In this document: positions 1-64,000 of the stretch, piece after piece
Numbering within the stretch: position 1 is the stretch's first letter
How the letters are laid out: every line of letters starts with the position of its first letter
Assembly: GCA_027064425.1 (NCBI GenBank)
Contig: JAMOPO010000057.1
Location: forward strand, 124,001 to 188,000
Length of the DNA: 64,000 bases
Reading direction: 5' to 3'
Source: Methanobacteriota archaeon
Lineage (GTDB): Archaea > JAADCQ01 > Methanopyri > Methanopyrales > Methanopyraceae
Program-made: the position numbers and the translations under genes
The notes under the pieces: generated by a model
What the model saw: only the letters and a program-made list of their open reading frames with translations
Database searches by the model: none
What the model was told of the DNA's origin: nothing

Positions 1-1
1 C

Positions 2-3000
2 GCGGGCGCGACCGTGGGAGAGCCCGTCGAGGTCGAGCGCGCGGAGGAGCGCGTGGCCAAGCGCGTGGAGCTGATGCCCACGGAGAAGGTCGTCGTGCCC
101 GTTCAGGCGGGTCTGAAGGAGGAGGTCGAGAAGGAGCTCACGAAGGAGCACGAGCGGGACGTGCTGAACAAGATCAAGGACTACATCCGCACCCAGGCCG
201 AGCGCGAGCCCATTCCCGCCACCCCGCGCGACGTGATCCCGCTCGAGATTCAGGGCAAGACGATCGCCGGCCACGTCCTCGTCAAGCTCCCCGACAGCGT
301 GCTCGTCGTGGGTGTCGAGCCCGAGGACGCCACGGTCATCGGGCCCAAGACCGAGGTTATCGTGAAGCCGTACTCCGAGGACCTGGCCAAGGCGGCCGAG
401 ATCCCGGACGTTACGTACGACGACATCGGCGGCCTCGACCGCGAGATCGAGCAGATCCGCGAGTACGTCGAGCTCCCGCTCAAGCGCCCGGAGCTGCTCA
501 AGGAGCTGGGCATCAAGCCCCCGAAGGGCGTGCTCCTGTACGGCCCGCCGGGCACGGGTAAGACCCTGCTGGCCAAGGCCGTCGCGAACGAGTGCGGGGC
601 CAAGTTCTACACGATCAACGGCCCGGAGATCATGAGCAAGTACTACGGTGAGAGCGAGGCCCGCATCCGCGAGATCTTCGAGGAGGCGCGGAAGAACGCG
701 CCCGCGATCATCTACATCGACGAGATCGACGCGATCGCGCCCAAGCGGGGCGAGACGGGAGAGGTCGAGCGCCGGGTCGTCGCGCAGCTCCTCACCCTGA
801 TGGACGGCCTCTCCGAGGACGAGCGCGTCGTCGTCCTCGCCTCGACCAACCGACCGGACGACATCGATCCCGCCCTGCGCCGGCCCGGCCGCTTCGACCG
901 GGAGATCGAGATCGGCGTCCCGGACAAGGAGGGGCGCAAGGAGATCCTTCAGATCCACACGCGGGACATGCCGCTCGCCGACGACGTGGACCTGGACAAG
1001 CTCGCCGAGCTCACGCACGGCTTCACGGGCGCCGACCTGGAGGCCCTGTGCAAGACCGCCGGCCTGAAGGCGCTGAGGCGGGCGATCCGCCGGCTGGGCG
1101 CTAAGCTCGCGGAGAAGGAGGAGAAGGAGGAGGCGGAGGAGGTCTCGGAGAAGGTCTCCGAGCTGTCCGACGAGGAGCTGATGGAGGTGCTGGAGAAGGG
1201 GCTGGACCGGGCCGAGATCCCGGAGGACAAGAAGCGGGCGCTGCGGCGCGTCCTCGAGGAGGCGGAGGAGGTCGAGGAGAAGGAGGAGATCGAGTACTCC
1301 GAGGCCCTGGACAAGGTGCTCGAGGCGGAGGAGGTCGAGATCAAGGAGGAGCTCAAGGTCACGATGGACGACTTCATGGAGGCGCTGAAGGAGATCGAGC
1401 CCTCGGCCCTGCGCGAGGTCATCGTCGAGGTGCCGGACGTGTCCTGGGACGACGTGGGCGGCCTCGAGGACGTCAAGCAGGAGCTGAAGGAGGCCGTGGA
1501 GTACCCGCTGAAGTACCCCGAGGTCTACGAGCGGCTCGGCACGCGCCCACCGCGCGGGATCCTGCTGTACGGCCCGCCGGGCACGGGTAAGACCCTCCTG
1601 GCCAAGGCCGTCGCGAACGAGTCCGACGCCAACTTCATCGCGGTTCGCGGTCCGGAAGTCCTCAGTAAGTGGGTGGGTGAGTCGATCCCTGGCGACGAGG
1701 TTGTTTGGGCGAAAGTTGACGGAGAGGCCAGGCTGGTGCCCATCGAGGAGCTCTACGAGCGGTGGAAGGAGGGCCAGGACATCAAGGTCGCCGCGTTGAC
1801 GGATGAAGGCATCGTCTGGTCACCGGTGGAACGGGTCGCCCGACACCGCCGCCGGACCGGTCTCGTGAAGATCGTCACACGCACAGGCCGGGAGGTCATC
1901 GTTACTGAGGATCACTCCGTATTCACGGTCCGAGACGGCAAGATCGTGGACGTACCGACCTCGGAGCTGTCCGAGGGAGACTGGATCGTCCTACCGGCGA
2001 GACTACCGGCAGGCGACTCAGACGAGATCGATGGCGTCAAGATCGACGAGGATCTAGCATTCCTGCTGGGACTGTACGTGGCTGAGGGCAGCCTGACGAA
2101 CCAGAGGAATGCCGTCAGGATCCACAACAAGGACCCGGAGGTGATCGAGGAGATCGACCGAATCGTGCGAGAGAAGGGGTGGGAGGGCAAGTACTACGAG
2201 AGCGACGGCAGCTACTGGATCAAGAGCTGGGAGTTCAGGCGACTGTGCGAGAAGCTGGGCACGAAAGCCAAGGAGAAGCGGCTCGGGCCGCTCCTGTCGC
2301 TGAAGCCCGAGCTGCTCGCCGCCGCACTGCGCGGATACTACACCGGCGACGGGTCATTCTCGGTGAAGTCGCACGGCCGGTCTGCGACCATCGAGGCGAG
2401 CACCGTGAGCAAGCGGCTGGCGGATGAGCTCCTAGTCGCGCTGCAGATCTTGGGCATCGTGGCTCGCAGGTACGAGTGCGATGACGGGAGGGGAGGCACG
2501 CGGTACCGCGTCATGATCACCAAGTCGGAGTACATCCGCAAGTTCGAGGAGAAGGTTGGGTTCCTGCAGTCTGAGAAAAACGAGCGTATCCGGAAGTTCC
2601 TGGAGGAGAGGAAGTGGACGAGGGGTCGCTCCGACGTCCCGACGGAGCTCGTAGGGAGCCCGTACGCCTACGTCGAGGTCGAGTACATCTCGGACCGGGT
2701 CGCCGCGAACGGTGGTCTCATGAAAGCGGAGCTCGAGCACCTGTACTTCGACAGAATCAAGGAGATCGTGCCGCTGGACCGCGACGACGAGTACGTCTAC
2801 GACGTCGTGGAGGTGAAGTTGGGCCACAACTTCGTCGGAGGCCAGGGCGTCCTGCTGCACAACTCGGAGAAGAAGATCCGCGAGATCTTCCAGAAGGCGC
2901 GGCAGACGGCCCCGTGCATCATCTTCTTCGACGAGATCGACGCGATCGCACCCAAGCGGGGCACGGAGGTGGGTGGGTCGCGGGTCACGGAGCGGATCGT

Positions 3001-3529
3001 GAACCAGCTCCTGACGGAGATGGACGGCATCGAGGCGACGGAGGACGTGTTCGTGATCGCGGCGACCAACCGGCCGGATATCCTGGACGAGGCCCTGCTG
3101 CGCCCGGGCCGGTTCGACCGCATCGTGTACGTGCCGCCGCCGGACGAGGAGGCGATGAAGGAGATCGTGAAGATTCACACGCGGGACATGCCGCTCGCCG
3201 ACGACGTCTCGATCGACGACATCGTGGAGATCCTGAAGCGCAGGGAGGAGGAGGAAGACGCCAAGTACTCCGGCGCAGACATCGAGGCGATCTGCATGGA
3301 GGCCGCGATGCTGGCCCTGCGGGAGGTCATCGACGAGCTGGAGCGGATCGAGGAGGAGGCCGAGTCGGAGAGGGAGCTGGAGGCGCGGAAGGAGGCGCTG
3401 CTGGAGGAGCTCAAGGTGGAGCGCCGGCACTTCGAGAAGGCGGCCGAGAAGGTGCCACCGTCGATCTCGCGGGAGCAGCTGGAGGAGTACGAGAAGCTGA
3501 AGGAGGAGTTCCAGCGGCTGGCGGGGTGA
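2..3529 (+). CDS. cdc48: Cdc48/VAT-type AAA+ ATPase with intein (5' end outside window)
   Basis: Two-ring AAA+ unfoldase (p97/VAT family) that extracts and unfolds proteins. The frame is open to the window edge and the visible part starts inside the N-domain, so the real start lies upstream. Numbering from the GTG at 14: D1 Walker A GPPGTGKT begins at residue 177 with Walker B IIYIDEID near 235; D2 Walker A begins at 520. D2 is split by an intein (residues 557-950), after which its Walker B IIFFDEID follows. A very acidic, charged insert of about 85 residues (roughly 365-450) separates D1 from D2 and is larger than usual for the family. The C-terminal tail is also charged. Splicing is needed to restore the WVGE-SEKK junction and therefore D2 function. 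Confidence 0.96.
1682..2863 (+). mobile_element. Intein with LAGLIDADG homing endonuclease in Cdc48 D2
   Basis: In-frame 394-residue insertion between host residues WVGE and SEKK. It begins SIPGDEV, so the first nucleophile is Ser rather than the more common Cys. It ends VLLHN and is followed by Ser as the +1 nucleophile. A block-B-like TEDHSVF lies in the N-terminal splicing domain. Two dodecapeptide motifs are visible, LLGLYVAEG and LRGYYTGDG; both keep an acidic residue at the catalytic position, so the endonuclease may be active. The insertion lies between Walker A and Walker B of D2, a conserved site typical for intein homing. Confidence 0.95.
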
Positions 3530-3532
3530 ACC

Positions 3533-4003
3533 CTGCTCCTCCTAACCGATCACATGCTCCTACGCCTGTGCCGCTGGCTCCGCCTCCTCGGCTACCCCAC
3601 CCTCTCGGCGCACGAGATCGTCGACCCTAGGGAGGTGGAGGACGAGGACGAGGTCCTGCTAGAGTTCTGTCGGGAGCGGGACGCGCTGCTGATCACTCGA
3701 GACCGGGCCCTGGCGAGTCGAGCCCGGTCGCACTCCGTGCTGGTGCGGAGCGACGACGTGCCGGGGCAGCTCGCGGAGGTGCTCTCGAGGCTGGGTGACG
3801 AGCCCTACCTGGACCCGGACGAGTCCCGGTGCCCGGAGTGCAACGAGCCCGTGGAGCGCGTCAGGGCGGAGAACCCGGGCCCCTTCGAGGTCATGTGGCG
3901 GTGCCCTGAGTGCGGCAAAATGTACTGGGTGGGCGGGCAGTGGGAGGACATGGAGCGCGTTATTAGGGAGACCGAGCGGCGACTGAGGGGGTCCCCGGAG
4001 TGA
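3533..4003 (+). CDS. Mut7-C/PIN-like RNase domain with zinc ribbon; proposed CTG start
   Basis: Predicted ribonuclease of the Mut7-C (DUF82) family: a PIN-like fold followed by a zinc ribbon with CPEC near residue 100 and CPEC about 25 residues later. The family begins with a strand and an Asp just before the ML-RLxRWLRLLGY block. Here the matching residues LLLLTDHML lie upstream of the first ATG (3554), which would remove the strand and that Asp. The only upstream options between the Cdc48 stop (3527-3529) and 3554 are non-standard; CTG at 3533, next to GGGGTGA, restores the full fold (156 aa). The gene sits 3 nt after cdc48 and overlaps the next gene through GTGA. The start is inference; the family call is firm. 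Confidence 0.82.
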   Translation: MLLLTDHMLLRLCRWLRLLGYPTLSAHEIVDPREVEDEDEVLLEFCRERDALLITRDRALASRARSHSVLVRSDDVPGQLAEVLSRLGDEPYLDPDESRCPECNEPVERVRAENPGPFEVMWRCPECGKMYWVGGQWEDMERVIRETERRLRGSPE

Positions 4004-4617
4004 CCAAGCTGTCGCTGGAGGAGGGGGAGTTCCTGGTCCGGCTGGCCCGGGACGCGATCGTCGAGTACCTGAAGTCCCGGGAGAAGATCGAACGGGAGCC
4101 GCCGTCGGACCGGCTGAAGGAGGAGCGTGGCGTCTTCGTCACGCTGAAAAAGCACCCGAGCGACGAGCTGCGCGGCTGCATCGGGTTCCCGGAGCCCGTG
4201 GAGCCGCTCGTTAAGGCGACGGTGGAGGCCGCGATCAGCGCGGCGACGAACGACCCGCGGTTCCCACCGATGCGGGATCCGGAGGAGATGAAGGAAGTGC
4301 GGGTGGAGGTCAGCGTGCTCACGCCGCCCAAGCGGTTGGAGGTGGATGATCCGAAGGAGTACCTGGAGCGCATCGAGATCGGTCGACACGGTATCATCGT
4401 ACGGCGGGGGGCGAACTCCGGGCTGCTGCTGCCTCAGGTGCCGGTGGAGGAGGGCTGGGACGAGATGGAGTTCCTCTCGCACGCCTGCCTGAAGGCCGGG
4501 CTCCCGCCGGACGCGTGGTGCTCTTCGGACTGCGAGGTCTACGTGTTCGAGGCGCAGGTGTTCGAGGAGGAGGAGCCCGAGGGGGAGGTTCGGGAGAAGG
4601 AGTTAACGGAGGAGTAA
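4000..4617 (+). CDS. AMMECR1-domain protein
   Basis: A 205-residue member of the AMMECR1 family, conserved in archaea and eukaryotes with no settled biochemical role. The diagnostic LRGCIG motif lies near residue 60, and the FVTL strand and AATNDPRFPP block are also present. The GTG start at 4000 overlaps the stop of the preceding gene as GTGA, which indicates translational coupling. The C-terminal 20 residues are almost all charged. The 3' end overlaps the convergent PIG-L gene by 15 nt. Confidence 0.88.
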   Translation: MTKLSLEEGEFLVRLARDAIVEYLKSREKIEREPPSDRLKEERGVFVTLKKHPSDELRGCIGFPEPVEPLVKATVEAAISAATNDPRFPPMRDPEEMKEVRVEVSVLTPPKRLEVDDPKEYLERIEIGRHGIIVRRGANSGLLLPQVPVEEGWDEMEFLSHACLKAGLPPDAWCSSDCEVYVFEAQVFEEEEPEGEVREKELTEE

Positions 4618-5220
4618 GCCCTCGCGCAGGCGGAAGGCTTCGAAGGCTTCCGCGTGCTTCACGCCGATCTTCGCGCCCCAGTACCCGGCGGTCCGCAGCA
4701 CGTGGTCCTCGCTGATTGCGCCGCGGCGGATCTGGGACTCGTGCGCCCGGACGGCCTCCAGCTTCTCCTCGATCACGTCGGAGATGTCCACGTACAGGAC
4801 GGGGTTGAACTCGGTGGTGGAGGGCCCCTCGCCCATCAGGACGCTGATCTCCGGGAACTTGCTCACCGCGGCCGTGACCAACCGGTAGGTGCGTCGGTGG
4901 TCCTGGTGGGTGTCCCGGGGCGAGTGGGTGAAGACCAGCTCGGGCCTGTACTCCCGCAGGTACTCGCGCAGGACGTCGATGCTCTCCGGGTCTACGGTGA
5001 TTCTGCCGTCCTCGTGGTCCAGGAACACGACCTCCTCCACGCCCAGTATCTCGGCCCCGCGGCGGGCCTCCTTCTCCCGGACCTCGGCCCGACCCCCGTT
5101 ATCCCCCCGGCTGAGTATGATCTCGAGGATCTCGTGACCCTGGAGGGCGAGCTTGCGGATCGTACCGCCGCAGTGAACCTCCATGTCATCGGGGTGCGCG
5201 AAGACCGCGAGGACTCTCAA
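4603..5220 (-). CDS. PIG-L/LmbE family N-deacetylase
   Basis: A 205-residue zinc-dependent deacetylase of the PIG-L/LmbE type, acting on N-acetylglucosaminyl lipids or small-molecule glycosides. The metal site is visible as AHPDD near the N-terminus and HQDH about 100 residues later. I chose the TTG start at 5220 because it begins exactly at the conserved LRVLAVFAHPDD strand, follows a GGAGGGGGA ribosome site and overlaps the upstream stop as TTGA. Coupling to a GT2 glycosyltransferase suggests a shared role in building a glycolipid or surface glycan. Confidence 0.87.
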   Translation of the reverse strand: MRVLAVFAHPDDMEVHCGGTIRKLALQGHEILEIILSRGDNGGRAEVREKEARRGAEILGVEEVVFLDHEDGRITVDPESIDVLREYLREYRPELVFTHSPRDTHQDHRRTYRLVTAAVSKFPEISVLMGEGPSTTEFNPVLYVDISDVIEEKLEAVRAHESQIRRGAISEDHVLRTAGYWGAKIGVKHAEAFEAFRLREGLLLR

Positions 5221-6236
5221 CCGGCGTCCCCCTCCGACGCGCGGGCGGTTCGGTACCAAACGTTGCCGCGCAGCGCCAGCCAGAGGAGACCGCACACGGC
5301 CGCCACCTCCAGGAAAAAGGTCCAGAGGAACTGGAGCGGGATCGCGAGCAGGGCCCAGGCCGGGCCGCGCCTCTCGAGGCAGTACCTGGCGGCCGTCAGC
5401 GCGTAGATGAGTCGGCCGGTCACGGAGACGAGGATCACCTTGGGGTGGACGAGGGGCAGCACGTACGTCGTGAGCATGGAGGCGAGAAGGGAGCTGAGGA
5501 CGAAGGTGGAGAACGCTATCCCGGGGACGTTCCCAACGGACAGGGCCCGGGCAGTCGCTTGATACATTCCCGCCCACCACCTAGCCTGCTGGAGCAGGTT
5601 TTGCCGGAGACCGGCGGGATCGTCCATCCAGACCTCCAGCCCGGGCCGGTACAGGAATCCGGCCTCACCCCACTCGTGGGTGAGTCCGAGGGTGACGTCC
5701 TCGGCCAGGTTCTCCGGCAGCCCGTTCTCCCGCAGGAACTCGGTCCGGAACAGGGCGCCCGTGGTGTAGGCGGGGGCGGACCCGACCACGCGGCCCCAGA
5801 ACTTGATCCCGCCGCCGATCACGTCGAACTGGAGGGCGACCATCAACCCGACCAGGCTCTCGCCACGGTAGCGGATCTTCCCGAACGCGAGGTTCCCACC
5901 GCTTCGGGAGAGGGCGGACAGCAGCCTCCGCACGTAGTCGCGCGAGCCGAGCTCGTCGCCCGCGTCCAGCAGGAGGATCCACTCGGTCGGCACCTCGGCC
6001 TCGCGCAGGGCGGCGTTGACCGTTTCCCCCTTGACGTGACCGCCCGCGAGGACGACCTCCACCCGCTCGTCGTCCGAGAACCGGTCTCGGAACCGCTCGA
6101 AGTCGCGGCGGGACCCGGCCGCGATGATGACCTTCTTGACCCTCACCCCTCGCTGCCGGAGGACGGACCTCAGCGGGCGCTCCACGGCCTCGACCGGCTC
6201 GAACTTGGCGGGGATCAGCAGCGTGATCTCGGCCAA
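5217..6236 (-). CDS. Membrane GT2 family glycosyltransferase
   Basis: A 339-residue processive-type family 2 glycosyltransferase. The N-terminal GT-A domain shows LLIPA at the first strand, a DAGDE acidic motif near residue 95, an ED dyad near residue 185 and QQARWW near 220, which resembles the QxxRW motif of cellulose/hyaluronan-synthase-like enzymes. The C-terminal third has three or four hydrophobic segments. Start TTG 6236 follows AGGAGG. It is coupled to the downstream PIG-L deacetylase (TTGA), so the two probably act on the same membrane glycan. Confidence 0.85.
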   Translation of the reverse strand: MAEITLLIPAKFEPVEAVERPLRSVLRQRGVRVKKVIIAAGSRRDFERFRDRFSDDERVEVVLAGGHVKGETVNAALREAEVPTEWILLLDAGDELGSRDYVRRLLSALSRSGGNLAFGKIRYRGESLVGLMVALQFDVIGGGIKFWGRVVGSAPAYTTGALFRTEFLRENGLPENLAEDVTLGLTHEWGEAGFLYRPGLEVWMDDPAGLRQNLLQQARWWAGMYQATARALSVGNVPGIAFSTFVLSSLLASMLTTYVLPLVHPKVILVSVTGRLIYALTAARYCLERRGPAWALLAIPLQFLWTFFLEVAAVCGLLWLALRGNVWYRTARASEGDAG

Positions 6237-6254
6237 GCGGGCCTCCTGCCCCGG

Positions 6255-7349
6255 CTAGTACTCCCGGCACATGTCCAGGAACTCGTCGAACAGCCACCGC
6301 GTGTCCCAGGGACCCGGGTTAGCCTCCGGGTGGAACTGGACCGAGAACGCGGGCGCGTCCGTGTGCACGACGCCCTCCACGGTCCCGTCGTTCACGTTCA
6401 CCCACCGTACCTCCAGCGGCGTGTCCTCCAGGCTCTCGGGGTCCAGCGCGAACCCGTGGTTCTGCGCGGTGATGTACACCCGGCCGTCCCTCAGGTCCTT
6501 CACCGGCTGGTTGGCGCCCCGGTGCCCGAACTTCATCTTGAACGTACGACCGCCCTCAGCCAGTCCGAGGATCTGGTTCCCGAGGCAGATCCCCATCAGG
6601 GGGACCTCGCCGACCAGCTCGCGGACCGTCTCGATCGTCTCCCTCACACGCTTCGGGTCTCCGGGCCCGTTGGACACGAGCACCCCGTCCGGGTCTAGGT
6701 CCAGGATCTCCTCCGCCGGCGTGTCGTACGGGACCACGAGCACGCCGGCGCCACGCTTGGCCAGCTCCCGCAGGATGCCCCGCTTCACCCCGCAGTCGAT
6801 GACCACCACCTCGGGCTCTCCCTCGGAGAACCGGTAGGGCTCCTCCGTGGAGACCTTGGGCACCAGGTCGAGCTCGGAGATGTGAGGCACCTGGCGCACC
6901 TTCTCCATCAGCTCCTCCCGGCTGGGCGGATCGTCCGGTTCGTAGGGAACGAGCACGCCGCGCATGGCGCCCTCCGTCCGGATCCGGCGCGTGAGCATCC
7001 GGGTGTCGACGCCGGCCAGCCCGGGGACGCCGTTCTCCTCCAGGAACTCGTCGAGCGTTTTCTCAGCCTTCGGGTGGATGGGCCCGTCGTGGAGGTACCG
7101 GACCACGAACCCCTCGACCTGCACCCGGTCGGACTCGCCTACCTCGGAGATGACCCCGTAGTTTCCCTGCATGGGCGCGGTCATGATGAGTATTTGACCC
7201 TTATATGAGGGGTCCGTGAGCGCCTCCTGGAACCCCGTGTGCGAAGTGTTGAAGACCACCTCTCCCTCGACCTCCCGGGGGCAGCCGAAGAGCTCCCCGT
7301 GCACCACCGTCCCGTCCTCGAGCGCCAGGGCCGCCCGCAAGTCAGCCAC
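6255..7349 (-). CDS. carA: Carbamoyl-phosphate synthase small (glutaminase) subunit
   Basis: A 364-residue glutamine amidotransferase subunit that supplies ammonia for carbamoyl phosphate in pyrimidine and arginine synthesis. The N-terminal CarA domain shows FNTSHTGFQEALTDPSY and the C-terminal class I glutaminase shows the nucleophile in GICLGNQ and the His-Glu pair in QFHPE. GTG 7349 gives a normal family length. The large subunit is not in this window. It is divergent from the HisA-like gene, with only 50 nt between the two starts. Confidence 0.95.
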   Translation of the reverse strand: MADLRAALALEDGTVVHGELFGCPREVEGEVVFNTSHTGFQEALTDPSYKGQILIMTAPMQGNYGVISEVGESDRVQVEGFVVRYLHDGPIHPKAEKTLDEFLEENGVPGLAGVDTRMLTRRIRTEGAMRGVLVPYEPDDPPSREELMEKVRQVPHISELDLVPKVSTEEPYRFSEGEPEVVVIDCGVKRGILRELAKRGAGVLVVPYDTPAEEILDLDPDGVLVSNGPGDPKRVRETIETVRELVGEVPLMGICLGNQILGLAEGGRTFKMKFGHRGANQPVKDLRDGRVYITAQNHGFALDPESLEDTPLEVRWVNVNDGTVEGVVHTDAPAFSVQFHPEANPGPWDTRWLFDEFLDMCREY

Positions 7350-7399
7350 CCCAGTCCCGCCGGATCGCCGGAGTAAAAGTCTCCTCGGGGTGCCCCACG

Positions 7400-8767
7400 T
7401 TGCTGGAGGGACTGAGGGCGACGCTGAGGAGGGTCTCGGACGCGCGGTTGGAGTCCCTGCTGGGCAAGGACGAGCTGGACTTCCAGGTGTTCGTGAAGGG
7501 CGCCATCGGCGCACTGCGCGACGGGATCCGGCGGCTTGCGGGCCTGAACCCGGAGGCGGCGGCCGGATACGCCGCCGCGAGGCGCGGGTACCGGACGGAG
7601 ACGCTGAGGGAGCTCACCCGGGCCGTGGAAGGCAGGGCGGAGCACCTGGCGGTTCGCGCCCTGCAGCTGTACAAGGCGGCCTGCTGGGACGTTCTCGAGG
7701 ATTCGGAGGAGATCATGGGGGTGGGCGTCGCCGTCGACCTCCGAGAGGGTCGGGTGGTCGTCCGCAAGAGCCCCAAGGAGCGGGAGTACGAGCCGATCTC
7801 GAAGGCTTACGACCTGCCGGACGACCCGCACGAGCTGGTGACGGAGCTCGTCGACCGGTACGACCTTGATTTTATCTACGTGGCGGACCTGGACGCGATT
7901 CTGGACGGGGAGCCCGGTTCGGACCTGGAGTTCCTGGAGTCCGTCGAGGTACCCGCGTTCGTCGACACGGGGCGCTGCGACGTGGAGCTACCCTCCAACG
8001 CCCGGCGCATCCTGCCTACGGAGTGCTACGACGATGCCGAGGACTACCTCGAGGATCTGGAAACGCTTGAGGACGCCGTCGCGGGCCTGGACCTCGACGG
8101 GTCCAAGGTGATGGGCCCGTGGGAGCGGGTGGGGGAGTTCCTGGACGACGTCGTGGAGCTCGTTTGCAGCCGGCGGCCGGGAGCCGTGGTGGTGGACGTC
8201 GGGGCCGTCGGATCGGGCGAGGGGCCGCCGTTCGAGGCCGGCGCGTCCGTGGGCATGTACTGCGACGCGATCATAGGTGGAGGCGTCGGGTGCCTGAAGC
8301 ACCTGGAGCTGGCGCTCGGGACCCCGGGCGTGGTGGGAGTTATCGTCGGCACGCTCCTGTTCGAGGGGGTGAATCCCATGAAGCTGGAGGAGGCCAAGAA
8401 GCGTGGGAGGGAGCTTCGGGTGCACCACATGGGGCTGGAGGAGGAGTACCTGGAGCTCATCAAGGAGGGCAAGAAGACGGTGGAGGGGCGGGTGAAGGAC
8501 GACAAGCGCGTGAGGATCAAGCCCGGTGATAAGATCCTGTTCAACCGGCGGCTCCTGGTCGAGGTCGTGGACGTGCGGGAGTACGACTCGTTCGAGGAGA
8601 TGCTCCGGGAGGAGGGTCTCGAGAACGTCCTCCCGAACGTGGACTCCATCGAGGAGGGCGTGGAGGTGTACCGGAAGTTCTACTCCAGCGGTAAGGAGAA
8701 GATGTTCGGGGTCCTCGCCATCGAGATCCGGCCGCTGATGGACCTGTTCGAGGACATCTGCGACTGA
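7400..8767 (+). CDS. Three-part protein: helical N-domain, HisA-like barrel, ASCH domain
   Basis: A 455-residue open frame with three regions. Residues 1-105 are helical and unrecognised. Residues about 106-330 resemble the HisA-related barrel (COG1411 type): VAVDLREGRVV, then YVADLDAI, then GVGCLKHLELAL and the terminal barrel strand. Residues about 335-455 form an ASCH/PUA-like RNA-binding domain beginning HHMGLEEEYLELIKEGKK. The TTG start at 7400 follows GGGGTG. Two in-frame internal ATGs also have good ribosome sites: 7715 (GGAGGA upstream), exactly at the barrel start, and 8378 (GGGGGTGA upstream), near the ASCH start. The function of the fusion is unknown. Confidence 0.72.
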   Translation: MLEGLRATLRRVSDARLESLLGKDELDFQVFVKGAIGALRDGIRRLAGLNPEAAAGYAAARRGYRTETLRELTRAVEGRAEHLAVRALQLYKAACWDVLEDSEEIMGVGVAVDLREGRVVVRKSPKEREYEPISKAYDLPDDPHELVTELVDRYDLDFIYVADLDAILDGEPGSDLEFLESVEVPAFVDTGRCDVELPSNARRILPTECYDDAEDYLEDLETLEDAVAGLDLDGSKVMGPWERVGEFLDDVVELVCSRRPGAVVVDVGAVGSGEGPPFEAGASVGMYCDAIIGGGVGCLKHLELALGTPGVVGVIVGTLLFEGVNPMKLEEAKKRGRELRVHHMGLEEEYLELIKEGKKTVEGRVKDDKRVRIKPGDKILFNRRLLVEVVDVREYDSFEEMLREEGLENVLPNVDSIEEGVEVYRKFYSSGKEKMFGVLAIEIRPLMDLFEDICD

Positions 8768-9568
8768 TCACTCCAGGATGGGACCCTCCGGGCTCGGGAT
8801 GAACCCGATGCGCTCCAGGAACTTGTCGTCGTACACCAGCTCAATCTCGGTGCCGCCCAGGTAGGGACCCACCCGGTGCAGGACGCCGGGGGCGTCGGTA
8901 TCCTCGTCGAGCACCACCTCGTTCTCCAGGAGCCCCCACCGCTCGATCCGGATGACGCGGCGACCGAAACCGGCCTTGTTCAGCGCTCGCTGGAGTCGTT
9001 TCCGAGTGATTCCGGAGACGATCATCCGGTCGTACGGGTCGGCGGCCATCTCGAGCAGGTACTCTACTTGCTCGTCCGTCAGCTTGGCCTCGATCTCCCC
9101 CTTCTCCTCGTCCACCTCCACGATCTCTACCTCGAGTGGTAAGTTCTCGACGAAGCCGAAACTGCGGCCGATATCCCGAACCGAGGCCTTCTCACCGTCG
9201 AGCAGCTGCTCCCTCAGTCGGTACAGCGGGATCAGCGCGTCGACCACCTTAGGACCCACCACCCCGATGTCCACGTAGACGCCGTACCCGACCTTGTAGA
9301 GGTCGATGATCTTTCCATAAATCACGTCGCCGGGCACCAGGTCGAACAGCGACCTGACGGTGTCGAACTCCTCGATCAACCGCTCCGCCGCCTCCTCCGC
9401 GTCGGGTCCGCGGAGCTTCAGGGTCGCCCACGAGCGGAAGTTCTTCTTCACCTCCTCGATCCTCACCTCGAGGTCGCTCAGTAGCTGCCTGACCTGAGTC
9501 AGCAGCGACTCCTCGGCCCCGCCGTCCCGGTACAGCTTTTCCAGTATCGTAACGTGGACCACCGGCAC
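8768..9568 (-). CDS. S1-like domain archaeal protein (resembles DUF2110)
   Basis: A 266-residue archaeal protein. Around residues 75-125 it has an S1/OB-like strand pattern, GDVIYGKIIDLYKVGYGVYVDIG, given here only in part as the family cue, suggesting RNA binding. The rest matches what I recall of DUF2110. GTG 9568 follows GGTGAG. It is the last gene of a minus-strand run (PurL, deacetylase-like, TFE, HD protein, this gene), and its stop directly abuts the stop of the convergent HisA-like gene. A general link to RNA or transcription is inference. Confidence 0.6.
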   Translation of the reverse strand: MPVVHVTILEKLYRDGGAEESLLTQVRQLLSDLEVRIEEVKKNFRSWATLKLRGPDAEEAAERLIEEFDTVRSLFDLVPGDVIYGKIIDLYKVGYGVYVDIGVVGPKVVDALIPLYRLREQLLDGEKASVRDIGRSFGFVENLPLEVEIVEVDEEKGEIEAKLTDEQVEYLLEMAADPYDRMIVSGITRKRLQRALNKAGFGRRVIRIERWGLLENEVVLDEDTDAPGVLHRVGPYLGGTEIELVYDDKFLERIGFIPSPEGPILE

Positions 9569-9574
9569 GGCCGC

Positions 9575-10099
9575 TCACCACCGGTCAAGCTCTGGCGGTA
9601 TAGCGTTCAGCTCGGACAGCTCGCGGTGCAGCTCGACGAGCCTGCGAACGGGCGGGGCGTCCTCTCCCAGCTTCTCGGAGAACTTGCGGACGACGGCTTT
9701 GATCGGAACGTGCTCGGTCCCGAACGTCAGGTTGTCCGCGTGCGCTACGATCTTCTCCTCTAAGGTCTCCGGCACGTAATCCTTCGGCGGCAGCCCCAGC
9801 TCCTCGGCCTCCTCTTTCGGTATCCCGGCCCCGATGTGACGCTCCACGATGCGGGCGACCCGCTCCGGGTACCCCAGCTCCCGGACGATCTGGGCCCCGA
9901 CGACCGCGTGATCGATCCCGTGCGTCTTCGACCGGCCGATGTCGTGCAGCAGCGCTCCCACGCGAACTAGCTCGACGTCGACGTCCTCCCGACAGCGCTC
10001 GGCCATCTCGACGGCGAGCTCGCAGACGGCCTTGCAGTGGTTGATCACGCGCCTGGGACAGCCGACGCGCTTCAGGTCTTCAATCGGATCCCTGTCCAC
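9575..10099 (-). CDS. HD-domain phosphohydrolase (HDIG type)
   Basis: A 174-residue metal-dependent phosphohydrolase of the HD superfamily. Visible ligands are the first His in NHCKAV, the LLHDIGRS motif, DHAVVGA, and a later AHADNLTFG. Size and motif order match the small archaeal TIGR00295-like group, whose substrate is unknown. GTG 10099 overlaps the end of tfe by 20 nt, so expression is tied to the transcription factor gene. Confidence 0.85.
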   Translation of the reverse strand: MDRDPIEDLKRVGCPRRVINHCKAVCELAVEMAERCREDVDVELVRVGALLHDIGRSKTHGIDHAVVGAQIVRELGYPERVARIVERHIGAGIPKEEAEELGLPPKDYVPETLEEKIVAHADNLTFGTEHVPIKAVVRKFSEKLGEDAPPVRRLVELHRELSELNAIPPELDRW

Positions 10100-10661
10100 T
10101 GAGCCGATCCCTGAGCTCCCGGAGCCGCCGGATCTCCTCTTTTAACTCCTCCGCCAGCCTCTCCAGCCGCTCGCGCTCCTCCGTCGTGTCGACCTCCTGC
10201 AGCATCTCGCCGCAGTTAGGGCACCTGAACTCGTGCTCCATGGCCTCCTCGAAGCTCAGGGTGGGGCACTCGTCGTTGCCGCAGTGAAACACCGGATGGG
10301 ACATGTCGTTGTTGAGCGCCTGCTCCACGTCCTCCAGCTCCCGCTCCTTGACCTCGAGGCCCCGGCGGAGGACCTCCCGCAGGTCGAGGTTCCAGGAGTA
10401 AACGGGGTACCGGTAGTCCTCGCGCCGCTCCTTCCTGAAGGACACCACGCCGCGCTCGTGCAGCTTGTAGAGCACCTTCCGCACCTCCCGCGGGTCGACC
10501 CCCAGCTCGCCCGCGATCTCCTCGTCGATGGCCTCCCGCTTCAGGATGATGTCGACGGTTTTTTCAGCCACCTCCGGGTCTATCCCCTCCTCTTCCTCCA
10601 GCAGCGACAGGGTCACCTCTTTAATTACCTTCAAGTCCTTTTCAGTCAGGCTCGAGTGCAT
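10080..10661 (-). CDS. tfe: Transcription initiation factor E alpha (TFE)
   Basis: A 193-residue archaeal TFE that helps TBP/TFB open promoters. The N-terminal winged helix (residues about 5-95) is followed by a zinc ribbon, HCGNDECP...RCPNCGEM, and a C-terminal coiled region rich in Glu and Arg. I chose ATG 10661; a second ATG at 10700 would add 13 poorly conserved residues and overlap the upstream gene by 22 nt. It sits 17 nt after the deacetylase-like gene. Confidence 0.9.
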   Translation of the reverse strand: MHSSLTEKDLKVIKEVTLSLLEEEEGIDPEVAEKTVDIILKREAIDEEIAGELGVDPREVRKVLYKLHERGVVSFRKERREDYRYPVYSWNLDLREVLRRGLEVKERELEDVEQALNNDMSHPVFHCGNDECPTLSFEEAMEHEFRCPNCGEMLQEVDTTEERERLERLAEELKEEIRRLRELRDRLSGQGSD

Positions 10662-10678
10662 CGGAGTTACCCCGCCCC

Positions 10679-11347
10679 TCACAGGATGCGTTTCAGGCAT
10701 GTAATAAACTTGTGTAACCGTCTAAAGGTGTCGCGTCGGGGGTGCACTATCACGGCCGATCCTTCTCCCTCCGCTATGATTTCGGCGGCGCTCTCCGGGT
10801 CCTCATCGTCGACCGTGTACTGGTCAATCCCCACCCCCTCCACGTAGTCCACTCCGAGCTCGTCGAGAATACCCTTGATCCAATCCGGCGTCCGGACGCC
10901 GATCAGCATCTTCAGGCCGGCATCCCGGGCCGCCCGGCCGAACCCGTACACCACGGAGGGGTGCAGCTTCGGGCCCAGGTCCTCCTTCCAGCCTCGCCTC
11001 GGCACCTTCCCCTTGAAGAAGGCGGTGTGGAGGGCCCCGCACAGCGTCAGGTACTTCGCGCCCTCCACGAGCCGCAGCGCCTCGAAGACCGCCTCCCGAA
11101 TCTTCCCCTCCGGGATCCCCGTGGCCAGCGAGGTTCGGTGAATCCCTATGTACCCCGGGCTGAGGTGGAGCGCCAGCTCGTACCCCTCCTTACCCAGCCG
11201 GTCCACGTAGCGTACGTCCGGGTGGTACTTCTTCACGCTCCCCGCGATGGACCACACGATCTTCCCGCCCAGGTGCTCCACGCGCCGCCGCGCCAGCTCC
11301 ACCTCCGAGTCGGGAACCTCCTTCTTCGACGGGTGATCGATGAACAC
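10679..11347 (-). CDS. Deacetylase-like beta/alpha-barrel protein, uncharacterised
   Basis: A 222-residue protein I do not recognise with certainty. The early FIDHPS strand, the GYELALHLSPGY segment and the late VIVHPRRDT-FRRLHKFI segment resemble the layout of polysaccharide-deacetylase-like barrels, but a full set of metal ligands is not obvious. GTG 11347 cuts into the first strand; a CTG at 11362-11360, six bases after GGGGGA, would give SEFLVFIDHP and a complete strand. It lies between purL and tfe in one minus-strand run. Confidence 0.5.
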   Translation of the reverse strand: MFIDHPSKKEVPDSEVELARRRVEHLGGKIVWSIAGSVKKYHPDVRYVDRLGKEGYELALHLSPGYIGIHRTSLATGIPEGKIREAVFEALRLVEGAKYLTLCGALHTAFFKGKVPRRGWKEDLGPKLHPSVVYGFGRAARDAGLKMLIGVRTPDWIKGILDELGVDYVEGVGIDQYTVDDEDPESAAEIIAEGEGSAVIVHPRRDTFRRLHKFITCLKRIL

Positions 11348-11374
11348 GAGGAACTCGCTCAGCGGCGCTCCCCC

Positions 11375-13549
<2,175 letters not shown>

Positions 13550-13619
13550 GGGGAGGCCCCCTCGGGGAGTGCGTAACGTCGTCACTCCCGGCCCCGAAGG
13601 TCGGCAGACAGCGGGCTCC

Positions 13620-14507
13620 TCATCGGGGGGATAAATCGACCGCGTACTCCCACAGCGGCCGGACCTCGAGCTCACCCTCCAGGGTTCGGGCGCACATCGG
13701 GCACGGGGTTAGCACCGGCTCCCCAGCCCGCCGGAGGGCGCGAACGGTGGCGGGGGACGGCTTGCCGACCAGCGCCCCTCCCCCGCAGCACCGGAGCCGC
13801 CGGGGCGGGACCCTGACCCCGGGGAGGGCGGACAGGACCTCGTCGTCCACCCCGTGCCGTAGGAGGTGGCAGGGGGACTTGTAGGTGGCCCCCTCGGGTA
13901 CGCCCTCGAACTCGGCGATGGCCGCGTAGTACAGCGGGCGCTCACCCAGCACCTCGACGCAGAAGTCGAGGCAGCCGGGGCAGAACACGACCACCGCGTC
14001 GTACTCATCGAAGAGCTCCCGCCACCGCTCCCGGACCCGCTCCGGCACCTCCTCCCCGCGCTTCCGGGCGAAGTTCAGGCAGCAGGGCTCCTCGCGGCCC
14101 AGCGTGGCCAGTCCCGCCCGCCGCACTAACCTCAGGGCTGACTCCAGCCACTCGCGGCGGCTCCGGATCGTGCAGCCGAGGACGGCGACGACGTCCCCGT
14201 CCAGGGGCTCCTCCTCGCCCTCCAGCTTTCGATCGTAAGGGGTGCCCCGGCTCAGGGCGCGCTTGACGGCTTCCGGCGTCGGCTCCTCCTCCCGGAGCTC
14301 GGCGAGGATCTCGGTGTGGGGGATCCCGTGCGGGCAGACCCGCTCGCAGAGTCCGCACAGCGTGCAGTCGGAGGCGAGCTCGAGCGCCTCCTCCACGCGA
14401 CCCGCGGCGGCTAGGGTGTTGAACCGGCGCCGGGGGACGTCCATCGGGCAGCGGGACTCGCAGGCCCCGCACCCGTCGCAGCGGGTGAGGGCGCGCTCGG
14501 GGTTCAC
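13620..14507 (-). CDS. HdrD/GlpC-like iron-sulfur protein with two CCG domains
   Basis: A 295-residue electron-transfer protein. The N-terminus has two [4Fe-4S] motifs, [12 protein letters not shown] and [12 protein letters not shown]. Two cysteine-rich CCG domains follow: GC, PCC, CPGC in the first (residues about 105-180) and PCH, CCGGG, CPMC in the second (about 205-285). This order matches HdrD, GlpC and related subunits that oxidise thiols or organic acids. No flavoprotein partner is adjacent, so its substrate is unknown. GTG 14507 overlaps the FAU-1 stop as GTGA. Confidence 0.85.
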
Positions 14508-15958
14508 CCCTCAAACCCCTTCCAGACGGGGTGCGGGGTGACCTCCTCCAGGCCCCGCTTCTCCACGCGCTTGGCCGTCTCCAGGGCGAGCTCGGCCAGC
14601 TCGTCCGGCACCCAGCCCTTGTCCACGGCCTCCTCCAGCTCGTCCTCGTCGACGATCTCCCGCTCGTCCTCCTCGGGCTCGACCACGTCGACCTCCAGGT
14701 CCACGTAGCGCGCACCGTCCTTGGTGATCTCGACGGGCGTGTTGATGTTGTAGTACCGGCCCTTGAGCTCGCCGTCCTTGCTGTAGTACTCGTGCACGAT
14801 GACCATGGAGCCGTCCGGGATCAGGGTGATCGCGTAGTCACCCTCCTCGATGGGCTTGTTCAGGCCGTCGTAGTACCCCGGACCCTTCATCCGCCGCCGG
14901 ACCTTGAGCAGGCCCTCCTTCGGGTCGTACTCCTCCACCTCCGGGTCGCCACCGAGCTTCTTCACCCCACGCCCGGGCTTGACGTGGTAGATGTCGATGC
15001 GGTCGCCCTCGGAGGGCCCCTCGGACTTGGCCAGGCACTCGATCAGGCGCTCGGCGACGGACTCCTCGTCCAGGTCCTCGAGGAAGGGCTCGACGGTGTC
15101 CACGGCGACGCTCGCGGCGAGGCTGCGGCACTTGAAGTAGTGGTGCCCGGTGATGGTCGGGAGGACGCGGGATCGGACGGTGTCGAGGTGGTGCTTGGCG
15201 AGGGCGTGGAGCTCGACCTCGGCCTCGCGGTACTCGATGATGGGCCCGGGCTCGTCCATCTCCTCGGCGCGCTTGAACAGCTCCTTCCGCTCCTCGATCA
15301 GCCGCTCGACCTCCTCGGCCAGCTCGTCCCCGGAGCGCCCCTCCGCGGCGGTGCGCCAGATCAGGCCCCACCCCTCGGGCACGAGGGCCTCGCCCAGCCG
15401 GATGAGCCGCTCCCGCTCCTTCTCGTCCTCGATCTTCCGGCTCACCTTGACCCCCTCGACGGGGACGAGGACGGCGTACTCGCCGGCCACGGAGACCTCG
15501 GTGGTCAGCCTGAGCGGCCCGTCGGATACGGACTCGGAGACCTGGACGACGACCTCCTCCCCCTCCTCCACCACCTCGGACTCCTCCTCGCTGAGGAACC
15601 CTCGGAGGCCGGACCCCAGGTCGACGACGGCCACGCCCGCCCGGTCGTCGATCTCCTCGACCACGCCCTTGAACACGCTGCCCTCGCCGACGCGCTCGGT
15701 CGTGATCGTGGCGAGCGTCTCCCGTTGGAGGAGCCTCAGGAACTCCTCGACCGCCTCCCGCTCCCCGTGCACCTGGATCCCGTGCCGGTTCCGGGTGTCG
15801 CGGACGTCCACGTCCGGGGAGCCGTCCTCGAACTCCTCGTCCGGGAAGCGCTCGAGGATGTCGTCGGAGGGCTGGGTGACCCTGAACCCGTAGTCCAGGC
15901 ACAGTCGGGTCAGGGCCGTGGAGTATATCCCGCGGATCCTGACCCGGTAGTCGCTCAT
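14504..15958 (-). CDS. fau-1: Probable ribonuclease FAU-1 (AU-binding, RNase E/G-like)
   Basis: A 484-residue archaeal member of the FAU-1 family, which binds AU-rich RNA and is related to the RNase E/G fold. An S1-like region ([20 protein letters not shown]) lies near residues 95-125, the HHYFKCRS block near 270, and a C-terminal DUF402-like region contains [14 protein letters not shown] 15958 gives the expected length; the frame extends upstream but without family similarity. It is coupled to the HdrD-like gene and divergent from hisE, with 27 nt between starts. Confidence 0.88.
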
Positions 15959-15985
15959 CCGGGGACACCCCTGGGGGGCGTCGCG

Positions 15986-16285
15986 TTGGCCGACGCCGGC
16001 GTGCTGGAGGAGGTGTTCGAGGTGATCCGGCGCCGGATCGAGGAGCGGCCCGAGGGTTCCTACGTGGCCGAGCTGACGAGCGACGACGGCAAGCCCGCGT
16101 TGAACAAGATCTGCGAGAAGATCATCGAGGAAGCCGGCGAGCTGGTCCTGGCCGCTAAGGACGGTGACCGGGAGGGCGTGGTTTATGAATCCACCGACCT
16201 GATCTTCCACACGATGGTGCTGCTGGCCTACATGGGCATCGAGCTAGGGGAGGTGTTCGATGAGTTCGAGCGAAGGAGGCGGTGA
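15986..16285 (+). CDS. hisE: Phosphoribosyl-ATP pyrophosphohydrolase
   Basis: A 99-residue all-helical MazG-like enzyme that hydrolyses phosphoribosyl-ATP in the second step of histidine synthesis. The metal-binding helices are visible as [18 protein letters not shown] and [17 protein letters not shown] 15986 follows GGGGGG at seven bases; an alternative GTG at 16001 would trim five residues. It overlaps the next gene by 26 nt. Confidence 0.93.
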
Positions 16286-16598
16286 GGAGCTGGAGCCTCC
16301 GGTACCCGAGGACGCGAAGTACGCGTACTACGTCGTCCTGTTCCAGAACCCGGAGGACGGGAACTGGGACCTGTTCGCAGTCATCCGCGGGTACCCTGGG
16401 CTCAAGGAGCCGTACGCCATCGCCGTGCACCTGGCCAAGACGGTGGAGGAAGCCCTTAAGGAGGTGGACGAGGACCTGAGCGTGGAGCTGCAGGTCGTGC
16501 CCGTGGGCGGCGAGTCCGGGGTGCCCGAGTCGGAAACCGTCAAGCTGCTCGAGGCCGTGGACGAGCTGCTTGAGGAGGCGAGCAGGCGGCGAGGATGA
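16260..16598 (+). CDS. Small conserved-looking hypothetical protein
   Basis: A 112-residue acidic protein I do not recognise. ATG 16260 has a strong ribosome site, GGAGGTG, four bases upstream, inside the end of hisE. The central part ([21 protein letters not shown]) looks like paired beta strands, and the C-terminal half is helical. It is translationally linked to hisE before it and to the FAD oxidoreductase after it (ATGA overlap), so it is very likely expressed. Confidence 0.7.
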
Positions 16599-18007
16599 CG
16601 AGTTCTGAGGACGGTGACCATCCCGGGATGATCGGTGCGGGCGAGGCCGACATGACGACCCGGGTAATCGTCGTCGGGGCGGGCCCGGCCGGCCTGTTCG
16701 CCGCCCGCGAGGTCGCCCTACGCGCGGAGAGGGACGTCGAGGTGATCATCTTCGAGCAGGGTCCGGACGTGGACGAGCGGTTGGAGAAGGGCGAGGTCAT
16801 GCGCGGGGTGGGCGGGGCGGGCGGCCTCTCCGACGGCGTGCTCAACCTGCGCCCGGACGTCGGCGGCGACCTGGTCGAGATCGTGGGTAACCGGCGCGAG
16901 GCCGAGCGGCTGGTCGAGTACGTGGACGAGGTCTTCCTGAAGCACGGCGCCCCGAAGGACCTGCGCGAGCCCAAGGGACCCAAGGCCGAGGAGATCGCCC
17001 GCCGGGCCGCCGCCGCGAACGTCGAGTTCGTCCGGATCCCGCAGCGGCACATCGGCTCGGACAACCTGCCCAAGGTGATCAAGTCCTTCGTCCGGGAGCT
17101 TGAGGACCTCGGCGTCCAGATCGTCACCAAGACGCGCGTCGAGCGGATCCTGGCCTCGGGCGAGGAGGTGCGGGGCGTCCGGCTCGAGGACGGTCGGGAG
17201 GTGGAGGCGGACTACGTGATCGTCGCGCCCGGCCGGGTCGGCGCCGACTGGATGATCCGCGAGGCCAAGCGGCTGGGCCTCGGCATCCGCTACAACCCGA
17301 TCGACGTGGGCGTCCGCGTGGAGGTTCCGAAGGTCGTGATGGATCCGATCATCGAAATCTCCCTGGACCCCAAGTTCCGCATGCGCACGCCCACGTACGA
17401 CGACCAGGTCCGCACCTTCTGCGTCTGCCACGGTGGGTACGTGGTCAAGGAGAAATACGAGGGCTTCGTGGGCGTGAACGGGCACTCGTACCGGAAGAAG
17501 AAGTCCGAGAACACGAACTTCGCCTTCCTCGTGAGCATCGACCTGACCGAGCCCGTCGAGAACACGATCAAGTACGGCCGGTCCATCGGCGAGCTCGCGA
17601 CCACCATCGGCGGTAACCGGCCCATCCTGCAGCGCCTGGGTGACCTGCGGCGCGGTCGACGCTCCACCTGGGAGCGGATCAACCGGTCCCAGGTCACGCC
17701 CACCCTGACGGACGTGACCCCGGGCGACGTGTCCATGGCCCTACCGCACCGGGTCACGCTCGACATCATCGAGGGCCTAGAGATGCTTGACGAGGTGATC
17801 CCGGGCGTGGCCTCCGACTCCACCCTGCTCTACGCGCCGGAGATCAAGTTCTACTCCGCCCGTGTGAAGACGAACGAGGAGCTCGAGACGGCGGTCGAGG
17901 GGCTCTTCGTGGCCGGGGACGGGGCCGGCCTCTCCCGGGACATCGTCAACGCGGCCGCCACCGGCGTCATCGCCGGAAGGGCCGTCGCCGAGCGCGTGGG
18001 GGGATGA
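16595..18007 (+). CDS. FAD-dependent dehydrogenase (COG2509 type)
   Basis: A 470-residue flavoprotein. The dinucleotide-binding motif GAGPAGLFAAREV lies just after residue 25, an FAD-binding GDGAGLSRDIVNAAATG near the C-terminus, and a central CVCHGG block is typical of this archaeal/bacterial group of uncharacterised dehydrogenases. ATG 16595 overlaps the previous stop as ATGA; ATG 16652 would start directly at the Rossmann strand and is equally possible. Its substrate is unknown. Confidence 0.82.
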   Translation: MTSSEDGDHPGMIGAGEADMTTRVIVVGAGPAGLFAAREVALRAERDVEVIIFEQGPDVDERLEKGEVMRGVGGAGGLSDGVLNLRPDVGGDLVEIVGNRREAERLVEYVDEVFLKHGAPKDLREPKGPKAEEIARRAAAANVEFVRIPQRHIGSDNLPKVIKSFVRELEDLGVQIVTKTRVERILASGEEVRGVRLEDGREVEADYVIVAPGRVGADWMIREAKRLGLGIRYNPIDVGVRVEVPKVVMDPIIEISLDPKFRMRTPTYDDQVRTFCVCHGGYVVKEKYEGFVGVNGHSYRKKKSENTNFAFLVSIDLTEPVENTIKYGRSIGELATTIGGNRPILQRLGDLRRGRRSTWERINRSQVTPTLTDVTPGDVSMALPHRVTLDIIEGLEMLDEVIPGVASDSTLLYAPEIKFYSARVKTNEELETAVEGLFVAGDGAGLSRDIVNAAATGVIAGRAVAERVGG

Positions 18008-18933
18008 GCGTGCTCACCGCGGTGACGAAGCTCCTGCTGCTCGCCCCCCTGGCCCACCCCTCCGGCTGCTGCACGGTCCTGGTCCACGTGAAGGACGACC
18101 ACTACGTGCTCTCCTACCGCCGGGACGCCCGCTCGCCGGCGGAGGTCATCATCGAGCGCACCAACTGGGCCGGGCGACCGGCGCTCAAGGAGTACAAGGA
18201 GAACTCAGGCGGCTACTTCTGCCACACCGTCATCACGGAGGACGGCTGGATCGTCACCATCGGGGGCCGCGACTGCCCGGAGCTCAACCGGGAGCTCGAG
18301 CGACTCGGGCAGCGGATCGCTGAGCGCGGGAGGGTGGCCAAGGAGGATATCCAGCGGGCCGAGAGGATCCTCCGGGAGAACCAGTGGGGTCACTTCGTGG
18401 TCAAGGCGCCGGACGGGACGGTCGGCGTCGCCGTGTACGACTACCGGGTCTCGGCCGGCCGGACCGAGCTGTTCAAGCTGAAGGAGGGAGAGTACGTCAA
18501 GGTGACCAACAACCCGCGGTTCTACGACGTGGGTCGGTTCAGGGAGTACGACCCCGACCCGGTCACGGCCGCGATCAAGGTCGCGGGCAGGGACACGTAC
18601 GGGATCCACCGGCGGGACGTGATCACTTACTACATCAGCCCGAGGAAGCGCGGCGCCAGCGTCCGCGTGTGGGCCTCTTACGACGGCGGCGCCATGGTCG
18701 GCGGAGCGCCGGGCGCCCCGGATCCGGTGAACTTCCTGGGCAAGCGCGTGCCCGCCGACAAGCTTCCGACGATCCCGAAGCGGCTGGAGCTGGGCACGGT
18801 CACGCTGGAGCGGGAGCGCCCGACCGCCCACCGCCACGGGTCCCGGTGGCCGATGGCGGCGGCGCTCATCGCGGCCGGGGTCCTGGGGGTGGGGCTCGGA
18901 ATGACCGTGCTCAGGCGGCGTAAACTATTTTAA
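18004..18933 (+). CDS. Exported membrane-anchored protein of a methanogen family
   Basis: A 309-residue protein with an N-terminal hydrophobic signal (about residues 4-18) and a C-terminal membrane segment ending in RRRK. The exterior part has a conserved-looking core, NSGGYFCHTVITEDGWIV, which I recall from exported proteins of other methanogens without known function. The Cys pair directly after the signal (SGCCTVL) could be a lipid site or an N-terminal nucleophile; neither is proven. ATG overlaps the previous stop (ATGA). Confidence 0.68.
   Translation: MSVLTAVTKLLLLAPLAHPSGCCTVLVHVKDDHYVLSYRRDARSPAEVIIERTNWAGRPALKEYKENSGGYFCHTVITEDGWIVTIGGRDCPELNRELERLGQRIAERGRVAKEDIQRAERILRENQWGHFVVKAPDGTVGVAVYDYRVSAGRTELFKLKEGEYVKVTNNPRFYDVGRFREYDPDPVTAAIKVAGRDTYGIHRRDVITYYISPRKRGASVRVWASYDGGAMVGGAPGAPDPVNFLGKRVPADKLPTIPKRLELGTVTLERERPTAHRHGSRWPMAAALIAAGVLGVGLGMTVLRRRKLF
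18924..18932 (+). promoter_or_regulatory. Possible TATA element for tRNA-Ala
   Basis: The A/T-only run actatttta ends 32 nt before the tRNA 5' end and overlaps the end of the preceding coding sequence. It is the only A/T-rich stretch before the tRNA in otherwise GC-rich sequence. Confidence 0.4.
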
Positions 18934-18964
18934 CGCCCCGGTCCCGGCCGGCACCGGAGAGGAA

Positions 18965-19041
18965 GGGCCCGCAGCTCAGCCTGGTAGAGCGCGGCCCTTG
19001 CGAGGCCGTGGCCCCGGGTTCAAATCCCGGCGGGTCCACCA
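18965..19041 (+). tRNA. tRNA-Ala (anticodon UGC), C at position 8
   Basis: A cloverleaf folds fully. The acceptor GGGCCCG pairs with CGGGUCC (one G-U); the D stem is GCUC/GAGC; the anticodon stem is CGGCC/GGCCG with loop CUUGCGA, giving anticodon UGC at 18999-19001; the T arm is CCGGG-UUCAAAU-CCCGG. The discriminator A and the CCA end are encoded. Position 8 (18972) is C instead of the universal U. In Methanopyrus such C8 bases are edited to U by the deaminase CDAT8, so this gene probably needs editing. It has no tRNA neighbour. Confidence 0.96.
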
Positions 19042-19049
19042 AGCCGCGA

Positions 19050-19072
19050 ATCGTTACAGAGTTCAAAACGTT
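19050..19072. repeat. 23-bp imperfect palindrome, copy 1 (after tRNA-Ala)
   Basis: Left arm ATCGTTACAG, centre AGT, right arm TCAAAACGTT. It begins nine bases after the tRNA CCA end and ends 16 bases before the M28 peptidase start. It shares the GTT-N11-AAC core with four other copies in the window. Confidence 0.7.
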
Positions 19073-19088
19073 CCAAGGGGTGTCCGAC

Positions 19089-20117
19089 GTGCGCAGGCTC
19101 CTTCCGCCCGTGGTGGCGGTCGCGGTGGCGCTCCTGGCGGTCGTCGGGGCGGGCACGGTCGCCTTCAACCCCGCGGACAAGGTCCGCGAGTTCGACCCCA
19201 ACCGCGCGCTGAACTTCGCCAAACAGGTCTGCAAGCTGGGTCCCAGGTACGGTGGCAACGACGCCGAGCTGAAGGCCGCGGACATGATGGAGCGGGAGCT
19301 CAGGAAGTACGGGCTGAACGTATGGAAGGAGAAGGTGGACCTTGGCGGCGGTAAGCACACGTACAACGTGATCGCGGAGATCAAGGGCACGAGGGAGCCG
19401 GACAAGTACGTGATCGTGGGCTCGCACATCGACTCGCCGGGCTTCTGCGAGGGCGCCACCGACGACGCGGCGGCCATGGGCATCCAGGTGGAGATGGCCC
19501 GGGTCCTGGCCAAGAACTTCCGGCCGAAGAAGACGGTCCTGATCATCGGGTTCGGCGGCGAGGAGCTCTGGTTCAAGGGCTCGGAGGCGTTCGTGAAGAA
19601 GCACCCGGACATCGTGAAGAACTGCGTGGCCATGATCGACCTGAACTGCGTGGGAGCCGGTGAGAACGTGTTCCTGACGAGGCGCAGCGCCAAGCCCAGC
19701 CCGGTCGAGGGAGACCCGAACCTGATCCGCACGCTCGAGCGGTGCGCGAGGGAGCTGGGGCACCCGGTGACCGTGGGTGACACGACCTACCCGAGCGACA
19801 CGTACCCGTTCTACCACAACAAGATCCGGCGCGTACCGGTGTGCCAGGTGATGAACCAGCCGTTCAAGGTCCCGCCGTGGAGCGGCTCCAACACGGCCGA
19901 CAAGCTGGATCCGAAGGACATGGAGAAGACGGGTGAGACCGTGACCCTGGCCGTGGTGAAGCTGTCGAACGCGGAGCCCGCCGCGAAGCCGCTGTGGGAG
20001 GAGCAGCGCGAGCGGCAGCGGGCGCAGCAGCGGGGCTGGTTCACGCCCGTGTGGTGGGCGGTGGCGCTCGCGGGCCCGCTGATCCTGGCGATCGCGCGCC
20101 GGGGGCTGGCCCGATGA
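19089..20117 (+). CDS. Exported M28-family zinc aminopeptidase
   Basis: A 342-residue membrane-attached peptidase. A signal/anchor segment follows MRR, and a second hydrophobic segment (WAVALAGPLILAI) lies at the C-terminus. The catalytic domain shows the M28 ligand set in order: SHIDS, TDDAAAMG, GGEEL, MIDLN and a late YPFYHN. GTG 19089 follows GGGGTG at six bases; GTG 19080 would add three residues. It starts 47 nt after the tRNA and is coupled (ATGA) to the next gene. Confidence 0.87.
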   Translation: MRRLLPPVVAVAVALLAVVGAGTVAFNPADKVREFDPNRALNFAKQVCKLGPRYGGNDAELKAADMMERELRKYGLNVWKEKVDLGGGKHTYNVIAEIKGTREPDKYVIVGSHIDSPGFCEGATDDAAAMGIQVEMARVLAKNFRPKKTVLIIGFGGEELWFKGSEAFVKKHPDIVKNCVAMIDLNCVGAGENVFLTRRSAKPSPVEGDPNLIRTLERCARELGHPVTVGDTTYPSDTYPFYHNKIRRVPVCQVMNQPFKVPPWSGSNTADKLDPKDMEKTGETVTLAVVKLSNAEPAAKPLWEEQRERQRAQQRGWFTPVWWAVALAGPLILAIARRGLAR

Positions 20118-20656
20118 GGGCGCTGCTCATCATCGACATGATCCGGGACTTCGTGGAGGAGGGAGCCCCGCTGGAGGTGCCCGGGGCGCGCGACCTCGTC
20201 CCCACCATCGCCCGACTGGCGGGAGCGTTCCGGGACGCGGGCGAGCTCGTGGTTCACGTGTGGGACGAGCACTACCCGGGCGACCCGGAGTTCGAGGTGT
20301 GGGGCGAGCACGCGGTCGCGGGGACGGAGGGCGCCGAGCCGGTCGAGGGGCTGGAGCCGGAGGAGGGCGACCTGGTCGTTAAGAAGCGGAAGTACAGCGG
20401 GTTCTACGGCACGACGCTGGACTACGACCTCCGGGTCCGCGGCGTGAAGGAGCTGTACCTGACCGGCGTCTGCACGGACGTCTGCGTGCTGTTCACCTGC
20501 GCGGACGCGCTCATGAGGGGCTATGACGTTAAGGTGGTGAAGGACTGCGTGGCCTCCCTGGACGAGGAGGCGCACGAGTTCGCCCTCGAGCACATGGAAC
20601 GGCTGGGCGCGGAGCTCGTCACCTCGGAGGAGGTGCTGCGGGGGCTGGAGGGGTGA
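20114..20656 (+). CDS. Isochorismatase/nicotinamidase-family hydrolase
   Basis: A 180-residue cysteine hydrolase. The catalytic triad of the family is visible as Asp in [10 protein letters not shown], Lys in [10 protein letters not shown] and Cys in TGVCTDVCV. It may be a nicotinamidase for NAD recycling, but the family has many substrates. The ATG overlaps the M28 stop and its own stop overlaps the cpgS start (GTGA), so the three genes form one translation-coupled set. Confidence 0.86.
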
Positions 20657-22014
20657 CCCGGATCCTGGCACTCGTGGACGGTGAGCACTACATCCCCGTC
20701 ACCCGGGCCGCCCTGAAGACCGTGGAGGAGGAGCTGGGCGAGCTGGTCGGGGCCGTGTTCATCGGCGGCACCGAGAAGATCGGCGAGCCGGAGGACGTCA
20801 AGCGGGAGCTGGGCGTTAAGGTGTGGCTGCCCGACGGGGACGGGATCCCGCTGGACCTGATCGAGGAGGTCGTGGAGCGCGAGCGCGTGGACGTGGTGCT
20901 GGACCTCAGCGACGAGCCCGTGGTCACCCCGGACGACCGGTTCAGGATCGCGGCCGCCGTCCTGTCCGCGGGCGCGGAGTACTGGTGCTCGGACCTCAAG
21001 CTCAAGCCCGTGGAGATGCACGACGTGCTCGAGAAGCCCTCGATGAGGATCATCGGCACCGGCAAGCGCGTGGGCAAGACGGCCGTCTCCGCCTACTCCT
21101 GCCGCGTCCTGCACGCCCGCGGCTACAACCCGTGCGTGGTCGTGATGGGTCGGGGTGGGCCCAAGGAGCCGGAGGTGGTGCGCGGCGACGAGATCGAGCT
21201 GACCCCGGAGTACCTCCTGAAGGAGGCGGAGAAGGGCAAGCACGCGGCCAGCGACCACTGGGAGGACGCCCTGCTCAGTCGGATCCCGACCGTGGGTTGC
21301 CGGCGCTGCGCGGGCGGCCTCGCGGGCCGGACGTTCATCGACAACGTGCTGAAGGGCGCCGAGATCGCCAACGACCTACCGGCGGACTTCGTCGTGGTGG
21401 AGGGCAGCGGCGCCGCCATCCCACCGATCGAGACGGACTCGGGCATCATCATCGTGGGCGCGAACCAGCCGCTGCGTCACGTGACCGGGTACCTGGGTCC
21501 GTACCGGATCCGACTGTGCGACCTGGCGATCATCACGATGTGCGAGGAGCCGATGGCGGACGAGGAGAAGGTGCGCCGCGTGGAGCGCGAGGTGCGCCGG
21601 GTGAAGGACGACCTGGAGGTGGTCCTGTCGGTCTTCCGGCCCAAGCCCACCGAGGACGTCTCGGGCAAGAAGGTCGTGTTCGTAACCACCGCGCCCGAGG
21701 AGGTGGTGCCCAAGCTCGTCGACCACCTCGAGACCGAGTACGGGTGCGAGGTCGTGGGCACGTCGCCCCACCTGAGCAACCGGCCGAAGCTGCGTGAGGA
21801 CCTGGAGAAGTACGTGGACGAGGCGGAGGTGCTGCTCACGGAGCTGAAGGCCGCGGCCGTGGACGTGGCCACGCGCGAGGCGCTCCGGGCCGGGCTGGAC
21901 GTGGTCTACGTGGACAACGTGCCGGTGGCCGTCGGTGGCGACTACGACCACGTGGGCGACGCGGTCGAGAGCGCGGCGGAGCTGGCGATCGACCGGTTCG
22001 AGGGCGGCTCCTAA
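20653..22014 (+). CDS. cpgS: Cyclic 2,3-diphosphoglycerate synthetase
   Basis: A 453-residue cytosolic enzyme that closes the ring of 2,3-diphosphoglycerate with ATP, producing cDPG, the thermoprotectant and phosphagen that Methanopyrus accumulates to very high levels. The N-terminus [15 protein letters not shown], a P-loop-like [15 protein letters not shown] near residue 137 and a Cys pair in GCRRCAGG fit the family length (about 460). GTG 20653 overlaps the previous stop. Confidence 0.92.
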
Positions 22015-22036
22015 GCGCCCGCCCTCTCGCCCACCG

Positions 22037-22057
22037 TAGTTCATTTGCAGGAAACTA
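22037..22057. repeat. Related palindrome TAGTT-N11-AACTA between convergent genes
   Basis: A perfect five-base arm pair with an 11-base centre, keeping the GTT-N11-AAC core of the 23-bp palindrome but not its outer bases. It lies between the 3' ends of cpgS and the histone-fold gene. Confidence 0.4.
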
Positions 22058-22067
22058 AATCGGGCGG

Positions 22068-22307
22068 CTAGCGGCCCTCCTCCGCGGCGAGCCCCAGCAC
22101 GACCTCCAGGAAGGCCCGCTGGACGTCCTCCTTCTCCACGTACCTCTTTCCTCGCGCCGAGGCCAGCTCGCCCGCCCGCTCCCCGATCCGCTCCGCGAGC
22201 CGCTGCACGCTGTCACGCAGGGCGACGGACGCCCGCTGGCTGACCCTCATCCCCTTTCCCGCCGCCCGCAGCTTGCGATCGAACGGCGCCACCGGCAGCT
22301 CCGACAC
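22068..22307 (-). CDS. Single archaeal histone-fold protein
   Basis: A 79-residue protein aligning end to end with an archaeal histone: ELPVAP-FDRKLRAAG at helix 1, a long central helix, then RKYV-like GKRYVEKEDVQRAFLEVV at helix 3. GTG 22307 begins at the histone N-terminus; the longer frame upstream is antisense to nucS. It differs from the recalled tandem (double) histone of Methanopyrus in having one fold. It may pack DNA or act as a CENP-like specialised histone. Only 28 nt separate its start from the divergent nucS start. Confidence 0.82.
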   Translation of the reverse strand: MSELPVAPFDRKLRAAGKGMRVSQRASVALRDSVQRLAERIGERAGELASARGKRYVEKEDVQRAFLEVVLGLAAEEGR

Positions 22308-22335
22308 GCTCCCCGACCCCCTCGGGGAGCGGGCC

Positions 22336-23118
22336 TTGACCGAGGTAAAAGTGTTGAAAGAGCCCACGCCCGAGGAGCTAAAGCCGCTGGCCGAGGACCT
22401 CGGCAAGCGACCCGTCCTGATCGCCGGGATCTGCGAGGCGGAGTACCGGGGGCGGGCCGAGTCCCGGGCCGGCCCCGCCCTCCGGCTGGCCATCTGCAAG
22501 CCGGACGGCACCTTCCTGCTGCACAACGCCCTGGAGAAGCGCGAGCCGACCAACTGGAACCCCGCCCCGTCCCGCCAGTCCCTCGAGGTGAGGGACGACC
22601 TCGTCATCCTCCGCTCCCGCCGCCTCGACGTGAGAGAGGAGGTGATCGTGTACTTTCACCGGGTCCTGCTCGCCTGCTCCCTGCCCAAGGAAGGGGCCAG
22701 GAGCGAGGAGTCCGTGTTCTCGCTGTTCAAGTCCGAGGACGACATGAAGCGCGTCATCTGGGAGAATCCGGACGTCATCGAGCCCGGCTTCAAGCCGGTC
22801 AGGGAGGAGGTCGAGTGCCGGGCCGGCATCGCCGACATGATCGGGTACGACGCCGACGGACGCCTCGTGGTCCTCGAGCTCAAGCGGGCCCGGGCCAGCG
22901 TCGACGCCGCCTCCCAGCTCCGCCGGTACGTGGAGGCCTTCCGTGAGGAGCGGGGGGAGGAGGTGCGAGGCATCCTGGTCGCCCCGTCCATCACCGACGG
23001 CTGCCGGCGCCTCCTGGAAAAGTACGGGCTGGAGTGGCGGCAGCTCGAACCCAAAGCCGCGGACCGAGACGGAAAGGGGGACGGCCAGCGCACGCTCACC
23101 GAGTTCCTGGGGGACTGA
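22336..23118 (+). CDS. nucS: Endonuclease NucS/EndoMS (mismatch or branched-DNA)
   Basis: A 260-residue nuclease. The N-terminal half carries the DNA-binding dimer domain (VLIAGICEAEYRGRAESR, KPDGTFLLHN). The C-terminal RecB-like nuclease shows GIADMIGYDADGRLVVLELKR with the D...ExK catalytic pattern. The C-terminal TLTEFLGD resembles a PCNA-interaction tail. TTG 23336-type starts are common here; TTG 22336 lies six bases after GGGAG. The family performs mismatch cleavage in archaea lacking MutS-MutL. Confidence 0.92.
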   Translation: MTEVKVLKEPTPEELKPLAEDLGKRPVLIAGICEAEYRGRAESRAGPALRLAICKPDGTFLLHNALEKREPTNWNPAPSRQSLEVRDDLVILRSRRLDVREEVIVYFHRVLLACSLPKEGARSEESVFSLFKSEDDMKRVIWENPDVIEPGFKPVREEVECRAGIADMIGYDADGRLVVLELKRARASVDAASQLRRYVEAFREERGEEVRGILVAPSITDGCRRLLEKYGLEWRQLEPKAADRDGKGDGQRTLTEFLGD

Positions 23119-23120
23119 GC

Positions 23121-23771
23121 TTGGTTCGCGTCAAGATCTGCGGGATCACCCGTCCCGAGGACGCGCAGACCGCGGAGGAGGCCGGGGCAGACGCGGTCGG
23201 GTGCGTGACCGAGGTCCCCGTACCGAGCCCGCGCTCCGTGGGCGCTGAAACCGCAAACGAGATTCTTTCCACAGTGTCCCCCTTCGTTTCCAAAGTGACG
23301 GTAGTGATGGACGACCTGGGAGTGCTCGAGCGCGTCGAAGAGGCCACCGTCGCTCAGCTTCACGGGACGGAAAGCCCGGAGGACTGCGAGCGGGCGAGGG
23401 AGCTCGGGTACGAGGTCGTCAAGACGCTGTGGGTCGACGCGTCCGGGCGCCTGTGGCTGGGAGACGACCGAGTCGACGACGAGACCCTGTCCAAGTACCT
23501 GGAGGTCGTGGACGCCCTCCTTCTGGACACCAGGTCCGAGGAGGGTGGAGGCAGCGGACGCACCCACGACTGGTCGGCCTCGGCCGAGATCGTCGAGCGG
23601 GTGGACGTCCCGGTGATCCTCGCCGGCGGGCTGAACCCGGAGAACGTCGAGCGGGCTGTCAGGGAGGTGCGTCCCCACGCCGTCGACACCTCCTCCGGCG
23701 TCGAGCGGGAGCCGGGCGTCAAGGACCCCGAGGCCGTGCGAGAGTTCGTGCGCCGCGCCAAGCACGCGTGA
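23121..23771 (+). CDS. trpF: Phosphoribosylanthranilate isomerase
   Basis: A 216-residue TIM barrel of tryptophan synthesis. The N-terminal VRVKICGITRPEDA holds the catalytic Cys, and LLLDTRS, GGLNPENV and VDTSSGVE are the phosphate and product-binding segments. TTG 23121 follows GGGGGA, two bases after the nucS stop. No other trp gene is nearby. Its 3' end directly abuts the convergent CobN-like gene. Confidence 0.95.
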   Translation: MVRVKICGITRPEDAQTAEEAGADAVGCVTEVPVPSPRSVGAETANEILSTVSPFVSKVTVVMDDLGVLERVEEATVAQLHGTESPEDCERARELGYEVVKTLWVDASGRLWLGDDRVDDETLSKYLEVVDALLLDTRSEEGGGSGRTHDWSASAEIVERVDVPVILAGGLNPENVERAVREVRPHAVDTSSGVEREPGVKDPEAVREFVRRAKHA

Positions 23772-26700
23772 TCACCAGCCGGTCGTCCACCCAACCCTCT
23801 CCCGCCGACCAGCCCGCGCCCACGCCCCCAGCCCGATCGCCAGCCCGACCAGGACCAGCAGCAGTAGACGCTGCAGCCACGCCGGCACCGGGGAGCCCGA
23901 GGTGGGCGAGCCCTGCCGAGTGAAGGATACGGCGGGGGTTCTACCCCCGGAGCGCCCGGTCCCGGAGGACGGTCTCGAGATTCCCTCGGCGGACACGACG
24001 CCCGAGGCGGCGATCGACCTCGAAAGTTCCCCGCCGCGGAGCGAGATCGAGGCCGCCGCACGCACCCTACCGGCGCCCATCACGGTGGAGCCCGCCGCGG
24101 CGGGCCGGATCACCTGAGCGCCGGCGGCGCGCGGCTGGGGCGATGGCGGCGAGATCCGGGGCGCGTGGGGCCGGTTGGCCGCGGTGATATCCCTAGAGGT
24201 GGTGCGGGCCGTCCGAGCGACCCGCGTGACCCGCGTCAGGGCTCGGGCGATTGAGGCGGTCACCGTGACGGCGCTCGTGACCAGTCGGCCGACGACGGTG
24301 CCGCCGTTGAGTGCCGTGGATGCGGCGGTGGGCTGGGTGACCGCGCCGGTGACCGTTCCCGGGACGGCGCCCGTCGGGCCGCGGGTTACGCCGGCCGGGG
24401 TCGCCCGGCTCACGGGGGGAGGGACCGGAACGGGTCTCGCCGGTGTGAGCGCCGTGGGCGTCGGTGACGGTCGGCCGGTGGGGGCCGGTTTGGTCGCGAT
24501 GATGCCCGCGGAGAACGGGTTGGGCAGGAACGCTCCGACCGGGCTGACCAGGGAGGTCACGGACCTCAGGACCGGGTTGGCGGCCTCCTCGAAGCACCCG
24601 CACCAGCCGTACTCCCGGACCAGGCGCGCGTACAGCTCGAGGGAGCGTGAGAGTACCGCGTTCTTCGCCTCCTCGACCCACCGCCCCACGCGGCTCAGCT
24701 CACCTCTCCACACCATGACCAGGGCGTGGTACGTCCGGCGGAGCAGGGTCTCACCCGACTGGTAGTACAGGTGGAAGACTCGGGCGACGATCGCCTCCAG
24801 GGCGTACGGGTTAACCCGCTCCAGGCGGTCAACGACCTCACGGTCGAGCACGAGCCGCCGCGTGACCTCGTAAAGGAGCTGGCCCAGGGCGCCCGCGAGC
24901 GCCTCCTCGGTCGGGGTCCCGGGGGACTCGACGGCGGGCCAGAGAGCGGCGATTAGGCCCAGCAGTCGTGACACCCGCTCGAACAGCGCGCTGGCCTGCC
25001 CCGGGGAGCTGAGCGACAGGATCCAGCCTCGGTCCAGGAGCAGCGAGTGGAACTCCCGCAGCAGCTCCGCGTGGAGCGGGACGAGCTCCATCGTGGTTAA
25101 GTCGAGGAGTCGGAGGTCCAGGCACGAGCCCCTCACCGCGCGGCTGAGGGCGCAGCAGGCGACGCCGAACTCCAGAACGTCCTCGGCGAGAGCTCCCCAG
25201 ATCCGGTCGGTCTCCGGCTTCACGATCTGGTCGACCAGGAGGAGCTCCAGCTCGAACATTCTCGGGTCCGAGACAGGACCCTCGGGCAGCAGGACCCGAC
25301 CCAGCTTGGCGGGCAGGGAGGAGACGAACTGCCCCCATTCACGGAGCTCGAGCCGCTCGGCGAGCGCCCGGACGCCGGTCGTGTAGTCCGCTGGGCAGTA
25401 CAGGGCCGCGGCGGCGCGCCTGGCGGCCTCCTCTACCGGGAGTCCCTCCACCTGCACGCCGTACAGGAACTTCACGGCCCACGCCTCGTACCAGAGCGGG
25501 TCCGGGTTGAAGTCGGGTGACGTGAGCAGCTCGATCGGGATCCTGCGGTACCACTCTCTCAGGACCTCCAGCCCGCGATGGAGCAGGCTCGGGTCAACGT
25601 GGATTTGCTCCAGCGCGGCCCGGAGCTCGGGATCCCGACACTCGGCCCTCAACCGCTCCAGGAGCCGCTCCAGCTCGACCGCCGGGCACCGGGTGGAGGC
25701 CCTCAGCACGCACGCCAGGTGCGCCTTGAACAGCGCGAGCCCCGGACGGCACCGGACGAAGATGGCCTCAAGCCCCTGACAAACTAGGACCGGAACGTAA
25801 GGTGGGGAGCCCGAGAGCACGTACCCGGAGACGCCCTTCCTAAGCCCGGTGGACCGCAGCAGGTAGGCCAAGGAGACGCCCCGGTCGTTGATTAGGTCCG
25901 TGGCGGAGAGGATGAAGAGCGTGGGCAGCTTCGGCGGCCGCAGGTTCTCGGCGACGTGCCAGGCCGCTTCGGTGGGGAGCTCGTCTGGGTTCAGGACGTA
26001 CAGCATCCGACCGGTGGGCAGAACGGAGGGGTCTAGGGTCGGGTCACCGGGCGGTCCGGTGGGGATCCGTCGGCCGTCGAGCACCCGGAGCAGGTCCTCG
26101 ATCTCCAGTCGGGCGGACTCGACCACGAGCCGTCGGATCCGCTCCGCCTCGTGGTAAAGATCGGGGTAAGCCGACCGCAGCTCGTCCGGGTGAGACACCA
26201 GGCGATCCCACTCACGCCAGAGCTCGTTCAGCAGTCGGAGGGCCCGATCGGGCTGCCCGTAGATCATCCGGTTCAGGTCCTCTAGGCTCATTCCGCGGCG
26301 CTCGAGCGCCCGCTTCAGGAACTCACGGAAGAGCACGGCTCGCACGTAGGCCCGCACCTCCTCCGAGGTCACGAGGCCGTATACGTGCAGTGAGCGGGCG
26401 AGACTCGCCGGCACCGGGCGCTCACCGTGACTCTGCATCGCGTGCAGGTAGAGGTGTAGCAGGTTTACCAGCCGCCCGAACCCCTCCTCCGTCCGCGCCA
26501 TCCGGACCACGTCGTCCCACCTGAGCCCCATCCACTCGTACAGTCCGGTGATCCGGAGCGTCTCCAGGATAAGCGGGCGCAGCCGATCCGCGAGCTTGGG
26601 GTCACCGGACTGGAACCAGTGAAAGCACTCGTGCAGCGCCTCCACGAGCGTCCGCAGGTAGAACTCCGTCGCGGTCTCCGGGGGTGGCGGCAAGTACCCG

Positions 26701-28127
26701 ATGACTACCGCGCTCGTCCTCCACTTGACGTTCAGCAGCTCTCCGCTCGTCACGCACCACAGGTACACGTGCGGGACGTCGCCCAGCAGCACCGTCGGGA
26801 AGTCCACGTGGGAGAGCAGCGTCCGACGCAGCGGCAACCACTCCAGCGTTCCGTGCGTGCCCACGTGGACGACGACGTCGACCGTCCGCTTCAGCCACAG
26901 GTACACGGCCAGGTAGTAGTGAGGCGGCGGGAGTAGCAGTGAGTGGTACACGACCGCCGACTCGAGTGAGCCCCAGAGCCAGCCGCGCGGGGGCTGGGGC
27001 AGCAGGAGCACCTTCCCGAGCTTCAGACCCGGGACCACGAAGTGCCCATCGACGACCATCACATCGCCCGGTGGGGGACCCCAACCAAAGAGTCCAGTCC
27101 GGTACCCCAGCAGCCGCTCGAACTCCCGACCGGCTTTCAGCGCCCGCTCGAACTCCCGCCGGAGCTCTGACACGCTGGCGCGGCCGGATGCGTACTCCAC
27201 CAACCCCTCCACCAGCCGGGAGAGCGCCCTCAGCGCCTCCTCCCTGGCCCTCGAAACGTCCCCCGAGCCGCCGGTGTTGAAACCGGCCGGGGCCACGGAA
27301 GACAGCAGGCGCTCCGCCTCCCGCAGCAGGGTCTGAAGCGAGCGCTTCAGCGTCTCCAGTTCCCGCTCGCCTAACGGGGGTTTGAGGAGCCGGGCGTACC
27401 CGTAAAGGAGCCCGGGCAGGCCGTCCTCCACGTACAACCGGACGACCTCGGGCAGCCTCGCGTACCAGCGCTCGTACGTGCTGACGGGAATCAGCGCGAG
27501 GTAGGCGTGGTGCTCGTACATCCTGCGCAGCCGCTCCTCGTCCCACCATCCCACGTTGATCCCGTAGCTCCAGATCAAGCGGGCGAGTTCACCCTCCAGC
27601 CTCTTCACCAGCCGGGCCGCCTCGTCCCACCGACCCTGCCGCTCGAGCCGGGCGATCTCGAGCAGCTCCCGGTCCCAGGGCGTCCTGACGTCGTAACCCG
27701 CGGCCCTGAGGTTGGCCAGGATGTTGACGAGTGATCCGAACACGTCCAATCCGGAAGCCGTGATGGACTCTCGGCCGGGCGGCCAGTCGTAATAAATCAG
27801 CGCGACGATCTTCTCGCGGTTGGGCTTCTTCGCCAGCTCCCTCCAGCGCTCCTCGAGCCTTCGAACTATGGCCTGGTTCTCGGGGTAGGGGTGACCCGCC
27901 AGCCGAGTGGGCGGTGTGACGATGGCCCCTTCAGCGTCCGGGAGCACGACCTCGCGGAAGAAGGTGGGAGTCGGGTACCCCAGCGGGTCCGCCCGGTACT
28001 CCACCGGCGGCACTCCCGCGTCGGGCTCGTGAAACGGCAGCTGCGGCGCGTCGGCCGCCGCGGGCTGCAGCGCGAGGAGTAGGGCGATCAGCAGCCGCCA
28101 CCTCCCCCCGGCGGCCGGGGTCCTCAC
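23772..28127 (-). CDS. Exported, membrane-anchored CobN/ChlH-like chelatase subunit
   Basis: A 1451-residue homologue of the large subunit of cobalto- and magnesium chelatases. The core motifs are clear: IVALIYYDWPPGRESI near residue 105 and HVGTHGTLEWLPL near 430. Unlike biosynthetic CobN it begins with a signal peptide (LLIALLLALQPAAADA) and ends with about 200 residues rich in Thr, Ser, Pro, Ala and Arg, then a membrane helix (LLLLVLVGLAIGLGAW) and a basic tail. The chelatase-like domain would therefore lie outside the cell, perhaps handling cobalt or corrinoids. GTG 28127 has a TTATTG about 23 bases upstream and may be leaderless. Confidence 0.83.
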   Translation of the reverse strand: MRTPAAGGRWRLLIALLLALQPAAADAPQLPFHEPDAGVPPVEYRADPLGYPTPTFFREVVLPDAEGAIVTPPTRLAGHPYPENQAIVRRLEERWRELAKKPNREKIVALIYYDWPPGRESITASGLDVFGSLVNILANLRAAGYDVRTPWDRELLEIARLERQGRWDEAARLVKRLEGELARLIWSYGINVGWWDEERLRRMYEHHAYLALIPVSTYERWYARLPEVVRLYVEDGLPGLLYGYARLLKPPLGERELETLKRSLQTLLREAERLLSSVAPAGFNTGGSGDVSRAREEALRALSRLVEGLVEYASGRASVSELRREFERALKAGREFERLLGYRTGLFGWGPPPGDVMVVDGHFVVPGLKLGKVLLLPQPPRGWLWGSLESAVVYHSLLLPPPHYYLAVYLWLKRTVDVVVHVGTHGTLEWLPLRRTLLSHVDFPTVLLGDVPHVYLWCVTSGELLNVKWRTSAVVIGYLPPPPETATEFYLRTLVEALHECFHWFQSGDPKLADRLRPLILETLRITGLYEWMGLRWDDVVRMARTEEGFGRLVNLLHLYLHAMQSHGERPVPASLARSLHVYGLVTSEEVRAYVRAVLFREFLKRALERRGMSLEDLNRMIYGQPDRALRLLNELWREWDRLVSHPDELRSAYPDLYHEAERIRRLVVESARLEIEDLLRVLDGRRIPTGPPGDPTLDPSVLPTGRMLYVLNPDELPTEAAWHVAENLRPPKLPTLFILSATDLINDRGVSLAYLLRSTGLRKGVSGYVLSGSPPYVPVLVCQGLEAIFVRCRPGLALFKAHLACVLRASTRCPAVELERLLERLRAECRDPELRAALEQIHVDPSLLHRGLEVLREWYRRIPIELLTSPDFNPDPLWYEAWAVKFLYGVQVEGLPVEEAARRAAAALYCPADYTTGVRALAERLELREWGQFVSSLPAKLGRVLLPEGPVSDPRMFELELLLVDQIVKPETDRIWGALAEDVLEFGVACCALSRAVRGSCLDLRLLDLTTMELVPLHAELLREFHSLLLDRGWILSLSSPGQASALFERVSRLLGLIAALWPAVESPGTPTEEALAGALGQLLYEVTRRLVLDREVVDRLERVNPYALEAIVARVFHLYYQSGETLLRRTYHALVMVWRGELSRVGRWVEEAKNAVLSRSLELYARLVREYGWCGCFEEAANPVLRSVTSLVSPVGAFLPNPFSAGIIATKPAPTGRPSPTPTALTPARPVPVPPPVSRATPAGVTRGPTGAVPGTVTGAVTQPTAASTALNGGTVVGRLVTSAVTVTASIARALTRVTRVARTARTTSRDITAANRPHAPRISPPSPQPRAAGAQVIRPAAAGSTVMGAGRVRAAASISLRGGELSRSIAASGVVSAEGISRPSSGTGRSGGRTPAVSFTRQGSPTSGSPVPAWLQRLLLLVLVGLAIGLGAWARAGRRERVGWTTGW

Positions 28128-28236
28128 CCCGCCACGTTAGGTTCCAATAAGACCGATCCCGGAACCCTTTTAGTGCGCATCGGTAACAACATCTGGGTGG
28201 GAGTTAGTACTACGCGGTACGTTGGGGGCCTCGTTA

Positions 28237-29631
28237 GTGAGAATAGTAATACCCACCCTGCTCGGGTTGCTGGTGGCGCTCGGTGGCGCCTCCGCGGGGC
28301 TCCAGGAGTGCAAGCAGGCCTACTTGGATGCCGCTAAAATCGAGGAGTACGGTGGCAAGCTTCGGGAGGCGCTCAACACCATTGGCGGCTTCCAGCCACC
28401 GTGCGGGCTGAAGGTGGTTCCGACGGCGTACCCGTACATGGCGCTCAAGGATGACAAGAGCGCGATCCAGACGGTGTTCGAGGGGACCGACGTCGCGGAG
28501 TCCGGCTCGTGGACGGAGGTGGGACCGGGCGACTTCCGGGCGCTGATCTACGGGATCCACGAGCTGAGTGAGAACTGGTTCAAGCGCGTCAGCACCGTGG
28601 TCGACCTGGCTCAGGAGCCGGCCAAGTGGGCGCTGAAGGTGCACGAGGAGACGCACGCGTGGGAGGGAGCCGTGGAGAAGGTGGGCGAGACGTGGGACGC
28701 GTGGGAGCAGCACAAGGGCTCCGATGACCTGAAGACGGCCATCGCATCCCGGACGCTGGCGGTGCTGGGCCTGGTCGTGTCCGAGAACTGGCGGGCGATC
28801 TTCAACGAGGCGAACAAGGCCGCGCACATCGCCGCCAACGTCGGGAAGGTGGAGATTCCGGCGGGCGTATACGGTAACGACAACCCGATCGAGTTGGACT
28901 TCAGCAAGTGCGAGACGCCGGGAGACGTGACCGGCGTGATTAAGGGCCTGATCAAGGCGGTCTTCGGCGACGACCAGCTGACGCCGGCGCGGGTGATCGC
29001 GCTCATCGACAGGGAGGCGGAGCACTTCGGACTGGGTAGCAACTTCGTCGAGACGTACCTGGAGGGTGGGCAGTACGAGCCGCACCCGGGCGGGTTCACT
29101 AAGGACGAGATGAAGCAGGTGATCGAGCTGTTCAAGCAGGGCAAGGACGTCTACGGTCAGCCGCTCTCTGAGGACGCGCTGGCGTTCGCGGTGCTGTTCA
29201 GCATCGAGAACGTGTGGGCAACGTACGAGGAGTACGTGCACCAGTACGGCCACTTCTTCCCGCCCGCGGCCGACGACGCCAAGCTGGCACGCGATAAGAT
29301 CCAGGAGGCGGTGAGCGACCTGGTGTCCGTACTGGACAAGCTGAACGCGTGGGCGGACGTAGGCATCACGAAGGTTAAGCTGAAGTCCAACCCGATCGAG
29401 TGCGCGCCGGCGGTGAAGGACTGGGCGGTAGGCCAGCTGTTCGGTGCGGTGGGGCAGCTACAGCAGAAGGTCAGCGAGCTCGAGAGCAAGGTCAGCGAGC
29501 TCGAAAAGAAGGGGGCCGGCAAGGGGACCGGCAAGGGCGAGACAGGGAAGGGTGGTAAGGGCGTGCCGGTGAACCCGCTGGTCGCGCTGGCCGGACTGGT
29601 GACGGTCCTGGTCGCGCTCCGGCGGCGCTAA
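28237..29631 (+). CDS. Exported protein with coiled coil and VPVNP C-terminal anchor
   Basis: A 464-residue surface protein with no recognised catalytic domain. GTG 28237, eight bases after GGGGG, gives a clean signal peptide ending ASAG. The main body is helical and acidic with four Cys. Near the C-terminus a heptad repeat (QQKVSELESKVSELEKK) forms a short coiled coil, then a Gly-Lys-Thr linker, VPVNP, a hydrophobic stretch and RRR. The same VPV-x-P tail closes the next gene's product. It is divergent from the CobN-like gene. Confidence 0.72.
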   Translation: MRIVIPTLLGLLVALGGASAGLQECKQAYLDAAKIEEYGGKLREALNTIGGFQPPCGLKVVPTAYPYMALKDDKSAIQTVFEGTDVAESGSWTEVGPGDFRALIYGIHELSENWFKRVSTVVDLAQEPAKWALKVHEETHAWEGAVEKVGETWDAWEQHKGSDDLKTAIASRTLAVLGLVVSENWRAIFNEANKAAHIAANVGKVEIPAGVYGNDNPIELDFSKCETPGDVTGVIKGLIKAVFGDDQLTPARVIALIDREAEHFGLGSNFVETYLEGGQYEPHPGGFTKDEMKQVIELFKQGKDVYGQPLSEDALAFAVLFSIENVWATYEEYVHQYGHFFPPAADDAKLARDKIQEAVSDLVSVLDKLNAWADVGITKVKLKSNPIECAPAVKDWAVGQLFGAVGQLQQKVSELESKVSELEKKGAGKGTGKGETGKGGKGVPVNPLVALAGLVTVLVALRRR

Positions 29632-29697
29632 CGCTCCTCCTCACTCTTTCCTTACCCACCTGTCCCGCCCTCCCTAGGTCCTCTCGGGGGTGGTCGA

Positions 29698-30897
29698 TTG
29701 AGGTGGTGGCTAATTCTCGTGCTAGGGGCGCTTCTAGCCGCTGCGCCCGCCCGGGCGGACCTGGCTGACCAGGTGCGGGATCGGTGCGTTAAGGCGACCC
29801 AGTGGCTGATCGAGCATCAGCGCCCGGACGGCGGTTGGCTCTACGAGGGCACAAACAAGTCCTCGAGCATGGACACCGGCGTGGTCCTGCTGGGACTCTC
29901 CGAGTTTTACAACCGAGCGCCGGAGAATCTGAAGCCAAGAATCAAGGAGGCCGTGGACCGAGGCGTCTCATACGTCTTGAAGTGCTGGGACTCGAACCGG
30001 AAGATGTTCTGGGATTACCCGGGGCAGAGTGAGCACGAGGACTGGCTGCCGATGTACACGGTGCACGCGCTCATGGGGCTGATCGCGGTCGAGAAGCACT
30101 TCCCAGACATCGCCAAGAAGTACAACGTCGACCGGTACGTGACGGAGGCACTGGAGAGGCTGATGAGCCTGCAGCGGCCCGACGGGACGTGGGCCAACTT
30201 CGGCCCGGGCTCCTGGCAGGACCCGTACCGGTGCACGCCGATCGTGGTCTGGCTGGCGGAGTGGTCGGGCAAGTACAAGCCCAGCGACCCGCGCGTCAAG
30301 AGGGCGTTGGAGTGGATCGAGGGGATCCTGACGAGGTCGCCCCTGGGCGGCCTGATCTCGCGGGGGGTCAAGATCGACTTCACCGCGTGGGACCTGCTGG
30401 CGTTTTACTACTCCGGCGATCGGTACTACCGGAGCTTCGTGCCGAAGCTGCAGCAGGGACTGTTGGGATTCCAGAGGAAGGATGGTGCGTTCGCCGCGCA
30501 CACCTCGGTGAATGACACGGTGTACGGCCCGAACGGCACGGCGGCGCCCTGCCCGCACAAGACGGCCCGGGTGCTCTTCGCCCTAATGAAGACGGGGATG
30601 GACCCGTTCGGCGACCGGATCAAGCGGGCCGTGGAGTTCCTGCTGAACACCAAGAGCCAGGACCCGGACGGGTCGTGGTTCTGGCCCACGATGGATAATC
30701 CGAGCAAGCCGCAGGAGGTGGCCTGCCGGGCGTACTCCACGGGCTGGTGCCTGGCGGCGCTGGCGGCGTGGCTGGAGAAGGCGCAGCGGAGCCAGCAGGG
30801 CATCCAGCGAGGGGGTAAGAGACCTAGGGTGCCGGTCAGCCCGGCGATCACACTGGTTGGGCTGATAGCCGCCCTGATTGCGCCCAGGCGGTTCTAG
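29698..30897 (+). CDS. Exported terpenoid-cyclase-like (alpha/alpha toroid) protein with VPVSP anchor
   Basis: A 399-residue protein. A signal peptide (LILVLGALLAAAPARA) is followed by prenyltransferase/squalene-oxidase-type repeats, seen as QRPDGGWLYE, QRPDGTWANFGPG, QRKDGAFA and DPDGSWFWP. No DxDD cyclase motif is evident, so it may be a binding or protease-inhibitor-like toroid rather than a cyclase. The tail RVPVSP-hydrophobic-PRRF matches the preceding protein's. TTG 29698 follows GGGGGTGG. The 66-nt gap before it is pyrimidine-rich. Confidence 0.75.
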   Translation: MRWWLILVLGALLAAAPARADLADQVRDRCVKATQWLIEHQRPDGGWLYEGTNKSSSMDTGVVLLGLSEFYNRAPENLKPRIKEAVDRGVSYVLKCWDSNRKMFWDYPGQSEHEDWLPMYTVHALMGLIAVEKHFPDIAKKYNVDRYVTEALERLMSLQRPDGTWANFGPGSWQDPYRCTPIVVWLAEWSGKYKPSDPRVKRALEWIEGILTRSPLGGLISRGVKIDFTAWDLLAFYYSGDRYYRSFVPKLQQGLLGFQRKDGAFAAHTSVNDTVYGPNGTAAPCPHKTARVLFALMKTGMDPFGDRIKRAVEFLLNTKSQDPDGSWFWPTMDNPSKPQEVACRAYSTGWCLAALAAWLEKAQRSQQGIQRGGKRPRVPVSPAITLVGLIAALIAPRRF

Positions 30898-30931
30898 GTG
30901 CGGTTCTAGGTCCCTGCCCGTTCTCCCGCGG

Positions 30932-30954
30932 ATCGTTACGATTTTCAAAACATT
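30932..30954. repeat. 23-bp imperfect palindrome, copy 2 (between convergent genes)
   Basis: Left arm ATCGTTACGA, centre TTT, right arm TCAAAACATT. It sits 34 bases after the toroid-protein stop and 15 bases from the topoisomerase VI-A stop on the other strand. Confidence 0.75.
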
Positions 30955-30969
30955 CTCCCTGGCTCCGGA

Positions 30970-32007
30970 TCACTCGAGCTCCTCCAGCTTAGCCGGCAGG
31001 TACTCCTCGACGACGTAGTCCAGGGAATACTTCGCGAAGGCCTGCTGCTCGGCCTTCTTACCCAGTCGGGCGAGGAGGTCCAGCTCGCGCTGCCAGAACT
31101 CGGTGTCGTAGCGAGGGTCCCGTTTCAGCTCCTCGATGCGCTTGCGGTCGGCCTCGGTGAGCGGCTCGGTGGGGAGGTCGTACTCCACGATGTCGGTGGC
31201 CGTGACGCCGATGAACTTGGCGTCGGGGCAGGCGAGCTCGTGGTTCAGGTGCGCGGCCTTGGCGCTCCCGCTCCGGATGACCATGTAGATGTGCCAGCCG
31301 TACGGATCGCCGTCGGTGAACACGTACACGGGGAGGCCGAGCTCCTCGTTCAGGCGGCGGAGGAGGCGCCGAGTGGCCCGGGCGGCCTGACCCTTGAGCC
31401 CGACGATCAGGGCGTCGAGCTTCTCGTGGGCCCGCTCCTGAACCAGCCTGCGGTACATTCCCATGGTCTCGACGGCGATGACGCGCTCGGCGCCGCAGTC
31501 CAGGAGCTCGACGGCGTCCACGTTGGGCGGGATGTTGTAGCCGCTGATGCCGGCCTTTTCGGCGTGGATCTTGACCCCGTCCTCCTCCACGAGCAGGTCG
31601 CCGTAAACGGCGGCCCCGTCCTCCTCGGGCCAGATGCCGAACTCCTCGCGCTTGAGCCCGAGCACGGCCTCGAGGTCCTCAACGATGGCGTCGCTCTCGC
31701 GCTGGTCCTTGAAGGGCAGCTCCCAGCCCTCACTCGTGTAGTAAAGCTCTCGGAGGGTGGCGGAGCGGCCGGACTCGACCAGCTTCTTGGCGAAGGCGGC
31801 GACGCTCATCATCTGGGCGAGCTTTTTGGAGCCGCGGAGGGTGTGAGGGCGGCGCTTGTACGTGTCGTCGCCGATCGTGTAAATGCGCCGCTCGGGGTCG
31901 TACTCGATGTTGGAGGTCGTGCGTTTGGGCACCTCCAGCGGCTCGTCCTCCTCGAGGCAGCGGAGGACGCGTCGGGCGAACTCGCGCAGCCGCTCGAGGG
32001 CCGTCAT
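30970..32007 (-). CDS. top6A: DNA topoisomerase VI subunit A
   Basis: A 345-residue Spo11-like subunit that cuts both DNA strands. The active Tyr lies in LRELYYTSEGW near residue 90; the Toprim acidic motif is FTDGDPYGWHIY near 230. The length is slightly below the usual 360-390. Subunit B is not in this window. It ends a nine-gene minus-strand run headed by the SPOUT methyltransferase. Confidence 0.95.
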   Translation of the reverse strand: MTALERLREFARRVLRCLEEDEPLEVPKRTTSNIEYDPERRIYTIGDDTYKRRPHTLRGSKKLAQMMSVAAFAKKLVESGRSATLRELYYTSEGWELPFKDQRESDAIVEDLEAVLGLKREEFGIWPEEDGAAVYGDLLVEEDGVKIHAEKAGISGYNIPPNVDAVELLDCGAERVIAVETMGMYRRLVQERAHEKLDALIVGLKGQAARATRRLLRRLNEELGLPVYVFTDGDPYGWHIYMVIRSGSAKAAHLNHELACPDAKFIGVTATDIVEYDLPTEPLTEADRKRIEELKRDPRYDTEFWQRELDLLARLGKKAEQQAFAKYSLDYVVEEYLPAKLEELE

Positions 32008-32049
32008 GGGCCTCCCTCGGCCTTGGGGTGAGCGCTCTAGGCGCTCGGG

Positions 32050-32715
32050 TTAGATGAACTCGGGCGGCTCGGAGTCCTTCCAGAGGCGCATCTTCTCGCG
32101 CTTCATGCGCCGCCGCTCGCTCTCCAGGTACCGGTACACGCGGCCGTGCGGGGCGCCCGAGGCGAGCATCTCGATCGCCTTGCGCGCGATCTCGAGCTGC
32201 CGGGGCTTGCCGATCAGGGCGACGGTTTTACCCCGGATGGAGACGTCGGCGCCGCTGAGCTCCTCGATGATCTCTCGGGTGCGGCCCTCCCGGCCGATGA
32301 TGCGCGCACGCTGCCGCTCCAGGGCCTTGGGGTTGCGCCCGACGAGCTCGTACAGGTTGATGATCTCGAGGCTGGCATCCTCCTCCCGGAGGAGGCGGAA
32401 CGCGCGCTCGGGCGAGAAGCCGCGACCGATGGCGAGCACGCACTCCTTGGCCTTGAGCAGGTCGAGCGGGTCCTTCACGCGCTTGGTCGGTCGGATCTCC
32501 ACCTCACCGGTCTTGCTATCGATGCGGAGCTTGACGCCGGTCTTGCGCTCGATGTACTTCTTCGTCTCACCGTTCTTGCCGATGAGCACGCCGATTCGGT
32601 CCTTAGGGATCTTGACGCGCTCCACCTTCTCGTAGAACTCGTCGGCCAGCTGCGCCTCCCCGGCCTCCTCCTCTCCGGGCTCCCCCGCCGGCTCCTCCTC
32701 GGCCACGGCGCTCAC
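32050..32715 (-). CDS. KH-domain RNA-binding protein, Dim2/Pno1-like
   Basis: A 221-residue protein with two KH domains. The first shows RVKIPKDRIGVLIGKNGETKK (GxxG loop IGKNGE); the second has RARIIGREGRTREIIEEL. Eukaryotic Dim2/Pno1 and Krr1 assist 18S rRNA maturation, and the archaeal form binds the 3' end of 16S rRNA and aIF2 alpha. The first 25 residues are an acidic tail. GTG 32715 overlaps the rio1 stop as GTGA, the conserved Rio1-Dim2 pairing. Confidence 0.9.
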   Translation of the reverse strand: MSAVAEEEPAGEPGEEEAGEAQLADEFYEKVERVKIPKDRIGVLIGKNGETKKYIERKTGVKLRIDSKTGEVEIRPTKRVKDPLDLLKAKECVLAIGRGFSPERAFRLLREEDASLEIINLYELVGRNPKALERQRARIIGREGRTREIIEELSGADVSIRGKTVALIGKPRQLEIARKAIEMLASGAPHGRVYRYLESERRRMKREKMRLWKDSEPPEFI

Positions 32716-33500
32716 CCCCTGATCTCCTCCAGGATCTCGTCGATCGGGGGCGTTTTAACCCCTATTCGGTTGAAGAAGTTGGTGAGGTTGCGGACGTCCC
32801 GGAGCAGGAGCTCGTTGGCGATCGGGTGGTCCAGAAGGACGCCCTGGGAGAAGTCGATGATGCGATAGTCGCCGTCGCCGCCGTACAGGATGTTGTACTC
32901 GCTGAGGTCGCCGTGCACGATCTCGGCCTTGCGGTACATGCGCTTGTAGTCCTCGAGGATGCTCCAGAAGACCTCCTCGGCGGTGTCCTCGTCCTCGGGC
33001 GGGTTGTCCTTGATGAGTGGGTAGGGGTTGCCCGCGTCGTCCCCGATGAACTCCATGATCAGGACGTTGTTCATGTGGGCGATGGGCTCGGGGCAGCGGA
33101 CGCCGGCCTCGTACGCGCGGGCGAGGTTCTTGAACTCCTTCTCGGCCCACGCGTAGACGATCTGGTGGCGCTTGCGCCCGATCTTCTGGAAGCGGGGATC
33201 ACCCCGAATGTACCGCCACATGCGTCGAAAGTCGCTGGTGGCGACGCGGTAGATCTTGACCGCGACCAGGTCGTCGTCGCGGACCCCGCGGGCGACGTTC
33301 GCCTCCTTCCCGGTCTTGACGAAGCCCATCAGGCCGTCGATGTAGCCGCGGCGGGAGAGCTCGTAAAGGGTCATCAGGGTGTACTGGTCGAAGACCTCCT
33401 CCTCGACCTTGAGGTCCTCCAGCGTCTTCTCCAGCCGCTCGACCTTCTGGGGCTCGACGTCGACCTTCTCGATGGCGGAGAAGTACTTATCCTCGGCCAA
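32712..33500 (-). CDS. rio1: Serine/threonine kinase Rio1
   Basis: A 262-residue atypical kinase needed for 40S/30S maturation. The nucleotide loop is KTGKEANV, a catalytic loop HGDLSEYN lies near residue 198 and the metal-binding IDFSQ near 220. TTG 33500 follows GGGAGG at seven bases, four bases after aIF1A. Its position between aIF1A and the KH protein matches the common archaeal order. Confidence 0.95.
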   Translation of the reverse strand: MAEDKYFSAIEKVDVEPQKVERLEKTLEDLKVEEEVFDQYTLMTLYELSRRGYIDGLMGFVKTGKEANVARGVRDDDLVAVKIYRVATSDFRRMWRYIRGDPRFQKIGRKRHQIVYAWAEKEFKNLARAYEAGVRCPEPIAHMNNVLIMEFIGDDAGNPYPLIKDNPPEDEDTAEEVFWSILEDYKRMYRKAEIVHGDLSEYNILYGGDGDYRIIDFSQGVLLDHPIANELLLRDVRNLTNFFNRIGVKTPPIDEILEEIRG

Positions 33501-33503
33501 CGT

Positions 33504-33839
33504 TTAGCCTCCCGGGATGATCTCCTCGAGGAGCTTAGTCACCCGCTCGTCCAGCTTGCCCTTCCGCTTGAGCCAGTCGACCTGAACCTTCGTGTACCGC
33601 CAGGTGACGTCCGCCCGGTCGTCCTGGAACTCCCAGGGCTTGACGAGCACCACGTCGCCCTCGCGGATCCACACGCGCTTCCTCATCTTGCCCGGGATGC
33701 GCGCGATGCGAGTCTTCCCGTCCACGCACTTGACCTGCACGCGGTCGTCTCCGAGCATCTTCTCCACGACTCCGAAGATCTCGCCCTCCTTGGGGAGCCG
33801 GATCTTCTTCAGGGTCTCGTCGTCGATGCGCTTGCCCAT
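33504..33839 (-). CDS. eif1A: Translation initiation factor aIF1A
   Basis: A 111-residue OB-fold factor binding the 30S A site. The signature run from [12 protein letters not shown] through [19 protein letters not shown], then [10 protein letters not shown], is typical. ATG 33839 is preceded by GGGGGTGA; GTG 33848 would add three residues. Tight spacing on both sides places it firmly in the ribosome-biogenesis run. Confidence 0.95.
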
Positions 33840-33854
33840 CCCGATCACCCCCGG

Positions 33855-34064
33855 TTAGTCGCTGCGCACCAGGTTAAGTAGTTCCTCGGAAACCCGGGCG
33901 CAGGAGAGCGCCGAGTCGACACCCGAGGCGGCCTTGGCCGGGCTCCTGGCCCGGAACTCGATCTCCACCCGGTCCTCCCTGACCCGGACCCGGGCGCTGA
34001 AGCCCCGGGGGCCACCCTCCCAGACGGGCCCGTCCCGGAGCGGCGCGGGGAGGTCTCGGAGCAC
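33855..34064 (-). CDS. Short Pcc1-like (KEOPS) protein, start uncertain
   Basis: A 69-residue protein whose C-terminal half (VEIEFRARSPAKAASGVDSAL) matches the Pcc1 dimerisation subunit of the KEOPS complex, which makes t6A37 in tRNA. From GTG 34064 the first beta strand is incomplete. The in-frame upstream codons encode TTTRLRGRLVL, which would supply that strand, yet there is no ATG, GTG or TTG between here and the tyrS stop. A near-cognate start is possible, as for nmd3. Confidence 0.6.
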   Translation of the reverse strand: MLRDLPAPLRDGPVWEGGPRGFSARVRVREDRVEIEFRARSPAKAASGVDSALSCARVSEELLNLVRSD

Positions 34065-34100
34065 CAGCCTCCCTCGGAGGCGCGTGGTGGTGGCCCCCCG

Positions 34101-35072
34101 CTAGGAGGGGGCGCCCACGGCCTTGCGCACGGGCTCGAGGATCTCGGCGAGGTACCGGGCGGCGTTCTCTTTGAGGTCCAGTGGGTGGAGCTCCTCGTTG
34201 ACGAAGTCGCGCTCGAGCTCCTTGTAGCTGGTGTAGGTCACGTCGCCGCCGTACTTCTCGGGCCGCTCGATCGTGACCTCGTCGTACTCGCGGAAGATGA
34301 AGTAGCGGTAGATCTCGAGGATGGGGTTGCCCTCGGCCTCGCCCGCCGGGCAGTACGCTTTCATGATCTTCTCGCGGATGGTCTCGGGGTCATCGTTCAC
34401 GGCGATGTAGTTGTTCTTGCTTGAGGACATCTTCTCCTCGCCGTCGAGCCCGTGGATGATGGGCGTGTGCAGGCACGTGGGGGCCTCGTAGCCGAGCTTG
34501 GGCAGGATGTCCCGGGCGAGCATGTGGATCTTCCGCTGCTCGAGCCCGCCCACCGCCAGGTCCACGTCGAGGTGGACGATGTCGAGCGCCTGCATGATGG
34601 GGTAGACGACCTGGGAGACGGGTGGGTTCTCCTCGCGCCGGGCGATCATGTCCATGCTCCGGCGGGCGCGGCGCATGGTCGTGTGCCGGGCCATCCGGTA
34701 CACGTCGAGGGCGTACTCGTCCTCGAGCTGGAACTCGGAGCCGAGCACGAACTCCGTTCGTTTCGGGTCGAGGCCCATGGCGGTGAAGCAGCGCTTGTTG
34801 TACTCGGCGAGCTCGCGGATCTCCTCCATCGAGCCCTTTTCGTTCAGGTACGCGTGCAGGTCGGCGAGGAGGATGATGACCTTGAACCCGGCCCGCTGGA
34901 GGTCCACCATCTTGTCGATCACGAGCTTGTGACCGAGGTGGATGTCGCCGGAGGGCTCGAATCCGACGTAGGCGACGGGCTCGTCCTTTTCCTCGAGCAG
35001 CTGGCGGAGCTCCTCCTCCGTGACGATCTCGACGGTGTTGCGCGTGACGAGCTCCCAGGTGTCCTCCGCCAT
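34101..35072 (-). CDS. tyrS: Tyrosyl-tRNA synthetase
   Basis: A 323-residue class I synthetase of archaeal/eukaryotic type. HIGH appears as HLGH in PSGDIHLGHK, and KMSKS as KMSSS near residue 215. Tyr-binding YVGFEPSG and the DLAVGG motif are present. ATG 35072. It has no C-terminal extension, typical for the archaeal enzyme. It lies between nmd3 and the Pcc1-like gene. Confidence 0.96.
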   Translation of the reverse strand: MAEDTWELVTRNTVEIVTEEELRQLLEEKDEPVAYVGFEPSGDIHLGHKLVIDKMVDLQRAGFKVIILLADLHAYLNEKGSMEEIRELAEYNKRCFTAMGLDPKRTEFVLGSEFQLEDEYALDVYRMARHTTMRRARRSMDMIARREENPPVSQVVYPIMQALDIVHLDVDLAVGGLEQRKIHMLARDILPKLGYEAPTCLHTPIIHGLDGEEKMSSSKNNYIAVNDDPETIREKIMKAYCPAGEAEGNPILEIYRYFIFREYDEVTIERPEKYGGDVTYTSYKELERDFVNEELHPLDLKENAARYLAEILEPVRKAVGAPS

Positions 35073-35085
35073 CGGGGCTCCCCCG

Positions 35086-36150
35086 CTAGTCCTCGGGTAG
35101 GACCACGGCCCCCTCGTCCAGGACGACGACCATGACCCGCTGGCCTATTTCTAATTCTTTGACAGAGTCGGTCTCGAAGCAGTCGAGCGTCTCGCCCGTC
35201 CGCTCCAGCACGACCTGCGCGGGGGAGGTGCTCACCACGATGGCCGGCTCGGGCTTTAGGAGGCTGGCCTCGGTGAGCTCCTCCCAGTCCAGCTCAACCT
35301 TCGACCCGTCCGTTAAGCGTCGGAGGGTGCAGCGCGCGCCCACGCCCGCGACCTCGTAGGGCGTCCCCTCGAGCTCGATCACGTCGCCCGGGCGGAAGTG
35401 CGGGATCCGGACGGAGATGGACGTGCGGTAGCGGCGCTTGCCCGTGCTCTTGTCGATGCCGACCAGCTCGTGAGACTCCTGGATGGTCCCCCCGAACTCG
35501 TCCACGATGCGTCGAGCCAGCTTCCGGGCGGCGCTGGTCGAGCCGAGGTAGAAGTCGATCCCCTCGTCCCGGTGCTTCACGTCCGAGACGAAGGCCATCG
35601 GGTCGCGCTTGAGCAGGGACTCCGCGGACCTCGTCACGAACTCCTCCAGCTCCTCCCGCTCGGACTCCGTCAGCTCGCCGCGGAAGGATCGAACCTGCAG
35701 GATGGCCTCGTAGAACCCGGACCGGTACTTCATGCACCGGTGGCAGAGGGTGAACTTGACCGGGACCTTGACCTGGTACTCCCGTCGGAGCCGCTCGCCC
35801 TCCACCTCCCACTCGCCCTCGATCAGGAAGGTGACGAGCACGCGGGCCCCGGGACCGCCCGGCTCGCCCTTGACCTCCAGCGGCCGGACGTCCAGCTCCA
35901 CGTCCGGGAGGACCTTCAGGTTGTCCTCCAGCACGCGCAGGGCGTAGTCGACGAGCAGGGACTCCACATCGCTCGCGTCCTCGGGCGGGTGCTCCCAGCG
36001 GAGGCCGGTGTTAAGGCTGAGGCACTGGGCGCAGACCTCGACCTCCAGGTCCTCCGGCACCTTCACCATCGGGTTCTCCTCGAGGAAGCACTCCGGGCAC
36101 ATCCCCTCGATGAGCGTGTCGACCTCGCGCCCGCACCGGTGACAGATCAG
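35086..36150 (-). CDS. nmd3: NMD3-family ribosome biogenesis protein, CTG start
   Basis: Archaeal homologue of the 60S export adaptor NMD3. The N-terminal zinc-binding region needs paired Cys motifs. The first pair (ICHRCGRE) lies upstream of the first ATG (36102), immediately followed in frame by MCPECF, then CAQC and CHRC. The only plausible start that keeps it is CTG at 36150, seven bases after GGGGGTGA, which is formed over the DUF1512 stop codon. No ATG, GTG or TTG lies in frame nearby upstream. This gives 354 aa. The C-terminal half holds OB/SH3-like domains (RPGDVIELEGTPYEV). Confidence 0.88.
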   Translation of the reverse strand: MICHRCGREVDTLIEGMCPECFLEENPMVKVPEDLEVEVCAQCLSLNTGLRWEHPPEDASDVESLLVDYALRVLEDNLKVLPDVELDVRPLEVKGEPGGPGARVLVTFLIEGEWEVEGERLRREYQVKVPVKFTLCHRCMKYRSGFYEAILQVRSFRGELTESEREELEEFVTRSAESLLKRDPMAFVSDVKHRDEGIDFYLGSTSAARKLARRIVDEFGGTIQESHELVGIDKSTGKRRYRTSISVRIPHFRPGDVIELEGTPYEVAGVGARCTLRRLTDGSKVELDWEELTEASLLKPEPAIVVSTSPAQVVLERTGETLDCFETDSVKELEIGQRVMVVVLDEGAVVLPED

Positions 36151-36157
36151 CCGGGAC

Positions 36158-37252
36158 TCACCCCCTGTACGGCCGGTTGTTCGGCACGCCGACCGTGTTC
36201 CCCACTCCCACGATGATGACGGTCGAGCCCTCGGGGGCCTCCTCCGCCAGGCGAAGCGCGCGCTCGGCGGCCTCCTCCACGGCGTCCATCACGGGCTTCG
36301 GCATCGGGGTGACGGCCTCGGTCGCGCTCATCTTGATCGCGACCGCGTCGAGGTCGATGCCCTCGTCCGCGGCGATCTGCTCGATTTTGTAGCTCTCGTG
36401 CCCCGGGTCGCCCATCGCGACGCCCACGCCCTCGCTCACCTTTCCGGTCCGCTCACCCTCCAGTTTTAGGGCGGCGTCGATGGTGATGATCTTGGAAACA
36501 TCCCCGTACTCCTTCACCAGGCGCTTAACCGTGCGACCCAGCCTGCCCAGGTTGCCGCCCGGCCCGTCCGCCTTGACGATGACCAGGCGGCGCCCCTTGT
36601 ACTCCCGCTCGGCCACGACCGTGTCCTTCTCGATCTCGCGCGTCTCGGCGTCGCCGATCAGCCGGGCGGCGACCATCGGGCCGACGCTGTCACCGATGGG
36701 GACGCAGTCCAGGAAGGCCTTCGCGCCCTCGTAGTTGCTCTTGATGTACTGCTTGAGCTCGGGCAGGATCATCGTCAGCAGGAGCAGCAGCTGGAGATTG
36801 TTCGTCTTCTTAGCCGAGAGGAGGAGGTGGCGCAGGTACTGGGTCAGGGAGTGAATGGTGAACACGCAGGTGAGCGCCATGCTCATGTTGTCCACGTCGA
36901 CGCCCTCACGCTTCCCAGTCAGCACGCGGGCGTAGGAGCGGAACTTGCTCTCACTGCGCTCAATGAGGTTCTCCAGTCGCTCGATGATCCCGTGCGGATC
37001 GAGCTGAACGGGCTGCACGATGAACAGGTTCGCGGCCCGGCGGACGATGGTCTCGGCATCCTCCCGCTCGCACCTCGCCCGGGAGACGACCATCCTCCGG
37101 ACCTTCTCATCGATCTCGGAGATCTCGTCGATCTCGCTCTCGATCCGTCGGAGGAGGAGCCAGCGGTAGTAAAACTGGGCCAGGAGCCAGAACAGCACCA
37201 GGGACAGGACCAGGTACAGCAGGTTCTCCAGGAACGAGGAGTCCGCGGTCAC
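36158..37252 (-). CDS. DUF1512-family archaeal membrane protein
   Basis: A 364-residue protein with one N-terminal membrane helix (LLYLVLSLVLFWLLAQFYY) and a long cytosolic part, matching what I recall of DUF1512. Conserved-looking segments are KADGPGGNLGRLG, IDAALKLEGE and the C-terminal GVGNTVGVPNNRPYRG. Function unknown. GTG 37252 overlaps the SPOUT methyltransferase stop as GTGA, and its own stop forms part of the nmd3 ribosome site. Confidence 0.8.
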   Translation of the reverse strand: MTADSSFLENLLYLVLSLVLFWLLAQFYYRWLLLRRIESEIDEISEIDEKVRRMVVSRARCEREDAETIVRRAANLFIVQPVQLDPHGIIERLENLIERSESKFRSYARVLTGKREGVDVDNMSMALTCVFTIHSLTQYLRHLLLSAKKTNNLQLLLLLTMILPELKQYIKSNYEGAKAFLDCVPIGDSVGPMVAARLIGDAETREIEKDTVVAEREYKGRRLVIVKADGPGGNLGRLGRTVKRLVKEYGDVSKIITIDAALKLEGERTGKVSEGVGVAMGDPGHESYKIEQIAADEGIDLDAVAIKMSATEAVTPMPKPVMDAVEEAAERALRLAEEAPEGSTVIIVGVGNTVGVPNNRPYRG

Positions 37253-37974
37253 GAGCCTCCCCCCGACCCGTCCCCGGACCTGGAGTAACCCTCGACCCTC
37301 CTTCTCGCTTTCTCCAGGATCCAGAGCAGGGCCTTCACCTCCTTGTCGGTGCAGCGGGCCCGGGCCAGGAACCGACGGAACGTCGTCCGGACGTTGTCAC
37401 GACGCACCTCATCGATCCCGAGGGCGCGCATGAGGCGGTCGAGCGAGTCCACGAGCACCTCCTTCTCCCGCTTGGTCGCGGGGCGACCGTAGCGCTCCGG
37501 CACGTGCTCCTCCCTGGTGAGCTCGTAGAGGGTGACGGCCACGGAGTGGGATAGGTTCATTGAGCGGTACTCCTCGCTGGTCGGGATGAACATGGTCGCG
37601 TCGCACAGCTTGATCTCCCAGGTCCGGAGTCCCCGATCCTCGGGCCCGAAAACCAGGGCGATCTTCTCGCAGTCGGAGAACTGCTCTCGCACCTCCCAGG
37701 GCATCATCGGGTCCCGGGCGGGGGTTGAGCCAAGCACGGCGGTGGTAGCCACGGCCGCCTCCACGTCCTCGATGGCCTCCTCCAGGGTGTTCACTATCCT
37801 TGCCTCCCTCAGCACGTCCAGCGCGTGCATCGCTCGGGCCACCGCGACCTCACCAAGCTCGGCCCGAGGTCGGACGAGGAAAAGTTCCTTCACACCGAAG
37901 TTCTTCATCGCCCGGGCAACGTGACCGACGTTCCCGTCGTACTTGGGCTCGACGAGCACCACTCGGATCTCCAA
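37249..37974 (-). CDS. SPOUT-family RNA methyltransferase (TrmJ/TrmH-like)
   Basis: A 241-residue 2'-O-ribose methyltransferase. SPOUT motifs: N-terminal VLVEPKYDGNVGHVARAMKNFG, central VFGPEDRGL and the knot segment FIPTSEEYRSMNLSHSVAV. The C-terminal helical extension is as in archaeal TrmJ, which modifies tRNA position 32. TTG 37974 follows GGAGGT. It heads the nine-gene translation run and is divergent from the ABC-GNAT gene with 26 nt between starts. Confidence 0.9.
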   Translation of the reverse strand: MEIRVVLVEPKYDGNVGHVARAMKNFGVKELFLVRPRAELGEVAVARAMHALDVLREARIVNTLEEAIEDVEAAVATTAVLGSTPARDPMMPWEVREQFSDCEKIALVFGPEDRGLRTWEIKLCDATMFIPTSEEYRSMNLSHSVAVTLYELTREEHVPERYGRPATKREKEVLVDSLDRLMRALGIDEVRRDNVRTTFRRFLARARCTDKEVKALLWILEKARRRVEGYSRSGDGSGGGS

Positions 37975-38000
37975 CGCCCACTACCTCCGGGGTGCCGTCC

Positions 38001-39935
38001 TTGATCGTCGGCACGGTCCGGAACGACTTCAAACGCCGGAGATTAAACTACTGGGAGGGACGGGTCGTCCTAGAGACGGAGGACGGCGACGAGGTCACGC
38101 TTCACCTCCCCGGCACGATCGCGGGGTGGCTGACCCGGGAGACGAAGGTCCGCATCAAGGGCGCGGAGGACGAGGAGATCGACGTGTTCGAGGACGACGT
38201 GACCGTGGAGCGGGAGTACGAGGGCGAGTGGGTGCAGGTCTGGCCACCCTTCGAGACCGAGGTGACGCTGGAGCGCACGGACGTGATGGGCGAGGAGATC
38301 TACCGGTACGAGCTCCGGGCCCGGGAGGCCATCTACAAGGAGGACTTTGAGTACATCGTCGGGCTCGAGCAGTACCACTACGCCTCGGAGAAGGACGTGG
38401 TGGCGATCTGGGCGTGCCGGGAGTGCGGGAAGGTCATCCGGGCCAACGTTCGACCTGAGGAGTGCTCCAAGTGCGGCTCCACGCAGGTCGAGCTCCGGGC
38501 GATCAGAGGCTCGCTACCCGCCTCGCGGTTCATGGTCTTGGAGCTGACCAACGGCGAGGAGTACGAGCCGGACATCGTGGCGTACGTCCGCGTGGACCCG
38601 CCCATCCCGAAGCTGAACCGGCGGCTGGACGGGACCGTGGAGCGGAACATCCGGGAGCGGGTGTTCTCCGAGGACTGGTTCCACCCCACCTTCGAGCCGG
38701 AGCGCGGTAAGACGGTGGAGGAGATCCTGCACCGGTGCGACACGCGCGTAGCGCGGATCGCCCGGGTCGTCGTGCACCCGGAGTACCGCGCCGACGGCAT
38801 CGGGCGCACGGCGGTGCAGGCGGCGGTCAAGTGGGTCAAGGAGGCGCGCATCCCGGAGATGAAGGGGAAGAAGCACCTGATCGAGGTCATCGCGCAGATG
38901 GCCCGCTACCACCCGATCTTCGAGAGCGTGGGCTTCGTGTACCTGTGGGACACGGGCTCGGGCCGCCCCTACCTGGTGAAGCCGCTCACGAGGAAGGCGA
39001 AGCGCATGGTCTCCAAGTTCCTGAGGGAGGACCAGCAGGCGCGCAGGCACGGTGGCCGGCTGTACCGCTCCCGACTGAAGAAGCTCGAGGTGGAGCCGCT
39101 GGAGGGACCGATCCGGGTCAAGGGCCTGCACAAGATGTTCACGGCCGAGCTGGACGTGAAGGGCTTGCCCCAGGAGATCGTGGAGCTGCTGGAGGCGTTC
39201 GGCGTCCTGCACCGGCGCATTCAGCAGTACGCACTGCAGGACGTGAACCTGGAGGTGGAACCGGGCGAGCTGGTGGTGGTCGTAGGCCCCAGCGGGGCGG
39301 GCAAGACGACGCTCGTGCGCATGATCATGGGGGCGCACGAGGAGTTCCTGGAGTCCATCCGGAAGGAGCTGCTGCGGAAGCTGTCCTCCCCGATCGTGTC
39401 GCGGGCGCTCTACTCGATGGGGACCACGCCGGAGGAGGTCGTGGAGGAGCTCGTCGAGGAGATGTACCGGCCGGACAAGGGCAAGGTCGAGCTACCGGAC
39501 AACACCAAGCTGGAGGCGATGATCCCGGGCGAGGTGGAGCCGGACATCGACCCGGGCGTCACCATCATCGAGGACCTGGTGTCCGTCACGGGCGACGTGC
39601 ACCTGGCCGTGGAGATCCTCAACCGCTCGGGCATCTCGGACGCGGTCCTGTACCGCAGCCCGTACGAGCGCCTGTCGCCGGGTCAGAAGGAGCGGGTAAG
39701 GCTGGCGCGGATGATCGCGGAGGGCGCGAACCTGCTGGTCATCGACGAGTTCTGTTCGCACCTGGACCCGAAGACGTCGATGAGGGTGGCGCGCAGCTTC
39801 TCCGAGATGTGCCGCGAGCTGGGGATCACGGCGATCATCATCACGCATCGGTCCGAGGTGATCGACGCGCTCGCACCGGACAAGATCGTGTACGTGGGTT
39901 ACGGGCTGGTGGGGGTGGAGGAGCGGGAGGAGTGA
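38001..39935 (+). CDS. ABC-type ATPase fused to a GNAT-like domain and zinc ribbon (COG2401 type)
   Basis: A 644-residue fusion. A beta-rich N-terminal region (about 1-140) is followed by a zinc ribbon CRECGKV...CSKCG (about 140-165), then a GNAT-like region with VVVHPEYRADGIGRTAV (about 250-320). The C-terminal ABC ATPase has Walker A GPSGAGKT, signature LSPGQKERVRLARM and Walker B LLVIDEFCSHLD. No membrane partner is present, so it is not a transporter. The role is unknown; related proteins occur across archaea. TTG 38001 follows GGGGTG; a GTG nine bases upstream is also in frame. Confidence 0.85.
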   Translation: MIVGTVRNDFKRRRLNYWEGRVVLETEDGDEVTLHLPGTIAGWLTRETKVRIKGAEDEEIDVFEDDVTVEREYEGEWVQVWPPFETEVTLERTDVMGEEIYRYELRAREAIYKEDFEYIVGLEQYHYASEKDVVAIWACRECGKVIRANVRPEECSKCGSTQVELRAIRGSLPASRFMVLELTNGEEYEPDIVAYVRVDPPIPKLNRRLDGTVERNIRERVFSEDWFHPTFEPERGKTVEEILHRCDTRVARIARVVVHPEYRADGIGRTAVQAAVKWVKEARIPEMKGKKHLIEVIAQMARYHPIFESVGFVYLWDTGSGRPYLVKPLTRKAKRMVSKFLREDQQARRHGGRLYRSRLKKLEVEPLEGPIRVKGLHKMFTAELDVKGLPQEIVELLEAFGVLHRRIQQYALQDVNLEVEPGELVVVVGPSGAGKTTLVRMIMGAHEEFLESIRKELLRKLSSPIVSRALYSMGTTPEEVVEELVEEMYRPDKGKVELPDNTKLEAMIPGEVEPDIDPGVTIIEDLVSVTGDVHLAVEILNRSGISDAVLYRSPYERLSPGQKERVRLARMIAEGANLLVIDEFCSHLDPKTSMRVARSFSEMCRELGITAIIITHRSEVIDALAPDKIVYVGYGLVGVEEREE

Positions 39936-39945
39936 TCACTCCTCC
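39926..39945. repeat. Perfect 20-bp palindrome across two convergent stop codons
   Basis: Arms ggaggagtga and tcactcctcc are exact reverse complements with no spacer. The centre falls between the TGA of the ABC-GNAT gene and that of the UspA gene. Both proteins end in Glu-Glu, so coding pressure partly explains it. Confidence 0.6.
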
Positions 39946-40367
39946 TCCGGCGGGACAACGATCACCGGGCACGGGGCCCGCGTCACCACGCCCTTCGCCG
40001 TGCTGCCCAGGATGAGCCCCTTGACGCCGGAGAGGCCCCGGGTCCCGATCACGATCAGGTCCACGTCCCGCTCCTTCGCCTCGTCCACGATGCCCTGCAC
40101 CACGGAGGGAGCCTCCACGACGACCGGCTCCGCCTCGACGCCCTCCTCCTCGGCCATTTCGCAGACCTCGTTCACCAGCTTCTCCGCCTCCTCCACGATC
40201 TCCTCGGGGAGCGTGTAGGAGGGCTTGGTGCCGAGCGGACTCCAGAGTGGAATCACGTGCACGGCGATGACGTCGGCGTCGAACTGCTTCGCGATCTCGA
40301 TGCCAACCTTGGCCGCCTGCTTCGAGTTCTCGGAGCCGTCGGTCGGGATCATGATGGTTTTGAACAC
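39936..40367 (-). CDS. UspA-type universal stress protein
   Basis: A 143-residue single-domain protein. The start TIMIPTDGSENS, the VIAVHVIPLW strand and the ATP-binding GTRGLSGVKGLILGSTAKGVV (G-2x-G-9x-G-S/T pattern) are clear. GTG 40367 follows GGGGGG. It is divergent from the Cys-rich gene, sharing a symmetric promoter element exactly midway, and its stop abuts the ABC-GNAT stop within a perfect palindrome. Confidence 0.92.
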   Translation of the reverse strand: MFKTIMIPTDGSENSKQAAKVGIEIAKQFDADVIAVHVIPLWSPLGTKPSYTLPEEIVEEAEKLVNEVCEMAEEEGVEAEPVVVEAPSVVQGIVDEAKERDVDLIVIGTRGLSGVKGLILGSTAKGVVTRAPCPVIVVPPEEE

Positions 40368-40397
40368 AACCAGCCCCCCTCGAGACCGAGGTTCCAC

Positions 40398-40410
40398 CGG
40401 TATAATACCG
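40398..40410. promoter_or_regulatory. Symmetric TATA element for divergent uspA and Cys-rich genes
   Basis: A 13-base element with arms CGGTAT and ATACCG around a central A, containing TATAATA. Its centre is 37 bases from each of the two divergent start codons, fitting one TATA box that can be read in both directions. Confidence 0.6.
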
Positions 40411-40440
40411 TGTCGATCGGGGGCGCGCCGGGTGCACCCC

Positions 40441-40815
40441 ATGGCGGAGAGGCACTTCAAGCGCCTGGACGAGGAGGGCGTGCGCGAGCCCCTCGGACCG
40501 CGTGAGGACTGCGAGTATTACCCGTGTCACTTCGAGGGTCAGGACTGCACCTGGTGCTTCTGTCCCCTGTACCCGTGCCTGGACGAGAGTCTGGGCGGGT
40601 GGGTGAGAACTAGGGACGGGTCCGAGGTGTGGGGGTGCCAGGACTGCGACCTCGTGCACCGGCCGGAGGTGGCGGAGCTGCTGCTGCGCGAGCTGCTCCA
40701 GCTGGGCGACGGGAGCATCCTGGAGGGGGTTAAGGTGCTGGAAGAGGATGAGGAGGTGAAGCGGCGCCTGCTCGAGCGCATCAAAGCGAAACGCGGAAGC
40801 CGGCGGCGGCCCTGA
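40441..40815 (+). CDS. Cysteine-rich small-domain protein
   Basis: A 124-residue protein with nine Cys in its first 75 residues: CEYYPCHFEGQDCTWCFCPLYPC, then GCQDCD. This matches the small Cys-rich domain (COG2158 type) of methanogens, which I recall but whose function is unknown; metal or cluster binding is likely. The C-terminal part is helical and charged. ATG 40441 follows GGGTG. The 3' end overlaps the convergent ASCH gene by 35 nt. Confidence 0.8.
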   Translation: MAERHFKRLDEEGVREPLGPREDCEYYPCHFEGQDCTWCFCPLYPCLDESLGGWVRTRDGSEVWGCQDCDLVHRPEVAELLLRELLQLGDGSILEGVKVLEEDEEVKRRLLERIKAKRGSRRRP

Positions 40816-41230
40816 CGGCGTCGAGCAGCTCGTAGTCGATGCGGAACAGCGGGTTCGGGTGGAACTCGCGGTTCAGCTCGCGCCGGACGATGTCCTTCAG
40901 GTCCTGGAGCGGAACGGGGTTCGGGTACCGGACGGGGTCGGCGAGCTCGATCAAGTAGGCGTGCTCCTTCCCGTCGAGGTACTCGCGAAGCTCCTCCGGG
41001 GAAGTCTTGGCGGCCGCGGCGATCTCGTCCAGGTTGTCGTCGACCCTGACCCGTCTGATCCCGTTGATGCGTGCCTCGCCGAGGACGGCCTTGGTCGGGC
41101 TCGACGCGTACACGACGCACGTGTCCTCGTTCACGATGGTCGTGGGTAACCAGCGGCGGACCTCGACGGTCTTCACGCCGCTGAGGATCATGTCCGCGTA
41201 CCGGGGCTTGACGGACATCCACACCGGCAA
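40781..41230 (-). CDS. ASCH/PUA-like RNA-binding protein
   Basis: A 149-residue ASCH-superfamily protein, suspected to bind RNA or modified bases. The motif SVKPRYADMILSGVKTVEVRR is the classical N-terminal strand-helix with the G-x-K-x-x-E core. Start choices in frame are TTG 41230, GTG 41224 and ATG 41218; the first two keep the opening strand (VWMSVK) whole. It lies downstream of an AT-rich patch (41257-41280) that may hold its promoter. Confidence 0.8.
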   Translation of the reverse strand: MPVWMSVKPRYADMILSGVKTVEVRRWLPTTIVNEDTCVVYASSPTKAVLGEARINGIRRVRVDDNLDEIAAAAKTSPEELREYLDGKEHAYLIELADPVRYPNPVPLQDLKDIVRRELNREFHPNPLFRIDYELLDAVRAAAGFRVSL

Positions 41231-41369
41231 GCCGCGGCGGCCCGTCGCGATCCCTTTTCAGATAGTTTTTGTAATCTTTCCACCTGGAATTAGCCCTGCG
41301 AGGAACTAGGAAGGGGGCGTTGGCGGGAGGGCCGGGCCGCTCCCGGTCCGGCTTGACTACTGGCTTGGA

Positions 41370-42425
41370 TTACTCCTTGAAGTGCGGGATCACCTCCTCG
41401 CCGATCAGCTCGATGGCCTTCTCCTTGTCCGGGCCGATCGGTGAGCCGACGACCACCTGCGTCACTCCGGTCTTGAGGAGCTCCTCGATCTTGTCGATGA
41501 CCGTGTCCGGGTCGCCGGCGATGGAGAACGCCTCGATCATGTCCTCGTCGACGAGGCTGATGGCCTTACCGAAGTCACCCTTCTGGATCGCCTCGGCGAT
41601 CTGCTCGGCCTTCTCCTTGTCGATGTCGTGCCGCTCCAGGACGACGTCGGGCGCGCCCATCACGATGAACGCGACGACGATCTTGGTCTCCTCGATGGCC
41701 TTGTCCTCGTCCTTGTCGATCGAGAAGCACGTGTAGGCGGCGACGTCGATCTCGTCCAGGCTCCGCCCCGCCTCCTTAGCACCCTCCTCGATGTGCGGGA
41801 TCGCCTCCTCGAAGTCCTTCGGGTGGGACGCGTTCACCAGGACGCCGTCCGCGATCTCGCCGGCGGTCTTCAGCATGATCGGACCCTGAGCGCCCATGTA
41901 GAACGGGATCTTGTCTCCCTGGATGGAGCGCGCGTTCACGTCCGCGGTCCCGGTCTTCACGAACTCGCCCTCGTACTCGACGGGCCCGCCCTTCAGGTAC
42001 TCGTAGATCAGCTCCTTGACCTCCTTAATCGCGGTCGCCGGACCCACCTCGTCCTCGCTCTCGAAGTTCCAGATCGGCACCTTGCACGGGAAGGGCATGC
42101 CCATCTTCTCGAACGTAGCCTTGTCACCCGGGCCCATTCCGAGCACGGCCCGACCGCCGGAGATCCAGTCCAGCGTGGCGATGTTGCTGGCCGTGACCAG
42201 CGGGTGCCGGGTGTACGGGTTCGTGATTCCCGGCCCGAGCCTGATCTTGTTCGTGATCACCGCCGCCAGCGTCAGCACACCCATGTAGGAGTAGTTGTTG
42301 TAGTGGTCGCAGATCCACGCGTACTCGAACCCGTTGTCCTCCGCCACCTTGATCAGGTGGGCGATCTTCGTGGGCTTGTCGTCCGGCAGCAGCTCGATTC
42401 CGAAGGACACCTCCTCTTCCGCCAT
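41370..42425 (-). CDS. mer: F420-dependent methylenetetrahydromethanopterin reductase
   Basis: A 351-residue cytosolic enzyme of methanogenesis reducing methylene-H4MPT to methyl-H4MPT with F420H2. It is a bacterial luciferase-like TIM barrel: SFGIELLPDDKPTKIAH, then WICDHYNNYSYMGVL and GPGITNPYTRHPL are diagnostic. It resembles the M. kandleri protein closely but with many substitutions as I recall that sequence. ATG 42425 lies 34 bases from a strong TATA box. It is monocistronic, followed by GC-rich inverted sequence (41327-41350). Confidence 0.97.
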   Translation of the reverse strand: MAEEEVSFGIELLPDDKPTKIAHLIKVAEDNGFEYAWICDHYNNYSYMGVLTLAAVITNKIRLGPGITNPYTRHPLVTASNIATLDWISGGRAVLGMGPGDKATFEKMGMPFPCKVPIWNFESEDEVGPATAIKEVKELIYEYLKGGPVEYEGEFVKTGTADVNARSIQGDKIPFYMGAQGPIMLKTAGEIADGVLVNASHPKDFEEAIPHIEEGAKEAGRSLDEIDVAAYTCFSIDKDEDKAIEETKIVVAFIVMGAPDVVLERHDIDKEKAEQIAEAIQKGDFGKAISLVDEDMIEAFSIAGDPDTVIDKIEELLKTGVTQVVVGSPIGPDKEKAIELIGEEVIPHFKE

Positions 42426-42459
42426 GGGCGCGGCCCCGGGAGGAACGCGGGGGCGCGCG

Positions 42460-42467
42460 TTTATATA
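42460..42467 (-). promoter_or_regulatory. TATA box of mer
   Basis: Minus-strand TATATAAA, 35-42 bases upstream of the mer ATG, in sequence otherwise almost free of A/T. It is the best TATA box in the window together with that of the 5S rRNA gene. Confidence 0.75.
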
Positions 42468-42611
42468 CGGGAGGACGGCGGCGCGGGGCGAATTGGAGTT
42501 ATTGATTTCTGTCGCGTTCGGGCGTCGAGCGTGCCTCCACGCGGCCTCCCCGGTGGTGTTATACCGCGCAGTGAGGGTGCAGCCTGGGGGCCTCGGAGGT
42601 TGGCGCGGAGC

Positions 42612-43196
42612 GTGACGGTGGGGGAGATCGCCCAGCGGAAGGTGATCACCGGTAGTGAGGCGGAGACCGCGGAGGAGCTGGCTTACAAGATGCGCGAGCA
42701 CGGCATCGGCAGCGTCGTGATCGTGAACGAAAAGAACGAGCCGATCGGGATCGTGACCGAGCGGGACCTGGTCATCAAGGTCGTCTCGCGCGGCCTCAAG
42801 CCGGACGAGGTCGTCGCGAAGGAGATCATGTCGTCGCCCGTGATCACGGTCGAGGAGGACGTGGACGTGAACGAGGCCGTTGAGATCATGGCCAACAAGG
42901 GCATTCGCAGGCTCCCGATCGTGGACGAGGACGGTAAGCTCGTGGGCATCGTGACCATGCAGGACATCCTCCGCGTGGAACCGCACATCCTGCGGACCAT
43001 CGAGGAGGAGATGGAGAGGTTCAAGGAGGAGCTGCGGGAGGCGGAGGAGGTGGAAGAGACCGTCGAGGGCGTGTGCGACCTCTGCGAGACGTACTCGGAG
43101 GAGCTGCGGTTCGCCGACGGGATGTGGGTCTGCCCGGAGTGCTACGAGGAGGTCCTTGGCCGCGAGATCAGCGAGAGCGAGCTGGAGGAGGAGTGA
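42612..43196 (+). CDS. Two-CBS-domain protein with C-terminal zinc ribbon
   Basis: A 194-residue regulator. The CBS pair spans residues about 1-130, with GIVTERDLV and GIVTMQDIL closing each repeat; it may bind adenosyl ligands. The C-terminal ribbon CDLCETYSEE...CPECYEE is probably a zinc site. GTG 42612 is chosen after GGAGGT; TTG 42600 and GTG 42618 are alternatives. A TTATACC at 42557-42563 may be its promoter. A four-CBS protein follows three bases later. Confidence 0.85.
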   Translation: MTVGEIAQRKVITGSEAETAEELAYKMREHGIGSVVIVNEKNEPIGIVTERDLVIKVVSRGLKPDEVVAKEIMSSPVITVEEDVDVNEAVEIMANKGIRRLPIVDEDGKLVGIVTMQDILRVEPHILRTIEEEMERFKEELREAEEVEETVEGVCDLCETYSEELRFADGMWVCPECYEEVLGREISESELEEE

Positions 43197-43199
43197 CCC

Positions 43200-44060
43200 G
43201 TGCTGGCCGGCCCCTCCGGACTCCCCGAGACCTCCGTCATGCGCCTCGCGACGACCGAGGTCGTCGCGGTGCCCCCGACGGTGACCGTGAAGAGCGTCGT
43301 CGACACGATGACCCGGTACGGGTTCCGCCGCCTCCCCATCGTCGAGCCCGAGGGGCAGTCCCTGGTCGGCATCGTCACCGGCCGCGACGTCCTCGACTAC
43401 CTCGTCGGTGAGCGGCGCGACCTCCTCGACCGCCGGTACGATGGCGACTTCCTCCTGGGACTGCACGAGCCCGCCCGCTCGATCATGACGACCGACGTGT
43501 ACGTCGTTACCCCGTACGACACCGTCCGCAAGGCCGTCAAGACGATGTTCGAGTTCGACGTGGGGGCCCTCCCCGTCGTCGAGGACCGCGACCGGCTCGT
43601 CGGTATCATCACCGAGCGCGACGTCGCGATGGACCTCTACCGGGTGCTCGAGGACGAGCGCGTGGAGGACCTCATGACGGAGGACCCGGAGACGACCGAG
43701 CCGGGCGCCTCCATCCTGGAGGCCGCTGAGACGATGATCGAGCGCGGGTTCCGGCGCCTGCCGGTGGTGAAGGGGGGTCGACTGCTCGGCCTGGTCACGA
43801 TGACCGACATTCTCCACCACGTTTCCTCCCGGGCGACCGGGGGCGAGGCGTCCGGCGAGGTGGAGGACGTCCTGGGCGAGCCCGTGGAGGAGGTCATGAC
43901 GGAGGACGTGATCACCGTCGAGCCCGAGGCCAGCGCCGAGGACGCCGTGCTCACCATGCGCGGGGCCAACGTCGGCAGCCTGGTCGTCGTGGAGGGCAAC
44001 GAGATCGTGGGCATCATCACCGAGCGCGACATCGTGCACGCCGTCGCCGAGCACCTCTGA
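43200..44060 (+). CDS. Four-CBS-domain protein
   Basis: A 286-residue protein made wholly of two Bateman modules. The repeat ends read GIVTGRDVL, GIITERDVA, GLVTMTDIL and GIITERDIV. Such proteins sense AMP, ATP, SAM or similar ligands. GTG 43200 follows the previous stop by three bases, so it is co-expressed with the two-CBS zinc protein and perhaps forms a complex with it. The target is unknown. Confidence 0.88.
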   Translation: MLAGPSGLPETSVMRLATTEVVAVPPTVTVKSVVDTMTRYGFRRLPIVEPEGQSLVGIVTGRDVLDYLVGERRDLLDRRYDGDFLLGLHEPARSIMTTDVYVVTPYDTVRKAVKTMFEFDVGALPVVEDRDRLVGIITERDVAMDLYRVLEDERVEDLMTEDPETTEPGASILEAAETMIERGFRRLPVVKGGRLLGLVTMTDILHHVSSRATGGEASGEVEDVLGEPVEEVMTEDVITVEPEASAEDAVLTMRGANVGSLVVVEGNEIVGIITERDIVHAVAEHL

Positions 44061-44075
44061 GCCGGCCCGGGCGGT

Positions 44076-44098
44076 ACCGTTACGAGCATCAGAACGAT
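44076..44098. repeat. 23-bp imperfect palindrome, copy 3 (between convergent genes)
   Basis: Left arm ACCGTTACGA, centre GCA, right arm TCAGAACGAT. It sits 15 bases after the four-CBS stop and nine bases from the stop of the minus-strand membrane protein. Confidence 0.75.
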
Positions 44099-44107
44099 CG
44101 GTCGAGA

Positions 44108-46279
44108 TCACCGACCGCGGCGGGGCGCGAGCAGCAGCAGTGAGACCGCGGCCCCCAGGAGCGAGGCCCCCGCCGTCCACCCGCTGGGTCTCCACCGGAA
44201 CTCCACGGTCGTGGGCCCCGGGAGGCGAAGCAGCAGCATGTTGTCGAGCCCGCCCAGCCGCTCCCCCCTCGACGGCCTCCAGCACGGGAAGTAAGGGACC
44301 TTGATCCACACGAGACCCCGCCCGACCACCCGGACGCGCGCGTGGTCGACGCGCACGGGAACGGGCTTGAGGCGCCTTCGGGGCAGCTCGTGGACGATCT
44401 CCGACGGCCTCAGGTACCGGATCGTGACCCCGTCGACGCGCTCGGTCAGGCGCTGGTCCCTCCGCATCACGAGGACCTCCTTAACCCCGCACCCTCTGAG
44501 CTCCCGCACCTGGTCCGGCGTGGGCGGCCGGTCCATCACGACCACCTCGGGCCTGGCCTCCCGGACCAGGCGGCAGCTCACGCTGCGGGTGAAGGCGTAA
44601 GCGGGCACCACGCGCGGGTCGAACCGCGCCAGCTTGCACAGCCGCATGTACCGGTACTTGTTGCCCAGGAAGACCGACTTCACGCCGTCCAGCTCGTAGC
44701 CCATCGGCGCCCGGAACTCGTACACCTTGACCCAACGGTAGTCGCGGACGGGCCGGACGCCCATCCGGCGCAGCTCGTGCATGCACCTCCGGGCGTACGG
44801 CTTCCGGGCGCTGAGCACGAGGTAGCGCACGCCCAGGACCCGGCCGATGGCCAGCGCGCGGTGCACCTCCACGCGCTTGAAGGAGCGCTGATACTGGATG
44901 ATCGCGTCCCGGATGGGCGTACCCTCCCGGAACCACCCGAACACGGCCGGCTTGTCCACGATGTACGGCGTCATCCCCCACATCGCCCGGTAGCCCACGG
45001 TGGCGACCCGGTCCCACGGGCCACCGTGCTCGCGGACCCACAGCAGCGCGGCCATCTCGGATTTGGTGTAGTGAACGGGGCGGTACGCGCAGGACAGGCC
45101 CGCGGCGGCGTCGCAGAGGCAGCCCGCGCAGATCAGGGCCAGCAGGGCGATCGACCAGCGCGGGATCAGGGCGCGGATCCACTCCACCGCGAACGCGCCG
45201 AGCGCGCACAGGATGGCGGTAGAGAACATCAGGAACCACTTGGGCTCGAACCCGATCGATTCCATTTCGCGCTGGAGGACGAGTCCAAAGGACAGGAAGA
45301 CCGCCAGCGGGAGCAGCACGGCGAAGGGGAGGAACGCGCGGGGCCTGCGGCGGACGGCCAGCAGCAATCCGGCCCAGCCGAGGAAGAACTGGGCGGCGCC
45401 GACGTACTTGGCGTACCGGGTCTTCCAGTACTTCGGCACGAAGAGCTCGAGCGGGTCGTGCACCGAGGACATGTGGATCCACCAGGGCGGCTTGGTCGTG
45501 TACGTGTAGGTCCGGTAGGCCAGGGCGGGGTACAGCCACCAGGAGATGGACATCACCGCGAGCGCCGCGGCCGTCACGACCCAGAAGTGGCCGGGCAGGT
45601 CGGGCAGGAGGTCCGGCAGGTGTAGCCGACCGCGCAGCACCTGTCCGGAGGTGAAGGAGAGTCGCAGGAGCGCGTAGGTCAGGCACAGGATCAGCGCCGC
45701 CAGGCCGGTGCTGTGGTGCGTTAGGAACGTCAGTGCGAGGACGATCGCGAGGGCGCCGGCGAGCCTGCGTCGGTTCCGGCGCGGGTCGTAGACCGCCACG
45801 AGGAGGCCCGGAACGAGCGCGTAGAACGCCATGGCCGCGACGGTGGGGATCCTCCCCTCGGTGAACGTGATCTCGATGTGGTTGTACGACGTCTGGTAAA
45901 GCAGCGCCGCGATGAGCGAGGGTAGCGGTCCCGCGCCGAAGAGTCGGGCGGTAGCGTACACGGAGGGCCCGGCCAGCGCGTACGCGAGAACGATCCACAC
46001 CTTCCACACCGTGAGAACGTCGGCGCCGGTTACCCGAGCCACCGCGCCCGGCACCAGGTAGGACAGCGGTGGGTAGTACCACAGGAAGGGATACCCGCAG
46101 TACCAGTACTCGGACCAGGCGGGGTAGGGCCAGTCGCCCAGCGACCACAGCTTCTCGAGCATCCAGACCTTGGTCATGTGACCCCGGGCGTCCGCCCCGC
46201 TCGGGAACCAGTTCCAGCCGTAGTTGAGGGCCGGAGACGCGATCGCCGCTCCGAGCAAGAAAGTTAGGGCCGCCAGCAT
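44108..46279 (-). CDS. Large polytopic membrane protein (GT-C/PTPS-related type)
   Basis: A 723-residue integral membrane protein. The N-terminal two-thirds contains about ten hydrophobic segments, with an early loop WFPSGADARGHM whose Asp and His resemble GT-C glycosyltransferase loops; the overall plan matches the archaeal COG5617 type. The C-terminal soluble part (about 420-690) precedes one last helix and a basic end. ATG 46279 is chosen; GTG 46297 adds six residues. The frame continues open far upstream only because it is antisense to the RNA ligase operon. It may transfer sugars from lipid carriers. Confidence 0.75.
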   Translation of the reverse strand: MLAALTFLLGAAIASPALNYGWNWFPSGADARGHMTKVWMLEKLWSLGDWPYPAWSEYWYCGYPFLWYYPPLSYLVPGAVARVTGADVLTVWKVWIVLAYALAGPSVYATARLFGAGPLPSLIAALLYQTSYNHIEITFTEGRIPTVAAMAFYALVPGLLVAVYDPRRNRRRLAGALAIVLALTFLTHHSTGLAALILCLTYALLRLSFTSGQVLRGRLHLPDLLPDLPGHFWVVTAAALAVMSISWWLYPALAYRTYTYTTKPPWWIHMSSVHDPLELFVPKYWKTRYAKYVGAAQFFLGWAGLLLAVRRRPRAFLPFAVLLPLAVFLSFGLVLQREMESIGFEPKWFLMFSTAILCALGAFAVEWIRALIPRWSIALLALICAGCLCDAAAGLSCAYRPVHYTKSEMAALLWVREHGGPWDRVATVGYRAMWGMTPYIVDKPAVFGWFREGTPIRDAIIQYQRSFKRVEVHRALAIGRVLGVRYLVLSARKPYARRCMHELRRMGVRPVRDYRWVKVYEFRAPMGYELDGVKSVFLGNKYRYMRLCKLARFDPRVVPAYAFTRSVSCRLVREARPEVVVMDRPPTPDQVRELRGCGVKEVLVMRRDQRLTERVDGVTIRYLRPSEIVHELPRRRLKPVPVRVDHARVRVVGRGLVWIKVPYFPCWRPSRGERLGGLDNMLLLRLPGPTTVEFRWRPSGWTAGASLLGAAVSLLLLAPRRGR

Positions 46280-46327
46280 CGGATCCCTACGCTCCACGGC
46301 CCAGCGCCCCGCCGTCGGGGTGGGACC

Positions 46328-47491
46328 GTGCGCGACCGGGAAGAGGCGGTTAATTACCTGTCGGAGCTCCTGGGCGTTGAGGAGTGGAAGGTCAGGGAGG
46401 CGCTGAAGCGCGGCACGATTCGGCGGGTTAAGCTGTCGTTCCCGGACTTCGAGTACTACCGCCTCGTCAGAGACTTCGGGGGTTACGAGCGGGGCACGCT
46501 GGTCGTTCCCGAGCACGATCTGGTCGTTCGAGGCTTCCCGAAGATCGAGCGGGCCCTGCTGCTCGAGCCGGCGCTGAGGACCCGGTTCGGCGACGGGGGA
46601 CGCGTGGTCGTCGAGGAGAAGATGAACGGGCACAACGTGCGCCTGTTCGAGGTGGAGGGCGAGGTGTACGCCGCGACCCGAGGCGGGCTCATCTGCCCGT
46701 ACACGACGCACCGCGTCCGGGAGCTCTGCGGTGAGGAGCTCCGGAGCTTCCTGGAGGACCATCCCGACACCGTGGTCTGCGCGGAGTTCGTGGGCCGCGA
46801 GAACCCGTACGTGTCCAAGGAGTACCCGGAGGCCCCGGACGTTGGTCTCTTCGTCTTCGACGTCCGCGACCTGGACGGGAGGTTTTGGTCCTTCGAGGAG
46901 AAGCGGGCCGTGGACGAGTACGGACTGGAGCGCGTCCGCTGCTTCGGCGAGTTCAGCGTCGAGGAGGCGGTCGAGGAGGTTCCACGCATCATCCGGGAGC
47001 TGGACCGGGAGGGTCGCGAGGGGGTCGTCATCAAGGACCCGGGTCGGGAGAAGCCCCCGCTGAAGTACACGACCCACTCCGCGCACGTGGAGGAGCTCGA
47101 GTGGGCGTTCACGTTCGCGTTCGATCTGGGTCGCGACTTCGTGCTCACGCGCACCATCCGGGAGGGCTTCCAGTCCTTCGAGTGGGAGGAGGACGAGGAG
47201 GAGCTGGAGCGCCGGGCGGCGGACGTCGGTCGGGCCATCGTGGAGGGGCTGAGGCGCGCGCTGGAGCGGATGAGGGACGGCGGCGGGGCCGTGGAGGAGG
47301 TCCCGCTCACGTTCGCCTCGATGCGGTGGTACCGCAGGTACGAGGAGTTCGTCAAGCATGTCACTGGGGGGACTCACACGCTCGAGATAGTCAGCGAGGA
47401 CGATGATGGTAGGGTTAAGGCCGTGCTGAAGAAAAGGTACGTCAGGACTGAAGATAAGGTCAAAAGCATATTCGAGGAGGGGGTGCTCTAG
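46328..47491 (+). CDS. ATP-dependent RNA ligase, Rnl3 family
   Basis: A 387-residue archaeal RNA ligase (Pab1020/MthRnl type). The adenylation Lys is in EEKMNGHNVRL (KxxG-like KMNG), then AEFVGRENPY, GLFVFDVRD and EGVVIKDPGREKPPLKYTT supply motifs III to V. The C-terminal helical domain mediates dimerisation in relatives, which circularise RNA. Circular C/D RNAs are known in hyperthermophilic archaea. GTG 46328 follows GGGTGGGA. It begins a tight run with the HAD gene, pyrC and ilvB. Confidence 0.92.
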   Translation: MRDREEAVNYLSELLGVEEWKVREALKRGTIRRVKLSFPDFEYYRLVRDFGGYERGTLVVPEHDLVVRGFPKIERALLLEPALRTRFGDGGRVVVEEKMNGHNVRLFEVEGEVYAATRGGLICPYTTHRVRELCGEELRSFLEDHPDTVVCAEFVGRENPYVSKEYPEAPDVGLFVFDVRDLDGRFWSFEEKRAVDEYGLERVRCFGEFSVEEAVEEVPRIIRELDREGREGVVIKDPGREKPPLKYTTHSAHVEELEWAFTFAFDLGRDFVLTRTIREGFQSFEWEEDEEELERRAADVGRAIVEGLRRALERMRDGGGAVEEVPLTFASMRWYRRYEEFVKHVTGGTHTLEIVSEDDDGRVKAVLKKRYVRTEDKVKSIFEEGVL

Positions 47492-47968
47492 GTGGAGATC
47501 GAGATCCCGGGCCGGGGCGCCCTGAGCGTGGAGCACGTGCTGCTGGACTACAACGGGACGATCGCCGTGGGCGGGAGGCTGTCCGAAGAGGTGGCGAGCC
47601 TGCTGCGCGACCTGGCCGAGGAGGTGGACGTGCGGATCCTCTCGGCCGACACGTACGGCACCGTGGATGAGGAGCTGGAGCGACACGACCTGGCGGATGT
47701 GGTGAGCGTGGAGCGGGTCGCGGGGGACGAGCGGTTGAAGAAGGGAGAGGTCGTGCTGGAGCTGGGACCCGACCGGTGCGCGGCCGTCGGCAACGGGGCG
47801 AACGACGAGCTCATGCTGCGGTACGCGGCCCTGGGAATCTGCGTCGTCGGTCCTGAGGGCGCCTACACCGGGACGCTCCTGGCCGCGGACGTGGTGGTGA
47901 CCAGGCCCGAGGACGCGATCAACCTGCTCCTGAACCCGCGCGCACTCAGGGCCACCCTGCGGTGTTGA
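47492..47968 (+). CDS. HAD-family hydrolase (soluble P-type ATPase-like)
   Basis: A 158-residue minimal HAD phosphatase. The Asp nucleophile is in LLDYNGTIA, motif II in ILSADTYG, Lys in RLKKGEV and motif IV in GNGANDELML. There is no cap domain, matching the COG4087 group. GTG 47492 abuts the RNA ligase stop directly. Substrate unknown. Confidence 0.88.
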   Translation: MEIEIPGRGALSVEHVLLDYNGTIAVGGRLSEEVASLLRDLAEEVDVRILSADTYGTVDEELERHDLADVVSVERVAGDERLKKGEVVLELGPDRCAAVGNGANDELMLRYAALGICVVGPEGAYTGTLLAADVVVTRPEDAINLLLNPRALRATLRC

Positions 47969-47971
47969 GCC

Positions 47972-49237
47972 ATGCGGATCCTGCTCGAGGGACGCGTCTA
48001 CCACCGGGGCCGGTTCACGAAGGCCCGGGTCCTGATCGAGAACGGTTGGATCGTGGACGTGTCCCGCTCGGTCGACGAGGAGGTCGACCTGCGGCTGAGG
48101 CTTCGGGACGACGAGGTGGCGCTGCCGGCCCCCGTCGACCTGCACGTGCACTGCCGCGACCCGCACCCGGACTACGAGTACGACTTCCGGACGGAGACCC
48201 TCCGGATGCTCCTCGGCGGCGTCGCCACCGTCGTGGACATGCCGAACACGAGGCCCGCCCCGGTCGACGCCGAGGCGTACCGGGAGAAGGAGGAGGCGGC
48301 CCGGGAGAAGGCGCTGGTTGAGGTCATCGTGTCCGGGGCCGTGAAGGATCGCGGGAACGTCCGGGAGCTGGTCGAGGCCGGGGTGCCGGTGCTCGGCGAG
48401 GCCTTCCTGGCCCCCTCCACCGACGCCCCCGCGCTCGACCCGGCCGAGGTTCCCGGGGTCCTGAGGGCCGCGGGCGACACCCCGGTCCTGTTCCACGCGG
48501 AGCTGGCCGACCTGGTGTCTGAGGACGACGCGAGCGACCTGCTGGAGCACCAGGCGAACCGGCCCCCGGAGGCCGAGGCGACCGCGGTTGGGATGCTGGC
48601 GGGCGCGGTGTCCGCCGTCGGCGGCCGGGCGCACGTGTGCCACGCCACGCTACCCGAGTCCGTGGAGCTGGCGCGGCGGGCCGGGATGACCGTGGAGGTG
48701 ACGCCGCATCACCTGCTCTTCGACACGTTGAAGGCGGACGCGCGGGATCCCACGCTGAAGGTGAACCCGCCGATTCGGGGCCGCCGGCAGCGGCTCGGGC
48801 TGCTCGAGCTGGTGCGCAGGGGTCGGGTGGACGTGCTGGCCTCCGATCACGCCCCTCACCCGGCGACGGAGCGGTTCGAGGAGGCTCCCTCCGGGGTCTC
48901 CTCGGGCGGGCTGCTGCTGCCGGTCGCGCTGACGCTGTACCGGCGGTTCGGCGTGCCGCTGCGCCGGGCGGTGGACATGGTCACCCGGAACCCGGCGAGG
49001 GTGCTCGGTCGGCGGGACCTGGGGGAGCTGGCCCCGGGTCGAAGGGCTCGGATCGTGGTGGTCGAGCTCCGGGAGTTCGAGGTCGACGCCGGGAGGTTCC
49101 TGGAGGAGGGCCGGAAGTTCCCTTATGACGGGTTCCGGATGTACGGGCTGCCCACGCTGCTCGTCCTGGAGGACCGGGTCTACGACCTTAAGGAGTCCAG
49201 GCGGACCGGTGAACCCGTGCTCGTGGAGGGGGAGTGA
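47972..49237 (+). CDS. pyrC: Dihydroorotase
   Basis: A 421-residue amidohydrolase of pyrimidine synthesis. Metal ligands are seen in DLHVHCRDP, LFHAEL, VCHATLPES and ASDHAPHP. Substrate-binding VVDMPNTRPAP is typical of class I dihydroorotases. ATG 47972 lies three bases after the HAD stop. The C-terminal MYGLPTLLVLEDRVYD is the usual small beta domain. Confidence 0.94.
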   Translation: MRILLEGRVYHRGRFTKARVLIENGWIVDVSRSVDEEVDLRLRLRDDEVALPAPVDLHVHCRDPHPDYEYDFRTETLRMLLGGVATVVDMPNTRPAPVDAEAYREKEEAAREKALVEVIVSGAVKDRGNVRELVEAGVPVLGEAFLAPSTDAPALDPAEVPGVLRAAGDTPVLFHAELADLVSEDDASDLLEHQANRPPEAEATAVGMLAGAVSAVGGRAHVCHATLPESVELARRAGMTVEVTPHHLLFDTLKADARDPTLKVNPPIRGRRQRLGLLELVRRGRVDVLASDHAPHPATERFEEAPSGVSSGGLLLPVALTLYRRFGVPLRRAVDMVTRNPARVLGRRDLGELAPGRRARIVVVELREFEVDAGRFLEEGRKFPYDGFRMYGLPTLLVLEDRVYDLKESRRTGEPVLVEGE

Positions 49238-49238
49238 G

Positions 49239-50927
49239 TTGCCCACGGGCGCCCGGCTGATCGTGGAGTGCCTCAAGGAGGAGGGAGTGAGGCACATCTT
49301 CGGGTACCCGGGCGGGGCCGTGCTGCCGATTTACGACGAGATCTACGACGAGGCGGCCATCGAACACATCCTGGTCCGGCACGAGCAGGGCGCGGCCCAC
49401 GCCGCGGACGGGTACGCCCGGGTTAAGGGCGAGCCCGGGGTCTGCATGGCCACCTCGGGTCCCGGCGCCACGAACCTCGTGACCGGCGTCGCGACGGCGT
49501 ACATGGACTCCTCCCCGGTGATCGCGATCACGGGCCAGGTGCCCACGGAGATGGTCGGTCGGGACGCGTTCCAGGAGGTCGACGCCGTGGGCGTGTTCAT
49601 GCCGATCACGAAGCACAACTATCAGATCCGGAAACCGGAGGAGATCCCGAAGGTCGTCCGGGAGGCGTTCAAGGTCGCGACCACGGGCCGGCCGGGTCCC
49701 GTGCACATCGACGTGCCGAAGGACGTGCAGGAGGCGGAGGTCGAGGCCGAGATCCCGCGCCGGGTCGAGGTGGAGGGGCTGAACGTCGTCAAGCGAGGTC
49801 ACCCGCGCCAGATCAAGCGCGCGGCCGAGCTCCTCGCCGAGGCGGAGCGCCCGGTGATCCTGGCGGGCGGCGGGTGCATCCTCTCCAACGCGACCCGGGA
49901 GCTGGTGGAGCTCGCCGAGCTGCTGGGCGCCCCCGTCGCCACCACCCTGATGGGCAAGGGCGCGTTCCCGGAGGACCACCCGCTGGCCCTCGGCCTGGCC
50001 GGCATGCACGGGACCAAGGCCGCCAACTACGCCCTCACCGAGTGCGACGTGCTCCTGGCCGTCGGCTGCCGCTTCTCCGACCGAACCACCGGTGACCCCT
50101 CCGCCTTCGCGCCGAACGCTAAGATCATCCACATCGACATCGACCCGGCGGAGATCGGAAAGAACATCCCGGTGGACGTGCCCATCGTCGGCGACGCCAA
50201 GCTCGTGCTGCGCGACCTCATCAAGGAGCTGAAGCGACGCAAGTACCTCCGCGAGCGGAAGCGCTGGGGCGACCGGATCCGGGAACTTAAGGAGGAGGTG
50301 GAGCTGCCACCGGAGCCCACCGAGTCCGAGGAGCGCGTGCACCCGAAGGAGCTCGTCCGCGTCCTCCACGAGGTGCTCAAGGACCGGGACTTCATCGTCG
50401 TCACCGACGTCGGTCAGAACCAGATGTGGATGGCCCGCTACTTCCCCATCGAAGAGCCGCGCCAGTTCATCTCCTCGGGCGGGCTAGGCACCATGGGATT
50501 CGGCCTGCCGGCCGCGATGGGCGCCAAGGTGGCCGCGCCCGAGAAGACCGTGGTCGCCGTGGTCGGGGACGGCGGCTTCCTGATGACCGCGCAGGAGCTG
50601 GCGACCGCCGTGGATAACGACATCGAGGTGAAGGTTTTCGTCATGGACAACCGCCGGCTCGGCATGGTGGCCCAGTGGCAAAAGCTGTTCTACGACGAGC
50701 GGCTGTCGGAGTCCGAGCTGGACGAGCGCACGGACATCGTCAAGCTGACCGAGGCGTACGGCGCGACCGGTATCGCCGTCGAGGACCCGGCGGACCTGGA
50801 GTCGGCCGTCGAGGAGGCGCTGGAGACGCCGGGCACCGTCGTCGTGGACGTGTTCGTCGACCCGGAGGAGATCATCCCGATGGTGCCGCCCGGCGGCGAG
50901 CTCCGCGACATCCTCGGGGAAGAATGA
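49239..50927 (+). CDS. ilvB: Acetolactate synthase large subunit
   Basis: A 562-residue ThDP enzyme of branched-chain amino acid synthesis. The catalytic Glu is in LVRHEQGAAHAADGYAR, the FAD region around GMHGTKAANYAL, and the ThDP/Mg motif runs GDGGFLMTAQELATAVDNDI. TTG 49239 follows GGAGGGGGAG just after the pyrC stop. The small subunit gene lies separately at 61.5 kb, an unusual split compared with many methanogens. Confidence 0.94.
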   Translation: MPTGARLIVECLKEEGVRHIFGYPGGAVLPIYDEIYDEAAIEHILVRHEQGAAHAADGYARVKGEPGVCMATSGPGATNLVTGVATAYMDSSPVIAITGQVPTEMVGRDAFQEVDAVGVFMPITKHNYQIRKPEEIPKVVREAFKVATTGRPGPVHIDVPKDVQEAEVEAEIPRRVEVEGLNVVKRGHPRQIKRAAELLAEAERPVILAGGGCILSNATRELVELAELLGAPVATTLMGKGAFPEDHPLALGLAGMHGTKAANYALTECDVLLAVGCRFSDRTTGDPSAFAPNAKIIHIDIDPAEIGKNIPVDVPIVGDAKLVLRDLIKELKRRKYLRERKRWGDRIRELKEEVELPPEPTESEERVHPKELVRVLHEVLKDRDFIVVTDVGQNQMWMARYFPIEEPRQFISSGGLGTMGFGLPAAMGAKVAAPEKTVVAVVGDGGFLMTAQELATAVDNDIEVKVFVMDNRRLGMVAQWQKLFYDERLSESELDERTDIVKLTEAYGATGIAVEDPADLESAVEEALETPGTVVVDVFVDPEEIIPMVPPGGELRDILGEE

Positions 50928-50957
50928 GCGGAAAAAAGAAAAGGGGCGGAGAGGGGC

Positions 50958-51092
50958 TCAGGGCCTGGAGCCCGCCTCAACCACCCGCGGGACCAGGAGG
51001 GCCGTGCACATCTCGGGCATCTCTTCCTCCTCGTTCTCGACCTCCAGGTGGTCGTCACCCGCCAGGGCCCAGACCACGTGCCCGAGGTTCAT
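50958..51092 (-). CDS. Possible 44-residue small protein
   Basis: A short minus-strand frame starting ATG 51092 (MNLGHVVWALAGDD) after a G-rich stretch and ending TGA 50958. The composition (acidic centre, hydrophobic ends) looks protein-like, and its convergent placement after ilvB is plausible. No family recognised. The rest of the 341-base interval 50928-51268 holds A-rich sequence at 51123-51138 and the promoter of the rubrerythrin-like gene. Confidence 0.35.
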   Translation of the reverse strand: MNLGHVVWALAGDDHLEVENEEEEMPEMCTALLVPRVVEAGSRP

Positions 51093-51209
51093 CGGGGCCG
51101 CCCCCACCCAACCCCACCACCCAAAAGGTCGGTAAAAAAGACGGCGCGTTAAAACCGGGCTGTCGAGTTCTCGGACCGTGACCTTGGTTCACGGAATGGG
51201 CACCCATTG

Positions 51210-51225
51210 TTCGATCGGATTCGAA
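51210..51225 (+). promoter_or_regulatory. TTCG-N8-CGAA box before rubrerythrin-like gene
   Basis: Reads TTCG, ATCGGATT, CGAA, then AAGGC and a TATA-like TAAAAG at 51231-51236, about 35 bases before the ATG. The same box plus TATA-like layout occurs before the cooS operon and near thrS. The half-site spacing equals that I recall for the methanogen regulator MsvR. Confidence 0.55.
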
Positions 51226-51268
51226 AAGGCTAAAAGACCCGTCCCGGCCGGGTCCAGGGGGTTCGAGC

Positions 51269-51661
51269 ATGGAGTTCGAGGAGTACCTGGAGGAGTGGTT
51301 CAAGGGTGAGACCACCGAGGTGGGCATCTACATGGCGATGGCCATCGTCGCACGAGAGCAGGGGTACCCGGACGTCGCCGAGCTGCTGGAGCAGGTGGCC
51401 ATGGACGAGGCGCGGCACGCGGCCGCCGCAGCGCTGATCGCCGGCAAGGTCGAGAACAGCCTGGACGGGCTCATCGAGAAGCTCGAGGAGATGATTGAAG
51501 GGGAGAAGCAGGCCTACGAGACGCGGATGGACGAGGCCGACCACCACTCGGACGAGCTGGACGACGAGGTGATCACCCTGCTGAAGGCCACCGCCTACGA
51601 CGAGAAGCACCACAGGAAGATGCTTAAGGCGGCGCTGAAGCGGCTCAAGGAGGAGGCCTAA
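51269..51661 (+). CDS. Rubrerythrin-like ferritin-superfamily diiron protein
   Basis: A 130-residue four-helix protein. Diiron ligands are suggested by the first-helix ETTEVGIYMAMA, EQVAMDEARHAAAA and C-terminal YDEKHHRKML. There is no rubredoxin domain. The family commonly reduces hydrogen peroxide or stores iron, so an oxidative-stress role is likely. ATG 51269. It is preceded by a candidate redox-regulator box shared with the cooS operon. Confidence 0.82.
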   Translation: MEFEEYLEEWFKGETTEVGIYMAMAIVAREQGYPDVAELLEQVAMDEARHAAAAALIAGKVENSLDGLIEKLEEMIEGEKQAYETRMDEADHHSDELDDEVITLLKATAYDEKHHRKMLKAALKRLKEEA

Positions 51662-51681
51662 CGCCCCCCTCCCCCGCCGGA

Positions 51682-51704
51682 ATCGTTACGATCATCGAAA
51701 CGAT
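51682..51704. repeat. 23-bp imperfect palindrome, copy 4 (after rubrerythrin-like gene)
   Basis: Left arm ATCGTTACGA, centre TCA, right arm TCGAAACGAT; nine of ten arm positions pair. It begins 20 bases after the stop codon and lies about 100 bases before the next gene. The rest of the 145-base gap holds nothing else I can name. Confidence 0.8.
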
Positions 51705-51806
51705 GGGGCGCCGCGCCCACCCGGGCGAGGCGTTCAAGGGCTCCAACCCGACCGTGAGCACCGGAGACCCCGCCGGAACCGGGTCCCACCGAGAGCACCG
51801 CGGGTC

Positions 51807-52571
51807 GTGAGCCGGTTGCGCTTCGCCGTCCTCTACTCTCACCCGTTCGGCGAGAGAATGTTGGCCAACCTGCTGAACGAGCCGGGCCACTGTCGGGCCT
51901 GCGGGCCCGCGTGCGATGGATGCAAGTACGGTGCGTACTCGCTCGCCGACTCCCTGGTTACCGCGGAGGAGCTACCCAAGCCGGAGGAGCTACCCCCGAT
52001 GATCGAGGATCCAGGGGACTACCTCCCAAGACTACCGCCCGTCGACGTGCTGGTGGCGGTCGGACTGCACCCCGACCTCCTGATCGCGCTACCCGAGTCG
52101 TACGACGTCCGCTCCCTGATCGTTCCGGTCGAGGAGCCCGACTGGATGGACCCGTGGACGGAGAGGAAGCTTCGCGAAGCGTGCGAGGAGAGCAACGTGG
52201 AGCTCACGGTGGCGAGACCGGGGTGCGACCTGGAGCCACCCGGCCCCGTGACCGAGAGGTTCTGCAGGGCGGGCCTGATCGGCAGGCCTAAGCTGTCCCT
52301 GAGGGTGGAGGACGGCGTCGTAGTTGAGGCCCGGGTGGTGAGGTCGGCGCCGTGCGGCTGCACGTGGTTCGTGGCCAAGCGGCTGGTGGGCGTGGACGCG
52401 GAGCCGGGGGAGGTGAAGGCCGCCGTGTCCGAGGCGCACCACTCCTACCCGTGCACGGCCTCGATGAAGGTCGACGAGCGCGTCGGGGACACCCTGCTCC
52501 ACGCGGCGGGCTGGCTGCACGTGAGGGCCGCCCTTCGGGCGCTGGAGGAGGCGGTAGGGGGCGGCGAGTGA
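51807..52571 (+). CDS. DUF166-family archaeal protein
   Basis: A 254-residue protein of the DUF166 family, sometimes labelled thymidylate-synthase-related without proof. An N-terminal Cys cluster CRACGPACDGCKYG and later RSAPCGCTWFVAKRL are typical; cluster or metal binding is likely. The HHSYPCTASMKVD end segment is also conserved-looking. GTG 51807; TTG 51816 would start at the first strand. It stands between the rubrerythrin-like and CODH genes. Confidence 0.82.
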   Translation: MSRLRFAVLYSHPFGERMLANLLNEPGHCRACGPACDGCKYGAYSLADSLVTAEELPKPEELPPMIEDPGDYLPRLPPVDVLVAVGLHPDLLIALPESYDVRSLIVPVEEPDWMDPWTERKLREACEESNVELTVARPGCDLEPPGPVTERFCRAGLIGRPKLSLRVEDGVVVEARVVRSAPCGCTWFVAKRLVGVDAEPGEVKAAVSEAHHSYPCTASMKVDERVGDTLLHAAGWLHVRAALRALEEAVGGGE

Positions 52572-52579
52572 AGACGTCC

Positions 52580-53005
52580 TCAGTCGCCGAGCACTCGCTC
52601 CAGCACCTCCCGGAACAGCCTCCACCTCCTCCCCCGGAGCCCGTACTCCCGGCGCACGTCGGCCTCGATGTCCTTGGCCTCGTAGCCGGCCGGGCGGTAC
52701 GTGGAGACCAAATCGCCGTCGCGGCGCCCCGGCTTCAGCCTGATCTCGCCGCGACGTAGGAGGTCGTGGATGGCCTCCTTCACGTCCACGGAGAAGTACG
52801 GCGCCCTGAGCAGCATGCAGTACCCGTACTCGGTCCCCGTCAGCGGCCGGCCCGTCTCGCGCTCGAACTCCTCGTCGATCGAGTAGATCACGCGGAACAG
52901 GGATCGCTGGTCGATACCGGGCCGGAGCGCCACGAGGTACTTCACCAGCGGTCTCAGGTCCGCGTCCGTCGGCTCGACCGTGTGACATCTGCACCGGGCG
53001 TGCAA
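52580..53005 (-). CDS. SocA/Panacea-like small protein
   Basis: A 141-residue protein of uncertain function. The pattern SLFRVIYSIDEEFERETGRPLTG...LRAPYFSVDVKEAIHDLLRRGEI resembles the SocA-like (Panacea) fold found in antitoxins and phage proteins. TTG 53005 follows GGGGTG at eight bases; ATG 53077 would add a Cys-rich 24-residue leader covering the promoter. It is divergent from the cooS operon, and the TTCG-N8-CGAA box lies between its TATA and start. No toxin neighbour is seen. Confidence 0.55.
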   Translation of the reverse strand: MHARCRCHTVEPTDADLRPLVKYLVALRPGIDQRSLFRVIYSIDEEFERETGRPLTGTEYGYCMLLRAPYFSVDVKEAIHDLLRRGEIRLKPGRRDGDLVSTYRPAGYEAKDIEADVRREYGLRGRRWRLFREVLERVLGD

Positions 53006-53037
53006 GGTCGCGCCACCCCATCGGCCGAGATCTCCCG

Positions 53038-53053
53038 TTCGATGAAATTCGAA
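53038..53053 (+). promoter_or_regulatory. TTCG-N8-CGAA box before the cooS operon
   Basis: Reads TTCG, ATGAAATT, CGAA, followed four bases later by the TATA element. It would be in position to compete with TFB at the cooS promoter. The last gene of the operon encodes an MsvR-like ArsR-V4R regulator, a candidate ligand of this box. Confidence 0.6.
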
Positions 53054-53057
53054 AACG

Positions 53058-53063
53058 TTATAA
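53058..53063. promoter_or_regulatory. Symmetric TATA element TTATAA of the cooS promoter
   Basis: The self-complementary TTATAA lies 61 bases before the cooS ATG and 53 bases before the divergent SocA-like start. It is the only A/T-only hexamer in the interval and can serve both directions. Confidence 0.55.
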
Positions 53064-53124
53064 TGGTACGCGGGCATGGTCGAGACTGGTCGAACGTTCG
53101 GTTGGATGCGAACGGGGGATGGGC

Positions 53125-55026
53125 ATGTCGGGAGAGTGCCCGTACGCGGACGAGGCCGTCCGTGAGCTGGTCGAGCACGCCAAGAAGCTCAACGAGGAGA
53201 TGCCGGAGATCGAGACCCCGCACATCCGGTGGCCCGTTCAGTTCCCGAAGTGCCCGTACGGTAAGCAGGGCGTGTGGTGCAACATCTGCGCGAACGGGCC
53301 CTGCAGGATCACCGAGAAGACGCCGCGCGGCGTGTGCGGAGCCACGGCGGACGTGATCGTGGCCCGTAACTTCCTCCGGCACGTGGCCGCGGGGGCCGCG
53401 TGCTACGTTCACTGCCTGGAGAACGCCGCCCGGGCCCTGAAGTCCGTGGCGGATGAGGAGTCACCGTACGAGATCGCGGACGAGCGCGCCCTGCGGCACG
53501 CAGCCGAGGTCTACGGGCTGGACGCCTCGGGCAAGCCGGAGGACGTGGCGGAGGAGATCGCGGACTTCATCCTAGAGGACATTTACCGGCCGCGGCACGA
53601 GGAGTCGGAGGTGTTCAAGGCGGTCGTGCCGGACTGGCGAGTCGAGATGTACGAGGAGCTCGGTCTCGTCCCGGGCGGCGCGAAGTCCGAGATTCACGAC
53701 GCGCTGGTCAAGACGAGCACGAACCTGAACTCCGACCCGGAGGACATGCTCCTGCACGTGCTCCGGCTGGGCCTGATCACCGGACCCGTCTCCCTGTTCG
53801 GCGTGGAGACAATCAACGACATCCTGTTCGGGAGTCCGAGGATCACGGAGACGGAGGGCGGCCCGGGGATCCTGGACCCGGACTACGTGAACATTATGGT
53901 CACCGGGCACCAGATGCCGCTGCTCAAGCACCTCATGGACGCGGCCGAGCGGCTGGAGGACGAGGCCAAGAGGGCCGGGGCCAAGGGCATCCGGATCATC
54001 GGGGCGACGTGCGTCGGCGACGACTTCGAGGCCCGCGCGGAGCACCTGCCGGACACGTACGCGGGGTTCGCGGGCAACAACTTCGCGACCGAGGCGCTGG
54101 CCGCGACGGGTCTCGTGGACGCGATCGTCAGCGAGTTCAACTGCACGTTCCCGGGCCTGAAGTTCTACGGTGAGAACGTCGAGCTGATCGCCGTGGACGA
54201 CGTGGCCAAGGTGTGGGGAGCGGAGCTGATTCAGTGGGACCCGGAGCGCGCTGAGGAGGTGGCCGAGGAGGCCGTCAGAAGGGCCATCGAGGCGTTCAAG
54301 GAGCGCCGCTCGAAGCATGAGGATCGGATCATGCGGCCCGAGCACAGGCACGAGAACGTGGTGGGCTTCGGCTACTTCTCGATCGAGGACGCGGTCGGCT
54401 GGGAGAAGGTGCTCGAGCTGATCGAGGAGGGCACCATCCGAGGCGTCTGCGCGATCGTGGGCTGCACGAACCTGGCCAGCGGCGGTCACAACGTGCCGGC
54501 CGCCACCCTGGCGAAGGAGATGATCAAGCGGGACATCCTCGTCCTCGGAGCCGGGTGCGTGAACGGAGCGCTGGCCAACGCCGGCCTGTTCAACCCCGAG
54601 GCGGCCGAGCTCGCCGGCGAGAACCTCCGGAAGGTCTGCGAGGAGCTCGGCATCCCACCGGTGCTCCACTACGGGCCGTGCCTGGCGATCGGTAAGATCG
54701 AGCACCTGCTCTTCGAGATCGCCGAGATCCTGCGGGAGAAGACCGGCGAGGAGGTCGATATCCCGGACATCCCGGCCGTCGCGAGCGCGCCGCAGTGGCT
54801 CGAGGAGCAGGCGCTGGCGGACGCGTCCTCGGCCCTAGCGCTGGGCATCACGCTGCACGTGAGCCCGGTGCCGCCCGTGACCGGCAGCAAGGTGGTCACC
54901 AAGACGCTGCTCGAGGACCTGCCGGAGCTGACCGGCGGCGAGCTGATCATCGAGACGGACATGGAGAAGGCCGCCGAGATCCTGGCCGAGAAGATCGAAG
55001 AGAAGCGGAAGCGCTTGGGTATCTGA
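53125..55026 (+). CDS. cooS: Divergent Ni-Fe carbon monoxide dehydrogenase catalytic subunit (CooS)
   Basis: A 633-residue homologue of monofunctional CODH. The C-cluster ligands are all present: H262, C296, C340, C447, C478, C519. The B-cluster Cys are C52, C55, C60 and C71. However, of the two D-cluster Cys expected, only C43 remains; the second position is W51. The acid-base His in the AAH motif is Cys (AAC at 91-93), and the conserved Lys near the C-terminus is Gln (Q562, in PQWLEEQAL). These alignments use recalled CODH-II numbering. The fold and metal site look intact, but electron exit and proton handling should differ. ATG 53125 follows GGGGGAT; ATG 53119 is possible. First gene of a six-gene run. 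Confidence 0.9.
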   Translation: MSGECPYADEAVRELVEHAKKLNEEMPEIETPHIRWPVQFPKCPYGKQGVWCNICANGPCRITEKTPRGVCGATADVIVARNFLRHVAAGAACYVHCLENAARALKSVADEESPYEIADERALRHAAEVYGLDASGKPEDVAEEIADFILEDIYRPRHEESEVFKAVVPDWRVEMYEELGLVPGGAKSEIHDALVKTSTNLNSDPEDMLLHVLRLGLITGPVSLFGVETINDILFGSPRITETEGGPGILDPDYVNIMVTGHQMPLLKHLMDAAERLEDEAKRAGAKGIRIIGATCVGDDFEARAEHLPDTYAGFAGNNFATEALAATGLVDAIVSEFNCTFPGLKFYGENVELIAVDDVAKVWGAELIQWDPERAEEVAEEAVRRAIEAFKERRSKHEDRIMRPEHRHENVVGFGYFSIEDAVGWEKVLELIEEGTIRGVCAIVGCTNLASGGHNVPAATLAKEMIKRDILVLGAGCVNGALANAGLFNPEAAELAGENLRKVCEELGIPPVLHYGPCLAIGKIEHLLFEIAEILREKTGEEVDIPDIPAVASAPQWLEEQALADASSALALGITLHVSPVPPVTGSKVVTKTLLEDLPELTGGELIIETDMEKAAEILAEKIEEKRKRLGI

Positions 55027-55059
55027 TTCTCACCAATCTTTTCCGGGCAGGTGACTCTC

Positions 55060-56160
55060 ATGAGAGTGGAAACGCTCCGGGTCGCGACGGGTGAGCCCGG
55101 AGAGCTGAGGGTGGTCGCGGAGATCACGGAGGGGAAGGTCGTGAACGCCGAGGTGTGCTCCACGACCACGCCGCTCTCCTGGGAGACGCTGGTCCTCGAG
55201 AAGCCCGTCGAGTTCGCCGTGGTCGCCGCCGAGCGGGTGTGCCGCGGCTGCGACGCCAGCGCGGGGCTGGCCGTGGCGGAGGCGGCCGAGGACGCCCTGG
55301 GCGTGGACGTGCCGGACGACGCGAGGAGGGCCCGAGAGCTCCTGAACATGGCCAACGTGGTCAAGTCGCACGCCAGGACGCTGGCCGTGGCCGACCTGGG
55401 AGTGGAGGAGCCGGCCTACGAGCTCGTCCGCGCCGCCAAGGAGATCGTCAGGATGGTGGGCGGGAAGCCCCAGCACCCACCCGCCGTAACCGTGGGCGGC
55501 CTGGCGATCGAGCGGATCCCCGTGGAGCGGGTTGAGAGCGTGGCCAAGGACGCGGTGGAGACCGCCGAGGAGGTGCTGGATGACGTGGAGTCGGCCGTAG
55601 ACGACCTGCGAGAAGACCTCGAGGTGGAGCCGCGCGAGCGGCCGACCGAGCTCAGCGTCTCGGACACGTACAGGGGCGACGTGGACCGGGGCGCGATCGA
55701 GGTGCTGACGCCGGAGGAGTTCTACCGGATGAGGACCACCCGGAGGATCGCCACCAACCTCGTCGCCCAGTATGAGGGCAAGCCCGCCCTGGTCGGACCG
55801 GCCGCGAGGCGGGGCGGGGCGGAGCATCCGGTGGAGCACCACGTCGCCAGGGCCGAGGAGATCGTGAGCATGCTGGACGGGATCGCGGACGCCGCCTCAG
55901 GGCTGGACGGGTCCGGCGAGTACCGGACGGACGACGTGGAGGCGGGATCCGGCGAAGGGGCGGCCGCGGTGGAGGCCCCGGAGGGCGTCCTCGTCGTCCG
56001 GCTGCGGCTCAGGAACGGGCGCGTGGACGAGGCCGAGATGATCACTCCTTCCAACTTCAAGGCGGCCCTCGCGGGCGACCTCCTGCCCGGACTGACGGTC
56101 GAGGAGGTCGAGACGGTCCTGCGCTCGCTCGGCCTCTCCGGCAGGTGCCTCACGCACTGA
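55060..56160 (+). CDS. Degenerate [NiFe]-hydrogenase large subunit (FrhA/MvhA-like)
   Basis: A 366-residue homologue of the hydrogenase large subunit, shorter than the usual 400-470. The L1 motif RxCGxC appears as RVCRGC (C61, C64), but the His that normally follows is missing. The segment ARRARELLNMANVVKSHA and PALVGPAARR are clear family matches. The C-terminal DPCxxCxxH motif reads GLSGRCLTH: the first Cys is Ser360, the second is C363, and the chain ends at that His without the usual cleaved extension. A nickel site is therefore doubtful; it may serve as a scaffold. ATG 55060 follows AGGTGA, 33 bases after cooS. Confidence 0.78.
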   Translation: MRVETLRVATGEPGELRVVAEITEGKVVNAEVCSTTTPLSWETLVLEKPVEFAVVAAERVCRGCDASAGLAVAEAAEDALGVDVPDDARRARELLNMANVVKSHARTLAVADLGVEEPAYELVRAAKEIVRMVGGKPQHPPAVTVGGLAIERIPVERVESVAKDAVETAEEVLDDVESAVDDLREDLEVEPRERPTELSVSDTYRGDVDRGAIEVLTPEEFYRMRTTRRIATNLVAQYEGKPALVGPAARRGGAEHPVEHHVARAEEIVSMLDGIADAASGLDGSGEYRTDDVEAGSGEGAAAVEAPEGVLVVRLRLRNGRVDEAEMITPSNFKAALAGDLLPGLTVEEVETVLRSLGLSGRCLTH

Positions 56161-56172
56161 GGGGGGCTCGAG

Positions 56173-56889
56173 ATGAGGGTAGCCCTGCTCTCCCTCATGT
56201 CCTGCGGATCCTGCGCGGAGAACCTCGAGATCGTGTGCCAGAGTGAGGGCCACGAGCTGGTATGGTCGAGTCTGAGGGACGACGGTGAAGTGCCGGACGT
56301 GGACGTCCTGTTCGTGGACGGGGCCGTGGACTTCGCCGACGCTGACGCGCGGGAGCGGCTCGAGCGGGCGGTCTCGTCGGCGGACGTGGTCGTGTCGCTG
56401 GGATCCTGCGCCGCCACCGGTGGCTTTGAGCGGCACGCGATCGGCATGCGAGAGCCCGCCAGGTACCACTTCACGGTGTTCCCGGCCGCCAAGTTCGCCG
56501 ACACGGACTACGCCATCATCGGCTGCCCTCCCACGGAGGACGCCATCGCCTCCTTCCTGGAGGCGCTGGAGGAGGGCGACGACGACAGGCTCGAGCCGTA
56601 CCGGGTCCTGTCGGGGGACTTCCACGGGCTGGACCCGAACCTGCCGTCCCCCGTCCGTGGCCCGGAGGCGACGGTGGAGGACGTGCTGCTGACCTCCAAC
56701 AAGGATCTCTGCCTGGGCTGCGACCTGGACGTCGTCGAGCGAGAGCTATTCTGCACGGGATGCGGAGCGTGCGCCGCCTCGTGCCCCGCCTGGGCCATAG
56801 AGATCGACGAGAAGCCCGAGATCCGCGAGGACAGGTGCATCAGGTGCGGAACGTGCTTCGCGACCTGCCCGAGGTCGTTCCGAGCTTGA
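56173..56889 (+). CDS. FrhG-like hydrogenase small subunit with two ferredoxin clusters
   Basis: A 238-residue electron-transfer subunit. The N-terminal small-subunit domain keeps the proximal cluster ligands C11 and C14 (SCGSC), C79 (LGSCAATGG) and C118 (IGCPPT). The C-terminal part has a CLGC pair and two [4Fe-4S] motifs, CTGCGACAASCP and CIRCGTCFATCP. This matches FrhG of F420-reducing hydrogenase. It could wire the CooS protein to the FrhB-like flavin subunit. ATG 56173 follows GGGGGG, 12 bases after the large-subunit gene. Confidence 0.88.
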   Translation: MRVALLSLMSCGSCAENLEIVCQSEGHELVWSSLRDDGEVPDVDVLFVDGAVDFADADARERLERAVSSADVVVSLGSCAATGGFERHAIGMREPARYHFTVFPAAKFADTDYAIIGCPPTEDAIASFLEALEEGDDDRLEPYRVLSGDFHGLDPNLPSPVRGPEATVEDVLLTSNKDLCLGCDLDVVERELFCTGCGACAASCPAWAIEIDEKPEIREDRCIRCGTCFATCPRSFRA

Positions 56890-56908
56890 GCCACCGGTGG
56901 TGCGCGCG

Positions 56909-57811
56909 ATGCGCGGGTTGCTGAGAAAGATCCTCGGGAAGAAAGACCGGCGGGATGGTAAGATGAAGCTCGACCCCGAGCTCGTGGGTGAGTACCGCGG
57001 CGCGTACCTGGCTCGAGCCACCGAGGAGCGCTTCCGAGAGGCCGGCCAGGACGGCGGCACCGTCACCGCGCTCCTGGCGCACGCGCTCGAGGAGGGTTAC
57101 ATCGAGGCCGCGGTCGTGTCGACGACGGGCTCCGACCCGTGGAGGCCGAGGCCGACCGTGGCCACGAGCGTGGAGGAGCTGCTCGAGGCGGCCGGGTCGA
57201 AGTACTCCATCTCGCCGAACCTGAGCGCGCTGGAGACGGCCGTCGGGTCCCACGACTCGGTGGCCGTGGTCGGCACACCGTGCCAGGTCAGCGCCGTCAG
57301 GAAGCTGGAGTCGCACGCGTACGGCGTGGCCGACGTCGCGGAGCGCGTGAAGCTGCTCATCGGCCTCTTCTGCTCCGAGAACCTGACCTACAAGGGTCTG
57401 ACCGAGTTACTAGAGAAGGAGATCGAGGCCGACCTCTCCAGCGTGGAGCGCATGGACATCACGGCGGGTAAGTTCACCGTCGTCACCTCCGACGGCGAGG
57501 AGCGATCGGTTTCCGTCTCAGAGCTGCGCAGGTACGCCAACGAGGCGTGCGGCTTCTGCACTGATTTAACGGCAGAGGACGCGGACGTGAGCGTTGGGTC
57601 CACGGGCGCTCCAGACGGTTGGAACGTCGTTCTGGTGCGGACCGGCCGGGGCGAGAGGATCCTCCAGTCCGCTGTGGACGCCGAGGTGCTGGAGGTAAGG
57701 GACGTGGACGAGGGGGACCCGGCGACCCTCGAGCGGCTGGCGAGCGACAAGAGGGAGCGCGCCGAGAGCGCCAGGTGCGCGGTGTGGCGACCCTACCCGA
57801 CCTCCCCCTAG
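56909..57811 (+). CDS. FrhB-like F420-binding flavoprotein subunit
   Basis: A 300-residue member of the coenzyme F420 hydrogenase/dehydrogenase beta family, which carries FAD and a [4Fe-4S] cluster and exchanges hydride with F420. Motifs: GQDGGTVTALLAHALEEG, VVGTPCQVSAVRKL, GLFCSENLTYKGL and CGFCTDLTAEDADVSVGS. A basic N-terminal extension of about 25 residues precedes the usual start. ATG 56909 lies six bases after GGTGGTG; GTG 56897 and 56900 are alternatives. Its presence argues that the complex uses F420. Confidence 0.88.
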   Translation: MRGLLRKILGKKDRRDGKMKLDPELVGEYRGAYLARATEERFREAGQDGGTVTALLAHALEEGYIEAAVVSTTGSDPWRPRPTVATSVEELLEAAGSKYSISPNLSALETAVGSHDSVAVVGTPCQVSAVRKLESHAYGVADVAERVKLLIGLFCSENLTYKGLTELLEKEIEADLSSVERMDITAGKFTVVTSDGEERSVSVSELRRYANEACGFCTDLTAEDADVSVGSTGAPDGWNVVLVRTGRGERILQSAVDAEVLEVRDVDEGDPATLERLASDKRERAESARCAVWRPYPTSP

Positions 57812-57842
57812 CGTTGCACCGCCGCTCGCGGGGGCGGTCGTC

Positions 57843-58319
57843 GTGGAAATCGGTCCGAGGGAGTTCCTCCGAGCGTTCCTGTACTCCTACGTCGTAACGT
57901 CCGCGCAGCTGCTGGGTAGCAAGGCGCCGGCCCTGCGGCGGGCCGTGTGCAGGAACGCCGCCCGGGCCCTACTCCGGGAGCACCCGGAGCTGGAGGACCT
58001 CGAGCCCGTTGAGATGGTGAAGGCGGTGGCCGAGAGCCTGCTGGGGGCCAGCGTGAGCGTCGATGAGGACGCGTCCGGAGGAGTGGCTGTCAGGATCGAG
58101 GGATGCAGGATCTGCCCGAGGGACCTCATCGAGGAGTTCGTCCGTGATCATCCCGAGTTGAAGGACCCGATCTTCGGGTACAACGTCTGCGCGTTCACGA
58201 CCCTCATTGAGGAGGTCTTCCGAGCCCTGGGGGAGGAAGTTGAACTGAAGCACGAGCCCGTGGAGCGCGGCCGCTGTCGCGTGATCGTGAAGGCGAGCGG
58301 CAATAGGGCCGACGTTTGA
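57843..58319 (+). CDS. Stand-alone V4R-like protein
   Basis: A 158-residue protein. The C-terminal half (VRIEGCRICPRDLIEE, YNVCAFTTLIEEVFRALG, GRCRVIVKA) follows the Cys spacing of the V4R (4-vinyl reductase) sensor domain and parallels the C-terminal domain of the next gene. The N-terminal half is helical. It may bind a hydrophobic or redox ligand, or a metal. GTG 57843 follows GGGGGCGG, 31 bases after the FrhB-like gene. Confidence 0.65.
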   Translation: MEIGPREFLRAFLYSYVVTSAQLLGSKAPALRRAVCRNAARALLREHPELEDLEPVEMVKAVAESLLGASVSVDEDASGGVAVRIEGCRICPRDLIEEFVRDHPELKDPIFGYNVCAFTTLIEEVFRALGEEVELKHEPVERGRCRVIVKASGNRADV

Positions 58320-58368
58320 ACCTGAGGATGGCCCGCGGATGGTCGTCCCCTGCGCAGGGGAGGGCGAG

Positions 58369-59109
58369 ATGAGGCTGGCCATCGACGTTCCCAAGGATGT
58401 GGCCAGGGCGTTGGACAACGAGACCCGGCGCGAGATCCTTGAGCTGCTCAGAAAGCGCGGTCCCATGACCCTGTCCGACATAGCCCGGGAGCTGGGGCTG
58501 TCGAAATCGACGGTGCACCACCACCTGCGGGAGCTCCGGCGGGCCGGCCTGGTGGACGTGGTCAAGGAGGACCGGGGCGCGCCGCTGCCCAGGCGGTACT
58601 ACGGGCTGGTGCGCAGGCTGGTGAAGCTGTCGAGACCGAGGCTCGAGGACGCGGTGGAGTACGTCGCGCGAGCGCTGGACAGGGAGGACGACCCGTCCAC
58701 CTCCCTCCCGCTGGCCATAGCCGCCGCCTACCGTGCGGTGCTGGAGTCGCTGGGCGTTGACGCGAGGGAGGTCCTGTACGAGCTGGGCGAGGAGGTGGGT
58801 AAACGGCTGGCCAGGCGCTGTGAGGAGGGCTTGAAGGGGTTGGAACGGGTCCTATCCTCCGTGGCCGACTCGGTGCGGGTCCGCCGGGATGGGGAGCGCG
58901 TCACCGTCGAGGTGGAGGGGTGCCGGGAGTGCTCGGACCTTCCTTACGGCCCCGCCTGTCCGCTGGAGGCCGGCATCGTGGCTGGGTTCCTGACGGAGCT
59001 GACCGGCCGGCGCTACCGGGCTGAAGAGGTCGAGTGCTGTGGAGAGGGAGCGGAGAGGTGCGTGTTCGTGGCGGAGCCCGCTAGCGACGAAGAACGCCCC
59101 AAGCCCTAG
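58369..59109 (+). CDS. MsvR-like transcription regulator (ArsR helix-turn-helix plus V4R)
   Basis: A 246-residue regulator. The N-terminal winged helix (residues about 10-85; TLSDIARELGLSKSTVHHHL) is ArsR-type. The C-terminal V4R domain (about 170-235) has GCRECSDLPYGPACP, then ECCGEGAERCVF. This domain pair is that of MsvR, a redox-sensitive regulator of methanogens whose Cys change state under oxidation. ATG 58369 follows GGGGAGGG. Likely autoregulates the cooS operon through the TTCG-N8-CGAA box, an inference. Confidence 0.82.
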   Translation: MRLAIDVPKDVARALDNETRREILELLRKRGPMTLSDIARELGLSKSTVHHHLRELRRAGLVDVVKEDRGAPLPRRYYGLVRRLVKLSRPRLEDAVEYVARALDREDDPSTSLPLAIAAAYRAVLESLGVDAREVLYELGEEVGKRLARRCEEGLKGLERVLSSVADSVRVRRDGERVTVEVEGCRECSDLPYGPACPLEAGIVAGFLTELTGRRYRAEEVECCGEGAERCVFVAEPASDEERPKP

Positions 59110-59422
59110 TCGCCTTGGATACTCCCTCAACCCACGCCACCAGGGCCAGCGTGGCGGCGATCTCCTCGTCCGTCACCCCGGCCACGTTCCTGGCCGTCTC
59201 GGCGATCAGCTCCACCCGGCGCTCGTCTCCCGAGGCCGCGGCCAAGGCCAGCGCGATCAGGTGCTTCGTTTTGTCGTCCAGCGGGGACTCCTTCCAGGCC
59301 ACCTCGTGGAGTCGCTCGATGACGCCCGCGTACTCGTCTCCCAGCATCTCCTCGGCGTACTTCACGGCGGTTAGGCCCTTCTCATCCTCCTCCTTCGCGG
59401 GCTCACCCGGCCTCCGGGACAA
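59081..59422 (-). CDS. Carboxymuconolactone decarboxylase/AhpD-like protein without CxxC
   Basis: A 113-residue helical protein. The core (AWKESPLDDKTKHLIALALAAA, then GVTDEEIAATLALVAWVEG) fits the CMD/AhpD family. The peroxidatic CxxC of AhpD is absent; the matching stretch is GDERRVELIAETA, so a thiol peroxidase role is unlikely. TTG 59422 follows GGGGGC. It overlaps the end of the MsvR-like gene by 29 nt on the opposite strand and is divergent from thrS. Confidence 0.75.
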   Translation of the reverse strand: MSRRPGEPAKEEDEKGLTAVKYAEEMLGDEYAGVIERLHEVAWKESPLDDKTKHLIALALAAASGDERRVELIAETARNVAGVTDEEIAATLALVAWVEGVSKATRAWGVLRR

Positions 59423-59474
59423 CGTGACGCCCCCGGACGCACACCGGAGGCCCTGAGGATAAACGCGGAGCGTG

Positions 59475-59490
59475 TTCGACGCGAGTCGAA
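59475..59490. promoter_or_regulatory. TTCG-N8-CGAA box between AhpD-like gene and thrS
   Basis: Reads TTCG, ACGCGAGT, CGAA, followed on the plus strand by CTTTAA at 59494-59499. On the minus strand a TTTATCC lies near 59455-59461, so the box could regulate either gene. Same layout as the boxes before the rubrerythrin-like gene and cooS. Confidence 0.45.
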
Positions 59491-59519
59491 AGCCTTTAAG
59501 TCGCATCGAATCGCGCCGC

Positions 59520-59562
59520 GGCCCGCCGGGCCGGCCCCGCGGGGCGGGCCGATGATGCTATC
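59520..59562 (+). other. Paired hairpins in the thrS leader
   Basis: GGCCCGCC (59520-59527) is the exact reverse complement of GGCGGGCC (59543-59550), with a 15-base GC-rich loop that can itself pair. A second small hairpin, TGAT-GCT-ATCA, follows at 59552-59562. Both lie in the roughly 75-base leader between the TATA-like element and the thrS start. Confidence 0.4.
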
Positions 59563-59598
59563 AGCCGGGTGTCGGGAGCCGACCCGGGGCCCGGTCGG

Positions 59599-61470
59599 GT
59601 GAGGATGCTGCTCATTCACGCGGACGAGATGTCGTTCGAGGCGAAGCAGAAGACCAAGATCGCGGAGGAAGAGCCCCCGACGAAGGAGGCTGAAGTGGAG
59701 GACTGCCTGGTCGTGTTCGCGGCGGTGCAGGAGGCCGACGAGGAGGACCCGGAGGCGACCGCCGAGGCGGCTGTAAAGGAGGTGGAGGACGTCGCGGGCG
59801 AGCTCAAGGTCGATCGGATCGTCCTGTACCCGTACGCGCACCTCGTGGAGGATCTCGCCTCCCCGGACGCGGCGGTTGAGGTGCTGAAGCGAATGGAGGA
59901 GCTCCTGCGGGAGCGCGGCTACGAGGTCGTGCGGGCGCCTTTCGGCTGGTACAAGGCGTTCCGGCTGGCCTGCAAGGGCCACCCGCTGTCGGAGCTGTCC
60001 CGGACGGTCACTCCGGAGGCGGTGGAGGAGGAAGAGCGGGAGGTGGAGTCGGAGTTCAAGGTGTACGTGGACGGCGAGCTGGTGAGCGTGGAGGACGTGG
60101 ACCTGTCGGAGCTCCCGGGGGACTTCCGGCAGCTGGTGCTGCACGAGCTGGGCGAGGAGCGGGAGGCCAGTGGCGAGGAGCCGGCACACGTGCGGATGAT
60201 GCGGGAGAAGGGGATCTGTGATCACGAGCCGGCGGCGGACGTGGGTCACGTTCGATGGTACCCGTACGGGCACGTGATCCGGCGGTGCCTGGCGGAGTAC
60301 GTGGAGGATCTGATGGCGGAGATGGGCGCGGCGGTCGTGGAGACGCCGGTGATGTACGACCTGGGCGAGGAGGCCATCCGGGAGCACGCGGACCGGTTCG
60401 GCGAGCGGCAGTACCGGATGCGGGCGGGCAACCGGGCGCTGATGCTCCGGTACGCGGCCTGCTTCGGGGCGTTCCGGCTGCTGTCCGACACAACGCTGAG
60501 CCGGCGTCACTTGCCGTTCAAGGTGTACGAGCTGTCGCACAGCTTCCGGCTGGAGCAGAGCGGTGAGGTGGTCGGGCTGAAGCGGCTGCGGGCGTTCACG
60601 ATGCCGGACCTGCACACGGTGTGCGCCGACATGGACCAGGCGGTGGAGGAGTTCCTGGAGCAGGCGAGGCTGTGCCTGGAGGTGGGTAGGGAGCTGGGGC
60701 TGGAGTACGAGGTCGTGCTGCGGGTCACGGAGGACTTCCTGGACGAGCGACCCGAGGTGCTCGAGGAGCTGGCCGAGGCCGTGGAGGAGGTGTACGGGGA
60801 CTCCAAGCCGATCCTCGTGGAGGTGCTCTCCGAGCGGAAGCACTACTGGGAGTGCAAGGTGGACTTCGCGTTCATCGACAGCCTGGGTCGGCCCATCGAG
60901 AACCCGACCGTGCAGATCGACGTGGAGAGCGGGGAACGGTTCGGCATCACGTTCGCGGACGAGTCCGGGGAGGAGCGGCACCCGGTGATCCTGCACTGCT
61001 CGCCCACGGGCAGCCTGGAGCGGGTGATCTGCGCGCTGCTCGAGAACCAGCAGAAGCTGTTCGAGCGGGAGGAGCGGCTGCCCACGCTGCCGACCTGGCT
61101 GTCCCCCGTGCAGGTGCGGGTGATCCCGGTGTCCGAGAAGGTGCTAGACGAAGCGGAGAAGGTGGCCGAGCGGCTGCGGAAGGAGGGGTTCCGGGTCGAC
61201 CTGGACGATCGGGACGAGCCCGTGGGCAGGAAGATCCGGGATGCGGGCAAGGAGTGGGTGCCCTACGTGGTGGTGATCGGGGAGGAGGAGGTGGAGAAGG
61301 GCACGCTGTCGGTGACGATCCGGGCGGAGTCGACGCTGGAGGAGCAGAAGCGGGTGGAGATGACGCTCGAAGAGCTCATTGAGCGGCTCGAGCGGGAGAC
61401 GGAGGGCAAGCCCAGGGTGCCGCTGACGCTACCGGAGCGGCTCAGCGAGCGGCCGCGGTTCGGGCACTGA
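59599..61470 (+). CDS. thrS: Threonyl-tRNA synthetase, archaeal type
   Basis: A 623-residue class II synthetase. The N-terminal 140 residues form the archaeal D-aminoacyl-deacylase-like editing domain (MLLIHADEMSFEAKQK). The catalytic core shows motif 2-type YELSHSFRLEQSGEVVGLKRLRAF and class II motif 3 SPTGSLERVICALLE; the C-terminal anticodon-binding domain follows. GTG 59599 fits the family start MRMLLIH; ATG 59605 and a more distant GTG 59569 are alternatives. The leader has hairpins and a candidate redox box upstream. Confidence 0.95.
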   Translation: MRMLLIHADEMSFEAKQKTKIAEEEPPTKEAEVEDCLVVFAAVQEADEEDPEATAEAAVKEVEDVAGELKVDRIVLYPYAHLVEDLASPDAAVEVLKRMEELLRERGYEVVRAPFGWYKAFRLACKGHPLSELSRTVTPEAVEEEEREVESEFKVYVDGELVSVEDVDLSELPGDFRQLVLHELGEEREASGEEPAHVRMMREKGICDHEPAADVGHVRWYPYGHVIRRCLAEYVEDLMAEMGAAVVETPVMYDLGEEAIREHADRFGERQYRMRAGNRALMLRYAACFGAFRLLSDTTLSRRHLPFKVYELSHSFRLEQSGEVVGLKRLRAFTMPDLHTVCADMDQAVEEFLEQARLCLEVGRELGLEYEVVLRVTEDFLDERPEVLEELAEAVEEVYGDSKPILVEVLSERKHYWECKVDFAFIDSLGRPIENPTVQIDVESGERFGITFADESGEERHPVILHCSPTGSLERVICALLENQQKLFEREERLPTLPTWLSPVQVRVIPVSEKVLDEAEKVAERLRKEGFRVDLDDRDEPVGRKIRDAGKEWVPYVVVIGEEEVEKGTLSVTIRAESTLEEQKRVEMTLEELIERLERETEGKPRVPLTLPERLSERPRFGH

Positions 61471-61472
61471 GC

Positions 61473-61964
61473 TCAGGACTCCCGCTCCATCGCCACGATC
61501 CCCGTCCTGGCGATCTCCACGATGCTCCCGATGTCCTTCATGAGCTCCAGCAGGGACTCCACGTCCCGCGGCTCACCCACGATCTCCACCGTGATCGTCT
61601 CCCGCCCCACGTCCACCACCTCAGCGCCCGCGGCCCGGGCCAGCTCGGCCGCCCGAGCCCGGTCCTTCGTCTTGATCTTCACCAGCGCCAGCTGACGCTC
61701 CACGGTGCGCTCCGGGTCCAGCTCCGAGACCTTGATCACGTCGATAAGCTTGTTAAGTTGCTTCACGACCTGCTCGATGGTCCTATCGTCACCGCGCACC
61801 GTGAGCGTCATCCGCGCGAGCCCCTCGCGCTCCGACGGCCCCTCCGCGATCGAGTCGATGTTGAACCCACGACGCCGGAACAGCCCCGAGACCCGCTGCA
61901 TGACCCCGGGCCGATCCCGCACCAGGACCGACAGGATCCTCCGCTTCTGCTCCCCCTCCGCCAT
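61473..61964 (-). CDS. ilvN: Acetolactate synthase small (regulatory) subunit
   Basis: A 163-residue ACT-domain protein that binds valine and activates IlvB. The start RILSVLVRDRPGVMQRVSGLFRRRGFNIDSI is the classical ACT motif; the C-terminal half (ITVEIVGEPRDVESLLELM) is the second domain. ATG 61964. Its partner ilvB lies 11 kb away on the other strand. The stop abuts the thrS stop. Confidence 0.94.
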   Translation of the reverse strand: MAEGEQKRRILSVLVRDRPGVMQRVSGLFRRRGFNIDSIAEGPSEREGLARMTLTVRGDDRTIEQVVKQLNKLIDVIKVSELDPERTVERQLALVKIKTKDRARAAELARAAGAEVVDVGRETITVEIVGEPRDVESLLELMKDIGSIVEIARTGIVAMERES

Positions 61965-62019
61965 CCAGCCGACCCCCGGCCCCGGGCCCCGGGGAGCCTT
62001 TTCTGGGTAACACCCCGGG

Positions 62020-62073
62020 ATGATGCAGGCCCTCCCTACCCGAAGCTCGATGAGGAGCCAGCCCTTTCGCTGA
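62020..62073 (+). ncRNA. Candidate C/D box sRNA (tentative)
   Basis: A 54-base stretch in the ilvN-tatD divergent gap with ATGATGC (C-like), CCGA (D'-like, 62040-62043), CGATGAG (C'-like, 62048-62054) and CTGA (D, 62070-62073). The spacing between boxes (about 13 and 15 bases) fits archaeal C/D guide RNAs, which are abundant in Methanopyrus. Boxes C, D' and C' each deviate by one base, so this is a weak call. Confidence 0.3.
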
Positions 62074-62088
62074 CCCGGGGGACCGGAC

Positions 62089-62859
62089 TTGGACCGCCCC
62101 GTGGACGCGCACTGCCACCTCTGCTTCGACCACTTCAAGGGCGAGGAGGAGGACGTCGTCGAGCGCGCCCGCGACCGAATCCTTCGAATGTACGACTGCG
62201 GCGTCACCCCGGGCACCGCCCGACGGACGCTCGAGCTGGCCCGCCGGTTCGACGGCTTCGTCTTCCCCACGATCGGTCTGCACCCGCCGAGGGCCCCGAG
62301 GATGCAGGACCGAGTCATCGACGAGGTGGTGGAGATCATCCGGGAGCATGCGGACGAGCTGGCGGCGATCGGCGAGATCGGGCTGGACTACCACTACATC
62401 AAGCGGGCCGACGAGCGCGAGTGCATGCGGGAAGTCTTCGAGCGGTTCCTGAGACTCGCCGAGGAGCTCGACAAGCCGGTCGTCATCCACGCTCGGGAGG
62501 CGGAGGAGGACGCCTTCGAGATCCTGCAGGAGTACGACGTGACCGCGATGTTCCACTGCTACGACGGCCCGCCGGAGCTGGCCCGGAGGATCGCGGAGGA
62601 GGGGCACTACGTCTCCTTCTCCACCATCCTCATCATCCGCGGCCTCACCAACCGCACCCGGGAGCTGATCGAGTCGGTGCCGCTCGAGCGCATCCTGACG
62701 GAGACGGACAGCCCTTACCTCTCGCCCGAGAAGGGGAGGCGGAACGAGCCCAAGAACGTCTGGAGGGTCGTGGAGCTGGTGGCGGAGGTGAAGGGGGAGC
62801 CGGTGGGTAAGGTGGTGGAGGCCACCGCCAAGAACGCCCTCGACTTCTACGACCGGTAG
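62089..62859 (+). CDS. TatD-family metal-dependent hydrolase
   Basis: A 256-residue TIM-barrel nuclease/hydrolase. Metal ligands appear in VDAHCHL, TIGLHPP, GEIGLDYHY, VVIHARE, MFHCY and TETDSPYLSP. The family includes DNases, but archaeal substrates are untested. TTG 62089 follows GGGGGA at six bases. The gene ends just before the 5S rRNA promoter. Confidence 0.9.
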   Translation: MDRPVDAHCHLCFDHFKGEEEDVVERARDRILRMYDCGVTPGTARRTLELARRFDGFVFPTIGLHPPRAPRMQDRVIDEVVEIIREHADELAAIGEIGLDYHYIKRADERECMREVFERFLRLAEELDKPVVIHAREAEEDAFEILQEYDVTAMFHCYDGPPELARRIAEEGHYVSFSTILIIRGLTNRTRELIESVPLERILTETDSPYLSPEKGRRNEPKNVWRVVELVAEVKGEPVGKVVEATAKNALDFYDR

Positions 62860-62867
62860 GAAAAAAC

Positions 62868-62875
62868 TATAAATA
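62868..62875 (+). promoter_or_regulatory. TATA box of 5S rRNA
   Basis: TATAAATA preceded by an A-run (BRE-like), 24 bases before the predicted 5S 5' end: ideal archaeal promoter spacing. Confidence 0.85.
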
Positions 62876-62898
62876 GAGGGGCCGGGCCGGCGCGAAAT

Positions 62899-63021
62899 GG
62901 CGGCGGCCACAGCGGCCGGGGCCACACCCGGGCTACATCTCGAACCCGGAAGTTAAGCCCGGCCGCGTCCCGGGTGGTACTGCGCTCCGAGAGGGCGCGG
63001 GAAGCCCGGGATGCCGCCGCC
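62899..63021 (+). rRNA. 5S ribosomal RNA
   Basis: About 123 nt. The terminal helix pairs GGCGGCGGC (62899-62907) with GCCGCCGCC (63013-63021). Inside are the conserved loop segments CTACATCTCGAACCCGG-AAGTTAAGCCCGG and the loop GGTACTGCG. It stands alone, away from 16S and 23S genes. Ends may be off by one or two bases. Confidence 0.93.
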
Positions 63022-63034
63022 GTCCTTCCCGAAA

Positions 63035-63057
63035 ATCGTTATGAAAGTCGTAACGAT
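63035..63057. repeat. 23-bp imperfect palindrome, copy 5 (after 5S rRNA)
   Basis: Left arm ATCGTTATGA, centre AAG, right arm TCGTAACGAT; nine of ten positions pair, the best copy in the window. It starts 14 bases after the 5S 3' end and ends 12 bases before the next start codon. Confidence 0.8.
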
Positions 63058-63069
63058 GGGGGACGGCGG

Positions 63070-63294
63070 GTGAAGGTCAACCGCGCCGCCCAGCTCTCCG
63101 CGATCGCCCTCCTCGCGGCGCTGGCCGTCGCGTTCGCGGGCGGCCCGCGCTGGCCCGTAGGCGTGCTCTCACTGATCGTAGGCGCCCTGGACCTCGTGAT
63201 CTGCGCCCGCCGAGGCGGAGACCGGGTGATGGGCCTCATGGGGCTACTGCTACTGATGGTCGGCGCCGTCGTGCTGACCGGGCGCGCGAGGTGA
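63070..63294 (+). CDS. Small three-helix membrane protein
   Basis: A 74-residue protein with three hydrophobic segments (AIALLAALAVAFAG, VGVLSLIVGALDLVI, LMGLLLLMVGAVVL) and a basic N-terminus and loop. GTG 63070 follows GGGGGA at six bases. No family recognised. It precedes the archaemetzincin gene by six bases and is probably in its transcript. Confidence 0.65.
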   Translation: MKVNRAAQLSAIALLAALAVAFAGGPRWPVGVLSLIVGALDLVICARRGGDRVMGLMGLLLLMVGAVVLTGRAR

Positions 63295-63300
63295 ATCAGC

Positions 63301-63849
63301 ATGGCGGAGGGCGGGCTGGTCATCGGGCTCGTGGAGATGGGGCCCCGAGTCCCGGAGCTCGAGGAGATCCGCAGGAGGCTCGCCCGGCACTTGGAGAAGT
63401 ATCTAGGACCGGTGGAGGTTCGGCACTTCAGGGAGGACCTGCCGGAGTACGCGTACTCCGAGATCCGCGGTCAGTACCTCGCGAGGGCCCTGCTGGACCG
63501 ACTCTCGAAGGTGGATGGCGACTGCCACCGCGTCGTGGGTCTCACGAGGGAGGACCTGTACGCCCCCGGGCTGAACTTCGTGTTCGGCCAGGCCCGGGTC
63601 AACGGCAGGGAGGCCGTGGTCTCGGTGGCTCGACTGCTGGACGAGGACCGCGAGCGCTACCTGAGCCGGGTGGTGAAGGAGGTCACGCACGAGCTCGGCC
63701 ACACCTTCGGGCTGGGCCACTGCGACGACCCGTCGTGCGTGATGAGCTTTTCCAACACCGTGCTGGATGTAGATCGAAAGAGCCCCGACTTCTGCGATCG
63801 GTGCGCCCTGGCCCTTCGGGAGGGTCTGAACCGGTGCCTCAGGAGGTGA
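63301..63849 (+). CDS. amzA: Archaemetzincin zinc protease
   Basis: A 182-residue metalloprotease. The zinc motif HELGHTFGLGHC is followed by the family's conserved Cys pattern DPSCVMSF and DFCDRCALAL, together coordinating a second zinc. The length is normal for the family. ATG 63301. Natural substrate unknown. Confidence 0.95.
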   Translation: MAEGGLVIGLVEMGPRVPELEEIRRRLARHLEKYLGPVEVRHFREDLPEYAYSEIRGQYLARALLDRLSKVDGDCHRVVGLTREDLYAPGLNFVFGQARVNGREAVVSVARLLDEDRERYLSRVVKEVTHELGHTFGLGHCDDPSCVMSFSNTVLDVDRKSPDFCDRCALALREGLNRCLRR

Positions 63850-63854
63850 GGCCC

Positions 63855-64000
63855 GTGGTCGAGTACACGGACCGCGAGGGTCGTCGGGTCATCGTGCGGC
63901 GGGCGCGCCGGGATGATATCCCTGAGATCACCGAGATCGAGGAGCTGGCGTTCCCGAAGTCCCCGTACCCCACCTACGTCTTCCTGTACAACCTGTCGAA
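63855..64000 (+). CDS. GNAT acetyltransferase, RimI-like (3' end outside window)
   Basis: The first 48 codons of a GNAT-family gene: VIVRRARRDDIPEITEIEELAFP followed by SPYPTYVFLYNL matches RimI-type protein N-terminal acetyltransferases. GTG 63855 lies four bases after a near-perfect GGAGGTGAG ribosome site that overlaps the amzA stop. Truncated by the window end. Confidence 0.8.
   Translation, partial: MVEYTDREGRRVIVRRARRDDIPEITEIEELAFPKSPYPTYVFLYNLS

Follow-up and report, generated by a model that had tools for sequence, protein, structure and literature searches.

Four adjacent genes in the window analysed here (the whole 64,000-nucleotide stretch of DNA, from a Methanopyraceae archaeon) encode a CooS-type CO dehydrogenase (CODH) catalytic subunit, a degenerate hydrogenase large subunit that we refer to as FrhA', and FrhG-like and FrhB-like subunits (Table 1). 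Our best explanation, held with about even confidence from the sequences, is that they form an F420-linked clade C CODH complex with a role in stress defence. The first-pass annotation had described these same four neighbouring genes, and the open reading frames, the profile scores and the conserved order all bear it out.

Table 1. The four-gene set and its neighbours, with coordinates in the window
Feature	Coordinates	Strand	Length	Remarks
Rubrerythrin-domain protein	51269..51661	+		upstream; in 5/5 Methanopyrus
DUF166 protein	51807..52571	+		upstream of CooS
CooS-type CODH catalytic subunit	53119..55026	+	635 aa	clade C / group C-3
FrhA'	55051..56160	+	369 aa	degenerate [NiFe]-hydrogenase large-subunit fold
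FrhG-like subunit	56173..56889	+	238 aa	Fe-S subunit
FrhB-like subunit	56897..57811	+	304 aa	FAD/F420/Fe-S subunit
158-aa protein	57843..58319	+	158 aa	adjoins the set; in 5/5 Methanopyrus; predicted V4R/TRAPP/H-NOX-like fold
MsvR-like regulator	58339..59109	+		HTH+V4R; below MsvR equivalog cut-off

All four ORFs lie on the same strand, separated by gaps of 24, 12 and 7 nt. CooS scores 723 bits against TIGR01702 (cut-off 478), and the FrhB-like protein scores 316 bits against NF006807 (cut-off 269) and has both FrhB_FdhB Pfam domains (PF04422 and PF04432) above cut-off. The FrhA-like protein (125 bits against TIGR03295, cut-off 392) and the FrhG-like protein (141 bits against TIGR03294, cut-off 245) fall below their thresholds. 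A search of genomes for co-occurrence, proposed in the first-pass annotation, finds the order CooS-FrhA'-FrhG-FrhB kept in 17 species of heat-loving methanogenic archaea from two orders: 5/5 Methanopyrus (the phylum search around the window covered five genomes) and 12 Methanococcales, which are 12 of the 12 genomes with this CooS, two of them interrupted by contig ends inside the set. The order is not due to chance, because it is kept in both groups although their FrhA' proteins are just 22–25% identical. Some Methanocaldococcus-group genomes lack the set, which is therefore dispensable.

Compared with Frh, FrhA' lacks the full complement of four Cys/Sec NiFe ligands, the active-site arginine and the C-terminal tail. 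It keeps the RVCRGC motif, has LSGRC in place of DPCxxC and APEG in place of APRG, and ends in CLTH. One NiFe-ligand cysteine has been lost in each lineage, the first C-terminal one in Methanopyrus and the second N-terminal one in the Methanococcales (Methanocaldococcus FrhA' keeps the C-terminal CxxC); the conserved arginine of the APRG motif is glutamate in 17/17; and the maturation (cleavage) tail is missing, with zero residues past CLTH or CYYL. These changes agree with the earlier view that the hydrogen-active part is disabled, and judged by its residues FrhA' cannot be a functioning hydrogenase. In the PDB, the AlphaFold model of FrhA' matches alpha subunits of F420-hydrogenases. The FrhA' stop codon (56158-56160) is TGA, and interpretation as a Sec-interrupted hydrogenase was rejected, as LSGRCLTH is complete before the TGA, the orthologs end alike, and the organism's real FrhA, with Sec and a tail, is encoded elsewhere (C3).

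The electron chain, in contrast to the hydrogen site, is predicted to be retained. FrhG keeps the proximal-cluster cysteines (CGSC, GSCA and GCPP), which are invariant among eight aligned sequences, as well as two ferredoxin-type clusters, and FrhB keeps its motifs in the alignment and has the FAD/F420/Fe-S domains, so that both the Fe-S chain and the F420/FAD/Fe-S modules expected of Frh appear to be present. The retained cysteines and domains give good support to an F420 link.

CooS belongs to a known class, clade C of the Ni-CODHs, and by its residues to the archaeal group C-3 defined by Inoue et al. 2019 (PMC6344411). All six C-cluster ligands are present (H264, C298, C342, C449, C480 and C521), as are the B-cluster cysteines, whereas the His/Lys acid-base pair of a competent CO dehydrogenase is replaced by Tyr and Gln (His93 to Tyr96, Lys563 to Gln564) and the D-cluster region has a single cysteine. 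Y96 and Q564 are invariant across nine aligned clade C sequences; PMC6344411 gives Tyr/Gln as common to all of clade C and cites reduced CO oxidation upon His/Lys mutation in other CODHs. CO oxidation by CooS may still be possible by analogy, since the T. kivui CooS, assigned to clade C (PMC13056359), is weakly active (13.9 U/mg with methyl viologen; PMC8683389). At the D-cluster C45 is kept, and the second cysteine is Trp in Methanopyrus or Tyr in the Methanococcales; this position is Trp or Tyr in all examined CooS copies linked to Frh, and Cys in ten readable Frh-less clade C relatives, an association between Frh linkage and cysteine loss that rests on two lineages.

HCP and the C. hydrogenoformans CODH-V are in the same superfamily and have stress-type contexts, and the His93 to Tyr change also occurs in PDB 7b7q, taken as CODH-V by its Glu295. 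However, Glu occupies the C295 position of CODH-V, which retains the Lys, whereas here C295 is kept (as C298) and the Lys is Gln, and membership of HCP/CODH-V was rejected on the retained C295. With this residue and every other C-cluster ligand retained, CooS more probably holds a true NiFe cluster than a hybrid one.

In the trees, the CooS-linked Frh subunits fall outside a single clade made up of the canonical ones from both lineages (FrhG 98/98, FrhB 97/97). Recruitment of FrhA'GB from a local frh operon is therefore unsupported by the FrhG and FrhB trees. A single origin of the CooS-Frh link is unproven, because the branching order of the two CooS-linked groups is not settled in the FrhB tree and the CooS tree places Archaeoglobales beside Methanococcales with weak support (91/82). 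The Archaeoglobales have a similar clade C CooS near MsvR-like and cytochrome bd (CydAB) genes, and there it is without Frh genes.

The stress-type neighbours in Methanopyrus, the rubrerythrin-domain protein and the MsvR-like regulator, are few and non-contiguous; in Methanothermobacter MsvR controls the F420H2 oxidase operon (PMC3729527). The 158-aa protein, with four cysteines kept in three aligned sequences, is possibly a sensor, judging by a weak structural match of its predicted fold. The DUF166 gene recurs immediately 5′ of a clade C CooS in one Archaeoglobaceae genome and near CooS in several Methanocaldococcus. The Methanocaldococcus set is neighboured by peroxiredoxin, rubredoxin, rubrerythrin and F420H2 oxidase genes (Prx-Rd-Rbr-FprA) and adjoined by NikR, and in several Methanocaldococcus by HCP. 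No flavodiiron proteins were found in 5/5 Methanopyrus genomes (the same search being positive in Methanocaldococcus), and no HCP, the PF03063 matches in these five genomes being CooS and CdhA-type only. CODH/ACS is encoded on another contig (C52).

Because defence genes lie near the set in several lineages, a role in stress defence is no less likely than one in growth on CO. In the complex that we propose, FrhA' would be a scaffold docking CooS onto the FrhG proximal cluster, an interface suggested by gene linkage, which would leave CooS as the terminal redox centre where the hydrogen site had been. Electrons would pass reversibly between F420(H2), the FAD and then the Fe-S clusters of FrhB, the Fe-S chain of FrhG, and CooS, with the D-cluster bypassed or remodelled along the route. 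Its role would be oxidant defence in strict anaerobes, as the F420-based equivalent of the CooS-CooF-FNOR units found with clade C CODHs in bacteria. Either CO oxidation would supply F420H2 while hydrogenases are poisoned, for which clade C offers biochemical precedent, or F420H2 would drive the C-cluster to reduce some small, toxic compound, for example NO, hydroxylamine or a peroxide; the latter agrees with the lost acid-base pair and the missing flavodiiron protein and HCP in Methanopyrus. That CO feeds F420H2 to an F420H2 oxidase is weakened as a general mechanism by the lack of a flavodiiron protein in the five Methanopyrus.

Lying near stress genes does not establish a function, and both NikR beside the set in Methanocaldococcus and the unbroken complement of C-cluster ligands suit ordinary CO chemistry. 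The complete ligands and an FrhB intact by its domains would also fit a CO:F420 oxidoreductase of energy or carbon metabolism, in which CO oxidation reduces F420 for methanogenesis. Electron transfer from CO to F420 is energetically downhill. The clade-C-assigned T. kivui enzyme oxidises CO (PMC8683389), and one Methanococcales genome has, apart from this set, a CooF-CooS-FrhB-like one whose CooS is catalytically intact, a precedent for CODH-F420 pairing. That genome also carries the Tyr/Gln variant, however, suggesting a different job for it, and with the acid-base pair replaced, stress genes in the surroundings, and no ACS or energy-converting hydrogenase genes identified beside the set in the neighbourhoods inspected, we consider such an oxidoreductase possible but unlikely. 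The first-pass annotation had proposed an enzyme moving electrons between CO, or another small molecule, and F420: the F420 side stands with the intact FrhB F420/FAD domains, whereas CO as substrate is put in question by the lost acid-base pair and D-cluster cysteine and by neighbours that, in several lineages, belong to O2/NO defence rather than to CO metabolism.

An F420H2-dependent reductase of NO, hydroxylamine, peroxide or a similar toxic molecule, HCP- or CODH-V-like in function, would fit the loss of the acid-base pair, the adjoining HCP of several Methanocaldococcus, the lack of flavodiiron proteins and HCP in five Methanopyrus, and the chemistry performed by the related HCP and CODH-V scaffolds (PMC13056359, PMC10502027). 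C295 and the C-cluster ligand set are nevertheless kept, unlike the Glu of CODH-V, and HCP already fills the role in Methanocaldococcus, leaving this a real but improbable alternative. It is more doubtful still that CooS shares only its regulation with the Frh-like trio and works separately, with FrhA'GB an F420:ferredoxin-type oxidoreductase: the Archaeoglobales CooS indicates that CooS can work without the trio and FrhA' may merely keep FrhG in shape, but the gene order is fixed in 17 species, the D-cluster cysteine is changed only in Frh-linked CooS, and FrhG retains its proximal cluster though its NiFe site is gone. A redox or gas sensor, with CooS relaying CO/O2 state to V4R/MsvR-type regulators, would suit the V4R/H-NOX-like fold and MsvR-like genes downstream and the redox-regulatory role proposed for clade C in PMC13056359, but is very improbable, as sensing needs no full F420 electron chain and the regulators do not adjoin the set in Methanocaldococcus.

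FrhABG (PDB 4omf, 3zfs, 6qgr, 9r51) has the same three subunit types, fold and Fe-S/FAD/F420 chain, from which the set differs by its lost NiFe cysteine, Arg to Glu change, missing tail and added CooS. The bacterial CooS-CooF-FNOR units also combine a clade C CooS with an Fe-S protein and an FAD/nucleotide oxidoreductase, and induction by O2 is on record for the unit of C. ljungdahlii and for the C-1 clusters of bacterial clade C (both cited in PMC6344411); at the set CooF and FNOR genes are absent, F420/FrhB standing in for NAD(P)H/FNOR, and FrhG plus the hydrogenase scaffold for CooF. PMC6344411 names Methanocaldococcus and Methanotorris for C-3 and, in its available text, neither mentions Methanopyrus nor describes a partner complex or hydrogenase degeneration; the term F420 is absent from its main text. 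A 2026 survey (PMC13240472) reports that clade C CODHs of archaea occur next to genes for F420-hydrogenase, which is almost certainly the gene association seen here, and gives their role as unclear, with hydrogenase inactivation, an FrhA scaffold and a stress neighbourhood unmentioned in the portion available. Our literature searches turned up no description of a complex built on a dead hydrogenase scaffold, nothing relevant on MJ0728/MK0717, and no literature joining CooS, FrhB and Methanocaldococcus. The first-pass statement that no such complex is described thus holds for the complex, whereas group C-3 and the F420-hydrogenase proximity had been noted (PMC6344411 and PMC13240472, respectively).

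What clade C CODHs do is regarded as an open question (PMC13056359, PMC13240472). The set names an electron partner for such a CODH, F420 via FrhGB, shows that the partner's hydrogen site has been dismantled in two lineages with the electron chain retained, and places the clade C unit near oxygen/NO-defence genes. It could perhaps, though we put this forward with some doubt, represent an ancient class apart from the canonical Frh of both lineages, in which a hydrogenase chassis minus its metal site carries a NiFe4S4 CODH-like working end for F420-dependent oxidant protection, or protection via CO. If the four proteins do assemble together, they would clearly exemplify a hydrogenase module reused as the electron adapter of a different metalloenzyme.

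The first-pass annotation had read four adjacent genes as CooS, FrhA-like, FrhG-like and FrhB-like, and the open reading frames and profile scores in the window bear this out; all four lie on the same strand and are separated by gaps of 24, 12 and 7 nt. The FrhA-like protein (FrhA') and the FrhG-like protein fall far under their equivalog cut-offs and are therefore diverged paralogs. Conserved co-occurrence had been proposed as a check, and the genes are kept together in identical order in 5/5 Methanopyrus genomes, flanked by a DUF166 gene on one side and a small V4R-like gene on the other. In a scan of named genomes the nearest CooS relatives beyond Methanopyrus, at 56% identity, are those of Methanocaldococcus and further Methanococci, followed by Archaeoglobaceae and others. 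A strong CooS match is present in 12 of 36 genomes of the phylum containing Methanococcales (10/14 in one genus and 2/2 in another, genus names being inferred by matching to named loci), and all twelve of these Methanococcales genomes contain CooS-FrhA'-FrhG-FrhB, with a contig end interrupting two, giving 17 species in total. Gene order has outlasted sequence, as FrhA' identity between Methanopyrus and Methanococcales is merely 22–25%.

Features of the four-gene set and related loci (window coordinates unless a locus is named)
Feature	Position	Strand	Remarks
CooS-type CODH	53119-55026	+	CODH equivalog 723 bits, cut-off 478
FrhA-like protein (FrhA')	55051-56160	+	equivalog score 125, cut-off 392
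FrhG-like protein	56173-56889	+	equivalog score 141, cut-off 245
FrhB-like protein	56897-57811	+	F420-hydrogenase beta subfamily 316, cut-off 269
DUF166	51807-52571
DUF166, locus L070	4532-5221
DUF166, locus L135	1201-1956
ORF between DUF166 and CooS	52580-53077	-
Small protein directly after FrhB	57843-58319
Second CODH-F420 pairing, locus L193 (G094:C1:283000-297000)	4934-9251	-	one Methanococcales genome
Tandem CdhA and CdhA-like, locus L155 (G000:C52:36376-41073)	3376-8073

DUF166 genes are near clade C CooS genes in three archaeal orders. The small protein after FrhB has conserved cysteines and a predicted V4R/TRAPP/H-NOX-like fold, and two of its orthologs have no Pfam match at E 0.01. 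The ORF between DUF166 and CooS, with similar ORFs in at least three other Methanopyrus (65–78% identity) and no match in a Pfam search, may be genuine, or high GC may have produced the open frame.

In [NiFe] hydrogenases, absence of a thiolate ligand together with the arginine change abolishes hydrogen chemistry. The Methanopyrus FrhA' has an intact N-terminal CxxC but serine for the first cysteine of the C-terminal pair; Methanococcales FrhA' have the C-terminal pair intact and have lost the second N-terminal cysteine. The APRG arginine is glutamate in 17/17 FrhA' (variants APEG, GGEG, SPEG), and the C-terminal maturation tail is absent from every FrhA' (17 species), in contrast to the genome's true FrhA, which has selenocysteine and the tail. 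Judged from these residues the hydrogenase part is dead, as initially proposed, whereas the predicted structure (mean pLDDT 74; top PDB matches 6qgr_A, 9r51_A and 3zfs_A) retains the F420-hydrogenase alpha subunit fold. FrhG retains four proximal-cluster cysteines and two ferredoxin-type clusters (8 sequences aligned), and FrhB still has its QDGG and cysteine motifs, though it is somewhat shorter in Methanococcales; by these motifs the FrhG/FrhB electron chain appears alive. Retention of the FrhG proximal cluster though its NiFe site is gone suggests another acceptor there, for which CooS is the obvious candidate.

In CooS the six C-cluster ligands are complete and the B-cluster cysteines retained, while His93 is replaced by Tyr96, Lys563 by Gln564, and the second D-cluster cysteine by tryptophan in Methanopyrus and tyrosine in Methanococcales; together these features match the signature of clade C group C-3 in Inoue et al. 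2019 (PMC6344411). The second D-cluster cysteine is intact in 10/10 readable clade C relatives lacking adjacent Frh genes (Archaeoglobaceae, Thermodesulfatator, Methanomicula and one euryarchaeote). D-cluster loss appears to track Frh linkage, a striking pattern with two lineages as its basis.

Canonical Methanopyrus and Methanococcales Frh subunits form one clade (FrhG 98/98, FrhB 97/97) with both CooS-linked groups outside, so the latter were not copied from each lineage's frh operon. Clade C is a single clade in the CooS tree (100/100), within which the Frh-linked CooS do not form one clade; thus the link may have arisen once and been lost in Archaeoglobales, or may have arisen twice.

The usual order in Methanocaldococcus (most loci with enough flank) is peroxiredoxin, rubredoxin, rubrerythrin, DsrE-like, flavodiiron protein of the F420H2-oxidase type, FMN reductase, AfpA and CooS-FrhA'GB, followed in several by NikR, HCP and cupin. 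In Archaeoglobales (Archaeoglobaceae loci L067, L068, L069, L070 and L072) cytochrome bd genes follow the clade C CooS and a divergent MsvR-like regulator lies upstream on the opposite strand. In Methanopyrus the set has a rubrerythrin-domain gene upstream and an MsvR-like one downstream. Flavodiiron proteins were not detected in Methanopyrus, where the prismane family is represented solely by this CooS and CdhA-type proteins. A degenerate 641-aa CdhA-like protein, in tandem with CdhA, was detected in 4/5 Methanopyrus species. The Methanothermobacter F420H2 oxidase operon is under MsvR control (PMC3729527), and O2 up-regulates bacterial group C-1 clusters with FNOR (Whitham 2015, as cited in PMC6344411).

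It is conceivable that this CooS oxidises CO. The T. kivui CooS, assigned to clade C by PMC13056359, does so with CooF1, more slowly than AcsAB by 15-fold (viologen) and over 200-fold (ferredoxin) (PMC8683389). One Methanococcales genome also contains a separate set in which CooF is accompanied by a CooS whose His/Lys and D-cluster are intact and by a ferredoxin-FrhB-like fusion of 534 aa. This set provides a precedent for pairing a CODH with F420; that the genome retains both this set and the Frh-linked variant suggests that the variant has a different job.

The first-pass annotation knew of no described complex of this make-up, which holds for the complex itself in the open-access literature covered. 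Earlier papers had, however, described the CooS group in 2019 (PMC6344411) and, in 2026, its proximity to F420-hydrogenase genes, with a role called unclear (PMC13240472). Clade C is considered redox-regulatory in an eLife study of genomic context, whose main text contains no reference to F420 or Frh (PMC13056359). The main texts of open-access papers yielded no description of the dead hydrogenase scaffold, the link between D-cluster loss and Frh, or the defence-gene context of the four-gene unit. The four genes most likely encode an F420-linked clade C CODH complex serving stress defence, which would be the F420 counterpart of CooS-CooF-FNOR.

Follow-up and report, generated by a model that had tools for sequence, protein, structure and literature searches.

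A clade C-type cooS gene of Methanopyrus lies beside genes derived from an F420-hydrogenase and may encode part of a CO:F420 oxidoreductase

We analyzed a 64,000-nucleotide stretch of a Methanopyraceae contig (JAMOPO010000057.1, positions 124,001 to 188,000 of the forward strand; here called the window) that carries a cooS gene. On the same strand, cooS is followed by frhA' (after a gap of 24 bases), frhG (12 bases), and frhB (7 bases) and then by the genes for a 158-amino-acid protein (31 bases) and for an HTH-V4R regulator (19 bases) (Table 1). No ACS or cooC gene was recognized in this apparent operon. The first five genes, from cooS to that for the 158-amino-acid protein, recur at all Methanopyrus loci (5/5). 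The 158-amino-acid protein is kept in all five genomes, between frhB and the regulator; one of them (L006/L069) has its regulator homologue upstream.

Table 1. Genes and diagnostic codons at the cooS locus (positions within the window)
Feature	Position	Strand	Basis
cooS, assigned to clade C (C-3-like) Ni-CODH, 633 aa	53125..55026	+	TIGR01702, tree node 100/100, AlphaFold model
Cys43 codon, sole remaining D-cluster Cys (= CODH-II C39)	53251..53253	+	alignment
Trp51 codon at D-cluster Cys2 (= CODH-II C47)	53275..53277	+	alignment
Cys93 codon (= CODH-II position 92, G92)	53401..53403	+	alignment
Tyr94 codon, true replacement of CODH-II His93	53404..53406	+	alignment
Cys97 codon	53413..53415	+	alignment
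Gln562 codon at CODH-II Lys563	54808..54810	+	alignment
frhA', 369 aa, degenerate alpha-like subunit of F420-hydrogenase type	55051..56160	+	profile match, alignment, model
frhG-like iron-sulfur subunit	56173..56889	+	profile match, alignment
frhB-like F420-reducing subunit	56897..57811	+	profile match, alignment
158-aa Cys-containing protein of unknown family in apparent operon	57843..58319	+	no Pfam/NCBIfam match
ArsR-type HTH + V4R regulator	58339..59109	+	MsvR model 103.7 bits, under cut-off 220

The cooS gene of Methanopyrus is a real, intact gene for a CooS-type Ni-CODH. Its open reading frame is uninterrupted, and the product scored 723 bits against TIGR01702 (cut-off, 478) and 500 bits against the Prismane family (cut-off, 27). 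The AlphaFold model (pLDDT 90.5) matched solved CODHs over their full length with TM scores of 0.92 to 0.93 (0.93 for 6t7j). Each of the five Methanopyrus genomes, which belong to one genus and the same phylum, has one such cooS, and the CooS proteins are 88 to 93% identical. The genome from which the window comes also encodes further Prismane-family proteins elsewhere and a separate CdhA-like CODH.

Active-site residues were read from a 79-row alignment (37 clade C rows and 42 others) anchored on CODH-II, whose sequence was taken from the PDB and whose C39, C47, H93, C295, and K563 fall at their published numbers. The full C-cluster set of one His and five Cys is present in CooS (H262, C296, C340, C447, C478, and C519), exactly as the initial annotation had numbered it, and these six ligands are invariant over the 37 clade C rows. 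All four B-cluster Cys are kept as well. The annotation had further reported two substitutions, W51 for the second D-cluster Cys and Q562 for the conserved Lys, and both readings agree with the alignment. It had also named C93 as the residue replacing the proton-relay His. That His is indeed gone, but its place is taken by Tyr94, and C93 lies one residue out of register, at G92 of CODH-II. The claim that both acid-base residues are absent therefore stands in substance (Tyr and Gln), although the replacement of the His had been placed one residue off. The motifs GAAGH (CODH-II), GAAAH (Thermococcus), and GAACY (Methanopyrus CooS) are collinear without an indel. A sequencing error at W51, C93, Y94, or Q562 was ruled out, as all five Methanopyrus genomes carry the same residues.

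Several of these states set clade C apart. Position 92 is Cys in 37/37 clade C rows and in 0/42 others, position 93 is Tyr in all 37, and position 563 is Gln in each of the 36 clade C rows readable there, a consistency that rules out chance. Cys93 and Tyr94 both lie within one predicted helix (residues 75 to 109). At the D-cluster Cys2 position, 21 clade C rows keep Cys; Methanopyrus has Trp there, and 11/11 rows from genomes that we take to be Methanocaldococcales (the name Archaeoglobales, used below, is likewise our assumption for the compared genomes) have Tyr. The extra Cys97 occurs in all 16 Methanopyrus and Methanocaldococcales rows and in none of the remaining 63. At the C295 position, 21 of the 42 non-clade-C rows have the CooS-V-type Glu, and Methanopyrus CooS has Cys (C296). 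A clade D-1 or CooS-V identity would entail Glu for C295 and a retained Lys, in contrast to C296 and Q562 here, and a clade D or hybrid-cluster-like identity was rejected because the C295 ligand is retained. Structures of the H93A and K563A variants of CODH-II are available in the PDB.

In the larger of two trees, CooS fell within a 36-row clade (SH-aLRT 100) apart from the reference enzymes CODH-II, CODH-IV, CODH-V, Thermococcus CODH, and Desulfovibrio vulgaris CODH; in the smaller tree, with fewer rows, it fell within a 26-row clade supported at 100/100. The label clade C comes from residue signatures and the positions of the reference CODHs, the trees having been built without labeled clade C sequences. 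A weakly supported archaeal subclade (90/71) joined the CooS proteins of Methanopyrus, Methanocaldococcales, and one Archaeoglobales-like genome (L021), the last being long-branched and having two D-cluster Cys. A single origin of the one-Cys D-cluster state was not rejected by the AU test (p 0.22). Three Methanocaldococcales members (G125, G144, and G320) gave only a weak CdhA-kind match, which indicates that cooS is not universal in this group. To our knowledge, no activity is known for any C-3 enzyme. Clade C was defined by a complete C-cluster with His-to-Tyr and Lys-to-Gln replacements, and the defining trait of its group C-3 was a D-cluster region with just one Cys (Inoue et al. 2019, PMC6344411). 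Methanopyrus CooS shares all of these features (Y94, Q562, and C43 kept with W51 at Cys2), as well as its occurrence in methanogens. It differs from the published group in that only Methanocaldococcus and Methanotorris were named there and in having Trp, rather than the Tyr of Methanocaldococcales, at D-Cys2. The initial annotation had proposed checking whether the substitutions are common to one clade; they are, and they define clade C in our alignment, in our trees, and in that study (PMC6344411). By sequence, CooS is assigned to the archaeal part of clade C, and its odd residues are the published mark of the clade.

The arrangement cooS-frhA'-frhG-frhB recurs in every Methanocaldococcales locus with enough flanking sequence. 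The frhA'-frhG-frhB trio was not found at 19 other clade C loci, mostly bacterial, where a lone weak FrhG match appeared (L140, 7.5e-7). Judged from neighbor sequences, the bacterial loci mostly read Rrf2-cooS-cooF-FNOR, the arrangement described previously (PMC6344411, PMC13056359). Among the clade C loci examined, the trio thus occurs only with CooS proteins that lack D-cluster Cys2, an association that rests on one or two evolutionary events. Other genes were seen near clade C cooS. A rubrerythrin-family gene lies at 51269-51661 near Methanopyrus cooS, and rubrerythrin-like genes lie near bacterial ones (L140, L147, L149, L150, and L152). In an Archaeoglobales-like genome (L055), sequence reading placed two cytochrome bd oxidase-like membrane proteins directly after cooS (7175-9771), and an MsvR-like regulator with ArsR-HTH and V4R domains is encoded near it (3599-4219). 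MsvR is a redox regulator of methanogens.

The alpha-like subunit is the most altered member of the trio. Over its whole length, FrhA' aligned with structurally solved FrhA (E 2e-39), and its model resembles FrhA folds (TM 0.68 to 0.71) at a pLDDT of only 70. Its equivalog score was 124.7 bits against a cut-off of 392.5. The Methanopyrus proteins keep the N-terminal CxxC (C64 and C67), and in all five the C-terminal DPCxxC has become GLSGRC, with Ser363 at the first Cys. In Methanocaldococcales, about 40 N-terminal residues are missing and the N-terminal motif reads CxxN. Only one Cys of each ligand pair is common to all FrhA' proteins, and the complete four-Cys NiFe ligand set of an F420-reducing hydrogenase is absent. 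These motifs show that a Ni ligand is gone from the subunit and that the missing ligand differs between the two lineages; since the Cys ligand sets are incomplete in both, FrhA' should lack a NiFe center. The Methanopyrus protein stops where mature FrhA ends and has no maturation tail. Selenocysteine at the C terminus was considered because the open reading frames of likely genuine FrhA proteins stop at TGA after YDI; it was rejected, as the Methanocaldococcales genes end at TAA without a continuation and Methanopyrus has Ser. The likely genuine FrhA genes themselves (L084, L085, and L081) read YDI-TGA-ASCA(A/T)H, which is consistent with selenocysteine at a Ni ligand.

The other two subunits retain their cofactor motifs. 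The FrhG-like subunit keeps the Cys of the proximal cluster and, in its C-terminal part, two 4Fe-4S motifs. It also contains an insert, VEDVLLTSNKDLCLGCD, that is shared with cooS-linked FrhG of Methanocaldococcales and absent from genuine FrhG. The cooS-linked FrhG proteins of Methanopyrus and Methanocaldococcales form one clade (100/99) and have this insert in common, so that the gamma subunit and cooS were probably inherited together. In the FrhB-like subunit, QDGG, P128-C129, C159, and CxxC (C218 and C221) are invariant with genuine FrhB; it scored 316 bits against NF006807 (cut-off, 269) and fell below the cut-off of the narrower TIGR03289 (259 versus 331.5). Genuine FrhG and FrhB, and a likely genuine FrhA, are encoded elsewhere in the genome.

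The main observation, namely the substitutions and the proximity of cooS to F420-hydrogenase genes, is already known. A cooS gene beside F420-hydrogenase genes was reported in M. kandleri and M. vulcanius (Matson et al. 2011, PMC3082573), and archaeal clade C was recently described as having F420-reducing hydrogenase neighbors and a single-Cys (type IV) D-cluster (PMC13240472, 2026). The genes and their arrangement are the same as those found here. The difference is that both papers call the neighbors an F420-reducing hydrogenase, whereas the alpha-like subunit has no complete NiFe ligand set. Our search of open-access main texts brought up no account of an alpha-like subunit degenerate in this way beside gamma and beta subunits with intact cofactor ligands, of the clade and insert common to cooS-linked FrhG of both lineages, of the Cys93 and Cys97 signatures, or of the restriction of the trio to clade C CooS lacking D-Cys2, and a literature search by the locus tags MJ0725-0728 and MK0382 returned nothing.

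Taken together, the gene context suggests that the operon most likely encodes a CODH, an adaptor, and an F420 reductase. We consider it somewhat probable that the CooS protein is the catalytic component of a four-subunit complex (CooS-FrhA'-FrhG-FrhB) with an auxiliary CO:F420 role. According to this model, CO would be oxidized at the C-cluster of CooS, slowly because of the Tyr/Gln acid-base pair (a cost that we assume). Electrons would leave through the B-cluster, the D-cluster being weakened or absent, and go on to the clusters of FrhG, for which FrhA' would serve as a structural docking adaptor; from there, FrhB would use its FAD to transfer them to F420. Alongside the separate CdhA-like CODH and the genuine FrhG and FrhB encoded in the genome, the complex would likely have the auxiliary role of removing CO, or of providing or balancing F420H2 during redox stress. 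The CO2/CO potential lies below that of F420. These potentials, the retained C-cluster, the CO activity of the T. kivui enzyme (PMC8683389), and the F420-linked CODH of an ethane oxidizer (PMC11493965) argue for the direction from CO to F420. The initial annotation had suggested that electrons exit by another route, in keeping with a dedicated partner subunit, and the coincidence of D-Cys2 loss with frhA'-frhG-frhB supports this at the level of gene context. A more far-reaching version is plausible but tentative: a hydrogenase large subunit devoid of NiFe, having lost a different ligand in each of two lineages, may have been kept as an adaptor that joins a CODH to the F420-reducing half and replaces the D-cluster exit, yielding a CO:F420 oxidoreductase built on CooS, with the Cys93 and Cys97 that flank the Tyr possibly tuning or ligating the active site.

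Three characterized systems offer comparisons. T. kivui CooS-CooF1, the sole purified enzyme assigned to clade C, oxidizes CO (13.9 U/mg, methyl viologen assay; PMC8683389), and the changed reaction or substrate that the annotation had read from the substitutions is therefore not borne out; this CooS may nevertheless not represent the clade (PMC13056359). It shares with our protein a dedicated Fe-S partner and the clade C assignment made in PMC13056359, but its partner is CooF in place of FrhAGB. The CODH of "Ca. Ethanoperedens" includes a subunit resembling FrhB and is linked to F420 (PMC11493965, PDB 8riu). There, as we propose here, an FAD subunit of the FrhB type with additional 4Fe-4S clusters conveys CODH electrons to F420; in contrast, its catalytic subunit is ACDS alpha (CdhA type), with epsilon, the exit is through cluster 4, and it has no hydrogenase large-subunit relic. 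The FrhABG [NiFe]-hydrogenase (PDB 4omf, 3zfs, and 9r51) has the same FrhB and FrhG cofactor ligands and the same FrhA fold, but in FrhA' the NiFe ligand set is incomplete and CooS would stand in place of the catalytic partner.

The main and serious rival to the CO:F420 model is a stress-linked reductase fed by F420H2, in which electrons would flow in reverse through FrhB and FrhG to CooS and the altered C-site would reduce hydroxylamine, NO, or a similar stress molecule. A similar proposal has been made for the hybrid-cluster protein and for clade D CooS-V, which lacks CO activity (PMC13056359), and F420H2 is a plausible donor. The MsvR-like regulator and the rubrerythrin-family gene near Methanopyrus cooS fit such a function, as do, by sequence reading, the Rrf2 regulators and rubrerythrin-like genes of bacterial clade C and the cydAB-like genes after the Archaeoglobales-like CooS. 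Against it, every C-cluster ligand is kept, including Cys295, the position at which half of the non-clade-C rows (21/42) have Glu, and T. kivui CooS, likewise placed in clade C, does oxidize CO (PMC8683389); we regard reverse flow as rather unlikely.

The remaining alternatives are weaker than the CO:F420 model in different ways. That the complex is a CO or redox sensor with a regulatory role and no bulk flux would suit an apparent operon ending with a regulator gene and the regulatory roles suggested for clades C and D (PMC13056359), yet sensing would not need the conserved electron-transfer chain down to F420, and we judge it improbable. The loss of the acid-base pair, together with one D-cluster Cys, might indicate a catalytically dead CooS retained as a scaffold. 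The fixation of six C-cluster ligands in 37 clade C rows, the intact B-cluster Cys, and the CooS identity across Methanopyrus (88 to 93%) make this very improbable. Most strongly disfavored, with hardly any weight in our view, is an ordinary F420-reducing hydrogenase that merely adjoins cooS. The loci were so described previously (PMC3082573, PMC13240472), and the frhA model matches end to end; however, a Ni ligand of FrhA' is lost in both lineages, its score (124.7 versus 392.5) is far below the cut-off, the Methanocaldococcales protein is also short by about 40 N-terminal residues, and genuine FrhG and FrhB and a likely genuine FrhA are located elsewhere.

Our reading of the alpha-like subunit corrects earlier descriptions of these loci as encoding an F420-reducing hydrogenase. 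If the CO:F420 model is true, a CO:F420 oxidoreductase would have arisen from CooS independently of the CdhA-type one in ethane oxidizers. Clade C CODHs are widespread, and the archaeal member with its F420 module would provide a defined system for asking whether a Tyr/Gln site still interconverts CO and CO2. It also bears on the reuse of a hydrogenase shell for electron wiring. The window has a DUF166 protein gene (51807-52571) upstream of cooS. Another DUF166 gene (L055, 4532-5221) directly precedes the Archaeoglobales-like cooS, and one in L053 is close to a cooS of Methanocaldococcales, a recurrence that suggests a functional link. Just before cooS, the opposite strand (52580-53077) encodes a 165-amino-acid protein without a known family, which is kept in three other Methanopyrus genomes.
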